49,089 bases of DNA, from the NCBI RefSeq assembly GCF_024448985.1, contig NZ_JAMOII010000026.1:1-49089 (forward strand), given 5' to 3'. Of the stretch, positions 1 through 49,089 are shown in pieces. The notes below the pieces were generated by a model, which made no database searches, was not told where the DNA came from, and saw only the letters and a program-made list of their open reading frames with translations. The stretch comes from Stutzerimonas stutzeri. Lineage in GTDB: Bacteria; Pseudomonadota; Gammaproteobacteria; Pseudomonadales; Pseudomonadaceae. A program made the translations under genes and the position numbers. Positions within the stretch are counted from its first letter, which is position 1; each line of letters begins with the position of its first letter.

Positions 1-14
1 GGTTGGTTAGAATT

Positions 15-68
15 GGGACAGATTTATTTAACTGGCCGACCCGTCAGTAGGAAAAATAATCTGTTCCC
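15..68. repeat. Imperfect inverted repeat near window start
   Basis: The arm at 15-29 (GGGACAGATTTATTT) faces its near-complement at 54-68 (AAATAATCTGTTCCC). The arms differ by one missing A and one extra T, and a 24-base centre separates them. The right arm lies next to the end of the broken frame described below. Sequences of the form GGGGACAGATTTATTT are, as I recall, common beside degraded mobile or REP-associated elements in gamma-proteobacteria. That link is inference only. Confidence 0.45.
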
Positions 69-104
69 CTTTTCCCCATGCCCTGTAGACGCCGCATCGG
101 CCAA

Positions 105-400
105 CTATACCCTGGCGCGCTCGACCTGCTGAGCGCGTAGAGCGTCGAACGTGTCCTGAACGGTGCCCGGGCTCGGGCGGCTTCGATCCGCCGAGCGACC
201 ACCCTGCAAAAGCAGATCCGTTCCATACTTCGCCTTAAGCGACGCCAGCGTTTCCTTGGAAGCCTTTTCTCCGATCCACCAAATCGCTGCAGTCTCGCTG
301 GATGGGGTCGGAGTTTTTTTGATGTATGCGCGTCTTCACCGGCTCGCCACCTGACCTTCTTCATAGGATCTGAAGCGCAGCGCCATACTTTGCTGGACAT
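105..400 (-). pseudogene. Small unknown gene, apparently frameshifted at a 7-base homopolymer
   Basis: On the minus strand a frame starts at ATG 400 (MSSKVWRC) or ATG 364 (MKKVRW) and runs into a run of seven A (seven T at 314-320 on the plus strand). After the run this frame becomes arginine-rich and unnatural. The -1 frame becomes protein-like (TPTPSSETAAIWWIGEKA, then a lysine/leucine-rich helix) and stops at TAG, 105-107. One extra A, or ribosomal slippage on A_AAA_AAA, would join the two halves into a protein of about 97 residues. I do not recognise the family. It may be a pseudogene, a sequencing error in the homopolymer, or a slippage site. Protein-like composition in the second half is the only coding evidence. 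Confidence 0.35.
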
Positions 401-466
401 CGGCTTGCGCCAGTTCTGAATTGCTTTCTACAGTGATCACACAGCTCTGCGCAGAAGTCTGCTTTC

Positions 467-1471
467 ATGCTCGTCGACGCCCTCGCCCGCTTCCCTCGTC
501 TTGAACTGATAAACGCCGCCACGCCGCTGGAGCATCTTTCGCGCCTATCACGTCACCTGGGTCGGGATATCTGGATCAAGCGCGACGACCTCACCCCGCT
601 GGCCCTCGGTGGCAACAAGGCGCGCAAGCTTGAGTATCTTGGCGCCGACGCCCTCGCCCAGGGCGCCGAGGTATTGGTCACCGCCGGAGCCATCCAGTCC
701 AACCATGTACGCCAGACCGCAGCATTGGCGGCCAAGCTCGGCCTGGGCTGCCTGGCGCTACTGGAAAATCCACTGGGTACTACCGAGGGTAACTACCTGG
801 GCAATGGCAACCGCCTGCTGCTCGATCTGTTCGGCTGCGAGGCTGAAGCGGTCGCCAACCTGGATAACGCCGACGAGTTGCTGCAGACCGCCGCGGAGCG
901 CCTACGCTGTGCGGGGCGCAAGCCCTACGTGGTGCCAATCGGCGGCTCCAATGCGCTCGGCGCGTTGGGCTACGTGCGCGCCGGCCTTGAGCTGGCCGAG
1001 CAGATGCACGGCACCGGCGAGGATTTTGCCGCCGTGCTGCTCGCGTCCGGAAGCGCCGGAACCCACAGTGGTCTGGCTCTTGCACTGGAATATGCCCGGC
1101 CTGGTAGCCGGGTGGTCGGGGTCACCGTGTCGCGCCCTGAGACGACCCAGCGGCCTAAGGTCGAAGGCCTACTGCAACGCACCGGCGAGCTGCTCGGAGT
1201 CGAAGCGCCGGCGGGGCTTCGGATCGAGCTGTGGGACCAGTATTTCGCCCCACGCTATGGTGAGCCTAATGCCAGCACCCTAGCCGCGATCCGCCTGCTC
1301 GCCGAACAGGAAGGCGTGCTGCTCGATCCGGTCTACACCGGCAAGGCCTTTGCCGGCCTGCTCGACAGCATTGCCCGGGGCGCGTTCCCCGGCCAGGGCC
1401 CGCTGCTGTTCCTGCACACTGGTGGTGCCCCGGCATTGTTCGCCTATTATCCATGGGCGTTGGATCAATAA
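467..1471 (+). CDS. dcyD: D-cysteine desulfhydrase (PLP-dependent)
   Basis: This 334-residue enzyme of the ACC deaminase/D-cysteine desulfhydrase family degrades D-cysteine to pyruvate, sulfide and ammonia in the cytosol. The sequence resembles E. coli DcyD along its whole length: RFPRLE near the N-terminus, IKRDD at 37-41, GGNKARK at 48-54 with the PLP lysine at K51, [14 protein letters not shown] around 73-86, a [11 protein letters not shown] phosphate-binding loop near 160, and [11 protein letters not shown] near the C-terminus. The ATG at 467 has only a weak upstream ribosome site. It stands directly before the cystine importer genes tcyJLN, the same functional pairing as fliY-dcyD-tcyL-tcyN in enterobacteria. 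This supports a role in using or detoxifying imported cyst(e)ine. ACC deaminase activity is less likely given this context. Confidence 0.93.
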
Positions 1472-1575
1472 CGCCATATTCCTTTTGTGCTGGTCCTGAT
1501 GCCTTCTAATTATTTTCTCGAATAAATCTTCGCCCTTAGAGTTGTATGACCTTCCCGTCCACCTAGAGGCCTGTC

Positions 1576-2373
1576 ATGAAAATTGCCACTCTGCGTCGTC
1601 ATTTCCTGCTCTGCAGCCTGAGCGTACTGCTCGGCTCAAGCCTGTTCGCACCGGCGTTCGCGGCCGATCTCCTGGAAGAGGTCAAGGCCAACGGCACGCT
1701 CGAGGTGGGCCTGGAAGGCACCTACCCGCCTTTCAACTTCCAGGATGAAAGTGGTGAGTTGACTGGCTTCGAGGTGGACTTCGCCAATGCCGTGGCAGAG
1801 GAACTGGGGGTCAAGGCCGCGTTCCAGCCGACCAAGTGGGACGGCATCCTCGCCGCCTTGGAATCCAAACGTCTGGACGTGGTCATCAACCAGGTGACCA
1901 TCTCCGAGGAGCGCAAGCAGAAGTACGACTTCTCCACGCCCTACACCGTCTCAGGCATCCAGGCGCTCACCCGCAAGGCCGATGCCGACAGCATCAAAGG
2001 TCCGGCTGACCTAGCCGGCAAGAAGGTCGGGGTGGGCCTGGGTACCAACTACGAGCAATGGCTGAAGGAGAACGTGCCACAAGCCGATATCCGCACCTAC
2101 GACGATGACCCTACCAAGTTCCAGGATCTCGCCGTTGGCCGCATCGATGTGATCCTGGTCGACCGTCTGGCCGCCTTCGAGATGGTCGAGAAAACCGGCG
2201 ATCGCCTGGCGGTGGCCGGTGATGCCTTCTCCCGCCAAGAGTCCGGCGTCGCCCTGCGCAAGGGCAACCCGCAGCTGCTCGCCGCCATCAATGAAGCCAT
2301 AGCCAAGCTGCGCGCCGACGGCACCCTCAAAGAGCTTTCCGAGAAGTGGTTCGGGGCTGACGTCACGCAATGA
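1576..2373 (+). CDS. tcyJ: Cystine-binding periplasmic protein of ABC importer
   Basis: This 265-residue family 3 solute-binding protein starts with a clear Sec signal (MKIATLRR, then a leucine-rich core ending APAFA before ADLLEEV, cut near residue 29). The mature part shows the family hallmarks: GTLEVGLEGTYPPFNF at the N-lobe, ESGELTGFEVDFANAVAEEL, the hinge region around WDGILAALESKRLDVVINQ, and KVGVGLGTNYEQW at the second lobe. It captures cystine (possibly other sulfur amino acids) in the periplasm and delivers it to the TcyL permease. It lies 104 bases after dcyD and its TGA overlaps the ATG of the permease gene, so it is translated as one unit with tcyL and tcyN. The specificity rests on the dcyD/tcyLN context and similarity to FliY/TcyJ. 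Confidence 0.9.
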   Translation: MKIATLRRHFLLCSLSVLLGSSLFAPAFAADLLEEVKANGTLEVGLEGTYPPFNFQDESGELTGFEVDFANAVAEELGVKAAFQPTKWDGILAALESKRLDVVINQVTISEERKQKYDFSTPYTVSGIQALTRKADADSIKGPADLAGKKVGVGLGTNYEQWLKENVPQADIRTYDDDPTKFQDLAVGRIDVILVDRLAAFEMVEKTGDRLAVAGDAFSRQESGVALRKGNPQLLAAINEAIAKLRADGTLKELSEKWFGADVTQ

Positions 2374-3038
2374 TCGACAGCAGCCTGCAGCTGGCGCTGG
2401 ACTCGCTGCCCTTCCTGCTCAAGGGTGCGTGGTGGACCGTGGTGCTGAGCCTGGGTGGGATGTTCTTTGGCCTGCTGCTGGGCTTCGGCCTGGCCCTGCT
2501 GCGGCTGTACGGGTATTGGCCGCTACAGTGGCTGGCGCGGGTCTATGTGTCATTTTTTCGCGGAACCCCGCTGCTGGTGCAGCTGTTCATGATCTATTAC
2601 GGCCTGCCGCAACTGGGCATCCAGCTCGACCCGCTGCCGGCGGCGCTGATCGGTTTCTCGCTGAACATGGCGGCCTATACTGCCGAGATCCTGCGCGCCG
2701 CCATCGCCTCCATCGACCGTGGCCAGTGGGAGGCGGCCGCCAGCATCAGCATGAGTCGCGCGCAGACCCTGTACCGGGCCATCCTGCCGCAGGCCGCGCG
2801 CACCGCTTTGCCGCCGCTGGGCAATAGCTTCATCTCGCTGGTCAAGGACACCGCCCTGGCTGCCACTATCCAGGTGCCGGAGCTGTTCCGCCAGGCGCAG
2901 CTGATCACCGCGCGTACCTTCGAGATCTTCACCATGTACCTGGCCGCCGCCCTGATCTACTGGTTGCTGGCCAGCGTGCTGGCCTACTTCCAGGGGCGCC
3001 TGGAGCAACGGGTCAACCGTCACGAGCAGGACGCCTGA
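2370..3038 (+). CDS. tcyL: Cystine ABC transporter permease
   Basis: This 222-residue inner-membrane subunit of the HisM/GlnP type has about five predicted helices. The region before the first helix is followed by SFFRGTPLLVQLFMIYYGLP, typical of polar amino-acid permeases. The EAA loop reads GQWEAAASISMSRAQTLYRAILPQAAR and is the docking site for the ATPase. The start ATG overlaps the tcyJ stop (ATGA), and the stop overlaps the tcyN start by one base. In this family one permease type usually forms a homodimer, which agrees with a single permease gene in the cluster. Confidence 0.92.
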   Translation: MIDSSLQLALDSLPFLLKGAWWTVVLSLGGMFFGLLLGFGLALLRLYGYWPLQWLARVYVSFFRGTPLLVQLFMIYYGLPQLGIQLDPLPAALIGFSLNMAAYTAEILRAAIASIDRGQWEAAASISMSRAQTLYRAILPQAARTALPPLGNSFISLVKDTALAATIQVPELFRQAQLITARTFEIFTMYLAAALIYWLLASVLAYFQGRLEQRVNRHEQDA

Positions 3039-3796
3039 TGATCTCCGTGCGCAACCTGAGAAAATCTTTCAATGGCCAGGAGGTGCTCAAGGGCATCGAC
3101 CTGGACATCGCCCCCGGCGAGGTGCTGGCCATCATCGGCCCCAGCGGTTCGGGCAAGACCACCCTGCTGCGCTGCCTCAACCTGCTGGAGCAACCCAGCG
3201 GTGGACAGATCAGCGTGGGTGAGATCCACATCGACGCGGACAGGCCGCTCAAGGCCCAGCAGGGCCTGATCCGCGAGCTGCGCCAGCACGTCGGTTTCGT
3301 GTTCCAGAACTTCAACCTGTTTCCGCATCGGACCGCCCTCGAGAATGTCATCGAAGGTCCGGTGCAGGTGAAGAAGGAGCCGCGCAGCGAGGCCATCGAG
3401 CGCGGCCGCGCGCTGCTGGCCAAGGTCGGTCTGGGCGGCAAGGAGGACGCCTATCCCAGGCGCCTCTCCGGCGGCCAGCAACAGCGTGTGGCGATCGCCC
3501 GCGCACTGGCCATGCAGCCGGACGTGATTCTGTTCGACGAACCGACCTCGGCGCTGGATCCGGAGCTGGTCGGCGAAGTGCTCGCCACCATCCGCGGCCT
3601 GGCCGAAGAAAGGCGCACCATGGTCATCGTCACCCACGAGATGAGCTTTGCCCGCGATGTGGCCGACAGGGCGATCTTCATCGACGAAGGGGTCATTGTC
3701 GAACAGGGTGATGCCAGGCAACTGCTCAGCGCACCGCAGCACGAACGCACCCGGCAGTTTCTGGGCAAGTTCATTGGCGACCACTACGGGCACTGA
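3038..3796 (+). CDS. tcyN: Cystine ABC transporter ATP-binding protein
   Basis: This 252-residue amino-acid-type ABC ATPase has all motifs present: Walker A GPSGSGKTT near 34-42, a Q-loop in FVFQNFNLFPH, signature LSGGQQQR near 143, Walker B VILFDEPTSALDPE, and the switch histidine in IVTHEMSFARDVADR. It energises TcyL. It is the last gene of dcyD-tcyJ-tcyL-tcyN. The start overlaps the permease stop in a TGATG arrangement, pointing to translational coupling. No clear terminator follows. Confidence 0.93.
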   Translation: MISVRNLRKSFNGQEVLKGIDLDIAPGEVLAIIGPSGSGKTTLLRCLNLLEQPSGGQISVGEIHIDADRPLKAQQGLIRELRQHVGFVFQNFNLFPHRTALENVIEGPVQVKKEPRSEAIERGRALLAKVGLGGKEDAYPRRLSGGQQQRVAIARALAMQPDVILFDEPTSALDPELVGEVLATIRGLAEERRTMVIVTHEMSFARDVADRAIFIDEGVIVEQGDARQLLSAPQHERTRQFLGKFIGDHYGH

Positions 3797-3879
3797 AGCG
3801 CCCGCTCGCGGCTGCCTCGGCCCTAGGCGCTTGTCGGGCGCTGGTTTGGCTGCGGCCTTTCGCTGAATCGCTGCCCCGA

Positions 3880-4359
3880 TTAGCCCCGCAATGCCGCTTC
3901 GATCGTGGCGATATCGATCTTGCGCATGCCCATCATTGCTTCAAAAGCGCGCTTGGCCGCCGCCCGATCAGGGCTGGTATAGGCGGCCGTCAATACGCGC
4001 GGCGTGATCTGCCACGACAAGCCCCACTTGTCCTTGCACCAGCCGCATTCGCTTTCCTGGCCGCCGTTATCGACGATTGCACTCCACAAGCGGTCCGTTT
4101 CGGCCTGGTCGTCGGTAGCAACCTGGAACGAGAACGCCTCGGTATGCTGGAAGGCCGGACCCCCGTTTAGCCCGAGGCAAGGGATCCCCATCACCGTGAA
4201 TTCGACCGTCAGGACGTCGCCCTGCTTGCCTGAGGGATAGTCACCTGGCGCACGATGAATCGCGTCTACTGCGCTGTCCGGGAAGGTTTCGGCATAGAAG
4301 GTAGCCGCCTCGAGCGCGGTACCGTCGTACCAGAGGCAGATGGTGTTCTTGCTGGTCAT
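3880..4359 (-). CDS. VOC-family (PhnB / glyoxalase-like) protein
   Basis: The 159-residue protein has the paired beta-alpha-beta layout of the vicinal oxygen chelate superfamily, PhnB-like branch. Family marks are an N-terminal LWYDGTALEAATFYAETFPDS, a middle GDVLTVEFTVMGIPCLGLNGGP, and CGWCKDKWGLSWQITP, with the ending AFEAMMGMRKIDIATIEAAL typical of these proteins. A good ribosome site (GGAGAT) precedes the ATG at 4359. Relatives are often labelled 3-demethylubiquinone-9 methyltransferase-like, but they lack a methyltransferase fold. The substrate is unknown. It stands alone between the tcy cluster and gene debris. Confidence 0.88.
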   Translation of the reverse strand: MTSKNTICLWYDGTALEAATFYAETFPDSAVDAIHRAPGDYPSGKQGDVLTVEFTVMGIPCLGLNGGPAFQHTEAFSFQVATDDQAETDRLWSAIVDNGGQESECGWCKDKWGLSWQITPRVLTAAYTSPDRAAAKRAFEAMMGMRKIDIATIEAALRG

Positions 4360-4876
4360 CGTAGATCTCCGTGTTGCTTAACGAGATGGCGCCGAGCATG
4401 CGGTGAAGCGCTCGCCAACCTTGGCGCCCCTTGGATATGGCCGCGGCCATGGCGGTTTTGGCGCCGACCGGGCGATCACCTCAAATAGTCGTACGAGCGC
4501 CTGCGAAATCGACACCTCGCTCAGATTGTTCGGGTTCGGAAATTTACCTCCGCTGAAAGGCGGCCATCTGTTGCCCCTGCGCAAGCGCGGCGCTCGAAAC
4601 CATGCGGCTGCTCTAGTTAGGTGGCTGCGCCCGCGCCTGCTGCAGCCGGGCCTTCGCCTAGGATGGTGAAGGACTCATGCACACCGTCCCGTCGCCATCA
4701 CGAAGCCGGCCTTGCCGGTGACCGACGGGCAATAGAGGATCAGCACCAGCGTCCTGGCGTTCGCCTTGAGCACACCGATGATTCGCTCTTCGCTCGCGAC
4801 CTCCAGGTACGCCCCTCAACCAAGGCCTGCTTCGTGACGCGGCCACATCGCCGTCTCGGCCGGCGGCCACTGCCCA
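4360..4876. other. Gap without a supported gene; possible coding relic
   Basis: About 515 bases with no convincing gene. On the minus strand one stretch (about 4818 down to a TGA at 4675) reads like protein: a valine/leucine-rich core followed by VTGKAGFVMATGRCA. It has no start and is closed upstream by a stop, so it may be the tail of a decayed gene. I see no promoter, RNA gene or mobile element here. Confidence 0.3.
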
Positions 4877-5218
4877 TCAGGAATCGTCGCCCGGAGTTTC
4901 GTTGGGTCGACTTGCCGCGTAGTACAAAGGCCCAGCGCCCCAGGTAGGCGGCAGGTCGAGATCCGGCTGCCCCCACAAGGTCAGTTTTCCCTGCCTGTAC
5001 GCATCGCTTTCGACCAGCGCAATGTGCACTTTCTTCATCGCGAGCATGAGCGCCTGGATACCATCTTCACCACAGGCGTAGCCGCTGTCCTCATGATCTG
5101 GCCAGTCCAAGGTGTAGTGGCATTTGAATTCGCCACCAACTGCCTTCGTCGGCGTGCAAAAACGGGCGATTAGCTGCATGTCACCCAACTCGAACCTCCG
5201 CTCTACGAAGATGGTCAT
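4877..5218 (-). CDS. DUF6968-like hypothetical protein
   Basis: A 113-residue protein is obtained with the internal ATG at 5218 (MTIFVERRFELG). It is preceded by GGGAGA eight bases upstream, whereas the longer 157-residue frame has a basic, unnatural N-terminus. Visible pattern: a beta-rich start (ERRFELGDMQLIARF), then FKCHYTLDWPDHEDSGYACGEDGIQALMLAMKKVHIAL and a tail with LTLWGQPDLDLPPTWG. I associate this pattern with the DUF6968 family found in Pseudomonas, whose function is unknown. No signal peptide or membrane segment is seen. It sits among decayed sequence, so it may be part of a variable island beside the tRNA genes. Confidence 0.65.
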   Translation of the reverse strand: MTIFVERRFELGDMQLIARFCTPTKAVGGEFKCHYTLDWPDHEDSGYACGEDGIQALMLAMKKVHIALVESDAYRQGKLTLWGQPDLDLPPTWGAGPLYYAASRPNETPGDDS

Positions 5219-5864
5219 GGCGGTTCTCCCGAGAGTTTTTGGGTTGGCGGACCGCAGCCAAGATAGCTTGTCCGATGCAACAGTAGTTTTGGATGAAATG
5301 CGCCAATGCGCTCGCCGGCAAGAGCGTGAGCCGCTTCGACTTTGAGCCATGCAGGTCCTGTCCCACCTTGCTAGTGGCTAGAGCGCAGCCCTTGTGATGA
5401 CCGTTTCAAGGACGAATGCGATGGACAAGCTCCGAATACTAGCCTTGTTTATAGGGTTCGCTGCGGCGATATCCTGCAGGGCGGCGGGCCTTCCCGAAAG
5501 CCAGAAACTCTTCCCTTCGAAGGTCACCGAGATAGCCTCCCGCATCGAGGCCCAGCAGATGGTGAGATTCTGTATGCCGCTGCCGATTAGGCCCTGCATC
5601 GCTTCGCCTGGTGCGAGAGCAGCCTTGTAAAGCTGTCAGATGGCACCAAAGGCCTGCTCTTCATGCCCAGGATGGGTCGATACTCGACGTCATGCAACGT
5701 CTCGCAGACCAGCACGATCAGATCCCAAACCTTCTCCAAGTCAACGACGGTTCCGAAGCCGCCACCAGCCCCCAAGATCGAAGACCGAAGACCAGGCTGG
5801 CTTTGCAATGAAGGGAGAACTGGCCAAGGCCAGACCTTTGCTGGTCTTGATGCCGGCCTCGACA
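5219..5864. other. Gene-poor stretch with a possible exported-protein fragment
   Basis: No intact gene can be supported. A plus-strand frame from ATG 5421 begins like an export signal (MDKLRILALFIGFAAAISC, then RAAGLPESQKLF) and stops at 5630 after about 69 residues, without a convincing mature domain. Around 5590-5800 another plus frame looks more protein-like (KLSDGTKGLLFMPRMG) than the continuation of the first, which suggests frameshift decay. I do not recognise either part. Confidence 0.3.
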
Positions 5865-6150
5865 CTAGCACCCGCGAAACAGGACAACTCCAGACTGCCA
5901 TTCTAGGCGGAAGCTACCGAACGGATGCCGGACCGGATGGCCGAGGGCATTTCGGTAGCTGATCTGCAGCGTGCTGCCCGCGCGTGACGGGAAGAAGGTG
6001 GTTGTCGTGACCTTGCCTTCGGCTAAAGAGAGGGCGGCCTCGCATTTGACGCCAACATCGATCTCGCCCTTTTTCGGATTGAAGCTCCTGATGCCGGCAC
6101 TGGCGCTGGCAGCAAAGAGAAGCTGATAATCGACAGATACAAAAAAGCCC
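5865..6150 (-). pseudogene. Truncated unknown gene fragment abutting tRNA terminator
   Basis: An open minus-strand frame without its own start enters through the tRNA terminator (about 6150) and ends at TAG, 5865-5867. It gives about 95 residues of plausible beta-rich protein: LLFAASASAGIRSFNPKKG, GEIDVGVKCEAALSLAEG, TTTTFFPSRAGSTLQISYRN, then FGSFRLEW. Its 5' part is missing exactly where the tRNA operon ends. This is what a deletion or integration/excision event at a tRNA locus would leave. The family is not recognised. Confidence 0.4.
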
Positions 6151-6165
6151 CAATTACGGGGCTTT
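6141..6165 (-). terminator. Rho-independent terminator of the tRNA operon
   Basis: On the minus strand an AAAGCCCC/GGGGCTTT stem with a six-base loop is followed by a run of T (A run at 6141-6146 on plus). It lies 44 bases after tRNA-Leu and ends the leftward tRNA transcript. Confidence 0.85.
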
Positions 6166-6208
6166 CAGCGATTCACGAGCCCTCTAGAGAGGCCTCAGAA
6201 TTATGTAA

Positions 6209-6293
6209 TGGTGCGGACGGAGAGACTCGAACTCTCACACCTTGCGGCGCCAGAACCTAAATCTGGTGTGTCTACCAATTTCACCACGTCCGC
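6209..6293 (-). tRNA. tRNA-Leu (anticodon UAG)
   Basis: An 85-base class II tRNA with encoded CCA (6209-6211). The acceptor GCGGACG pairs with CGTCCGC. The D region is GTGGTGAAATTGGTAGAC, the anticodon loop ATTTAGG reads CUN codons through UAG, a long variable arm GGCGCCGCAAGGTGT follows, and the T loop is GTTCGAGTC. It is the last tRNA of the three-gene leftward operon. Confidence 0.97.
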
Positions 6294-6307
6294 AAACTTT
6301 TAACGAA

Positions 6308-6330
6308 AACGCCAGGCTATGCCTGGCGTT
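6308..6330 (-). other. Hairpin between tRNA-Leu and tRNA-His
   Basis: A perfect 10-bp stem (AACGCCAGGC / GCCTGGCGTT) with a three-base loop is followed on the minus strand by TTTTCGTT. It resembles an internal terminator or a processing signal in the tRNA spacer. If it terminates partially, tRNA-Leu would be made at a lower level than tRNA-Arg and tRNA-His. Confidence 0.6.
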
Positions 6331-6338
6331 CCGGAATA

Positions 6339-6415
6339 TGGGGTGGACGATGGGGTTCGAACCCACGACCGCAGGAGCCACAATCCTGTGCTCTACCAAC
6401 TGAGCTACGCCCACC
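6339..6415 (-). tRNA. tRNA-His (anticodon GUG)
   Basis: A 77-base tRNA with CCA encoded (6339-6341) and the extra G at position -1 typical of tRNA-His. The acceptor GTGGGCG pairs with CGTCCAC with one G-U pair. The D arm is TAGCTCAGTTGGTAGAGCA, the anticodon loop ATTGTGG contains GTG, and the T loop is GTTCGAACC. Confidence 0.97.
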
Positions 6416-6447
6416 ATATTGCATTGCTTGTGCCAGAGCCCAGAAAC

Positions 6448-6524
6448 TGGCGCACCCGGCAGGACTCGAACCTGCGACCATCCGCTTAGAAGGCGGATGC
6501 TCTATCCAACTGAGCTACGGGCGC
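6448..6524 (-). tRNA. tRNA-Arg (anticodon UCU)
   Basis: A 77-base tRNA with encoded CCA (6448-6450) and acceptor GCGCCCG paired to CGGGTGC. The anticodon loop CTTCTAA gives UCU, reading AGA/AGG, the rare arginine codons in this GC-rich genome. It is the first gene of the operon and equivalent to E. coli argU. Confidence 0.97.
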
Positions 6525-6633
6525 TTTTATCTGCAATCTATTCGGAGCGCAGACTTCAAGCTCCGGCTAATGAAGGACTTACCTCCAAAAGCCGTCTTAC
6601 CCAGCAGCAAGCTGTGCTCGACAAGCGGGGCGA

Positions 6634-6662
6634 ATCTTAATGGCCTGCCTGCAGGCCGTCAA
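6634..6662 (-). promoter_or_regulatory. Sigma-70 promoter of the tRNA-Arg-His-Leu operon
   Basis: On the minus strand a -35 TTGACG (6657-6662), a 17-base spacer and a -10 TAAGAT (6634-6639) are followed by the GC-rich discriminator TCGCCCCGC. A GC-rich discriminator is the known mark of stable-RNA promoters under stringent control. The predicted start is near 6627, about 100 bases before tRNA-Arg. Confidence 0.75.
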
Positions 6663-6795
6663 CAGCTAAACCGAAAAAATTTCAGGCAGGTAAAGGAGTT
6701 ACGGACAGGGAACACCGCATCGCCTTTGCCGGACGGTGTCACCGTGAGAGAATGCGCATCCTTTTTCAATCCTTCTCGATGGTTAACCACGCGTC

Positions 6796-7650
6796 ATGAC
6801 CGCAAAACTGATCGACGGTAAACAGATTGCTGCCAATATCCGCCTGCAGATCGCCGGCCGAGTGGCCGAGCGCTCCCAGCAGGGCCTCAGAGCTCCGGGG
6901 CTGGCAGTGATCCTTGTGGGTTCGGACCCGGCCTCGCAGGTATATGTCGCGCACAAGCGCAAGGACTGCGAGGAAGTGGGATTCAAGTCCACTGCTCATG
7001 ATTTACCAGCGACGACCAGCCAGGGCGAACTTCTGAAGCTCATCGATCAGCTCAATGACGACCCGCTTATCGACGGGATTCTCGTGCAGTTGCCGTTGCC
7101 CAAGCACCTGGATGCCTCGCAGCTGCTCGAACGCATTCGACCTGACAAGGATGTGGATGGCTTCCATCCCTACAACATTGGCCGTCTTGCGCAGCGCATG
7201 CCCCTGCTCCGCCCCTGCACGCCGAAAGGCATCATGGCCCTGCTCGAGAGCACTGGCGTCGATCTGCATGGGCTCAACGCCGTGGTTGTCGGCGCGTCCA
7301 ATATTGTAGGCCGCCCCATGGCGCTGGAATTGTTGCTGGCCGGCTGCACCACGACCGTCACCCATCGCTTCACCAATGACCTCGCAGAGCACGTCAAGCG
7401 AGCCGATTTGATCGTGGTCGCCACGGGTATCACGGGTCTGGTGAAAGGCGAATGGATTAAGGAAGGCGCTATCGTCATCGATGTCGGAATCAACCGGCAG
7501 GCCGATGGAAAACTGGTTGGTGACGTCGAGTTCGAGGTGGCTGTACAGCGAGCCAGCTGGATTACACCGGTGCCCGGCGGAGTTGGTCCGATGACTCGCG
7601 CTTGCCTGTTGGAGAACACCCTGCATGCAGCAGAACACCTGCATGATTGA
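6796..7650 (+). CDS. folD: Bifunctional methylenetetrahydrofolate dehydrogenase/cyclohydrolase
   Basis: FolD interconverts 5,10-methylene-THF, 5,10-methenyl-THF and 10-formyl-THF with NADP in the cytosol. The 284 residues match the usual length. Marks: [23 protein letters not shown] near 35-57 with the catalytic tyrosine and lysine, [13 protein letters not shown] near 95, the cofactor signature [17 protein letters not shown] near 163, and [18 protein letters not shown] near the C-terminus. The ATG at 6796 has no strong Shine-Dalgarno. In P. aeruginosa, as I recall, folD is adjacent to cysS. Here the ABC transporter cassette 7748-15763 separates them. Confidence 0.97.
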
Positions 7651-7693
7651 TACACCTCATTTCACACTCGGCGCCTGCTGAGCCTGAAAATCG

Positions 7694-7724
7694 AAAACGG
7701 CACCCTTGGGTGCCGTTTTCTTTT
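7694..7724. terminator. Terminator after folD, possibly bidirectional
   Basis: The stem AAAACGGCACC/GGTGCCGTTTT (7694-7704, 7709-7719) with loop CTTG is followed by a T-rich run on the plus strand and preceded by an A run. It can therefore end folD and the leftward ABC operon read from the other side. Confidence 0.9.
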
Positions 7725-7747
7725 TCCGTTAGAACCCGATCAACAGC

Positions 7748-9487
7748 TCAACGCTCTTGCTCCCAAGACTTGATCAGCTCGTCATAGCTGACGGTCTGGC
7801 CTTGAGGTTTTTCGTTCTCCAGTTTGGGTTTGGGCGAGCCAGGCTGGCTAAGCCAGTACTCTGGATCACGCGGTTCGTTGAGCTTGGGTCCGCACTTCGT
7901 CTGTACATTGGCACGTTCCAGCCGAGCCATCATGGTGTCCTGTGCTTCGGCAAGACCATCCAACGCTTCCTGGGGCGTCTTGTCACCGCTCGCCGCTTCG
8001 GCGATGTATTGCCACCAGAGTTGCGCCAGACGTGGGTAATCCGGCACGTTGGTTCCGGTTGGTGTCCACTGCACTCGCGCAGGGCTGCGGTAGAACTCGA
8101 CGAGGCCGCCCAGCTTTGGCGCCGCTTCGGTCATGGCTTCGGAGTTGATGTCCGACTCACGAATCGGCGTCAGCCCCACCAGCGTTTTCTTCAGCGACAC
8201 GGTTTTCGCGACGGTGAATTGCGCATATAGCCATGCCGCCAGACGGCGCTTCTCAGGAGTGGAGTCAAGGAAGGTCCAGGAACCAGCATCCTGATACCCG
8301 AGCTTCATGCCCTCCTCCCAATACGGGCCTTTAGGTGACGGAGCCATCCGCCACTTGGGCGTGCCATCCTCGTTAACTACGGGCAGACCCGGTTTGGTCA
8401 TGTCAGCCGTGAAGGCCGTGTACCAGAAAATCTGCTGGGCGATGGCGCCTTGTGCCGGCACAGGGCCGGACTCGGAGAACGTCATACCCTGCGCTTCTCG
8501 CGGTGCATATTCGCGCATCCAATCGACATATTTTTGCGTGGCATAAACTGCGGCAGGGCCATTGGTGGCGCCACCTCGCGCGACGCTCGAGCCGACCGGA
8601 TGGCAATCCTCGACACGGATGCCCCACTCGTCCACTGGCAGACCGTTTGGGAGCCCCTTGTCGCCCGCGCCAGCCATGGAGAACCAGGCATCGGTGAAGC
8701 GCCAGCCAAGCGATGGATCTTTCTTGCCGTAGTCCATGTGGCCATAGACGCGCTGCCCATCGATCTCTTTGACGTGTTTGCTGAAGAATTCGGCGATGTC
8801 TTCATAAGCGGACCAGTTCACTGGCACGCCGAGCTCGTATCCGTAGCGTTCCTTGAATTGCTGCTTGAGATCATCACGCTCGAACCAGTCGGCACGGAAC
8901 CAGTAGAGGTTGGCGAACTGCTGAACCGGCAACTGGTAGATTTTGCCGTCCGGCCCGGTGGTGAAGGAAATGCCGATGAAGTCATCCAGGTCAAGCGTGG
9001 GCAGCGTGTAATCCTTGGCTTCACCTTCGATCATGTCGCTGATGGCGACTGCCTTTCCGTAACGGAAATGCGTGCCGATCAGATCCGAGTCGTTGATGTA
9101 GCCGTCATAGATGTTCTTGCCGGATTGCATCTGCGTCTGCAGTTTCTCGACGACATCGCCCTCTTGCATCAGGTCATGCCGCAGCTTGATACCGGTAATT
9201 TCACTGAACGCCCTCGCCAGGGTTTTCGACTCATATTCATGGGTGGTGATGGTTTCCGACGCTACGTTGATTTCCATTCCTCGGAAAGGCTCGGCGGCCT
9301 TGATGAACCAGCGCAACTCCTCCATCTGCTGTTCCGGCGAAAGGGTCGAAGGGTTGAATTCCGACTCGATCCATTTTTTCGCCGCATCTTCATAGGCATC
9401 GGCCCATGCCGTTCCTGCCATGCCGGACAACGTCAGCAAGGCCGTGAGCGCCATGCCATGTCGGGTGTTGTTTTTATTCTCGAACAT
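7748..9487 (-). CDS. ABC transporter solute-binding protein (glycerol/carbohydrate type)
   Basis: This 579-residue periplasmic binding protein is unusually long for family 1 (most are 400-450). I chose the ATG at 9487 because AGGAGG lies five bases upstream; an in-frame GTG lies two codons earlier. A signal peptide is visible (basic start KNNTRHG, core ALTALLTLSGMAGTAWA, cut before DAYED). The mature protein is tryptophan-rich and carries repeated family-1 features such as GKIYQLPVQQFANLYWFRADWF. It is the last gene of the importer operon, after the DUF2160 protein. This gene content matches glycerol ABC importers (GlpV-type) described in rhizobia and a similar P. putida locus. The substrate here is inference. 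Confidence 0.85.
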   Translation of the reverse strand: MFENKNNTRHGMALTALLTLSGMAGTAWADAYEDAAKKWIESEFNPSTLSPEQQMEELRWFIKAAEPFRGMEINVASETITTHEYESKTLARAFSEITGIKLRHDLMQEGDVVEKLQTQMQSGKNIYDGYINDSDLIGTHFRYGKAVAISDMIEGEAKDYTLPTLDLDDFIGISFTTGPDGKIYQLPVQQFANLYWFRADWFERDDLKQQFKERYGYELGVPVNWSAYEDIAEFFSKHVKEIDGQRVYGHMDYGKKDPSLGWRFTDAWFSMAGAGDKGLPNGLPVDEWGIRVEDCHPVGSSVARGGATNGPAAVYATQKYVDWMREYAPREAQGMTFSESGPVPAQGAIAQQIFWYTAFTADMTKPGLPVVNEDGTPKWRMAPSPKGPYWEEGMKLGYQDAGSWTFLDSTPEKRRLAAWLYAQFTVAKTVSLKKTLVGLTPIRESDINSEAMTEAAPKLGGLVEFYRSPARVQWTPTGTNVPDYPRLAQLWWQYIAEAASGDKTPQEALDGLAEAQDTMMARLERANVQTKCGPKLNEPRDPEYWLSQPGSPKPKLENEKPQGQTVSYDELIKSWEQER

Positions 9488-9530
9488 ACACACCTCCTTT
9501 GGGTTTTTCGGAGGGGACGAACCACGCGGT

Positions 9531-9803
9531 TCAACCCCAGCGCATCACTGCAAACAACCAGACGAGAGACAGCGCGGACGCTATCCAGATGCTCCAGTCG
9601 GTCAGCCCTATCAGCAGAAGATGCCAATAGGCACTGCCCAAAAGTCCAATGAACAATCGATCGCCACGCGTAGTGACGATAGGCAGAAAACCCTTGCGTG
9701 GCATGCAAGGCCTTCTAAGTTCCCACACACTCATCAGCGCAAGCATCAGGCCGATTGCGGTGAAAAAGGCTGCTGTTGGTGTGGTCCAGGCCATCCAGCT
9801 CAT
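9531..9803 (-). CDS. DUF2160 small membrane protein of the ABC cassette
   Basis: A 90-residue protein with three hydrophobic segments: about 10-28 (TAAFFTAIGLMLALMSVWE), about 50-68 (FIGLLGSAYWHLLLIGL) and about 70-88. Tryptophans cluster at the membrane edges and a basic patch (RRPCMPRKG) lies between helices 1 and 2. It matches the DUF2160 family as I know it, which is almost confined to glycerol-type ABC transporter operons. It lies between the second permease and the binding protein. Its role is unknown; an accessory subunit of the permease complex is plausible. Confidence 0.85.
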   Translation of the reverse strand: MSWMAWTTPTAAFFTAIGLMLALMSVWELRRPCMPRKGFLPIVTTRGDRLFIGLLGSAYWHLLLIGLTDWSIWIASALSLVWLFAVMRWG

Positions 9804-9813
9804 GTGTGATCTC

Positions 9814-10614
9814 CTATACCCGACCGAGGGCGAAGCCCTTGGCCACGTGATTGCGGACGAACCAGATCACCAGCATGCCTGGCAGAATTGTCAGCACGCC
9901 GGCAGCTGCCAGCACGCCCCAGTCGATCCCTGACGCCGAAACGGTACGGGTCATTACCGAGACGATGGGTTTGGCATCCACCGACGTCAGCGTGCGCGCC
10001 AGCAATAGCTCGACCCAGGAAAACATGAAGCAGAAGAAGGCCGTCACGCCGATCCCCGAGCCGATCAGCGGAATGAAAATTTTCACGAAGAATCTGGGAA
10101 AACTGTAGCCGTCGATGTAAGCGGTTTCGTCAATTTCCTTCGGTACGCCGGACATGAAGCCTTCGAGGATCCAAACCGCGAGCGGCACATTGAACAGGCA
10201 GTGCGCCAGGGCCACCGCAATGTGCGTATCGAACAGCCCGATCGAAGAATAGAGCTGGAAGAACGGCAACAAGAACACTGCAGGCGGTGCCATGCGGTTG
10301 GTCAGCAGCCAAAAGAACAGGTGCTTATCGCCCAGGAAGCGAAAGCGGGAAAAGGCATAGGCAGCTGGCAAGGCCACGGTCAGCGAGATGATCGTGTTGA
10401 GGCACACGTAGTACAGCGAGTTGATATAGCCGCTATACCAGCTGCGATCGGTGAAGATCACCCTGTAGTTGTCCAGCGTGAGATCACGCGGCCAGAGCGT
10501 AAGTCCACCAAGGATCTCGGTGTTGCTCTTGAACGACATGTTGACCAGCCAGTAGATCGGCACCATCAGAAAGGCGATATAGAGGATCAGTACCAGTCGC
10601 TTGCGCAGGTTCAT
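9814..10614 (-). CDS. Carbohydrate ABC transporter permease (second, MalG-like)
   Basis: A 266-residue inner-membrane subunit with six predicted helices. Starting at ATG 10614 (MNLRKRLVLILYIAF) places GAGGAG about eight bases upstream. A longer start at 10644 would overlap the previous gene. The ATPase-docking EAA loop is EIDETAYIDGYSFPRFFVKIFIP near residue 170. SFKSNTEILGG after helix 1 is typical of MalG/UgpE relatives. It pairs with the permease encoded just upstream to form a heterodimeric channel. Confidence 0.9.
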   Translation of the reverse strand: MNLRKRLVLILYIAFLMVPIYWLVNMSFKSNTEILGGLTLWPRDLTLDNYRVIFTDRSWYSGYINSLYYVCLNTIISLTVALPAAYAFSRFRFLGDKHLFFWLLTNRMAPPAVFLLPFFQLYSSIGLFDTHIAVALAHCLFNVPLAVWILEGFMSGVPKEIDETAYIDGYSFPRFFVKIFIPLIGSGIGVTAFFCFMFSWVELLLARTLTSVDAKPIVSVMTRTVSASGIDWGVLAAAGVLTILPGMLVIWFVRNHVAKGFALGRV

Positions 10615-10627
10615 CAGCGGCTCCTCC

Positions 10628-11491
10628 TCATTTCTGGTCGCCATGGGTCATGGCTGTATAGAACAGCCAGGACACCAGCAAGATGATCAGGAAATAGATC
10701 AGCGAAAACGCCGCCGCAGGGCCCAGATCGAACTGCCCAACCGCCATCTTCGTCAGCGTCTGACTGAGGAACGTCGTGGCGTTGCCCGGTCCGCCGCCGG
10801 TGAGCACGAACGGCTCGGTATAGATCATGAAACTGTCCATGAAACGCAGCATCACCGCGATCAGCAATACGCTTTTAAGCTTGGGCAACTGGATGTAGCG
10901 GAACACCGCCCAGGATGACGCCCTGTCGATACGCGCCGCTTGATAGTAGGCATCAGGAATGGCTCGTAGACCTGAATAGCACAGCAGCGCGACCAAAGAG
11001 GTCCAGTGCCAGACGTCCATGACGAGCACCGTCACCCAGGCGTCCCGAGTGTTGGACGCATAGTTATAGTCAATGCCCAGTTCACGAAGGCCGTAGCCCA
11101 ACAGGCCAATGTCGGCGCGGCCGAAGATCTGCCAGATGGTGCCAACCACGTTCCAGGGAATCAGCAGTGGAATCGCCATCACGATCAAGCACAGCGAAGC
11201 CCAGCGGCCGCGGGTTGGCATGGTCAGCGCGACCGCGATACCTAGCGGTATTTCGATCAACAGCACACAGCCGGAGAAGATGAACTGCCGCAGCAATGAA
11301 TCATGCAGGCGGGGGTCGTGAAGAATCTGGCGATACCAGTCCGCACCGACGAAGAACCGCGTCGAGGAATCGAAGATGTCCTGAACTGAGTAGTTCACCA
11401 CGGTCATCATCGGCAGGATGGCGCTGAAGGCAACCAGCAGAAATACCGGCAGCACCAGCCACCAGGCACGATTGTTATGAATTTTGGTCAT
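10628..11491 (-). CDS. Carbohydrate ABC transporter permease (first, MalF/UgpA-like)
   Basis: A 287-residue membrane subunit: helix 1 WWLVLPVFLLVAFSAILPM, then a periplasmic loop, five more helices, and an EAA-type docking loop IPDAYYQAARIDRASSWAVFRYIQLPKLK near residue 185. The start ATG at 11491 overlaps the stop of the upstream ATPase gene (ATGA), and the stop lies 13 bases before the second permease, so all are one transcript. It is homologous to UgpA-type permeases. Confidence 0.9.
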   Translation of the reverse strand: MTKIHNNRAWWLVLPVFLLVAFSAILPMMTVVNYSVQDIFDSSTRFFVGADWYRQILHDPRLHDSLLRQFIFSGCVLLIEIPLGIAVALTMPTRGRWASLCLIVMAIPLLIPWNVVGTIWQIFGRADIGLLGYGLRELGIDYNYASNTRDAWVTVLVMDVWHWTSLVALLCYSGLRAIPDAYYQAARIDRASSWAVFRYIQLPKLKSVLLIAVMLRFMDSFMIYTEPFVLTGGGPGNATTFLSQTLTKMAVGQFDLGPAAAFSLIYFLIILLVSWLFYTAMTHGDQK

Positions 11492-12585
11492 GCCTGCTCC
11501 TCCACCAGCCGATCATCGGCATAGAGCATCAGCCACTGCGCGGGAAAGCCCACCCAGGCCTGCCCTCTAGGTACCGGCTGGTCCTCAGGCAGGCGCGCTT
11601 TGATCAGCTGCGCTTTCAGGCGGAGCGTGAGAATCTTGTAGGTGCCCAGATCCTCTACCCGGATGATCTCGGCCTGCATTCCGCCGATTGGTCGCTCTTC
11701 GGTTACCTGAACGAACTCCGGGCGGATACCTATCTGCAGACGAGCCGAGCCAATGTGATGCAGCCTTGCTGCCAGCGCGTCGTTCAGCGGAACGTGCAGA
11801 TCATCGAAGCCGACCCCGCCCTCCTCGGCATGCACTTCGATCAGGTTCATCCCTGGGCTGCCGACAAAGAAGCCGACAAATGTGTGCTGCGGCCGCTCAA
11901 ACAGCTCGCGCGGCGTGCCGAACTGAACGATCTGTCCGCCATGCATCACAGCGATCTTGTCGGCGAAGGTCGAAGCCTCCAGCTGATCGTGGGTGACATA
12001 GATCATGGTGATATTGAACTGCTCGTGGATCTGCTTGAGCTTGCGCCGCAGTTTCCATTTCAGGTGAGGGTCAATCACCGTGAGCGGCTCGTCGAAAAGA
12101 ATTGCGGACACGTCGTCGCGCACCAACCCTCGGCCCATCGATACCTTTTGTTTTTCGTCCGCGGTCAGGTTGCTGGCTCTACGCTTGAGCAAGGGATGTA
12201 AATCGAGCACCTCCGCAATCTCATGGACCTTGCTGGTGACTCGCGACTCCGGGACACCCTGGTTGCGTAACGGGAAGGCCAGGTTGTCGAACACCGTCAT
12301 GGTGTCGTAAACGACCGGAAACTGGAAAACCTGGGCGATATTGCGCTGTTCGGGCGTCAGCTTGTTCACTTCACGGGCATCGAACAGCACCTGGCCTTCA
12401 GAGGGGCTGAGCAACCCGGAAATGATGTTGAGCAGAGTGGACTTGCCACAGCCGGAGGGGCCCAGCAGCGCATAAGCCCCACCCTGCTCCCATACATGGT
12501 CCATTTCGCGAATGGCATAGTCCGACGCGCCATGCGGATGCGAGCTGTAACTATGGGCAAGGTTCTGCAAACGAATCTCCGCCAT
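11488..12585 (-). CDS. ABC transporter ATPase with degenerate signature motif
   Basis: A 365-residue UgpC/MalK-type ATPase with a C-terminal OB/TOBE region (from about 240). Walker A GPSGCGKST (42-50), Q-loop FQFP, Walker B AILFDEP (161-167) and switch histidine H199 in YVTHDQLEA are all intact. The signature LSGGQ is replaced by LTADE (140-144). In the dimer this subunit supplies a good Walker/H-loop face and a poor signature face, complementary to its partner encoded upstream. It lies second in the operon, nine bases after the first ATPase gene. Confidence 0.9.
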   Translation of the reverse strand: MAEIRLQNLAHSYSSHPHGASDYAIREMDHVWEQGGAYALLGPSGCGKSTLLNIISGLLSPSEGQVLFDAREVNKLTPEQRNIAQVFQFPVVYDTMTVFDNLAFPLRNQGVPESRVTSKVHEIAEVLDLHPLLKRRASNLTADEKQKVSMGRGLVRDDVSAILFDEPLTVIDPHLKWKLRRKLKQIHEQFNITMIYVTHDQLEASTFADKIAVMHGGQIVQFGTPRELFERPQHTFVGFFVGSPGMNLIEVHAEEGGVGFDDLHVPLNDALAARLHHIGSARLQIGIRPEFVQVTEERPIGGMQAEIIRVEDLGTYKILTLRLKAQLIKARLPEDQPVPRGQAWVGFPAQWLMLYADDRLVEEQA

Positions 12586-12594
12586 GTTAACTCC

Positions 12595-13677
12595 TCAGAT
12601 GCGTCGGGCCGGCGCCTGTGCCAACTGGCCGGCCGCATCGAACACGAACAGCTTGTGGGTCGGGATGTACACGCGGATTGGAGAATCCACGGCATAGTCG
12701 TGCACGCCCTGGAGATGCAGCACCAGGCTGAAATGCTCGTTGCGTACGTGCAGGAACGTTTCCGAACCGCTGATTTCCGCGAGCTCGACCGCACCGGAAA
12801 CTTCGAGGTCATCATCATTGGATGGCACCAGGCCAATGTGACTGGGCCGGATACCGAAACGATATTGCCCTTCGCCCAGATCTCGCAGATCGGCGTTGAG
12901 GGGGAAATGCATGCAGTCCTGAAAGCTGACTTCATTGGCAGCAATCTGCCCTGATAACAGATTGATCGGCGGCTCTGAGAACAGCTCGGCGCTAAGCATC
13001 TGACTCGGACGGTGATAAACGTCGGACGTCGGGCCGCTCTGAATTACCCGCCCTTCATGCAGCACCGTTGCGGTACCACCTAGCGCCAACGCCTCGTTAG
13101 GCTCGGTAGTGGCGTAGACGGCAATGCTGCGTCGAGTCTTGAACAGCTCACGCATCTCCTGACGGAGTTCCTCACGCAGCTTGTAGTCGAGGTTGACCAG
13201 AGGCTCGTCGAACAAAACCAGATCGGCATCTTTCACCAGTGCTCGAGCCATCGCAGTACGTTGCTGCTGACCGCCTGAAAGCTCTAAAGGATGGCGCTTT
13301 AGAAAACCTTCGATGTGCAGCATCTCGGCGGTTTCGCGTACCTTGCGCTCGATCTCCGCTTTGCTCACGCCTGCCTGCCGTAACGGTGAAGCAATATTCT
13401 CGAACACGGTGAGCGTCGGGTAGTTGATGAACTGCTGATACACCATCGACACGTTGCGCTTGCGCACCGGAACACCGGTTACGTCGGCGCCGTTCATCAG
13501 CACTCGCCCCTGGCTCGGCTTGTCGAGTCCTGCCATCAGACGCATCAGCGAGGTCTTGCCTGACAGGGTTCGCCCGATCAGTACGTTGAACGAACCGGGT
13601 TCGAAAACCAGGCTGGCATCGTCGATGTGTAGTTGCCCATCGACGGTTTTAGTGACGTGTTCCAGAGTGAGGGACAT
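12595..13677 (-). CDS. ABC transporter ATPase with degenerate H-loop
   Basis: A 360-residue UgpC/MalK-type ATPase and first gene of the operon, with AGAAGG before the ATG at 13677. Walker A is GRTLSGKT (35-42), signature LSGGQ (133-137) is canonical, and Walker B LVLFDEP (153-159) keeps the catalytic glutamate. The switch histidine is lost: the usual THDQ reads TTEP (190-193). The C-terminal part (from about 235) is a regulatory OB/TOBE domain. With the partner ATPase it would form one complete and one degenerate ATP site. Confidence 0.9.
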   Translation of the reverse strand: MSLTLEHVTKTVDGQLHIDDASLVFEPGSFNVLIGRTLSGKTSLMRLMAGLDKPSQGRVLMNGADVTGVPVRKRNVSMVYQQFINYPTLTVFENIASPLRQAGVSKAEIERKVRETAEMLHIEGFLKRHPLELSGGQQQRTAMARALVKDADLVLFDEPLVNLDYKLREELRQEMRELFKTRRSIAVYATTEPNEALALGGTATVLHEGRVIQSGPTSDVYHRPSQMLSAELFSEPPINLLSGQIAANEVSFQDCMHFPLNADLRDLGEGQYRFGIRPSHIGLVPSNDDDLEVSGAVELAEISGSETFLHVRNEHFSLVLHLQGVHDYAVDSPIRVYIPTHKLFVFDAAGQLAQAPARRI

Positions 13678-13711
13678 GCCGCAACCTTCTAGTTGTTATG
13701 CCAGGATGCGG

Positions 13712-13727
13712 AGCGAGATTCGTGCCA
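13712..13727 (-). promoter_or_regulatory. Sigma-54 promoter of the ABC importer operon
   Basis: On the minus strand TGGCACG-AATC-TCGCT matches the -24/-12 consensus TGGCACG-N4-TTGCW in 15 of 16 defined or free positions. The invariant GG and GC have correct spacing. The predicted start is near 13700, just before the first ATPase gene at 13677. A sigma-54 activator gene starts divergently 168 bases away. Confidence 0.85.
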
Positions 13728-13768
13728 GCATTCCCCGGCCGCTCTAAATAGGCGCTCGTTGCGAAAAG

Positions 13769-13840
13769 CACTGTCAACACGTGTTCAAAATGAACAATTC
13801 TGAACATTGACAGTGCGCAGAATTGAACAAGACTGTTCAA
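13769..13840. promoter_or_regulatory. Cluster of TGTTCA/TGAACA operators (probable enhancer sites)
   Basis: Nested palindromes lie between the two divergent genes: TGTTCA-AAA-TGAACA (13782-13796), another TGAACA at 13801-13806, and TTGAACA-AGAC-TGTTCAA (13823-13840). A wider pair, CACTGTCAA (13769-13777) and TTGACAGTG (13807-13815), brackets the first two. They lie about 45-115 bases upstream of the sigma-54 promoter, where activator-binding sites are expected. They also overlap the likely promoter of the regulator, so autoregulation is plausible. Confidence 0.75.
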
Positions 13841-13894
13841 ATCGCCGCGCGATACATCCAATAACAACAAGAATTGCACCTTCAGAGAGACCTC

Positions 13895-15763
13895 ATGGCC
13901 GACCCCGTCCAGCCCATCTCACACCAGGCTCTGGTAGAAGATTCATGGAGCCGCTGCGAACGCTATGGACTGAATCCGCTCAGTGTTCCCAGCTTCGGCC
14001 AACCAGCCGAGCAAGACGTCAACGCCCTGTTGGAAAGTCAGCGCAGCCTGGTCCAGACCACCCAGCGCGAAGTGCTTCCGTACTACGAAAACATCCTTTC
14101 GAATTCGAGCTGCCTGATTCTGCTGGCGGACAGCGGCGGGCAGCTGCTCGAATCCTGGGGCGACCGACGCTTCGTCGAACCGGCGCAGCAACGCGGCTTC
14201 AAGCCGGGAGCAAGCTGGATGGAGCGCGACACCGGTACCAATGCTATCGGCACTGCATTGGCCAGCGGACAGGCCGTGCACATTCAGCGCGACGAACACT
14301 TCCTCAAGGCCAATCGTTATCTTTCCGGCGCGGCCTCTCCGATTTTCGATGCGCAGCGCCAGCTGATCGCGGTACTCGACGTGTCTAGCGATAGCTACCT
14401 TCCTCCGTCGCACACGCTCGGCATGGTGAAGATGATGAGCCAGTCGGTGGAAAATCGGCTCATCCTCAACCTGTTCCATGACGACTACTTCCAGCTGACC
14501 TTCAATACGGGACAGGACAATCTGGACAGCCAGTGGGCGGGGCTGCTGGTGTTCGATGAGTCCGGGCTGATCGTGTCTGCAAACCGGCGTGCCGACAGCC
14601 TGCTCGGCGTTGCGCTGACGCGCACACGCATCGACATGTTGTTCGACGTTCCGCTGTTGCAGCTGCTCAACCAGCCGGAAGATCAACCCTTGATGCTACG
14701 AGCCCTGGGACGGCATCGCTTTCATGGTGTTGTGCGGCGTCCACAGAAACCATGCATTCAGCCGCGTGATTTTCGCCCCACCGTCAGATCAAAGAGCACC
14801 ATTGATCTAGCCAGCATTGATCAAGGCGACCCACAGGTCCACAAAGCGATACGCCAAGCCCAGATCATGCTGGAGAAGGACGTTCCAATCCTCGTGCATG
14901 GCGAAACCGGCGTCGGCAAAGAAGTGCTGGTCAAAGCGTTACACGCCGCTAGCTCGCGAGCAAACGCCCCGCTGATCGCCGTCAACTGCGCTGCAATTCC
15001 CAGCGAGCTGATCGAATCAGAACTGTTCGGTTACGAAAAAGGCGCTTTCACCGGAGCTAACCAGAAAGGCAATTTGGGCCTTATTCGCAAAGCAGACGGT
15101 GGCGTGCTGTTTCTTGACGAAATTGGTGATATGCCGCTGAGTCTGCAAGCGCGTTTGCTCCGCGTGTTGCAGGATCGCAGCGTCCAGCCGCTTGGCGGAG
15201 GTGAGTCTCTGCCGGTCGACTTTCGCCTTGTCTGTGCAACGAACCGCTCGCTGCGCCAGGAAGTCGAAAGCGGTCGTTTCCGCCAGGACCTGTTCTACCG
15301 TGTGAGCGGCCTGAGCGTGGAGCTGCCGCCGCTACGCGCCCGCAGCGACAAGCAGGCACTGATTCAGCGAATCTGGGAACAACATCGAGAACCCCGGCAA
15401 TGGGCCGGATTGAGCAGTGAAGTACAGCATTTGTTCGATCGCCATCCCTGGCCAGGAAACATTCGCCAATTGAGCAGCGTGATCCAGGTTGCGCTGGCGC
15501 TGGCCGACGATCAGCCGATCCGCCCGGAGCATTTGCCTGACGACTTCTTCGTAGATCTTAACGAAAGCGCCGAAAGTCGCGGAAGAACAGAGCCAACCCA
15601 TTCTATCGGCGTGGCGCCTTCGCTTTCGTTATCCACGAACCAGCCGCTGCGCTCACAGTTCGAAGCCTGTCGCGGCAACGTTTCGCACCTCGCCCGGCAT
15701 TTAGGCGTCAGCCGCAACACCCTCTACAAGCGCCTGCGGGCCGAAGGTCTTTATCCAGGTTAA
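13895..15763 (+). CDS. Sigma-54-dependent enhancer-binding regulator (AcoR-like, GAF-AAA-Fis)
   Basis: A 622-residue activator. I chose ATG 13895 because AGAGAG precedes it; a TTG seven codons upstream is weaker. Domains in order: GAF-like sensor about 70-185 (WMERDTGTNAIGTALASGQ, typical of AcoR relatives), PAS-like segment about 215-275, AAA+ domain about 305-540 with Walker A GETGVGKE, the sigma-54 contact loop GAFTGA near 383-388, Walker B VLFLDEIGD, and a Fis-type helix-turn-helix at the C-terminus (VSHLARHLGVSRNTLYKRL). It is divergent from the ABC importer operon, whose promoter is of the -24/-12 class. It very likely activates that operon in response to the transported compound or a product of it. 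Confidence 0.93.
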   Translation: MADPVQPISHQALVEDSWSRCERYGLNPLSVPSFGQPAEQDVNALLESQRSLVQTTQREVLPYYENILSNSSCLILLADSGGQLLESWGDRRFVEPAQQRGFKPGASWMERDTGTNAIGTALASGQAVHIQRDEHFLKANRYLSGAASPIFDAQRQLIAVLDVSSDSYLPPSHTLGMVKMMSQSVENRLILNLFHDDYFQLTFNTGQDNLDSQWAGLLVFDESGLIVSANRRADSLLGVALTRTRIDMLFDVPLLQLLNQPEDQPLMLRALGRHRFHGVVRRPQKPCIQPRDFRPTVRSKSTIDLASIDQGDPQVHKAIRQAQIMLEKDVPILVHGETGVGKEVLVKALHAASSRANAPLIAVNCAAIPSELIESELFGYEKGAFTGANQKGNLGLIRKADGGVLFLDEIGDMPLSLQARLLRVLQDRSVQPLGGGESLPVDFRLVCATNRSLRQEVESGRFRQDLFYRVSGLSVELPPLRARSDKQALIQRIWEQHREPRQWAGLSSEVQHLFDRHPWPGNIRQLSSVIQVALALADDQPIRPEHLPDDFFVDLNESAESRGRTEPTHSIGVAPSLSLSTNQPLRSQFEACRGNVSHLARHLGVSRNTLYKRLRAEGLYPG

Positions 15764-15842
15764 GTTCGCGGCATAGCGCTGTAGCGTTCCAACGAACCGA
15801 ATAGCGCCTGCCTTACGGGACCGGTAAAACGGTACGGCAGAT

Positions 15843-15933
15843 GTGGGGTGGGCTTTAGCCCACCGGCACACCTGATCGATTGTGGAGTGCTGACGGTTCG
15901 CGAGGCTGAAGCGGACGCTGCTTGGCCCCACCG
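15843..15933. repeat. Dispersed palindromic intergenic repeat, copy 1
   Basis: It begins GGTGGGCTTTAGCCCACC, a hairpin by itself, and ends in CTGAAGCGGACGCTGCTTGG then CCCCACC. The same plan, with closely similar ends and the internal CTGAAGCGGA, recurs at 42107-42183. It lies between the sigma-54 regulator and cysS, which face each other, so it may act as a transcription barrier. Confidence 0.65.
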
Positions 15934-16000
15934 GTCGAACAGGGACCGGTATAGCAGCCCTGTTTATCCGTATTGAGGGAAGCTTCCGTTCGCTTACCGG

Positions 16001-16029
16001 AAAACAAAAGAGACCGCACGCGGCGGCCT
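16001..16029 (-). terminator. Terminator after cysS
   Basis: On the minus strand the stem AGGCCGC/GCGGTCT (one G-T pair) with loop CGCGT is followed by CTTTTGTTTT. It lies 17 bases past the cysS stop. Confidence 0.7.
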
Positions 16030-16045
16030 CGATAGAGTGTGCAAC

Positions 16046-17431
16046 TTATTCACTTAGACGCCAGGTCGTGCCGCCCTTGCCGTCTTCCAACACCACGCCC
16101 ATGGCCGTCAACTGATCGCGAATACGGTCCGATTCGGCCCAGTTCTTCTCGGCGCGGGCGTTCAATCGTGCGGCGATCAGGGCATCCACCTCGGCCGCGT
16201 CGACCTTGCCGGCGGCACCAGCCTGCAGGAAAGCCTCAGGCTCGAGTTGCAGCACACCGAGTACGGAGGCCAGTTCCCGAAGGCGCGCTGCCAGAGAAGC
16301 GGCGGATTGCAAATCCGTGTCACGCAGGCGGTTGACCTCACGAATCATCTCGAACAGCACAGAGCAGGCTTCCGGTGAGTTGAAGTCATCGTCCATCGCA
16401 GCGCCGAAGCGCTCGACGAACGCCTCGCCACCCGCGGGTGTTGCCTCGGGCAAGCCTTTCAGGCCGTTATAAAACCGCTCCAGCGCGCCCTTGGCTTCCT
16501 TAAGGCTGTCTTCTGAATAGTTGATTGGGCTGCGGTAGTGGCTGGAAACCAACAAATAGCGCACCACTTCCGGCTGATACTTCTCCAGCACTTCGCGAAT
16601 GGTGAAAAAGTTACCCAGAGACTTGGACATTTTCTCGCCATCGACGCGCACCGCACCGGCATGCATCCAGGCGTTGGCGTACGGCTTGCCGGTTGCCGCT
16701 TCGCTCTGGGCGATCTCATTTTCGTGATGCGGGAACACCAGATCGGGGCCGCCACCGTGGATGTCGAAGGTTTCGCCCAGGCAACAGGTGGACATGACCG
16801 AGCACTCGATATGCCAGCCCGGACGCCCTGCTCCCCAAGGCGATTCCCAGCTCGGCTCGCCCGGCTTGGCGGCCTTCCAGAGCACGAAGTCCAGCGGATC
16901 TTCCTTGGCCTCGTCGACCTCGATGCGTGCACCGATCTTGAGATCTTCGATCCTGCGTCGCGACAGCTTGCCGTAACCGACGAACTTACCGACCCGATAG
17001 TAGACATCGCCATTACCTGGCGCGTAGGCGAAGCCCTTGTCGATTAGGGTCTGGATCATGCCGTGCATGCCGGCGATGTGCTCGGTGGCGCGCGGCTCAA
17101 GATCGGGGCGCAGCACATTGAGCCGAGCCTCGTCCTCATGCATCGCGGCGATCATACGACCGGTCAGCGCCTCGAAGCTTTCACCATTTTCCTGAGCGCG
17201 ACGGATGATCTTGTCGTCGATATCGGTGATGTTGCGCACGTAGGTCAGCTCGTAACCGCGCTGGCGTAACCAACGCGAGACCACGTCGAAGGCCACCATT
17301 ACCCGCGCATGGCCGATGTGACAGAAGTCATAGACCGTCATACCACAGACGTACATGCGCACCTGGTTATCGATCAGCGGTTTGAGCGGTTCCTTGGCCT
17401 TTGTCAGCGTGTTGTAGATCGACAGCCCCAT
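16046..17431 (-). CDS. cysS: Cysteinyl-tRNA synthetase
   Basis: A class I synthetase of 461 residues charging tRNA-Cys. Motifs: [18 protein letters not shown] with the first zinc cysteine and the HIGH signature; WHIECSVMS and a [10 protein letters not shown] segment with further zinc ligands; and [10 protein letters not shown] for the KMSKS loop near 267. The start is one of two adjacent ATGs (17434 or 17431). I take the second, which overlaps the glnS stop as TGATG and is better spaced from GGGGG. It follows glnS in one transcript. Confidence 0.97.
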
Positions 17432-19098
17432 CATTGCCCCCAGGAATCACGCAGGGTGACGGTTCGATTGAACACCGGCTTGCCGGGCTGCGAATCTTTG
17501 AGGTCGGCGACGAAGTAGCCTTCGCGCTCGAACTGGAAGCGCTCCTCTGGTTGTGCGTTGGCCAGGGACGGCTCGGCGCGGCAGCCGGTGAGCACCACCA
17601 GCGACTCGGGGTTGATGTTGTCGAGAAAGCTGCCGCCCTCGTTCGACTTCTCTGGATTGGCGGAGCGGAACAGGCGGTCGTACAGCCGCACCTCGCACTC
17701 GACGCTCTCGGCAGCCGGGACCCAGTGAATCACGCCCTTGACCTTGCGGCCTTCCGGATTCTTGCCGAGGGTGTTTTCGTCGTACGAGCAACGCAGCTCG
17801 ACGATATTGCCCTGCTCATCCTTCACCGCCTCATCGGCACGAATTACGTAACTGCCGCGCAGACGCACCTCGCCACCAGGAATCAGGCGCTTGAAGCCGG
17901 CCGGCGGGACTTCTTCGAAGTCGCCGGCATCGATATAGATTTCGCGGGAGAACGGCAGCACGCGCACGCCCATGTCCTGCTTGGGATGGCGCGGCAGTTC
18001 CAGGTTCTCGACCTGGCCTTCTGGATAGTTAGTGATCACTACCTTGAGCGGCTTGAGCACACACATCGCACGCGCCGCGTTGGCATCGAGGTCTTCACGG
18101 ATGGCGAATTCCAGCATACCGATGTCCACCACGCCGCCAGCGCGATTCACGCCGATCATGTCGCAGAAGTTACGGATCGAGGCCGGCGTATAGCCGCGGC
18201 GACGAAAGCCCGACAGGGTCGACATACGCGGATCGTCCCAGCCACTCACGTGCTTCTCGTCGACCAACTGCTTGAGCTTGCGCTTGCTGGTGATGGTGTA
18301 GTTCAGGTTGAGACGGGCAAATTCGTACTGACGCGGCTTGGCCGGCACCGGCAGTTGTTCCAGGAACCATTCGTAGAGCGGACGATGGTCCTCGAACTCC
18401 AGGGTGCAGATCGAATGAGTGATGCCCTCGATGGCATCCGACTGGCCATGGGTGAAGTCATAGCTGGGGTAGATGCACCATTTATCACCGGTCTGGTGAT
18501 GATGGGCGTGACGGATGCGATAGAGAATCGGGTCACGCAGGTTCATGTTCGGCGAAGCCATATCAATCTTGGCACGCAGCGCCTTGGCACCGTCTGGGAA
18601 CTCACCAGCTTTCATTCGAGCGAACAGATCGAGGTTCTCTTCGACGCTGCGCTCACGGAACGGGCTGTTCTTACCCGGTTCGGTCAGGCTGCCGCGGTAT
18701 TCGCGCGCCTCTTCGGGCGACAAGTCGCAGACGTAGGCCTTGCCCGCCTCGATCAGGTGAATGGCCCAGGCGTGCAGCTGGTCGAAGTATTCGGAGGCAT
18801 AGCGCTCTTCGCCGGCCCACTGGAAGCCCAGCCACTGCACGTCGCTCTTGATCGCGTCGATGTATTCCTGGTCTTCCTTGGCCGGGTTGGTGTCGTCGAA
18901 ACGCAAGTTGCAGACGCCACCGAATTCCTGAGCCAGACCGAAGTTCAGGCAGATCGACTTGGCATGGCCAATGTGCAAATAGCCGTTGGGCTCGGGCGGA
19001 AAGCGCGTGACGATGCGGGCGTGCTTGCCCGAGTCCAGGTCGGCCTGGACGATCGGGCGGAGAAAATTGGTGGCGGCGGTAGTCTCAGGCTTGCTCAT
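17431..19098 (-). CDS. glnS: Glutaminyl-tRNA synthetase
   Basis: A class I synthetase of 555 residues. [22 protein letters not shown] near residue 33 holds the HIGH motif, [27 protein letters not shown] follows, and [25 protein letters not shown] near 270 holds the KMSKS-equivalent loop. The C-terminal half is the beta-barrel anticodon domain. The N-terminal start [16 protein letters not shown] is typical. It is first of the glnS-cysS pair, divergent from ppiB. Confidence 0.97.
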
Positions 19099-19289
19099 GG
19101 TGTCCTTAACGATCTGCGAGTGCGCGGCTCAGGGTAGGCCGGCCAAATCAAAGCGCTTATCATAGCGGACCCGTCAACCCCCTGACAGAGCAAAGCGCCC
19201 GCCGTATTGCTCTGCAGCAGCGGTTCATTTCCATTGCCGCGCCGCCCTGCTATCGCGACGCGGTTTTCCTCTCCATAAGGATTGCTCCG

Positions 19290-19784
19290 ATGATCAAGCT
19301 CCACACCAACCACGGCGTCATCACCGTCAAGCTGTACGAAGATAAAGCCCCGGAAACCACAGCCAACTTCAAGGAATACGTGAAGAGCGGTCACTACGAC
19401 GGCACCATTTTCCATCGGGTCATTAGCAACTTCATGATCCAGGGCGGCGGCTTCGAGCCGGGTATGAAGCAGAAAGCTACCCGCGCGCAGATCAAGAACG
19501 AAGCCAACAACGGGCTCTCCAACAAGGTCGGCACATTGGCCATGGCGCGCACCATGGAGCCGCATTCGGCGTCCGCGCAGTTCTTCATCAACGTCAAGGA
19601 CAACGACTTCCTGGATCACACCGCACCGACCGTGCAGGGCTGGGGCTACGCGGTGTTTGGCGAAGTGGTCGAAGGCATGGACGTGGTTGAAAAGATCAAG
19701 GGAGTTTCCACCACCATGAAGTCGGGCCATCAGGACGTTCCGGTAGAAGACGTGGTCATCGAGAAAGCCGAGATCGTCGAGTAA
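19290..19784 (+). CDS. ppiB: Cyclophilin-type peptidyl-prolyl isomerase B
   Basis: A 164-residue cytosolic cyclophilin without a signal peptide. Active-site pattern: [19 protein letters not shown] (catalytic Arg, Phe and Gln), [21 protein letters not shown] and [17 protein letters not shown] precedes ATG 19290. lpxH follows after six bases, so the two are co-transcribed and probably translationally coupled. Confidence 0.96.
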
Positions 19785-19790
19785 GCCTCG

Positions 19791-20513
19791 TTGATTCTGC
19801 TGATTTCCGATCTGCACCTTGAAGAACAACGCCCGGACATTACCCGGGCGTTTCTTCGTTTTCTAGAGACTCGTGCCGTCCATGCCGAGGCGCTCTATAT
19901 CCTCGGAGATTTCTTCGAAGTCTGGGTCGGCGACGACGGCATGACGTCCTTCCAGCATGAAATCGCCGCTGCCCTACGCGTCCTGAGCGAAAGCGGGACG
20001 CGCATCTATCTCATGCACGGCAACCGTGATTTCATGATTGGCAAGGCGTTCTGTCGCGAGGCGGGCTGCACATTGCTACCTGATCCGCACATTGCTGAGC
20101 TCAGCGGCCAACGGGTCTTGCTGATGCACGGTGACACGCTCTGTACGCGCGATGAGGGCTACATGCGTCTACGGCGGTGGCTGCGTAACCCCGTCAGTCT
20201 GTTCGTCCTTCACCACTTGCCGCTCGCCAAACGCCAGAAACTGGCGCAGAAACTGCGATCAAGCAGCAAGGAAGAGACGCGCATGAAAGCCAGCGACATC
20301 GTCGACGTCACGCCTGACGCTGTCGTCGATGTCATGCAGCGTCATCACGTCCGGACCTTGATCCATGGCCATACTCACCGCCCTTCCAGCCACACGCTGC
20401 AGGTCGCCGGTCAGCCTGCGCAGCGCATCGTACTGGGCGATTGGGATCGCCAAGGGTGGGCCCTGCAGATCGATGAATCAGGCTTTCATCAGGCGCCGTT
20501 CGAATTGAGCTGA
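19791..20513 (+). CDS. lpxH: UDP-2,3-diacylglucosamine diphosphatase
   Basis: LpxH hydrolyses UDP-2,3-diacylglucosamine to lipid X in lipid A synthesis at the inner membrane. The 240-residue metallophosphoesterase has the full metal site: SDLHLEE (6-12), [11 protein letters not shown] near 40-50, HGNRDFM near 77, LMHGDTLCT near 112, and HGHTHRP near 195. The start is a TTG at 19791: the ppiB stop TAA is in the same frame nine bases upstream and no ATG or GTG lies between. The protein therefore begins (M)ILLISDLHL, one or two residues shorter than usual. A rare TTG start suggests coupling to ppiB. Confidence 0.95.
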
Positions 20514-20518
20514 GCGGC

Positions 20519-21124
20519 TCAGGCAGCCGCCGGAACGCCGCTATGGAAGCGAAATTCGCTGTCGGGGCTTTCAATCAATTCCCGCTCACGCGCCCGCACC
20601 CGCACGATGGTCGCGTCGATATCGGCAGCGTCTCCGTACAGATAAGCCAGCTTTAGATAATCCTGAAAATGCCGCGCTTCGGACTTGAGCAAGCCGTGAT
20701 AGAACTTGCCGAGCTCCTCATCGAGATGCGGCACCAGCATTGCGAAACGCTCGCAGGAGCGGGCTTCGATGAACGCCCCGATCACCAGCGTATCGGTTAG
20801 TCGATAGGGCTCGTGATTGCGCACCAACTCCCGCAGACCCGCCGCATAGCGTGACGAGCCGATATTTCGCAGGGCGATGTCACGCTTGCGAATGATCGAA
20901 AGCACCTGCTCGAAGTGCCGCAGCTCTTCCCTGGCCAGACGCGACATCTTGTTCTGCAGATCCGGCTTGTCGACGTACCGGAACATAAGCTGGAAAGCGG
21001 CACCGGCAGCCTTCTTCTCGCAGTTGCCGTGATCGATCAGCATCACGTCCTGGTTCTGCAGCGCAACCTCGACCCAGGCAGCGGGCGTGGCACAACCAAG
21101 AAATTCATTCAATTCGGGGAGCAT
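20519..21124 (-). CDS. miaE: tRNA 2-methylthio-N6-isopentenyladenosine-37 hydroxylase
   Basis: A 201-residue non-heme di-iron oxygenase that hydroxylates the isopentenyl group of ms2i6A37 in tRNA. It has the ferritin-like four-helix pattern with iron ligands in AREELRHFEQV, IEARSCERF and SEARHFQDYL. DHGNCEKKAAGAAFQLMFRY near 32-51 is typical. It is convergent with lpxH (stops five bases apart) and divergent from the stress-protein gene. Confidence 0.9.
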   Translation of the reverse strand: MLPELNEFLGCATPAAWVEVALQNQDVMLIDHGNCEKKAAGAAFQLMFRYVDKPDLQNKMSRLAREELRHFEQVLSIIRKRDIALRNIGSSRYAAGLRELVRNHEPYRLTDTLVIGAFIEARSCERFAMLVPHLDEELGKFYHGLLKSEARHFQDYLKLAYLYGDAADIDATIVRVRARERELIESPDSEFRFHSGVPAAA

Positions 21125-21227
21125 GGGGAGGTCTTGGTATTCGCGAAGTAATGGAATGCAGCGATCGACGTCAGCGCCGCCATCAGCGGCGCATTATACG
21201 AGGCCCACGCCGGACAGCCAGCGTCGC

Positions 21228-21269
21228 TTGATGTGGATCAGTAGCTGGCACGCTTGCATTGTCTATAGT
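21228..21269 (+). promoter_or_regulatory. ANR/FNR-dependent class II promoter of the stress-protein gene
   Basis: The box TTGAT-GTGG-ATCAG (21228-21241) differs from TTGAT-N4-ATCAA at one base. A -10 hexamer TATAGT lies at 21264-21269, and the predicted start near 21276 places the box centre at -41.5, the standard FNR class II position. The downstream gene is a universal stress protein, a common ANR target in Pseudomonas. Confidence 0.8.
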
Positions 21270-21301
21270 GAATTCATTTGTTATTGGAAACGGAGCCGAT
21301 C

Positions 21302-22165
21302 ATGCAAGCCATACGCCGTATCCTCGTAATAATTGACCCGAAACTTCCTGGAAACCTGGCTTTGAAACGGGCTCGCCTCATTTCCAGCGTCACTCAATCG
21401 GAGCTGCATCTGCTCGTTTGCGACACCCGGCAGGATCACAGCGCCTACCTCGCCGAAATCCGCGCAGAACTGGAGGAGCAAGGGCACACCGTCACCACGC
21501 AGCAAGCCTGGCATGACAACCTGCATCACACGATCGTCACGGTTCAACAAGCCGAGGGCTGCGGCCTGGTGATCAAGCAGCACGTGGCCGACAACCCGTT
21601 GAAGCGCGCCTTGATGACGCCCGATGATTGGAAGCTGCTGCGCTATTGCCCCTGCCCCGTACTGATGGTCAAAACCGAGGCGCCCTGGACTGGCGGCAAC
21701 ATTCTCGCCGCGGTGGACGTCGGTAACGCCGACATCGAACACCGCACGTTGCACTCAAGCATCATCAATCATGGTTACCAGATCGCCGCGCTTGCCGACG
21801 GTAATTTGCATGTCATCAGCGCCCATCCTTCGCCGATGCTGTCGGCAGCCGATCCGGCATTTCAACTGAAAGAAACTATCGAGGCGCGCTATCGCAGCGC
21901 TTGCAAGCAATTCCAGGCCGACTACGGCATCCCCGATGGGCAGCTGCATATCGAGGAAGGCCCTGCGGATGCGCTGATCCCACGCGTCTGCCATCAACTT
22001 CAGGCCGTCGTGACGGTCATCGGCACGGTAGCCCGCACCGGTTTTTCCGGCGCGTTGATGGGCAATACCGCCGAGGTGGTACTCGATACGTTGGAAAGCG
22101 ACGTACTGGTTCTCAAGCCGGAAGACATCATTGGCCACCTCGAGGAGCTGGTAGCCCGCCGCTAG
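21302..22165 (+). CDS. Tandem universal stress protein (UspE-like)
   Basis: A 287-residue cytosolic protein made of two Usp domains, about 1-145 and 150-287. The first starts AIRRILVIIDPKLPGNLALKRA and ends CPCPVLMVK. The second ends with GTVARTGFSGALMGNTAEVVLDTLESDVLVLKPED, the ATP-binding G-2x-G-9x-G(S/T/N) pattern. The first domain lacks it. I chose ATG 21302 because GGAG lies six bases upstream. Together with the ANR-type promoter this points to induction under oxygen limitation. Confidence 0.9.
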   Translation: MQAIRRILVIIDPKLPGNLALKRARLISSVTQSELHLLVCDTRQDHSAYLAEIRAELEEQGHTVTTQQAWHDNLHHTIVTVQQAEGCGLVIKQHVADNPLKRALMTPDDWKLLRYCPCPVLMVKTEAPWTGGNILAAVDVGNADIEHRTLHSSIINHGYQIAALADGNLHVISAHPSPMLSAADPAFQLKETIEARYRSACKQFQADYGIPDGQLHIEEGPADALIPRVCHQLQAVVTVIGTVARTGFSGALMGNTAEVVLDTLESDVLVLKPEDIIGHLEELVARR

Positions 22166-22203
22166 TTCAAACTCGTCGGCCGCCTTTGGATGAAGGCAGA
22201 ATC

Positions 22204-22671
22204 TCACTCACCCGTATCGCTGAGGAACCGAGGCGCGATATAGCGCTGGTAATGCGCCTCGGAGAGCAGAAAAAACTCCCGATCGATGGCGTCGCGAAGC
22301 TCCGGAAGAGACCACTCGCGAAACTCCGGCAATAACACGACGCCATAAGCATCGAGCTGCTGAATAACCCGCGCGCCTCGAGCAATCAGCTGATAAGCCC
22401 AACAATACGGTGACTGCTCCGCGACGAAGCGGATCTGCCGGCTTTCCAGCTGGCGGCGCAGTAAATCGGCATCGAAGATTTCAAGCTTGGCGGCCATCAC
22501 TTGCGCCAGGAGCAGCTCCAAACGCCGCCAGACGGAGCGCTTGCTCTCCTCGTCATAGGCATTCCAACTCACCACCTCATGGTGGAAGCGCTTGCAGCCA
22601 CGGCAGACGAGATCCCCATAAACAGTGGAACAGAGGCCCACACAAGGGGTTTTAATGCGCTGGTTGGACAT
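22204..22671 (-). CDS. DUF1289 domain protein
   Basis: With ATG 22671 the protein has 155 residues and begins MSNQRIKTPCVGLCST. The N-terminal 60 residues form the DUF1289 domain, recognised by four cysteines (PCVGLC, LVCRGCKRFHHEVVSW) that probably bind metal. A longer helical part follows with no family I know. DUF1289 proteins have no proven function. The gene stands alone between the stress protein and acnB. Confidence 0.85.
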   Translation of the reverse strand: MSNQRIKTPCVGLCSTVYGDLVCRGCKRFHHEVVSWNAYDEESKRSVWRRLELLLAQVMAAKLEIFDADLLRRQLESRQIRFVAEQSPYCWAYQLIARGARVIQQLDAYGVVLLPEFREWSLPELRDAIDREFFLLSEAHYQRYIAPRFLSDTGE

Positions 22672-22847
22672 AGCGAGGGTGAGTCGATGAACAGCGCCGC
22701 ATCTTAGACTTTTGTCCAAGCCAGGTCACGAATGAATCCACTGCAGCGCCTCTTTTCTGGCCGCGCACCCCGCGCCGCCCGGCGTTCCAGCAGGCTTTCG
22801 CGAACGCTCGACAGAACCCTCGATATCCGGGCGCCATGGCGTTTCAC

Positions 22848-22876
22848 TTAACTTTACGGGCCCTTTCCAGTAGAAT
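22848..22876 (+). promoter_or_regulatory. Probable sigma-70 promoter of acnB
   Basis: A -35 TTAACT (22848-22853), a 17-base spacer and a -10 TAGAAT (22871-22876) predict a start near 22883. This gives acnB a leader of about 190 bases, which contains the structures listed next. Confidence 0.55.
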
Positions 22877-22881
22877 CGCTC

Positions 22882-23023
22882 CGCCGTTTTCGGCGCCACA
22901 ATCCGTACGAAGCTGTTTTCAAAGCGTCACGAGCACAGTTGAACCGGTCATCCGCCGGGTGCGCAGATCCCTCTCTCCTGCGCACCCGTCACGCCGCCGG
23001 CGTAAAACTTTGAAAACAGCTTC
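22882..23023 (+). promoter_or_regulatory. Structured 5' leader of acnB (nested inverted repeats)
   Basis: Three hairpins can be drawn by eye. The first is CGCCG-TTTT-CGGCG at 22882-22895. The second is a perfect 16-bp outer stem, GAAGCTGTTTTCAAAG (22909-22924) with CTTTGAAAACAGCTTC (23008-23023). Inside it lies a perfect 10-bp stem GGGTGCGCAG (22957-22966) / CTGCGCACCC (22978-22987). The outer stem ends 51 bases before the acnB start codon. Such long perfect complementarity across 83 bases is unlikely by chance and suggests an mRNA control element or a small RNA. No known riboswitch class was recognised. Confidence 0.6.
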
Positions 23024-23074
23024 CGGATGCGCGTCCCGAGACACCCAAGGGACCAATGATGAGGGTATATAACT

Positions 23075-25684
23075 GTGCTTGAAGCCTATCGCAAACACGT
23101 AGAAGAGCGTGCCGCCCAGGGCGTCGTGCCCCAGCCGCTGAACGCCGAGCAGACCGCAGGCCTGGTCGAACTTCTGAAAAACCCGCCAGCCGGCGAAGAA
23201 CAATTCCTCCTCGATCTGATCACCAACCGCGTCCCCGCGGGCGTAGACGAAGCCGCCTACGTCAAGGCCGGCTTTCTCGCTGCCATCGCCAAGGGCGAAG
23301 CCACCTCTCCGTTGATCAGCAAGCAGCACGCCGTCGAGCTGCTGGGCACCATGCAGGGCGGCTACAACATCGTCACGCTGGTCGACCTACTGGACAACCC
23401 AGAACTGTCCGACACCACCGCCGCGCAACTGAAGCACACCCTGCTGATGTTCGATGCCTTCCATGACGTGGCCGAGAAAGCCAAGGCCGGCAATGCCAAC
23501 GCCAAAGCCGTCATGCAGTCTTGGGCCGAGGGCGAGTGGTTCAAGAACCGCGCCCCGCTTGCCGAAAAGATTTCCCTCACCGTATTCAAGGTGACTGGCG
23601 AAACCAACACCGATGACCTGTCCCCTGCGCCTGACGCCTGGTCGCGCCCGGATATTCCGCTGCACGCGCTGGCCATGCTGAAAATGGCTCGCGACGGAAT
23701 CAACCCCGACGTTCCTGGTTCGGTTGGCCCGCTCAAGCAGATGGAAGAGCTGAAGACCAAAGGCTTCCCGGTCGCCTATGTCGGCGACGTAGTGGGCACC
23801 GGCTCCTCGCGCAAATCGGCCACCAACTCGGTGCTATGGTTCTTCGGCGACGACATTCCGAACGTACCGAACAAGCGTGCCGGTGGTTTCTGTTTCGGCA
23901 CCAAGATCGCGCCCATCTTCTACAACACGATGGAAGACGCCGGCGCCCTGCCGATCGAGTTCGATTGCTCCGACCTGGCCATGGGCGACGTGATCGACGT
24001 CTATCCGTACAAAGGTGAAGTTCGCCGCCACGATAGCGATGAGCTGGTCACCACATTCGAGCTGAAAACCGACGTCCTGCTCGACGAAGTTCGTGCTGGC
24101 GGTCGTATTCCGCTGATCATCGGCCGTGGCCTGACCGAAAAAGCCCGCGCCGAACTGGGCATGGGTCCATCGGATCTGTTCAAGAAGCCGGAAGCCCCCG
24201 CCGAGAGCAGCAAGGGTTTCACCCTCGCGCAGAAGATGGTTGGCCGCGCCTGCGGTCTGCCGGAAGGCAAAGGCGTCCGTCCGGGCACCTACTGCGAACC
24301 GAAGATGACTACCGTCGGCTCTCAGGACACCACCGGCCCGATGACTCGCGACGAGCTGAAAGACCTGGCTTGCCTGGGCTTCTCGGCCGATCTGGTGATG
24401 CAGTCCTTCTGCCACACTGCCGCTTATCCAAAGCCGATCGACGTCACCACCCATCACACCCTGCCGGACTTCATCATGACCCGCGGCGGTGTTTCCCTGC
24501 GTCCGGGTGACGGCATCATCCACAGCTGGCTGAACCGCATGCTGCTGCCGGATACCGTAGGTACCGGTGGTGACTCGCACACCCGCTTCCCGATGGGCAT
24601 TTCCTTCCCGGCCGGCTCCGGCCTGGTCGCGTTCGCCGCTGCCACCGGCGTCATGCCGCTGGATATGCCGGAATCGGTCCTGGTTCGCTTCAAGGGCAAG
24701 ATGCAGCCTGGCATCACCCTGCGCGATCTGGTTCACGCCATCCCCTACTACGCGATTCAGAAAGGCCTGCTGACCGTCGAGAAGAAGGGCAAGAAGAACA
24801 TTTTCTCTGGCCGCATCCTCGAAATCGAAGGCCTGAACGATCTGACCGTCGAGCAAGCGTTCGAGCTGTCCGACGCCTCCGCCGAGCGCTCCGCCGCTGG
24901 TTGCACCATCAAGCTGCCGGAAGCCGCGATCGCTGAGTACCTGCAGTCCAACATCACCCTGCTGCGCTGGATGATCAGCGAAGGTTACGGCGATGCGCGT
25001 ACTCTGGAGCGCCGCGCTCAGGCAATGGAAGCCTGGCTGGCCAAGCCGGAGCTGTTGGCTGCCGATGCTGACGCTGAATACGCTGAAGTTATCGAAATCG
25101 ATCTGTCCGAAGTCACCGAGCCGGTTCTCTGCGCTCCGAACGACCCGGACGATGCCCGCCTGCTCTCCAGCGTACAGGGCGAGAAGATCGATGAAGTGTT
25201 CATCGGTTCGTGCATGACCAACATCGGCCACTTCCGCGCTGCCGGCAAGCTGCTGGACAAGGTCGAAGGCTCGCTGCCGACTCGTCTGTGGCTGTCGCCG
25301 CCGACCAAGATGGACCAGCATCAGCTGACCGAGGAAGGCTACTACGGCATCTACGGCCGCGCCGGTGCGCGTCTGGAAATGCCGGGCTGCTCGCTGTGCA
25401 TGGGCAACCAGGCACGGGTAGAAACCGGCTCGACGGTGGTCTCCACCTCGACTCGTAACTTCCCCAACCGTCTGGGCGATGCGACCAACGTGTACCTGGC
25501 CTCTGCCGAACTGGCAGCGGTCGCATCGATTCTCGGTCGCCTGCCGTCTGTCGAGGAGTACATGGTCTACGCGGCGCAGATCGACACCATGGCAGCGGAC
25601 GTCTATCGCTACCTGAGCTTCGATCAGATCGCTGAGTTCCGCGAGTCTGCGGCCAAGGCGAAGATCGACGTGGTCGCCGTCTAA
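23075..25684 (+). CDS. acnB: Aconitate hydratase B
   Basis: An 869-residue [4Fe-4S] enzyme of the TCA cycle interconverting citrate and isocitrate, also able to act on 2-methyl-cis-aconitate. The start is GTG ([16 protein letters not shown]), the usual AcnB N-terminus. Order is that of AcnB: HEAT-like domain 1 (1-155), swivel domain (155-380, [19 protein letters not shown]), then the Fe-S catalytic domains with the cysteine ligands in [16 protein letters not shown] (C709 region) and [13 protein letters not shown] (two cysteines near 768-771). The N-terminal domains are known in other bacteria to allow mRNA binding when the cluster is lost, which is relevant to the structured leader upstream. 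Confidence 0.97.
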
Positions 25685-25764
25685 CGCTGTAGGTAACCAA
25701 GAAAAGCCCGCCTCGGCCAAATGCTGTTTCACTCACGCATTAGCCTAGCCGGGCTCTCCGGAAG

Positions 25765-25799
25765 ATCCGATGCCAAGCGTTTGGCATCGGATTTTTTTA
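25765..25799 (+). terminator. Terminator of acnB
   Basis: A perfect 12-bp stem ATCCGATGCCAA / TTGGCATCGGAT with loop GCGT is followed by seven T. It lies about 80 bases past the acnB stop. Confidence 0.92.
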
Positions 25800-26316
25800 T
25801 GCCTCCCAAACGGCAACTGCCCGTTGCCCGATCTGGAAAAATCGAATGCTTTAGCTGGGGGTGCTGGTGCTGGGCATGGCTTCGCTTTTTAGCGGACCTG
25901 TTCAGGTAGCGACGCGCTTGAATATATATGCGGAGAATGGCATCGGGATCATTTGCCAGCTAAAAGTGGCATTTCTAAAGACCGCAAGCGTCTTGCGTCA
26001 CGATCGCCGGGATGGCTCTGCACTTAGAGAGTATGACGGCGATGTCTGCTAGGGTACGCAGGCCTTCCTGCATCGCAGACTGGCTACTGAGCCTGACTAG
26101 CGCAGGCGAGACCGGCACGGCCTGATTCCGGCTCGACGAAACCTTGTCAGCGAGAGGGGATTCGCTACGGCTAGCGGTTTGCTGACGAGAATTGGAAGGC
26201 TGTTTGGTTTCGCCGCCCACGATCCTCAAGACCGGAACGGTGAGTTCTCAAGACCTGTCCGCTGAGCCGTAACGCCGCTCCACTTAAGCGAACGACATTA
26301 CGACCGGACGCTCAGC
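25800..26316. other. Gene-free stretch between acnB and rraA
   Basis: No gene is supported over about 515 bases. A minus-strand frame with a TTG start (26229 to 25975, 84 residues; serine-rich start, then a helical MQEGLRTLADIAVIL) is the only weak candidate. It has no clear ribosome site and no recognised family. No tRNA, repeat or insertion sequence was seen. Confidence 0.4.
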
Positions 26317-26805
26317 TCAGCCTGGCATCTTCAGCGCTTCAGGCGAGACCACAATGCCGTTGTTGTCGGCATAGAGGTATTCACCAGGACGAAAGGTCAC
26401 GCCACAGAAAGTCACCGGGATATTCAACTCACCGACGCCACGCTTGTTGCTCTTCAAAGGGTGACTGGCCAGGGCCTGCACACCGAGATCAGTTTGCGCG
26501 ACGATATCCACGTCGCGAATGCAACCGTAGACGATCAAGCCCTGCCAGCCGTTACGCGACGCCTTCTCGGCAAGCATGTCGCCCAGCAAGGCGCAACGCA
26601 GCGAGCCACCACCATCGACCACCATCACCTTGCCGGTGCCGTCGAGCTCAACCTGCTCCTTGACCAACGAGTTGTCTTCGAAGCACTTGACCGTGACGAT
26701 CTCGCCGCCAAAGGAGTCGCGACCACCGAAGTTGCTGAAGATCGGCTCCACCACCTGAATGAGGTCAGGGTAGGCGTCGCAAAGATCAGGGGTGACGTAT
26801 TGCAT
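26317..26805 (-). CDS. rraA: RraA-family protein (ribonuclease E activity regulator type)
   Basis: A 162-residue protein matching RraA along its length: [24 protein letters not shown] at the start, [23 protein letters not shown] near 80-102, [12 protein letters not shown] near 109, and [13 protein letters not shown] at the end. Enterobacterial RraA inhibits RNase E. Members outside that group can be 4-hydroxy-4-methyl-2-oxoglutarate aldolases, and the GDMLAEKA / RDVD motifs occur in both, so the function is likely but not certain. A ribosome site AAGGAG precedes ATG 26805. It lies next to ppsA, as in P. aeruginosa from memory. Confidence 0.9.
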
Positions 26806-26917
26806 AGCAAATCTCCTTCAAGAAGCGCCCCGAGTACGCCGGACACCCATTCGCCTCGAATCGACGAGGCGAACACCAGACGCGGCTCATAACGCTGCGG
26901 AAAACAGGGCTCATAGC

Positions 26918-26943
26918 AAAAAAGGGCGGAAAGCCCGCCCTTC
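26918..26943 (-). terminator. Terminator of ppsA
   Basis: On the minus strand GAAGGGCGG / CCGCCCTT with a five-base loop is followed by six T. It lies 15 bases past the ppsA stop and 110 bases before the rraA start, so rraA has its own promoter. Confidence 0.9.
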
Positions 26944-26957
26944 TTTTCGATCTCCGA

Positions 26958-29330
26958 TCAGCCGATTTCCTGGTCGGCCAGGAAGAACCAGGTATCCAGC
27001 ACCGAATCAGGGTTCAGGGAAACACTTTCGATACCCTGCTCCATCAGCCACTTGGCGAGGTCCGGATGATCGGACGGCCCCTGACCACAGATACCGATGT
27101 ACTTACCAGCCTTGTTGCACGCCTCGATGGCGCTGGCCAGCAGCTTCTTGACCGCCGGATTACGCTCATCGAACAGGTGCGCGATGATGCCCGAGTCACG
27201 GTCAAGACCCAGCGCCAGTTGGGTCATGTCATTGGAGCCGATGGAGAAACCATCGAAGAACTCCAGGAACTCGTCGGCCAACAGCGCGTTGGAAGGCAGT
27301 TCGCACATCATGATGATGCGCAGGCCATTCTCACCGCGCTTGAGGCCGAACTGGCCGAGAATGTCGATGACCTGCGAGGCCTCGCCAAGCGTGCGCACGA
27401 AAGGCACCATCAGCTCGACATTGGTCAGCCCCATGACGTCGCGGACCTTCTTCATCGCCCGGCATTCGAGCTCGAAGCAGTCGCGGAAGGATTCGCTGAT
27501 GTAGCGCGAGGCACCACGGAAGCCGAGCATCGGGTTCTCTTCTTCCGGCTCGTAAAGCTTGCCGCCGATCAGGTTGGCGTATTCGTTGGACTTGAAGTCC
27601 GACAGCCGCACGATGACTTTCTTCGGCCAGAACGCCGCAGCCAGCGTACTCACGCCTTCGACCAACTTCTCCACATAGAAATCGACCGGATCGCCATAAC
27701 CGGCGATGCGCTTCTCGACGCTACTCTTCACATCCGCCGGCAGGCCGTCGAAATTCAGCAGCGCCTTGGGATGCACACCGATCATGCGGTTGATGATGAA
27801 CTCCAGGCGAGCCAGGCCCACGCCCTCGTTCGGCAGCTGGGCGAAGTCAAATGCACGGTCCGGGTTGCCGACGTTCATCATGATCTTGAACGGCAGTTCA
27901 GGCATGGCGTCGATGGAGTTCTGACGGATATCGAAGCCCAGCTCGCCCTCGAAGATCAGACCAGTGTCGCCTTCGGCGCAAGTGACGGTGACGCGCTGAC
28001 CATCCTTCAACAACTCAGTAGCGTTACCACAACCCACAACGGCCGGAATACCCAGCTCACGCGCAATGATCGCCGCGTGGCAGGTACGGCCACCACGGTT
28101 GGTGACGATGGCACTGGCGCGCTTCATTACTGGCTCCCAGTCCGGATCGGTCATATCCGACACCAGCACGTCGCCCGGCTGGACCTTGTCCATTTCCGAG
28201 ACGTCGCGAATGATCTTCACCGGGCCTGCGCCAATACGCTGGCCGATGGCGCGACCTTCGACCAGTACAGTACCTTTTTCCTTGAGCAGGTAACGCTCCA
28301 TGACGTTGGCGCTGGTGCGGCTTTTAACGGTTTCAGGGCGCGCCTGGACGATGTACAGCTGACCATCATCGCCGTCTTTGGCCCACTCGATATCCATCGG
28401 GCGGCCGTAGTGTTTCTCGATGATCATCGCCTGCCGGGCCAGATTGCTGACTTCTTCATCGGTGAGGCAGAAACGCATGCGTTCGGCCTGATCGACATCG
28501 ACCGTCTTAACCGATTTGCCGGCGCTGGCTTCTTCGCCGTAGATCATCTTGATCGCCTTGCTGCCCAGGTTGCGGCGCAAGATTGCGGGGCGGCCCGCTT
28601 CAAGGGTGTGCTTGTGTACGTAGAACTCGTCGGGGTTGACCGCGCCCTGCACGACGGTCTCGCCCAAGCCATAGGCGCCAGTGATGAAGACCACATCGCG
28701 GAAGCCGGACTCCGTGTCCAGCGTGAACATCACGCCAGCAGTGCCGGTTTCGGAGCGCACCATGCGCTGCACGCCGGCGGACAGGGCGACCAGCTTGTGA
28801 TCAAAGCCCTGGTGCACGCGATAGGCAATGGCACGGTCGTTGAACAGGGAGGCGAACACTTCCTTGGCAGCGCGGATCACGTTATCCACGCCACGAATAT
28901 TGAGGAAGGTTTCCTGCTGACCGGCAAAGGACGCATCCGGCAAGTCTTCGGCGGTGGCCGAAGAACGCACCGCAACCGCCAGATTGTCGTTACCGGCGGA
29001 CATCTCGGCGAAGGCTGCGCGGATATCGGCATCCAGCTGCTGAGGGAATTCAGCCTCCATGACCCAGCCGCGAATTTGCGCACCAGCCTTGGCCAATGCA
29101 TTCACGTCGTCCACGTCCAGCGCATCGAGCAGCGCATGGATCTGCTCGTTCAGGCCGCTGAGTTCCATGAAGTCACGATAGGCCTGTGCCGTAGTGGCGA
29201 AACCACCAGGTACCGAAACGCCCGCGCCAGCAAGGTTGCTGATCATCTCGCCCAGGGAGGCGTTCTTGCCCCCTACACGCTCAACGTCATGATTGCCGAG
29301 CTTATCGAGGGAAACTACGTACTCTACCAA
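26958..29330 (-). CDS. ppsA: Phosphoenolpyruvate synthase
   Basis: PpsA converts pyruvate, ATP and water to PEP, AMP and phosphate for gluconeogenesis. The start is TTG 29330, giving (M)[11 protein letters not shown] as in other Pseudomonas: GGAGAG lies six bases upstream, and the ATG-less upstream extension is not protein-like. This yields 790 residues. Domains: ATP-grasp-like N-terminal half ([10 protein letters not shown] near 20, [25 protein letters not shown] near 120), the swivelling phosphohistidine domain with [23 protein letters not shown] near 420, and the C-terminal PEP/pyruvate barrel ending [14 protein letters not shown]. It is divergent from its regulator gene ppsR. Confidence 0.97.
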
Positions 29331-29485
29331 GGTGCTCTCTCCACATTGTGTTGGAAACTCGGTCGGCTCCATCCGCGATCCGGTGGCCTGCCCCTGCAAA
29401 ATGGGTGACAATGCCCGCCACTTGTGGCTCGGCGAAGGGGGCTACTATAGCTGAGAACCGTTCTTGACTTAAGGCCCCAGGTGCA

Positions 29486-30304
29486 ATGAAACGAACTGCA
29501 TTTTTCATATCCGACGGTACCGGCATCACGGCCGAGACACTTGGCCAGAGCCTGTTGGCACAGTTCGAAAACATCAGCTTCACCAAGCTGACTCGGCCAT
29601 ACATAGATACCGCCGACAAAGCGCGGCTGATGGTACAGCAAATCAATAAAGCGGCGGAAAGCGACGGCGCGCGCCCGATCATATTCGATACGCTGGTGAA
29701 CCAGGAGATTCGCGACATCCTGGCCGAGTCCAATGGCTTCATGATCGACATCTTTTCGTCTTTCCTTGCTCCGCTGGAACATGAACTGATGTCACGTTCC
29801 TCCTATTCGGTCGGCAAATCCCATTCGATCAGCCATAACGCCAACTACATGGAGCGAATCGACGCGGTCAATTTCGCTCTGGATAACGATGACGGCGCCC
29901 GCACCCATTACTACGACAAAGCGGACCTGATTCTGGTCGGTGTCTCCAGGTGCGGCAAAACGCCCACCTGCCTGTACATGGCGATGCAGTACGGCATTCG
30001 TGCGGCCAACTATCCACTGACCGAAGACGACATGGAACGTCTGCAACTACCGACCGCTTTGAAAACTCACCGGGACAAGCTTTTCGGCCTGACCATCGAC
30101 CCGGACCGCCTCACCGCTATTCGCAACGAGCGCAAACCCAACAGCCGCTATGCGAGTTTCGCTCAGTGCGAATTCGAAGTTCGCGAAGTGGAAAACTTGT
30201 TCCGCCGCGAGAACATCAATTACATCAACTCCACGCATTTCTCCGTCGAAGAAATATCCGCCAAGATCCTCGTGGAAAAAGGTGTTGAGCGCAGACTGAA
30301 GTAA
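29486..30304 (+). CDS. ppsR: PEP synthase regulatory kinase/pyrophosphorylase
   Basis: A 272-residue DUF299-family protein that inactivates PEP synthase by ADP-dependent threonine phosphorylation and reactivates it by phosphorolysis. Marks are [19 protein letters not shown] at the N-terminus and the P-loop [19 protein letters not shown] near 150-168, followed by ANYPLTEDD. The target threonine region (TCHAA) is present in the adjacent PpsA. The divergent pairing with ppsA is the standard arrangement. Confidence 0.96.
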
Positions 30305-30488
30305 GCACCGCTTCGCTAGACAACAAAAAGCCCGATAGGTGCAACCGATAGCGGTTTTTGAGCGACTTTCTAGAAAACAGGATTGGTGGAGAACGCGAAG
30401 TTCGCCCCCCTCTTTCATCCCGCCGAGGCTCGCGCGGACAGCCTGCCTCGGCGATGTACTTTCGGCTTTCTCGCCAAAGTGGCTCGGC

Positions 30489-31676
30489 TCAGAAGCAGTC
30501 GCCCGGTACGCGTACCCAACCCTCCATCAGGATGCGAGCGCTGCGGCTCATGATTGCTTTGGTCACGGTCCATTGACCATCTACCTGCTTCGCCTCAGCG
30601 CCGACCTTCAGGGTGCCGGACGGATGGCCGAAGCGCACCGCCTGGCGCTCACCGCCCCCCGCCGCCATGTTGACCAAGGTGCCTGGTACCGCTGCCGCCG
30701 TGCCGATCGCGACCGCGCAGGTGCCCATCATCGCGTGGTGCAGCTTGCCCATGGACAACGCACGGACCAGCAGATCCACTTCGCCGGCCTCAATGGTCTT
30801 GCCGCTGGACGCCGCGTAGGTTTTCGGCGTGGAAACGAAGGCGACCTTCGGCGTGTGCTGGCGGGTCAGGGCTTCCTCCGCCGTCTTGATTAGTCCCATG
30901 CGCAACGCACCTGCCACACGGATGGCCTCTAGACGCGCCAGCGCCTCGGGATTGGCGTTGATGTCTTCACGCAGTTCGGTGCCCCGGTAGCCGATTTCCT
31001 CGGCATTGACGAACACGGTGGAAATGCCGGCGCTAATCATGGTCGCCTTCAACGCGCCGATGCCTGGCACCTCTAGATCGTCGACCAGGTTGCCGGTGGG
31101 GAACATCGAGCTGCCCTCCTCGCCATCATCGGACGGGTCGAGGAATTCGAGCACGATTTCAGCCGCCGGGAAGGTCACCCCGTCCAGCTCGAAATCGCCG
31201 GTTTCCTGCACTTGGCCATTGCTGACCGGCACATGGGCGATGATGGTCTTCTGGATATTGGCCTGCCAGATGCGAACCACGCAGGTGCCATTCTCGGGAA
31301 TGCGCGTCGGATCAATCAGTCCTGCATGAATGGCGAAGGCGCCGGCACCGGTAGACAGATTGCCGCAGTTACCACTCCAATCGACGAACGCCTTGTCGAT
31401 GGAAACCTGGCCGTAGAGGTAATCCACGTCGTGATCGGGCTGGTTGCTCTTCGAGAGGATCACGCACTTGCTGGTGCTGGAGGTGGCGCCGCCCATGCCG
31501 TCGATATGCGCGGCATAAGGGTCTGGGCCGCCGATCACGCGCATGAACAGCTTGTCTCGGGCTGCGCCTGGAACCTGGCAGCGCTCGGGAAGGTCCTGCA
31601 GGCGGAAGAACACGCCCTTGCTGGTGCCGCCACGCATATAGGTAGCGGGAATCTTGATTTGGGGTGCATGAGCCAT
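30489..31676 (-). CDS. prpF: 2-methylaconitate cis-trans isomerase
   Basis: A 395-residue protein of the PrpF/DapF-like fold. It isomerises the trans-2-methylaconitate made by AcnD to the cis form, so the pair replaces PrpD in the methylcitrate cycle. Marks: PATYMRGGTSKGVFFRLQDLP at the N-terminus, GMGGATSSTSKCVIL near 60-75, GNCGNLSTGAGAFAIHAGL near 105. GAGGA lies upstream of ATG 31676. It is the last gene of the prp operon in view. Confidence 0.95.
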   Translation of the reverse strand: MAHAPQIKIPATYMRGGTSKGVFFRLQDLPERCQVPGAARDKLFMRVIGGPDPYAAHIDGMGGATSSTSKCVILSKSNQPDHDVDYLYGQVSIDKAFVDWSGNCGNLSTGAGAFAIHAGLIDPTRIPENGTCVVRIWQANIQKTIIAHVPVSNGQVQETGDFELDGVTFPAAEIVLEFLDPSDDGEEGSSMFPTGNLVDDLEVPGIGALKATMISAGISTVFVNAEEIGYRGTELREDINANPEALARLEAIRVAGALRMGLIKTAEEALTRQHTPKVAFVSTPKTYAASSGKTIEAGEVDLLVRALSMGKLHHAMMGTCAVAIGTAAAVPGTLVNMAAGGGERQAVRFGHPSGTLKVGAEAKQVDGQWTVTKAIMSRSARILMEGWVRVPGDCF

Positions 31677-31693
31677 AAAGAGTCCTCATGAAA

Positions 31694-31717
31694 CGTTGCC
31701 GCCAGACGGCGGCAACG
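31694..31717 (-). other. Intercistronic hairpin before prpF
   Basis: A perfect 10-bp stem CGTTGCCGCC / GGCGGCAACG with a four-base loop ends 17 bases before the prpF start and about six bases before its ribosome site. It is GC-rich but lacks a T run (TTTCATG follows), so it is more likely an mRNA-stability or translation element than a terminator. Confidence 0.6.
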
Positions 31718-31773
31718 GGAATGGAGTGCAGATACGGGTGGATGTTGCTTCTGATACCTATCCCGACACTGCT

Positions 31774-31820
31774 CGGTGGGTCGCCACCCGGTGGATCGGT
31801 AAAGCGTGACCCACCTTACG
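31774..31820. repeat. Palindromic intergenic element, variant form
   Basis: Several GGTGGG / CCCACC blocks occur here: GGTGGGTCGCCACCCGGTGG and then GTAAAGCGTGACCCACC followed by TTACG. The ends and the hairpin style resemble the repeats at 15843 and 42107, though the internal sequence differs. It lies between acnD and prpF inside the prp operon. Confidence 0.45.
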
Positions 31821-31830
31821 AGTCATATCC

Positions 31831-34428
31831 TCAGGCCTGTCCGAGGAAGTCCTTGGCAAAGCGCTGCAGCACGCCGCCCGCATCGTAGACCGACACTTCG
31901 TCGGCGGTATCCAGACGGCAGGTCACCGGTACTTCGACGCTCTCGCCGTTACGACGATGAATGACCAGCGTCAGCGTTGCACGCGGCGTACGCTCGCCGA
32001 TCACGTCGAAGGTCTCGGTGCCGTCTATCCCTAAGGTCTTGCGGTCGGTGCCCGGCTTAAACTCCAGCGGCAACACACCCATGCCCACCAGGTTGGTGCG
32101 GTGAATACGCTCGAAGCCTTCGGCGACGATGGCTTCCACACCCGCCAGGCGCACGCCCTTGGCCGCCCAGTCACGGGACGAACCCTGACCGTAATCGGCG
32201 CCAGCAATGATGATCAGCGGCTGCTTGCGGTTCATGTAGGTTTCGATGGCTTCCCACATGCGCATGACGGTGCCTTCCGGCTCGACGCGCGCCAGCGATC
32301 CCTTCTTCACCTGTCCATCGACGACGGCCATTTCGTTGACCAGCTGCGGATTGGCGAAGGTGGCGCGCTGCGCCGTGAGGTGGTCGCCCCGGTGAGTCGC
32401 GTAGGAATTGAAGTCCTCTTCCGGCAGGCCCATCTTGTGCAGGTACTCACCAGCGGCGCTGTCCAGCAGGATGGCGTTGGACGGCGACAGGTGGTCGGTG
32501 GTGATGTTGTCCGGTAATACTGCCAGCGGACGCATGCCCTTGAGGCTGCGCTCGCCGGCCAACGCGCCCTCCCAGTACGGCGGGCGGCGAATATAGGTGG
32601 ACATCGGACGCCAGTCGTACAGCGGACTTTCAGCTTCTTCCACCGCGCCCAGATCGAACATCGGGATGTAGATCTGGCGGAACTGTTCAGGCTTCACCGA
32701 GGAGGCAACGATGGCGTCGATTTCCTCGTCGCTCGGCCACAAGTCCTTCAGGGTGACGGGGTTGCCCTGGGCATCATGGCCCAGCACGTCCTGCTCGATG
32801 TCGAAACGCACGGTGCCGGCAATGGCGTAGGCCACCACTAATGGTGGTGAGGCCAGGAAGGCCTGCTTGGCGTAGGGGTGGATGCGCCCGTCGAAGTTGC
32901 GGTTGCCGGAAAGCACTGCCGTGGCATACAGGTCGCGGTCGATGATTTCCTGCTGGATTTTCGGGTCCAGCGCGCCAGACATGCCGTTGCAGGTGGTGCA
33001 GGCATAGGCAACGATGCCGAAACCGAGCTTTTCCAGCTCCGTCAACAGGCCGGCTTCTTCCAGATACAGCTTGGCAACTTTCGAGCCCGGCGCGAAGGAG
33101 GTCTTCACCCAAGGCTTGCGCACCAGCCCCAGTTCGTTGGCCTTCTTCGCCACCAGACCGGCGGCAACCACGTTGCGCGGGTTGGAGGTGTTGGTGCAGC
33201 TGGTGATGGCGGCGATGATCACCGCACCGTCCGGCATCAGGCCTTCCTTCTCTTCGGCCTGCGCCTTGTCCAGATGCACCGCGATGCCGCGCTCGGCCAG
33301 CGCCGAGGTCGGCAGGCGGCGGTGCGGATTGCTCGGGCCGGCCAGGTTGCGCACCACGGTCGACAGATCGAACTCCAGCACGCGCTCATATTCGGCACTG
33401 ACCAGCGCATCGGCCCAAAGGCCGGTTGTTTTCGCGTAATTCTCGACCAACGCCACCTGCTCCGGCTCGCGCCCGGTGAGCTTGAGGTAATCAATGGTCT
33501 GCTGATCGATATAGAACATCGCCGCCGTAGCGCCATACTCGGGGCACATGTTGGAGATGGTGGCGCGGTCGCCGATGGACAGGCTGTCGGCACCTTCGCC
33601 AAAGAACTCCACCCAGGCCCCGACCACGTGCTCGTTGCGCAGGAACTCGGTCAGCGCCAGGACGATATCGGTGGCGGTGATGCCCGGCTGGCGCTTGCCA
33701 GTCAGCCGCACGCCGACGATATCGGGCAGGCGCATCATGGAGGGGCGGCCGAGCATGACAGTTTCGGCTTCCAGCCCACCGACGCCGACGGCGATCACAC
33801 CCAGGGCATCGACGTGAGGGGTGTGGGAATCGGTGCCGACGCAGGTGTCCGGGAAGGCGACGCCGCCGCGCGCTTGGATCACCGGCGACATTTTTTCCAG
33901 GTTGATCTGGTGCATGATGCCGTTACCGGCCGGGATCACGTCGACGTTCTTGAATGCAGTCTTGGTCCACTCGATGAAGTGGAAGCGGTCTTCATTGCGG
34001 CGCTCTTCCACCGCACGGTTCTTCTCGAAGGCATCCGGGTCGAAGCCGGCATGTTCCACCGCCAGCGAGTGATCGACGATCAGCTGGGTCGGCACTACCG
34101 GGTTGACCTTGGCCGGGTCGCCGCCCTGCTCGGCGATCGCATCGCGCAGGCCGGCCAGGTCCACCAGCGCGGTCTGGCCGAGAATGTCGTGGCAGACCAC
34201 GCGCGCCGGATACCAAGGGAAATCCAGGTCCTGCTTGCGTTCGATGATCTGTTTCAGCGAGTCGGTCAGCATCGCCGGCTCGCAGCGACGCACCAGCTGT
34301 TCGGCCAGCACGCGGGAGGTATAGGGCAGCGTGTCGTAGGCGCCCGGCTGGATCGCTTCGATTGCCTCGCGGGTATCGAAGTAGTCAAGCAGGGTGCCAG
34401 GCAGGGGTTTGCGGTGTTCTGTATTCAT
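31831..34428 (-). CDS. acnD: Fe/S-dependent 2-methylisocitrate dehydratase
   Basis: An 865-residue aconitase-A-type enzyme that dehydrates 2-methylcitrate. I chose ATG 34428 (MNTEHRKPLPGTLLDYFD), the usual N-terminus; a TTG five codons upstream is also open. Marks: GVAFPDTCVGTDSHTPHVDALGV near 170-200, Fe-S cysteines in ITSCTNTSNPRN (near 415) and ACTTCNGMSG (near 480), and the swivel domain with ADYGQGSSRDWAAKG near 740. The sequence differs from AcnA and the gene sits between prpC and prpF, which fixes it as AcnD. Confidence 0.95.
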   Translation of the reverse strand: MNTEHRKPLPGTLLDYFDTREAIEAIQPGAYDTLPYTSRVLAEQLVRRCEPAMLTDSLKQIIERKQDLDFPWYPARVVCHDILGQTALVDLAGLRDAIAEQGGDPAKVNPVVPTQLIVDHSLAVEHAGFDPDAFEKNRAVEERRNEDRFHFIEWTKTAFKNVDVIPAGNGIMHQINLEKMSPVIQARGGVAFPDTCVGTDSHTPHVDALGVIAVGVGGLEAETVMLGRPSMMRLPDIVGVRLTGKRQPGITATDIVLALTEFLRNEHVVGAWVEFFGEGADSLSIGDRATISNMCPEYGATAAMFYIDQQTIDYLKLTGREPEQVALVENYAKTTGLWADALVSAEYERVLEFDLSTVVRNLAGPSNPHRRLPTSALAERGIAVHLDKAQAEEKEGLMPDGAVIIAAITSCTNTSNPRNVVAAGLVAKKANELGLVRKPWVKTSFAPGSKVAKLYLEEAGLLTELEKLGFGIVAYACTTCNGMSGALDPKIQQEIIDRDLYATAVLSGNRNFDGRIHPYAKQAFLASPPLVVAYAIAGTVRFDIEQDVLGHDAQGNPVTLKDLWPSDEEIDAIVASSVKPEQFRQIYIPMFDLGAVEEAESPLYDWRPMSTYIRRPPYWEGALAGERSLKGMRPLAVLPDNITTDHLSPSNAILLDSAAGEYLHKMGLPEEDFNSYATHRGDHLTAQRATFANPQLVNEMAVVDGQVKKGSLARVEPEGTVMRMWEAIETYMNRKQPLIIIAGADYGQGSSRDWAAKGVRLAGVEAIVAEGFERIHRTNLVGMGVLPLEFKPGTDRKTLGIDGTETFDVIGERTPRATLTLVIHRRNGESVEVPVTCRLDTADEVSVYDAGGVLQRFAKDFLGQA

Positions 34429-34499
34429 GCCGGAAGAACTCAATCAGGAATGTTCCGTAAAGCAAGGAAGGGAAGCCCTGCGGGCCTCCCCTCTTCCGA

Positions 34500-35627
34500 T
34501 CAGCGCTCGGCGATCGGTACGACCTTGCGCTGTTCCGGACCGATGTAATCGGCGCTCGGCCGAATGATCCGGTTGTTGCTGCGTTGTTCGAACACATGGG
34601 ACGCCCAGCCGGTCACACGCGAGCAGACGAAGATCGGCGTGAATAGCTTGGTAGGGATGCCCATGAAGTGATAGGCCGAAGCGTGGTAGAAGTCGGCGTT
34701 GGGGAAGAGCTTCTTCTGCTCCCACATGGTCTCGTCGACAGCTACCGATACCGGATGCAGCACGGTATCGCCGACTTCCTCGGCCAATTTTTTAGCCCAG
34801 ACCTTGATGACTTCGTTGCGCGGATCGGAAACGCTATAGATAGCGTGACCGAAGCCCATGATCTTTTCCTTGCGCTCGAGCATGCCCAACAGGCCTTCGC
34901 GGGCCTCTTCGGGAGTATTGAAGCGCTCGATCAGCTCCATGGCCGCCTCGTTGGCGCCGCCATGCAGCGGGCCACGCAGCGAACCGATGGCGCCAGTCAC
35001 GCAGGAGTACAGGTCGGACAGGGTCGAAGCACAAACCCGTGCGGTGAACGTCGAGGCGTTGAACTCGTGCTCGGCATAGAGGATCAGCGAGACGTTCATC
35101 ACCCGAACGTGCAGGTCGCTCGGCTTCTTGCCGTGCAGCAGCGCGAGGAAATGCCCGCCCAGGGTGTCTTCGTCGCTGGTGCACTCAATGCGTAAGCCGT
35201 CGTGGGTGAAGCGATACCAGTAGCACATGATCGCCGGGAATGCGGCCATCAGGCGCTCGGCGACGTCACGCTGCTGCTCGAAGCTGACTTCCGGCTCCAG
35301 AGTGCCGAGCACCGAAGCGCCGGTACGCATGACGTCCATCGGATGGGCGCTGGCCGGTATGCGCTCCAGCACTTCCTTCAGCGCCTGCGGCAGATCGCGT
35401 AGCGTCTTCAGGCGGTTCTTGTAAGCCGCCAGTTGCTCGACATTGGGCAGCTCCCCATGGAATAGCAGGTAGGCCACTTCCTCGAAATCGGCCACGGCAG
35501 CCAGATCGCGAACGTCATAACCGCGATAGGTCAGGCCGGCGCCTTCCTTGCCGACGGTACATAAAGCGGTCTGTCCAGCGATCTGACCGCGCAGGCCCGC
35601 CCCGCTCAATACTTTTGCTTCAGCCAT
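34500..35627 (-). CDS. prpC: 2-methylcitrate synthase
   Basis: A 375-residue citrate-synthase-fold enzyme condensing propionyl-CoA with oxaloacetate. The ATG at 35627 (MAEAKVLSGAGLRGQIAGQTALC) has AAGGAG upstream; the longer frame is basic and unlikely. Marks: GLTYRGYDVRDLA near 31, ASAHPMDVMRTGASVLG near 92, the catalytic histidine in GPLHGGANEAAMELI near 220, MGFGHAIYSVSDPRNEVIK near 255, and SRVTGWASHVFEQR near 333. It is co-transcribed with prpB upstream (79-base gap). Confidence 0.96.
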   Translation of the reverse strand: MAEAKVLSGAGLRGQIAGQTALCTVGKEGAGLTYRGYDVRDLAAVADFEEVAYLLFHGELPNVEQLAAYKNRLKTLRDLPQALKEVLERIPASAHPMDVMRTGASVLGTLEPEVSFEQQRDVAERLMAAFPAIMCYWYRFTHDGLRIECTSDEDTLGGHFLALLHGKKPSDLHVRVMNVSLILYAEHEFNASTFTARVCASTLSDLYSCVTGAIGSLRGPLHGGANEAAMELIERFNTPEEAREGLLGMLERKEKIMGFGHAIYSVSDPRNEVIKVWAKKLAEEVGDTVLHPVSVAVDETMWEQKKLFPNADFYHASAYHFMGIPTKLFTPIFVCSRVTGWASHVFEQRSNNRIIRPSADYIGPEQRKVVPIAER

Positions 35628-35706
35628 GGTTATCTCCTTATTGGATTTATTCTGGATATCGCACATCGGTGGAAGGCTCCGACGGTTCTGCCGGGACCGG
35701 ACGCGC

Positions 35707-36594
35707 TCAGCTCTTCTTCTGAGCGAACAACGCATCGAGGCTCTGCTCGAAAACGTGATAGTTGATGCGGTCGTACAGCTCCATGCGGGTCTGCATGGTA
35801 TCGATCACGTTCTTCTGCGTGCCATCACGACGCAGCGCGGTATAGACGTTTTCGGCCGCCTTGTTCATGGCGCGGAAGGCCGACAGCGGATAGAGCACCA
35901 GAGAGACGTCGACGCTGGCCAGCTCTTCGGTGGTATACAGCGGCGTTGCTCCGAATTCGGTGATATTGGCCAGGATCGGCGCATTCACGCGATCGGCGAA
36001 CGTTTTGTACATCGACAGCTCGGTGATGGCCTCGGGGAAAATCATGTCAGCGCCCGCCTCGATGCAGGCTTGGGCACGCTCGAGGGCGGACTCCAGCCCC
36101 TCCACTGCCAGCGCATCGGTGCGCGCCATGATCACGAAGCTGTCATCGGTGCGCGCATCCACCGCCGCCTTGATGCGGTCAACCATCTCCTGCTGGGAGA
36201 CGATCTCTTTGTTCGGACGATGACCGCAGCGCTTGGCGCCGACTTGGTCCTCGATATGGATCGCCGCCGCGCCGAACTTGATCATCGACTTGACGGTACG
36301 CGCCACGTTGAAGGCCGAGGAGCCGAAACCGGTGTCGACATCCACCAGCAGCGGCAGATCGCAGACATCAGTGATGCGACGTACATCGGTCAGCACGTCG
36401 TCGAGCCCGGTGATGCCGAGATCCGGCAGCCCCAACGAACCGGCTGCGACACCGCCACCGGACAGGTAAATAGCCTTGAAGCCGGCTCGCTTGGCCAGCA
36501 ACGCATGGTTGGCATTGATCGCGCCGACGACCTGCAGTGGGTGCTCACTGGCCACGGCGTCACGGAAACGCTGACCGGCAGTAGGAAGAGTCAT
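35707..36594 (-). CDS. prpB: 2-methylisocitrate lyase
   Basis: A 295-residue enzyme splitting 2-methylisocitrate into succinate and pyruvate. It has the ICL/PEPM barrel with [18 protein letters not shown] near 44, [17 protein letters not shown] near 84, and the catalytic-cysteine signature [12 protein letters not shown] near 121. The start overlaps the stop of the gntR gene, so regulator and enzymes are one transcript. Confidence 0.96.
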
Positions 36595-37313
36595 GCATTG
36601 CCCCTTTCATATGGTGTTTGTTCGAGAACGCCCTGGAAGTGGCGCTCGACGTTGCGCTTGGAAGCCGCGATATGACGGCGCATCAGCAGCTCCGCCAGTT
36701 CGCCATCGCGCTCGGCGATGGCATCGAGGATTCGGTGATGTTCGGCGAAGGCCTGATGTGGCCGATTCGGCGTGGTAGAAAACTGGATTCGATACATGCG
36801 AACCAGCTGATAGAGCTCGTCGCACAACAACTTGGCCAGGGTGCGATTGCCACTGCCCTGAATGATCCGGTAGTGAAAATCGAAATCGCCTTCCTGCTGG
36901 TAGTAACCGACGCCCGCCTGGAAGGCCTCGTCGCGCTCATGCGTGCTCAGCACGCGCCGTAGCTCTTCGATCTCAGCGTCGCTCATGCGCTCGGCGGCCA
37001 GCCGACAGGCCATGCCTTCCAAAGATTCGCGGATCTCGTAGAGCTCGATCAGCTCGGCATGACTGAGGGAAACCACCCGTGCGCCCACATGGGGAATGCG
37101 CACCAGCAGCTTCTGCCCTTCTAGGCGGTGGATCGCCTCGCGCAACGGCCCACGACTGATGCCATAGGTACGCGCCAGCTCCGGCTCGGAAATCTTGCTG
37201 CCGGGTGCGATATCGCCCTTGACGATGGCCGCCTGAATCAGCCGGAACACGTGTTCGGACAGGGTTCCGCTATCTAATTGATCAGAACGGAGGTTTTCGA
37301 CGGTATCGAGCAT
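36591..37313 (-). CDS. GntR-family (FCD) regulator of the methylcitrate operon
   Basis: A 240-residue regulator with an N-terminal winged helix ([41 protein letters not shown], about 40-82) and a C-terminal all-helical FCD ligand domain (about 88-215) with metal-type histidines in DFHYRIIQG and [14 protein letters not shown]. It is first in gntR-prpB-prpC-acnD-prpF. Copies of a possible operator lie at -1 and at 37387-37398, so it probably represses the operon and itself, with a methylcitrate-cycle metabolite as inducer. The inducer is inference. Confidence 0.93.
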
Positions 37314-37398
37314 ATTGTTGACACCACGGATAGCAATGCCGATAACTTACGCTCAGAATCACCAAATGGTCAATGGACGAAAGTAGATTGTCGACAAT
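37314..37398 (-). promoter_or_regulatory. prp operon promoter with two GntR-type operators
   Basis: On the minus strand: -35 TTGACC (37368-37373), an 18-base spacer, -10 TAAGTT (37344-37349). A perfect palindrome ATTGTCGACAAT lies just upstream at 37387-37398. A related sequence ATTGTTGACACC, matching nine of twelve positions, lies in the leader directly before the gntR start codon (37314-37325, plus-strand orientation). The TTGTC-GACAA core is typical of FCD-type GntR operators. Confidence 0.65.
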
Positions 37399-37586
37399 AC
37401 GGCCTATGATGCGCGAGTGGCATCGATGACATGACGCAGCCGAGCTCAAGGCATAACCTAGTCGGCGGAACGAACGGCCATGTAGAATGCGCCGGTACTG
37501 GGCGCCTGGCGCCCGCCTCGCCATGCCCTCCAAGCTCACGGGCTGCCGTTCCGCCCATGCTTTCCGACTCGACTAATCCTGGACCT

Positions 37587-38123
37587 ATGAGCGCCAAACC
37601 CTTTCTTCTGTCGCTGTGCCTTCTGGCCTCCCCGCTCTTCGCCCAGGCGGATAGCAAAACCATCTATGGCCTGAACGAACATGTCGCTCTACCCGACTTT
37701 GGTATCGAGCTAGCTGCGAAACTCGATACGGGCGCGCAAACTGCCTCGCTCAGCGCGCGCGATATCGAAAACTTCAAGCGCAAAGGGAAGGATTGGGTTC
37801 GCTTCTACCTCGCCGTCGACGAGGCTCATGACCACCCAATCGAGCTCCCGCTGCAGCGCATCAGCAAGATCAAACGTCGCGCTGGAGACTTCGATCCAGA
37901 AGAAGAAAAAACCTATACACCGCGCCCCGTCGTGGAGCTCGAGCTGTGCATGGGTAAGGCCAAACGCAGCATTGAAGTGAACCTCACGGACAGAAGTGCA
38001 TTCCAATATCCACTTTTAATAGGTTCCGATGCGCTTACTCGCTTCGGTGCCCTGGTCGATCCAAGCCTTAAGTACGCTGCTGGCAAACCCGGCTGCATTA
38101 TCGAATCCGACGCTGACGAGTAA
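37587..38123 (+). CDS. Periplasmic retropepsin-like protease (RimK-associated, DUF785/Zn_protease family)
   Basis: 178 residues from ATG 37587. A Sec signal is clear (MSAKPFLLSLCLLASPLFAQA, cut near residue 21). The mature part is a single retropepsin-like domain: the catalytic triad DTGA at 47-50 (KLDTGAQTASLSA), a central strand VRFYLAV, and the second psi-loop VNLTDRSAFQYPLLIGSDAL near 137-156. Databases often label the family ATP-dependent zinc protease, but the visible motif is aspartic. It is first of a three-gene operon with an inactive transglutaminase membrane protein (start four bases after this stop) and an ATP-grasp ligase. The target is unknown; a periplasmic peptide or the linked membrane protein is plausible. 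A longer start upstream is open but not protein-like. Confidence 0.85.
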   Translation: MSAKPFLLSLCLLASPLFAQADSKTIYGLNEHVALPDFGIELAAKLDTGAQTASLSARDIENFKRKGKDWVRFYLAVDEAHDHPIELPLQRISKIKRRAGDFDPEEEKTYTPRPVVELELCMGKAKRSIEVNLTDRSAFQYPLLIGSDALTRFGALVDPSLKYAAGKPGCIIESDADE

Positions 38124-38127
38124 TTCC

Positions 38128-39654
38128 ATGCGCGCCCTTACCCTGCATCTCAAAGTTCTGATTTTCCTGCTCGTCACGCTGGGCATCGCGATCACCGCGT
38201 ACCAGATCTTCGTCCTCGGAATCCCAATCACCGAAGACGAAACCGATGACCTGTGGAATATCGACGCCAAAATCGAATTTCAGGCCAGCCCGCGCGAGCC
38301 GGTGAAGCTGCAGATGTACGTACCTCCGCTGAACCAGGAGTTCGTCAGCCTCAACGAAAGCTTCATTTCCAACAATTACGGCGTGAGCATCAACCGCGCC
38401 GACGGCAACCGTCGCGTCACCTGGTCGGCGCGTCGTGCCAGTGGCAATCAAACGCTTTACTACCGCCTGGTGCTCACCAGACGCTACAGCGGCGAACAAA
38501 CCGCAGCCACCGGCCCGATCTTTCGCGACAGCATCCCGGTCGAAGGTGCCGAAAAAATTGCCGCCGAAGCCCTGCTCTCACCGATCCGCCAGCATTCGGC
38601 CGATGTTGAGACATTCATCAGCGAAGCCATCAAGCGTGTAAACAATGCCGATGATGACAACGTCAAACTACTGCTCGGTGGCGATTCGGCGACTCCAAAC
38701 AAAGCCCGCGTAATCGATTTGCTGCTGTCCATCGCCCATGTTCCGATGGAGCGCGTGCATACCGTTCGACTGCTCGCCGATATGGCGCAAACGCCCGAAC
38801 TTTGGCTGCGCAGCTTCAACGGCGACAAGTGGCTGTATTTCAATCCGGAAACCGGCGAGCAAGGTCTGCCAAAAGATCGTTTGGTCTGGTGGACCGGTGA
38901 CGAGCCGCTGCTAACGCTCGAAGGTGGGCGTAATGCACAGGTGACGTTCACGCTCAACAGCAGCGAGATGAACGCCATCCGCCTGGCGAAGCTGACGGAC
39001 GAGAACACCGACGCAGATTTCCTCGAGTACTCACTTTATGGCCTGCCGCTTCAGACTCAACAGACCTATCAGATCATGATCATGATCCCGATCGGGGTAC
39101 TGGTGATTCTGATTCTGCGCAACCTCGGCGGCTTGCAGACGCTGGGTACCTTCACCCCGGTACTGATCGCACTGGCGTTCCGCGAGACCCAGATTGGCTT
39201 CGGCATCATCCTGTTTACCGTCATTACGGCACTCGGTTTGTCCCTGCGCTCCTACCTTGAACATCTGAAGTTGCAGATGCTGCCGCGTCTCTCGGTCGTG
39301 CTCACGTTCGTCGTCGTGCTGATTGCGGTGATCAGCCTGTTGAGTCACAAGCTCGGGCTCGAGCGCGGGCTTTCCGTCTCGCTGTTCCCGATGGTGATCC
39401 TGACCATGACCATCGAGCGCCTGTCGATCACTTGGGAAGAACGCGGCGGCGGTCATGCCTTCAAGGTGGCGGTCGGCACCCTGATCGCGGCAAGCCTGGC
39501 GTTCATGCTGATGAACATCCCGGAACTGACTTACTTCATCTTCACCTTCCCGGCAGTGCTGCTGATCATGGTGGGCTTCATGCTGGCCATGGGTCGCTAT
39601 CGTGGCTACCGCCTGACCGAGCTGTTCCGTTTCAAAGCCTTTCTGAAGGATTGA
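38128..39654 (+). CDS. Inactive transglutaminase-like domain fused to seven membrane helices
   Basis: 508 residues from ATG 38128; a longer frame overlaps the previous gene. Layout: one N-terminal helix (about 8-30), a periplasmic part 35-310 that includes a degenerate transglutaminase domain (about 180-250), then seven hydrophobic helices between about 314 and 488 and a short basic cytosolic tail. By eye the expected Cys-His-Asp triad reads Thr189, Glu224 and Asn239 (ATPNKAR, TPELWLRSF, YFNPETG), so no transglutaminase chemistry is expected. The domain may bind peptide instead. The gene lies between a periplasmic protease and a cytosolic ATP-grasp ligase and could bridge the two compartments. 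Confidence 0.85.
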   Translation: MRALTLHLKVLIFLLVTLGIAITAYQIFVLGIPITEDETDDLWNIDAKIEFQASPREPVKLQMYVPPLNQEFVSLNESFISNNYGVSINRADGNRRVTWSARRASGNQTLYYRLVLTRRYSGEQTAATGPIFRDSIPVEGAEKIAAEALLSPIRQHSADVETFISEAIKRVNNADDDNVKLLLGGDSATPNKARVIDLLLSIAHVPMERVHTVRLLADMAQTPELWLRSFNGDKWLYFNPETGEQGLPKDRLVWWTGDEPLLTLEGGRNAQVTFTLNSSEMNAIRLAKLTDENTDADFLEYSLYGLPLQTQQTYQIMIMIPIGVLVILILRNLGGLQTLGTFTPVLIALAFRETQIGFGIILFTVITALGLSLRSYLEHLKLQMLPRLSVVLTFVVVLIAVISLLSHKLGLERGLSVSLFPMVILTMTIERLSITWEERGGGHAFKVAVGTLIAASLAFMLMNIPELTYFIFTFPAVLLIMVGFMLAMGRYRGYRLTELFRFKAFLKD

Positions 39655-39657
39655 GCC

Positions 39658-40641
39658 ATGTTCGGTCTGATCAAGACGTGGAAGGCCCTGGAAGCCAAGG
39701 GCATCATGGGCATCAACCGCCGCAACGCGGACTATGTGCTCAAGTACAACAAGCGCAACCTGTACCCGATCGTCGATGACAAGATCATCACCAAGGAACG
39801 GGCCATCGAAGCCGGTATCGATGTGCCGGAAATGTACGGCATCATCGAGACCGAGAAGGATATAGAGAAGCTCCAGGACATCGTGAAGGGGCGCCCCGAT
39901 TTCGTCGTCAAGCCGGCGCAGGGCGCTGGCGGCGACGGCATTCTGGTAATCGCCGATCGATTCGAGGGCCGCTACCGGACGGTTTCGGGCAAGATCATCA
40001 CGCATGAGGAGATCGAGCATCAGATTTCCAACATCCTCACCGGGCTCTACTCTCTGGGCGGACACCGCGATCGGGCGCTGATCGAATACCGCGTTACGCC
40101 GGACCCAATCTTCAAGAGCATCAGCTACGAAGGCGTGCCGGATATCCGCATCATCGTGCTTATGGGCTACCCGGTCATGGCCATGCTGCGCCTGCCGACC
40201 CGCCAGTCCGGCGGCAAGGCCAACCTGCACCAGGGCGCCATCGGCGTCGGTGTGGATCTGGCCACCGGCATCACGCTGCGCGGCACTTGGCTGAACAACA
40301 AGATCACCAAGCACCCCGACACCACCAATGCGGTGGATGGCGTGCAGCTACCCAACTGGGACGGTTTCATGAAGCTCGCCGCCGGCTGTTATGAGCTGTG
40401 CGGGCTGGGCTACATCGGCGTAGACATGGTGCTCGACCAGGACAAGGGTCCGCTGATTCTTGAGCTCAACGCCCGCCCTGGCCTGAATATTCAGATTGCC
40501 AATGACTGTGGCCTGACCCATCGCGCGCACGCTGTTGAGAACCGGATCGAGGAACTCAAGGAAAAGGGTATTCAGGAAACGCCCGAAGAGCGGGTGCGAT
40601 TCGCCCAGGATCTTTTCGGCCACATCCCGACCCACTCCTGA
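39658..40641 (+). CDS. Alpha-L-glutamate ligase-like ATP-grasp enzyme
   Basis: A 327-residue cytosolic protein without signal or membrane segments. ATP-grasp marks: DDKIITKERAIEAGIDVPEMYG (40-61), DFVVKPAQGAGGDGILV near 82-98 (nucleotide loop), VPDIRIIVLMGYPVMAMLRLP, and the metal site GVDMVLDQDKGPLILELNARPGLNIQIA near 257-284 (Asp, Glu, Asn). The start lies three bases after the previous stop, so the three genes are one operon. ATP-grasp enzymes of this type join carboxylates to amines (peptide or amino-acid ligation); the substrates here are unknown. Confidence 0.88.
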   Translation: MFGLIKTWKALEAKGIMGINRRNADYVLKYNKRNLYPIVDDKIITKERAIEAGIDVPEMYGIIETEKDIEKLQDIVKGRPDFVVKPAQGAGGDGILVIADRFEGRYRTVSGKIITHEEIEHQISNILTGLYSLGGHRDRALIEYRVTPDPIFKSISYEGVPDIRIIVLMGYPVMAMLRLPTRQSGGKANLHQGAIGVGVDLATGITLRGTWLNNKITKHPDTTNAVDGVQLPNWDGFMKLAAGCYELCGLGYIGVDMVLDQDKGPLILELNARPGLNIQIANDCGLTHRAHAVENRIEELKEKGIQETPEERVRFAQDLFGHIPTHS

Positions 40642-40688
40642 CGCTGAGGCCCGAGCCGATAGTCGGGCCTCTCTAGACCAAAACCTGT

Positions 40689-42029
40689 ATGCCTCTCTGT
40701 ACGGTACACGCCCTTCCCTATCAACCTGATCCGGCGCAGTGGTTCGAGCGCATCCGGCACGCGCCCGGTGCCGTATTGCTCGACTCCGGACGACCGGTCG
40801 CCGAGCGCGGACGGTACGACCTGCTAAGCGCATGGCCGATCGAAATACTGGAGCCGCTCATAACAGAGACGGGCAACGCCTTTTTTGCACGACTGCGTAA
40901 CGCGCTAGAAGCACTTGGCGATGCGGATGCTCCGGCGGATATCGAGCTGCCATTTACTGGCGGGCTGCTGGGTTTTCTTGCCTACGATTTCGGCTCACGA
41001 CTCGAACGACTCCCCACCAACGCCGCGCAAGACCTCCAGCTTCCGCATGCCCAACTCGGCCTGTATGCCTGGGCATTGATCAACGATCATCACAGCCAGA
41101 CGACGCATTTGGTGTTTCACCCCAAGCTGCCCGATGCAGAGCGGATTCAGCTGATCGAACGGTTCGAGTCGGTGTGGTCACCCGCGCACACGTCGTTCTG
41201 TCTCGGCTCGCGGTTCAAAGCCGATCTGGAGCGCGCCGAGTACCAGGATGCCATTGCGCGTATTCAGCAATACATCCAGGCTGGCGATTGCTATCAGGTG
41301 AATTTCGCACATCGTTTTCGAGCGCCCTGCAACGGAGATCCTTGGCAGGCATACCAGGCGTTGCGCGCCGCATGCCCAACGCCTTACTCGGGTTATATCA
41401 ATGTTAAAGGCGGCGCGATCCTCAGCCTATCCCCCGAGCGTTTTTTGCGATTGACTGAAGGCGTTGTAGACACGCGCCCGATCAAGGGCACCCGCCCCCG
41501 CCGACTCGATCCCGAAGCCGACCAAAGAGAGGCTCAAATACTGCTGAGTAGCGATAAGGATCGAGCGGAAAACCTGATGATCGTCGATTTGCTGCGCAAC
41601 GATTTAGGACGCAGCTGCGAGATCGGCACCGTAAGGGTTCCCGAACTATTCTCGCTGGAAAGTTATCCGAACGTGCACCATCTGGTGAGCGGGGTCAGCG
41701 GCACCCTGGCCGCCGACAAGGATGCGTTGGACCTGCTGGCAGGCAGCTTTCCGGGAGGGTCGATTACCGGCGCGCCCAAAATTCGCGCCATGCAGGTGAT
41801 CGATGAGCTTGAACCCAGCCAGCGTTCGATCTATTGCGGCTCGTTGTTATATCTCGATGTACGGGGCGAGATGGACAGTTCGATCGCCATCCGCACGCTA
41901 CTGGTTCAGAACGACCAGGCCGTTTGCTGGGGCGGCGGAGGAATAGTGGCCGACTCCGACTGGCAGGCCGAGTACCAGGAAACCCTGGACAAGGTGAAGG
42001 TACTGATGGAGACGTTGGAACGGCTATAG
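40689..42029 (+). CDS. pabB: Aminodeoxychorismate synthase component I
   Basis: A 446-residue chorismate-utilising enzyme: with a PabA-type amidotransferase it makes 4-amino-4-deoxychorismate for folate. Marks: EYQDAIARIQQYIQAGDCYQVNFAHRF near 180, DTRPIKGTRPRR near 258-269 (the PIKGT lysine distinguishes PabB from TrpE), ENLMIVDLLRNDLGRSCEIG near 295, and SFPGGSITGAPKIRAMQVIDELEP near 355. As I recall it precedes thrH in Pseudomonas too. A heptamer repeat begins directly at its stop codon. Confidence 0.95.
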   Translation: MPLCTVHALPYQPDPAQWFERIRHAPGAVLLDSGRPVAERGRYDLLSAWPIEILEPLITETGNAFFARLRNALEALGDADAPADIELPFTGGLLGFLAYDFGSRLERLPTNAAQDLQLPHAQLGLYAWALINDHHSQTTHLVFHPKLPDAERIQLIERFESVWSPAHTSFCLGSRFKADLERAEYQDAIARIQQYIQAGDCYQVNFAHRFRAPCNGDPWQAYQALRAACPTPYSGYINVKGGAILSLSPERFLRLTEGVVDTRPIKGTRPRRLDPEADQREAQILLSSDKDRAENLMIVDLLRNDLGRSCEIGTVRVPELFSLESYPNVHHLVSGVSGTLAADKDALDLLAGSFPGGSITGAPKIRAMQVIDELEPSQRSIYCGSLLYLDVRGEMDSSIAIRTLLVQNDQAVCWGGGGIVADSDWQAEYQETLDKVKVLMETLERL

Positions 42030-42067
42030 GCTGCAAGCTGCAAGCTGCAAGCTGCAAGCTGCAAGCT
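42030..42067. repeat. Tandem heptamer repeat (GCTGCAA) x about 5.4
   Basis: Five exact copies of GCTGCAA and a partial sixth (GCT) start directly after the pabB stop TAG. Slippage could change the copy number without touching pabB. A related but diverged GCTT/CTTGAAGC-rich stretch lies at about 42205-42235. Confidence 0.95.
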
Positions 42068-42106
42068 AATACTGTGCGGGCTGGCGTCCAGAGCCTGTCA
42101 AACTAA

Positions 42107-42183
42107 CGTAGGGTGGGCTTCAGCCCACCAAGGCCTGGCCCTGTCGGTGAACTGAAGCGGAACGCCGCCCGGCCCACCCTACG
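42107..42183. repeat. Dispersed palindromic intergenic repeat, copy 2
   Basis: The 77-base element starts CGTAGGGTGGGC and ends in its exact complement GCCCACCCTACG. It contains a nested hairpin GGTGGGCTTCAGCCCACC and the internal CTGAAGCGGAACGCC. It has the same plan as 15843-15933. It lies between the convergent genes pabB and thrH. Confidence 0.8.
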
Positions 42184-42239
42184 GTTGCCGCTGCTTTTCC
42201 GCGTTTACTTGAAGCTTATGGCTTGCGCCTTGCCGCTAT

Positions 42240-42857
42240 TTAGAGCGCCAGCTTGCGATTCGATGCCTTGATGAATTCCTGCTTGAGTTCCTCGAAGGTA
42301 TGCACAGCCGGAAACTGTGGAAACTCGCGGATGACGTTGTCCGGTGCGTGGAACAGGATGCCGGCGTGGGCCTCGGACAGCATGGTCGTGTCATTGTAGG
42401 AATCGCCCGCCGCGATGACGCGGTAATACAGGCTCTTCAGCGCGATCACTGACTGGCGCTTGGGGTCTTTCTGGCGCAGCTCGTAATTTACGACACGCCC
42501 TGATTCGTCAGTGATCAGGCGATGGCAAAGCAGCGTCGGGAAGCCCAGCTGGCGCATCAGCGGCTGCGAAAACTCATAGAAGGTGTCCGACAGGATCACA
42601 ACCTGGAAGCGCTCGCGTAGCCAGTCGACGAACTCGACGGCGCCATCGAGCGGTTTCAGGGTCGCGATGACGGCTTGGATATCCGCCAGTTTCAGGCCGT
42701 GCTCGTCGAGGATGCGCAGCCGCTGCTTCATCAGCACGTCATAGTCAGGAATGTCCCGCGTGGTCGCCCGGAGGGATTCGATTCCAGTGGCCTCGGCAAA
42801 GGCGATCCAGATTTCCGGAACCAGCACACCTTCCAGGTCAAGACAGGCTATTTCCAC
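42240..42857 (-). CDS. thrH: Phosphoserine phosphatase / homoserine phosphotransferase
   Basis: A 205-residue HAD-superfamily enzyme of the ThrH type. It dephosphorylates phosphoserine and can transfer the phosphate to homoserine. Motif I is LDLEGVLVPEIW (6-17, Asp nucleophile), motif II is VVILSDTFYEF near 90, a lysine region KDPKRQSVIALKSL follows, and motif III is VIAAGDSYNDTTMLSEAHAGILFHAPD near 150-175. It is convergent with pabB and divergent from cysH. Confidence 0.94.
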   Translation of the reverse strand: MEIACLDLEGVLVPEIWIAFAEATGIESLRATTRDIPDYDVLMKQRLRILDEHGLKLADIQAVIATLKPLDGAVEFVDWLRERFQVVILSDTFYEFSQPLMRQLGFPTLLCHRLITDESGRVVNYELRQKDPKRQSVIALKSLYYRVIAAGDSYNDTTMLSEAHAGILFHAPDNVIREFPQFPAVHTFEELKQEFIKASNRKLAL

Positions 42858-43042
42858 GGGCCACTCCTTAAAGCAGAAAAATGAAGCGGCACTCTAACGA
42901 CAAGGGCGGAGCGACGCAACGCAGCAGCTTATTCACTAAAGTTTGGCGTAACCGCTGCAAACGTTATTTAGCGTCATAAAGCCTATTTGCTAACATCCGC
43001 GGCCAGCAGAGCGCCCCAAGCGCCAATCAAGGAAGCCGCCTG

Positions 43043-43780
43043 ATGACTCACCAAACTATTGATATCTCCGACCTGGCCGCAGCCTATGCTGGCAAATCAC
43101 CACAAGAGATTCTCAAGCTCGCCTTCGACCTCTTCGGAGACGATCTATGGATCTCTTTCAGCGGCGCCGAAGACGTCGTGCTGGTGGACATGGCCTGGAA
43201 GCTGAACAAAAACGTAAAAGTGTTCAGCCTCGATACCGGTCGTTTACACAGTGAGACCTACCGCTTCATCGAGCAGGTTCGCGAGCACTACGGCATTCCG
43301 ATCGAGATCATGACGCCCAACCCTGCCCTGCTCCAACCGATGGTCAACGAAAAAGGGTTGTTCAGTTTCTATCGCGACGGCCATGGTGAATGCTGCGGAA
43401 TACGTAAGATCGAGCCGCTTCGGCGCAAGCTGTCCGGCGTTCGCGCCTGGGCCACTGGCCAGCGTCGCGACCAGAGCCCTGGTACCCGCAGTCAGGTTTC
43501 GGTACTGGAAATCGACAGTGCTTTTTCGACGCCGGAGCACACGTTGTACAAGTTCAACCCCCTGGCGCAGATGTCCAGCGAAGAAGTCTGGGGCTATATC
43601 CGCATGCTAGAGGTGCCTTACAACACTCTGCATGAACGTGGATTCATCAGCATTGGCTGCGAGCCTTGCACTCGCCCGGTACTGCCGAACCAGCACGAGC
43701 GTGAAGGACGCTGGTGGTGGGAGGAGTCCACGCAGAAGGAATGTGGGCTGCATGCCGGCAATCTGATAGCGAAGCAGTGA
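43043..43780 (+). CDS. cysH: Adenylylsulfate (APS/PAPS) reductase, thioredoxin-dependent
   Basis: A 245-residue assimilatory sulfate reduction enzyme making sulfite. Marks: [36 protein letters not shown] near 47-85, [16 protein letters not shown] near 113-128, and [11 protein letters not shown] near 204-214. The CC and CxxC cysteine pairs bind a [4Fe-4S] cluster, which marks the APS-reducing type rather than the E. coli PAPS type. The C-terminal KECGLH motif holds the catalytic cysteine. It lies next to its regulator cysB, which converges on it. Confidence 0.94.
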
Positions 43781-43836
43781 GAACAACCAAAGCACTGGAC
43801 GAAGCTGCTGCCTTGACTTGAGGCTTACCGCTACTG

Positions 43837-45135
<1,299 letters not shown>

Positions 45136-46089
45136 TTAGCGGTCTGCGCGCCCAGTAATAAAGCACAAGGCCTGATACAGAGCCTCGGTCTTGGGCATCG
45201 CAAATCCGGCATTCGCAGCTGCGGCCAGCGGAGCGGCATAGATCGCATCGAGCTCCAACGGGCGACCGTGCGCATGATCGTGGTACATGCTCGGAAGGTA
45301 ATCAGGCATATGATCGGTGGCCATCATCATCCGATCCACTAGTACTTCTGGTAACGGTTGACCACAAGCCGCTGCGGCTCCGCAGGCTTCCAGCATGATT
45401 GACCTGACCAGAGCGCGACTGTCCGGATTGGACATCAAGGGTGCCGTACCGGCATCCAGAAGCACGGAAAGGCCGTTATAGGGTAAGTTCCACACCAGCT
45501 TCTGCCAGCGCGCCTGAGCCAGATTGTCGGCCGCGTTGGAATCGACTCCCGCCGCGCGGAACATCGCCACGCCTTCTTCGACCAGCGCCCGCTGTTGCTC
45601 CGGGGTTGCTGCCGACCCTGAGTGATAGCCAAGATTGACCCCGCCAAGCGCTTGATGCTCGACGACACCTAATGCCGAGCGGTGCGCGCAGATGAAACAG
45701 AGGCCACCAAGCAGATGAACATTGTTCGGTAGAACCTGACGCAGCTCCTCCTCGACTCCCAGACCGTTCTGCAAGACCACAACCTTGGCATCCTCTCCAG
45801 ACGCCTCCTCGATCAACGGGGCCAGCTCCAGATTACTGGTGCTTTTGGCACCAACCAGCAGCCAATCGCACTTGGGCATATCCGCCGCGCTGCGATAGGC
45901 CTGTACCGCACCCAGATGCAACGAGCCATGCACCGTGCTGTTTATCCGCAGCCCACCTTGTAGAACCGCTTCGTACTCGCTGCGCAGCAGAAAGTGCACG
46001 TCATAGCCGGCGCGAGCGAGCATCACTCCGTAAAAACCGCCGATAGCTCCAGTGCCGATGATTCCTATTCGAGGGTTGGGTGCAGTCAT
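45136..46089 (-). CDS. 2-dehydropantoate 2-reductase family protein
   Basis: A 317-residue NADPH-dependent reductase of the ApbA/PanE family. Marks: RIGIIGTGAIGGFYGVMLARAGYDVHFLLR at the N-terminus (Rossmann GxGAIG), VLQNGLGVEEELRQVLP near 104, and RWQKLVWNLPYNGLSVLLDAGTAPL near 195 with the catalytic lysine region. It may be the pantothenate pathway enzyme or a paralogue acting on another ketoacid. No pan genes are nearby, so I give no symbol. Confidence 0.88.
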   Translation of the reverse strand: MTAPNPRIGIIGTGAIGGFYGVMLARAGYDVHFLLRSEYEAVLQGGLRINSTVHGSLHLGAVQAYRSAADMPKCDWLLVGAKSTSNLELAPLIEEASGEDAKVVVLQNGLGVEEELRQVLPNNVHLLGGLCFICAHRSALGVVEHQALGGVNLGYHSGSAATPEQQRALVEEGVAMFRAAGVDSNAADNLAQARWQKLVWNLPYNGLSVLLDAGTAPLMSNPDSRALVRSIMLEACGAAAACGQPLPEVLVDRMMMATDHMPDYLPSMYHDHAHGRPLELDAIYAAPLAAAANAGFAMPKTEALYQALCFITGRADR

Positions 46090-46365
46090 GCGGAAAACTC
46101 CAGCTTCAGTTCAGTGGGACGCCTCTAATGGCGCGCTTGCAGTCGCCACCTTATCAACGTCCCAAGGCAGCGCCCAGCCGCCGCGAACGGTCCGTTTTCC
46201 GGCGCGAACTTACATTGAGCACGCCAAGGCGGCAGTACGCCTTCAAGATTATTGTCGAGGCGATGCAATACGCGATAAGGTTCCGCTCCCCGCTGCGCCC
46301 CAACGTTCCGTTCCGCCGCACCGGGATGGCTGGCGGACGACTCACGTGACCCTGAAGAGTGACAG

Positions 46366-47442
46366 ATGGCTGATCTACCAATCGACGACCTAAACGTTGC
46401 ATCCAACGTGACGCTTATCACGCCGGAGCAATTGAAGCGTGAACTCCCGCTGACCGCCACGGCATTGCAGACCGTTTCCCACGGACGCCAGGTTGTTCGC
46501 GACATTCTCGACGGCAAAGACCACCGCCTGTTTCTGGTAATCGGCCCCTGTTCCATCCACGACCTCAAGGCCGCGCATGAATATGCAGAACGCCTCAAGG
46601 TTCTGGCGGAAAAAGTGTCCGACAGTCTGTTTCTCGTCATGCGGGTGTACTTTGAGAAACCACGCACTACAGTCGGCTGGAAAGGCCTGATCAACGATCC
46701 CTACATGGACGACTCGTTCAAGATTCAGGATGGACTGCATATCGGTCGCAAGCTGCTGCTGGACCTCGCCGAGAAGGGCCTGCCAACCGCCACCGAAGCC
46801 CTGGATCCCATCTCACCGCAGTATCTGCAGGACCTGATCAGCTGGTCGGCAATCGGCGCGCGCACCACCGAATCCCAGACACACCGCGAGATGGCCTCAG
46901 GTCTATCCTCTGCAGTGGGCTTCAAGAATGGTACGGACGGCAGTCTGACCGTCGCGATCAATGCGCTGCAATCCGTTTCAAGCCCGCACCGCTTCCTCGG
47001 CATCAACCAGTCCGGTGGTGTATCGATCGTGACCACCAAGGGCAACGCGTACGGGCATGTGGTTCTGCGCGGGGGCAATGGCAAGCCGAACTACGACTCT
47101 GTCAGCGTGGCGGTATGCGAACAGGAATTGAACAAGGCTGGCGTTACCCCCAACATCATGGTCGATTGCAGCCATGCGAACTCCAACAAGGATCCGGCCC
47201 TGCAGCCATTAGTCATGGAAAACGTGGCCAACCAGATCCTCGAAGGAAACAACTCGATCGTCGGGTTGATGGTGGAAAGCCATTTGGGCTGGGGTAATCA
47301 GCCTATACCAAAAGACCTCTCGGACCTGAAGTACGGCGTATCCGTTACCGATGCTTGCATCGATTGGGAAGCCACCGAGAAAGCCATTCTCGGCATGCAT
47401 GCAAAGTTGAAGGATGTATTGCCCAAGCGCGCCCGCGGCTAA
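46366..47442 (+). CDS. 3-deoxy-7-phosphoheptulonate synthase (class I-alpha)
   Basis: The 358-residue first enzyme of the shikimate pathway (PEP plus erythrose 4-phosphate). Marks: FLVIGPCSIHDLKAAHEYAERL near 60, RVYFEKPRTTVGWKGLINDP near 90-110, WSAIGARTTESQTHREMASGLSSAVGFKNGTDG near 165-197, and VDCSHANSNKDP near 265. The type is that of E. coli AroF/G/H. Which aromatic amino acid inhibits it cannot be read from the sequence by eye. Confidence 0.95.
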   Translation: MADLPIDDLNVASNVTLITPEQLKRELPLTATALQTVSHGRQVVRDILDGKDHRLFLVIGPCSIHDLKAAHEYAERLKVLAEKVSDSLFLVMRVYFEKPRTTVGWKGLINDPYMDDSFKIQDGLHIGRKLLLDLAEKGLPTATEALDPISPQYLQDLISWSAIGARTTESQTHREMASGLSSAVGFKNGTDGSLTVAINALQSVSSPHRFLGINQSGGVSIVTTKGNAYGHVVLRGGNGKPNYDSVSVAVCEQELNKAGVTPNIMVDCSHANSNKDPALQPLVMENVANQILEGNNSIVGLMVESHLGWGNQPIPKDLSDLKYGVSVTDACIDWEATEKAILGMHAKLKDVLPKRARG

Positions 47443-47459
47443 CGGCTACTCCTGGTCCG

Positions 47460-47488
47460 GGAAAAACGCCGCTTGCCGGCGTTTTTCC
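47460..47488. terminator. Bidirectional terminator between DAHP synthase and GNAT genes
   Basis: The stem GGAAAAACGCCG / CGGCGTTTTTCC with a five-base loop has A and T runs on opposite sides. It can therefore end the rightward DAHP synthase gene and the leftward GNAT gene, whose stop is directly adjacent. Confidence 0.9.
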
Positions 47489-47779
47489 TTACTCGCTTTC
47501 GATAGTATCCGTTGAGTTGCCCTGCCGCTCGATATACCGCTCCACGTACGAACAGGATGGAATGACCGTATAGCCCTCGCGCTTGGCGTAGTCCAGCGCG
47601 TGCTGCGCCAGTACGGCGGCAACGCCACGACCGCGAAGCGCATCAGGTACGAAAGTCCGGTAGATATCCAGGGTCTGTTTACCCAAGTCTACATAAGCCA
47701 GATAGGCGCGATAGCCGTCCACGGTAGTTTCGAACTGGTGGCTTGTCCGGTCATGGTGGATGGTTAGCTTGTCGGTCAT
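47489..47779 (-). CDS. Small GNAT-like N-acetyltransferase (YjdJ type)
   Basis: A 96-residue single-domain acetyltransferase. The acetyl-CoA loop is the RGRGVAAVLAQHALDYAKREGYTVIPSCSYVERYI segment near 48-82. The N-terminus DRTSHQFETTVDGYRAYLAY is typical of this short subfamily. The substrate is unknown. GAGG precedes ATG 47779. Confidence 0.88.
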   Translation of the reverse strand: MTDKLTIHHDRTSHQFETTVDGYRAYLAYVDLGKQTLDIYRTFVPDALRGRGVAAVLAQHALDYAKREGYTVIPSCSYVERYIERQGNSTDTIESE

Positions 47780-48192
47780 CTGGCCTCCTCAGCAGGCTTG
47801 CTGCCTTCAACTTAAGAGGTGCATGCGGAGCCCGCACATTCCCCATTTTCTTGTTTGTTTGACGACGCATGCTACCGCTATGTAAGACGTCGCTTCAATT
47901 GCTTAAAACCGGCTATGCCCCTACGTCTGAGTGATTGATACTTTTCATTCGCCGTAGCGCCGCGAAGTGCAACTTTTCAGCATCCCGACCGGTCCATGTA
48001 ACGAGTGCAACGGCTGACTCTGATTGTTTTTCAGCCAATCTGGCTAGCATATGCCGTGAAAGAATGAGCTTGCAGAAAAATTATGGTGACCGCTGCTTGC
48101 CTCAGTTTACTTAGCGCAACTAATCGGTAGTATGTGCGCGCCAACTTTCCATAACGGAAGTTGCCATGGATTTCATCCTTAAGGGGAACACG
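47780..48192 (+). promoter_or_regulatory. oprI upstream region with promoter and 5' hairpin
   Basis: No gene is supported in these 413 bases. A promoter candidate is TTTACT (48106-48111), a 16-base spacer, and TAGTAT (48128-48133), predicting a start near 48140. The leader then opens with the hairpin CAACTT/AAGTTG at 48142-48163 (extended by CC/GG with one bulge). A stem at the very 5' end fits the very stable mRNA known for Lpp-type lipoproteins. Confidence 0.55.
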
Positions 48193-48447
48193 ATGAACAA
48201 CGTTCTGAAATTTTCTGCTCTGGCTTTCGCCGCAGTTCTGGCTACTGGGTGCAGCAACAGCATGACTCAGGAAGGCGAAGCCCGTCTGACCGCGACCGAA
48301 GACGCCGCTGCTCGTGCCCAGGCCCGTGCCGACGAAGCGTACAGCAAGGCCGACGAGGCTCTGCAGGCTGCTCAGAAGGCTCAGCAGACTGCTGATGAAG
48401 CCAATGAGCGTGCACTGCGTATGCTGGAACGTGCCAGCCGCAAGTAA
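48193..48447 (+). CDS. oprI: Major outer-membrane murein lipoprotein OprI
   Basis: 84 residues from ATG 48193, with AAGGGGAA upstream. A lipoprotein signal [20 protein letters not shown] is followed by the lipidated Cys20. The mature part is an alanine-rich heptad coiled coil (about 25-80) built from repeats such as [17 protein letters not shown], ending ASRK with the lysine that can link to peptidoglycan. It anchors the outer membrane to the wall. The neighbouring minus-strand gene is an L,D-transpeptidase, an enzyme class that makes this link. Confidence 0.98.
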
Positions 48448-48460
48448 GCTTCAGGCGATA

Positions 48461-48493
48461 AAAAAAGCCGACCTGCTCCAGGTCGGCTTTTTT
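48461..48493 (+). terminator. Terminator of oprI
   Basis: A 14-bp stem (AAAAAAGCCGACCT / AGGTCGGCTTTTTT) with loop GCTCC ends in a T run 13 bases after the oprI stop. The A run on the other side may also end the convergent transpeptidase gene. Confidence 0.95.
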
Positions 48494-48531
48494 ATGGATG
48501 ACAAATTAACGTCTCGATTCGGTGGCCGCTG

Positions 48532-49089
48532 TCAGAAGATCGGATCGTCCTGACTGGCCAACGCCTGCCCCTGCTCGGCAATCTGAATCGGCAAGCCGTC
48601 TTCACCAGCAATGATCTCCCGCACCATCTCCCAATCCAGTTGCAGCACACCGGCGGCCTCATCACGCTGAAGCAACGTATTGACTACCACTGCGTGCTTA
48701 TCCATAAGCGTCATATGCTTTTCTTCGTCCTGCAGCGGCGTATGCGCCTCTAGATAGATCTTGCCTTGGCTCACACCGAACTTGTAGGGCTCGTCGATGA
48801 TTCGCACCGCAGTGCCGACCTTGACCAGCCCGGCCAGCTCCAGCACGTTGTGATTGAGCATGCGGAAGCAACCGTGACTGACACGCATGCCGATACCGAA
48901 CTTCTTGTTCGAACCGTGGATAAGGTAGCCGGGCATTGCCAGGGTCATCTTGTACGGGCCAAGCGGGTTATCCGGCCCCGGCGGTACGACCTTCGGCAGC
49001 GGATCGCCCTCGGCGGCGTGTTCATCTCGAATCGACTGCGGCGGATACCAGGCAGGATTACTGGTCATCGCTGAAATGCGGGTATTGCC
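48532..49089 (-). CDS. L,D-transpeptidase (YkuD/ErfK family), 5' end outside window
   Basis: The 3' part of a minus-strand gene: the frame stays open to the window edge (upstream residues GNTRISA), so the start and signal peptide lie beyond 49089. About 185 residues are visible. The YkuD core is PGPDNPLGPYKMTLAMPGYLIHGSNKK, followed by the catalytic cysteine motif VSHGCFRM, then a C-terminal extension. The enzyme makes 3-3 crosslinks or attaches lipoprotein to peptidoglycan in the periplasm. Its place beside oprI favours a lipoprotein-linking or wall-maintenance role; this is inference. Confidence 0.9.
   Translation of the reverse strand, partial: GNTRISAMTSNPAWYPPQSIRDEHAAEGDPLPKVVPPGPDNPLGPYKMTLAMPGYLIHGSNKKFGIGMRVSHGCFRMLNHNVLELAGLVKVGTAVRIIDEPYKFGVSQGKIYLEAHTPLQDEEKHMTLMDKHAVVVNTLLQRDEAAGVLQLDWEMVREIIAGEDGLPIQIAEQGQALASQDDPIF

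What the first reader, a model, noticed from the sequence alone, without database searches (positions are those of the whole stretch)
37587..40641. Three-gene retropepsin / inactive transglutaminase-7TM / ATP-grasp operon: an unassigned peptide-modifying system
A periplasmic aspartic protease domain (DTGA), a membrane protein with a degenerate transglutaminase domain and seven C-terminal helices, and a cytosolic ATP-grasp ligase are encoded with gaps of only 3-4 bases. Similar neighbourhoods were predicted bioinformatically as peptide-tagging systems, and I recall reports tying retropepsin-like operons to surface or biofilm behaviour in some Pseudomonas. The chemistry and substrate remain open. 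The layout suggests ligation of a small amino compound or peptide inside, passage or sensing by the 7TM protein, and cleavage outside.
Basis: partly seen in the sequence, partly recalled or inferred. Interest (0 to 1): 0.75.

Follow-up and report, generated by a model that had tools for sequence, protein, structure and literature searches.

The report
Known rlo stress-tolerance operon, wider family
The three genes are the recently described rlo operon of Pseudomonas-like bacteria, whose products jointly control osmotic stress tolerance and cell shape, and their relatives suggest a machine that makes a charged peptide chain inside the cell, passes it outward and trims it outside.

Summary
The trio is a full-length rlo operon: rloA 37587-38123 (secreted retropepsin), rloB 38128-39654 (dead transglutaminase + 7TM), rloC 39658-40641 (ATP-grasp). 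It is not unassigned: Lormand et al. 2025 (PMC12239564) named it and tied it to hypoosmotic tolerance, biofilm, cell shape and antibiotic sensitivity, with polyglutamate cleaved in vitro; the window proteins pass NCBIfam's RloA and RloB models. Substrate and division of labour remain open.
New here, not found in the papers I could search: RloB/RloC belong to a wider family. Relatives in six phyla keep an intact Cys-His-Asp triad, often fuse RloB to RloC, and mostly carry a TPR gene and an outer-membrane barrel gene instead of the retropepsin. In genomes drawn without regard to the triad, a retropepsin gene lies just upstream of 85 of 88 dead-triad loci with rloC, 0 of 9 intact ones and 0 of 2 lacking the domain. 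Dead loci form one clade, so this is one evolutionary switch. RloC keeps RimK's catalytic residues.
Best reading: RloC makes a polyglutamate-like chain, RloB passes it across the membrane, RloA trims it outside. Ligation and transport are inferred.

The parts
37587..38123 (+). rloA: secreted retropepsin-like aspartic peptidase, 178 aa
   Evidence: ORF; NCBIfam NF052262 RloA 316 bits, cut-off 280; PF05618; 9g58_A E 1.3e-75
37587..37649 (+). signal-peptide-like N terminus of RloA, residues 1-21 (cleavage after AQA by eye)
   Evidence: sequence reading; no signal-peptide program was run
37725..37736 (+). DTGA active-site motif, Asp47
   Evidence: sequence
38128..39654 (+). rloB: membrane protein, inactive transglutaminase domain + 7TM domain, 508 aa
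   Evidence: NCBIfam NF052267 RloB 1062.6 bits, cut-off 900; AlphaFold2 mean pLDDT 90.1
38200..38679 (+). N-terminal region of RloB matched by PF14400 (residues 25-184); the part of the model aligned to 3isr spans residues 40-282
38905..39642 (+). 7TM membrane domain of RloB (PF14402)
   Evidence: model of residues 283-508 alone, pLDDT 87
39658..40641 (+). rloC: ATP-grasp ligase, RimK-related, 327 aa, no signal-peptide-like start by eye
   Evidence: TIGR02291 564 bits, cut-off 314; PF14397
40423..40470 (+). metal/ATP site of RloC: D256, E269, N271 (role of these residues recalled from ATP-grasp enzymes)

Best explanation
The trio is the rlo operon. RloC, a RimK-type ATP-grasp ligase in the cytosol, builds a poly-alpha-L-glutamate-like chain, free or on a carrier (inferred). 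RloB, whose membrane domain is the constant partner of RloC, moves that chain across the inner membrane (inferred); its periplasmic transglutaminase-like domain keeps a Cys-His-Asp triad in relatives and has lost it here (loss shown, role inferred). RloA, in the periplasm, cuts the chain (activity on polyglutamate shown by others in vitro). Without any RloA-type protease the uncut polyanion, or an over-modified envelope target, builds up outside the inner membrane and harms wall and osmotic balance, which is why deleting rloB or rloC rescues the protease mutant. In this clade the retropepsin stands where relatives have the intact transglutaminase and, in most, a TPR protein and an outer-membrane barrel.
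For: Identity: NCBIfam RloA and RloB models passed, TIGR02291 passed by RloC; the genome also has RimB, RloA2 and RloA3 above their cut-offs, as in P. aeruginosa. Published: RloA cleaves 8E and 10E, not 6E or shorter; R114A and R137A lose rescue; deletion of rloB or rloC fully rescues growth without salt and partly the other defects. Here: RloC positions K85, E143, D162, R164, N189, H191 identical in 32 of 32 dead-type and 77 of 77 intact-type RloC, D256, E269, N271 in 32 of 32 and 76 of 77 (one gap), all as in the genome's own RimK (the sets hold a few contigs twice). B and C are one reading frame in 25 of 81 intact-triad loci that could be judged, the ligase after the membrane domain, which puts that end in the cytosol and suggests the pair works as one unit. 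The 7TM + RloC core persists when the transglutaminase is intact, dead or absent. Outer-membrane-barrel-like genes stand next to the core in two arrangements: after TPR in 45 of 64 intact loci with enough sequence, and directly before the 7TM gene in the two transglutaminase-less loci.
Confidence: 0.5

Rival explanations
1. RloC adds glutamate tails to a specific protein or lipoprotein (possibly RloB or a cell-wall enzyme) that is then exposed in the periplasm, and RloA removes the tails: a periplasmic counterpart of the RimK/RimB cycle, with no free polymer.
For: RimK/RimB do this to RpsF; RloA cleaves a C-terminal 8E tail on RpsF in vitro; RloC keeps RimK's residues.
Against: No acceptor known; proteins would have to be modified before export; most intact-triad relatives carry TPR and barrel genes that suggest a product sent outward.
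Confidence: 0.27
2. RloB is a sensor or regulator: the periplasmic dead enzyme binds a ligand or fragment trimmed by RloA and signals through the 7TM domain to RloC; no passage of product.
For: Dead enzyme domains often become binding domains (general knowledge); all three genes act in one pathway.
Against: The transglutaminase domain can be absent altogether while 7TM + RloC stay together; the membrane domain holds nine invariant residues in 42 sequences across intact and dead types.
Confidence: 0.13
3. The trio modifies peptidoglycan stem peptides or another wall polymer directly, with glutamate or another amino compound, and RloA reverses it.
For: Mutants have cell-shape and wall-antibiotic phenotypes.
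Against: RloA cuts glutamate runs of 8 or more, and arginines placed in or beside the run reduce or abolish cutting, a poor fit to short wall peptides.
Confidence: 0.1

Closest known systems
rlo operon (rloABC) of Pseudomonas aeruginosa PA14 / PA1768-PA1767-PA1766 of PAO1
   Same: Gene order, domains, catalytic motifs, named NCBIfam models passed, same set of paralogues in the genome
   Different: Nothing of substance seen; an ortholog in another member of the family (RloB 79-96% identical to the six same-family genomes compared). The PA14 sequence itself was not fetched.
RimK/RimB ribosome-modification system
   Same: ATP-grasp + retropepsin pair, catalytic residues of RimK kept
   Different: RloA is below the RimB cut-off (91.6 vs 200 bits) and has a signal-peptide-like start; RloB has no counterpart; the genome has its own RimB/RimK
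Intact-transglutaminase B-C-TPR-barrel loci (this work; no published name found)
   Same: Homologous 7TM + ATP-grasp core
   Different: Cys-His-Asp intact, B and C fused in 25 of 81 judged loci, TPR and often outer-membrane barrel genes, no retropepsin found beside them
PgsBCA/CapBCA poly-gamma-glutamate synthase
   Same: Possible analogy: ligase + small membrane subunit + outer factor (recalled)
   Different: Ligase families differ (ATP-grasp vs Mur-ligase type, the latter recalled); CapC homology not supported

Membership tests
rlo operon | RloA, RloB, RloC in this order with tight spacing | tested here: met
rlo operon | RloA above the RloA model cut-off; RloB above the RloB model cut-off | tested here: met
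   316 vs 280 bits; 1062.6 vs 900 bits
rlo operon | DTGA motif, signal peptide, two cysteines for the disulfide | tested here: met
   D47-A50; hydrophobic N terminus by eye; C121 and C170 in the mature part
rlo operon | polyglutamate-contact residues K46, R92, R114, R137 of P. aeruginosa RloA | tested here: met
   K45, R91, R113, R136 at the offset of one that Asp47/Asp48 gives; matched by offset, not by alignment to the PA14 sequence
rlo operon | transglutaminase domain without catalytic triad | tested here: met
   T, E, N
rlo operon | co-transcription | not tested
   only spacing seen; promoter scan uninformative
rlo operon | role in hypoosmotic tolerance and cell shape | not testable with these tools
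   published for P. aeruginosa PA14
RimK/RimB system | protease above the RimB cut-off | tested here: not met
   91.6 vs 200 bits
active transglutaminase / cysteine protease | Cys-His-Asp triad | tested here: not met
   window RloB T, E, N; intact in relatives
PgsBCA/CapBCA | CapC/PgsC-type membrane subunit | tested here: inconclusive
   hhalign probability at most 3.4%, P 0.013; a shared GxxxxGxxxP spacing seen by eye is not evidence by itself
NqrD/RnfA/Mtr membrane-subunit fold | same fold over the domain | tested here: inconclusive

The most novel reading that the evidence does not exclude
RloB/RloC are the pared-down branch of an unrecognised, multi-phylum secretion apparatus that polymerises amino acids with an ATP-grasp ligase and sends the chain through a 7TM exporter, a periplasmic TPR scaffold and an outer-membrane barrel: a polypeptide counterpart of synthase-dependent exopolysaccharide secretion. 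In the rlo branch the outer parts are missing, the built-in cysteine enzyme is dead and a retropepsin does the trimming, leaving a periplasmic polyanion.
Probability: 0.3. Interest if true: 0.85.

Novelty: already known. Interest (0 to 1): 0.5.

Why it matters
The operon itself is known, but its substrate and chemistry are open, and mutations in it turn up in P. aeruginosa studies on exopolysaccharide and on ceftazidime. The comparative result narrows the question: the constant core is membrane domain + ligase, while the periplasmic enzyme is swapped or lost. That makes the polymer-export idea directly testable, both in the rlo operon and in the fused relatives, where ligase and membrane domain are one polypeptide.

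Tried and rejected
CapC/PgsC homology of the 7TM domain: a lead from a recalled likeness. Profile comparison of 30 and then 115 membrane domains (89 after filtering) with ten CapC repeats from one bacterial family gave at most 3.4% probability, P 0.013. Rejected as evidence; the CapC side was shallow (Neff 1.6-2.5), so it is not disproved.

Solved structures by sequence: for RloB only antibody chains and other unrelated rows, best E 0.29; RloC matches three RimK-type ligases, best E 3.7e-5; the barrel profile matches no solved chain at E 1. Barrel family names from Pfam were scattered: PF13505 in 3 of 40, six other families in 1 of 40 each, best PF11854. The VIA list for the whole RloB model is mostly transglutaminase-like, beta-sandwich and RND rows.

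Rows dropped or corrected: G077 (transporter-like by eye, not RloB); G388/L040 in the CapC search (CtaA-like by eye). In one search the B and C profiles cross-hit because of fused proteins, so those tags were not used for counts; TPR profiles hit TPR proteins in general, and the barrel profile was built from 40 of the loci's own genes, so hits in those 40 are by construction. L112 was wrongly called fused (other frame) and corrected. In one search L201 and L202 were marked a* because the retropepsin overlaps the extended rloB frame; L181, L201 and L208 were marked as lacking RloC for a like reason and have it. L208 was marked A, but that gene is a RimB-like one 1.9 kb away beside RimK, so it is not counted. 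The uncorrected count was 53 of 57; the corrected one is 54 of 55 dead-triad loci, all 54 ending between 161 bases inside and 57 bases before the rloB frame, and 0 of 2 without the domain. In 28 of the 55 the Cys column holds a gap rather than another residue. The barrel rule looked only downstream of B, so its 0 of 57 missed the upstream barrels of L208 and L209. L056 and L057 (dead, no RloC beside them; L057 has a retropepsin gene on the opposite strand) are left out of the 88. Fisher p of 1.5e-10 ignores relatedness; the tree needs one change, so the pattern is a single switch.

Rooting of the RloC tree on RimK rests on very long branches and is not used to claim which state came first. The membrane-domain tree carries long-branch warnings.
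Full report
What is there. Three genes on the + strand, 37587-38123, 38128-39654 and 39658-40641, separated by 4 and 3 bases. The proteins match PF05618, PF14400 + PF14402, and PF14397. NCBIfam names them: RloA (316 bits, cut-off 280), RloB (1062.6 bits, cut-off 900) and the alpha-L-glutamate ligase-like family TIGR02291 (564 bits, cut-off 314). Elsewhere the same genome encodes RimB with RimK beside it, RloA2 and RloA3, the three proteases above their own cut-offs (RimK named by eye), the set described for P. aeruginosa. The window's RloB is 79-96% identical to those of six other genomes of its family that I compared.

What is known. Lormand et al., mBio 2025 (PMC12239564; I read the abstract, introduction, parts 1 and 2 of the results, sections 8 and 11, and the discussion; not the sections on biofilm and morphology, methods or supplements) describe rloA, rloB and rloC of P. 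aeruginosa. Loss of all three RloA proteases prevents growth without salt and impairs biofilm, shape and antibiotic tolerance; the catalytic Asp is needed; RloA cuts runs of 8 or 10 glutamates, not 6 or fewer; deletion of rloB or rloC fully rescues growth without salt and partly the rest. Substrate and mechanism are left open. The terms active transglutaminase, export, transport and TPR do not occur in that paper's main text. Passages of other papers: PA1766, PA1767 and PA1768 are listed with 2, 4 and 1 insertions in a suppressor table of a study on exopolysaccharide in flagellar mutants (PMC7314104); PA1767 is listed with 4 in a table of mutants with reduced ceftazidime susceptibility (PMC10187892); [quoted passage not shown] The 2009 prediction of such neighbourhoods by Iyer et al. 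is recalled; the paper is not held.

Neighbourhood test. In 185 genomes drawn from the class, PF14402 gave 40 matches, one judged false by eye (G077). RloC's model lies within 600 bases downstream in 36 of 40; a PF05618 match lies upstream on the same strand, within 2.5 kb of the 7TM match, in 31 of 40 (lists). The 39 real matches divide into 33 dead-triad loci with RloC (one, G114, has it on another contig because its own contig ends), 4 intact-triad loci and 2 dead loci without RloC. Of the 33, 31 have the retropepsin; G120 and G167 do not, and each has one PF05618 gene elsewhere.

An intact-enzyme branch. Four matches (L051, L053, L054, L055) carry Cys216, His251 and Asp266 (L054 numbering) and match Transglut_core PF01841 where tested (L054, L055); the window protein has T, E and N and no such match. 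PF01841 also matches the dead L057, so the family match alone does not tell activity. Of 30 dead-type proteins L005-L034 none has Cys at the Cys place or His at the His place; the other three of the 33, L052, L141 and L143, also lack both. A scan of one genome per species with the four intact sequences returned 80 loci, the best of 91, from Pseudomonadota, Nitrospirota, Campylobacterota, Myxococcota, Bacteroidota and Spirochaetota (record titles and their NCBI ranks; most are metagenome bins, so single labels may be wrong). The search patterns include the His and Asp regions, so their presence is by construction; the Cys is not: 79 of 79 extracted proteins have Cys and His, 67 of 79 also align Asp (L094 was not extracted). 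Three of the first four loci are the same contigs as L061, L073 and L077, as contig lengths show.

Its usual gene order is B-C-TPR-barrel. Over 84 loci (the 80 and the first four) C was found in 82; TPR follows in 72 of 76 loci with more than 0.7 kb after C; a barrel-family gene follows in 45 of 64 loci with more than 0.9 kb after TPR, and not in 19. B and C are one reading frame in 25 of 81 loci that could be judged. In the fused proteins the ligase follows the last membrane helices, so that end is cytosolic (inference from topology). Barrel nature of the 40 aligned proteins: no transmembrane helix after residue 60 in 40 of 40, an aromatic among the last three residues in 30 of 40, a hydrophobic N terminus in 32 of 40, weak porin-type matches in a few; not modelled. 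A profile of 35 retropepsins found none in any of the intact loci, while it found L052 and L057 in the same set; of 79 named loci placed, 73 have at least 700 bases and 66 at least 1,500 bases upstream.

Replication. In 398 genomes of the phylum, 65 have PF14402; the 62 loci not already held were read. Intact triad: 5, all of one family; retropepsin 0 of 5, TPR 5 of 5, barrel 4 of 5. These five are on contigs that the named scan also returned, so the sampling is independent but the loci are not. Dead triad: 55; retropepsin ending from 161 bases inside to 57 bases before the rloB frame in 54 (52 by the first rule); downstream TPR 0, barrel 0. Domain absent: 2 (L208, L209); order barrel - 7TM - RloC, no RloA beside them; the barrel genes match the barrel profile at E 3.5e-9 and 1.2e-8. 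Both samples together: retropepsin beside 85 of 88 dead-triad loci with RloC, 0 of 9 intact, 0 of 2 without the domain. One genome (G033, contamination 6) holds both a dead and an intact locus.

Trees. RloC proteins of the dead type form one clade (31 rows, SH-aLRT 100), the fused ones another (18 rows, 95), and the state changes once (quick method, no outgroup; the same for 32 dead rows with RimK outgroup). The membrane domain alone gives one change too, with weaker support (79) and long-branch warnings. So protease and enzyme state swapped once, together; the correlation is not many independent events.

Chemistry. RloC positions K85, E143, D162, R164, N189 and H191 are identical in 32 of 32 dead-type and 77 of 77 intact-type sequences, D256, E269 and N271 in 32 of 32 and 76 of 77 with one gap, and all equal the genome's RimK (a few contigs are in the sets twice). 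This supports a working RimK-like ligase. That it uses glutamate is inference from the family and from RloA's substrate.

Mechanism. Shown by others: RloA cuts polyglutamate in vitro; loss of RloB or RloC removes the harm done by loss of RloA. Shown here: the ligase site is intact; the transglutaminase is dead in this branch and can be absent; membrane domain and ligase are the constant, sometimes fused, core; many relatives pair that core with barrel-like genes. Inferred: RloC makes the polyanion, RloB passes it out, RloA trims it.

Print check. Searches for the operon and the wider family. In the listings (titles, starts of abstracts, counts) and the passages read I saw no description of intact-triad B-C-TPR-barrel loci. 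Only the held open-licence library was searched, and most listed papers were not opened.

Noticed in passing
L113, L117-L122, L124-L140 (24 named loci) and L055: RloB-like and RloC-like parts in one reading frame, mostly about 800 aa (L055 838), with Cys and His of the transglutaminase triad kept; L134 has an interrupted start.
   Followed up: yes
L208 2329-5094, L209 2351-5346: A variant with no transglutaminase domain: outer-membrane-barrel-like gene, 7TM-only protein, RloC; in L208 it follows RimB-like and RimK-like genes.
   Followed up: partly
L035-L039, L041-L045 (also L059, L060): Open frames of about 1,080 aa (four of five; the fifth is cut by a contig end) with two CapC (PF14102) domains in tandem, in the same family (f186) that carries intact-triad loci; partners not examined.
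   Followed up: no
L056 5139-6761, L057 4947-6572: Dead-transglutaminase 7TM proteins with no RloC beside them; L057 has a retropepsin gene on the opposite strand next door.
   Followed up: partly
L051 360-3642, L053 222-2057, L067 2459-4279: TPR protein genes, lipoprotein-like by eye in L051 and L053, directly upstream of some intact-triad loci.
   Followed up: no
window 31831-36594 and 40689-44811: Neighbours look like 2-methylcitrate cycle genes upstream and pabB, thrH, cysH and cysB downstream (recognised by eye, no family search).
   Followed up: no
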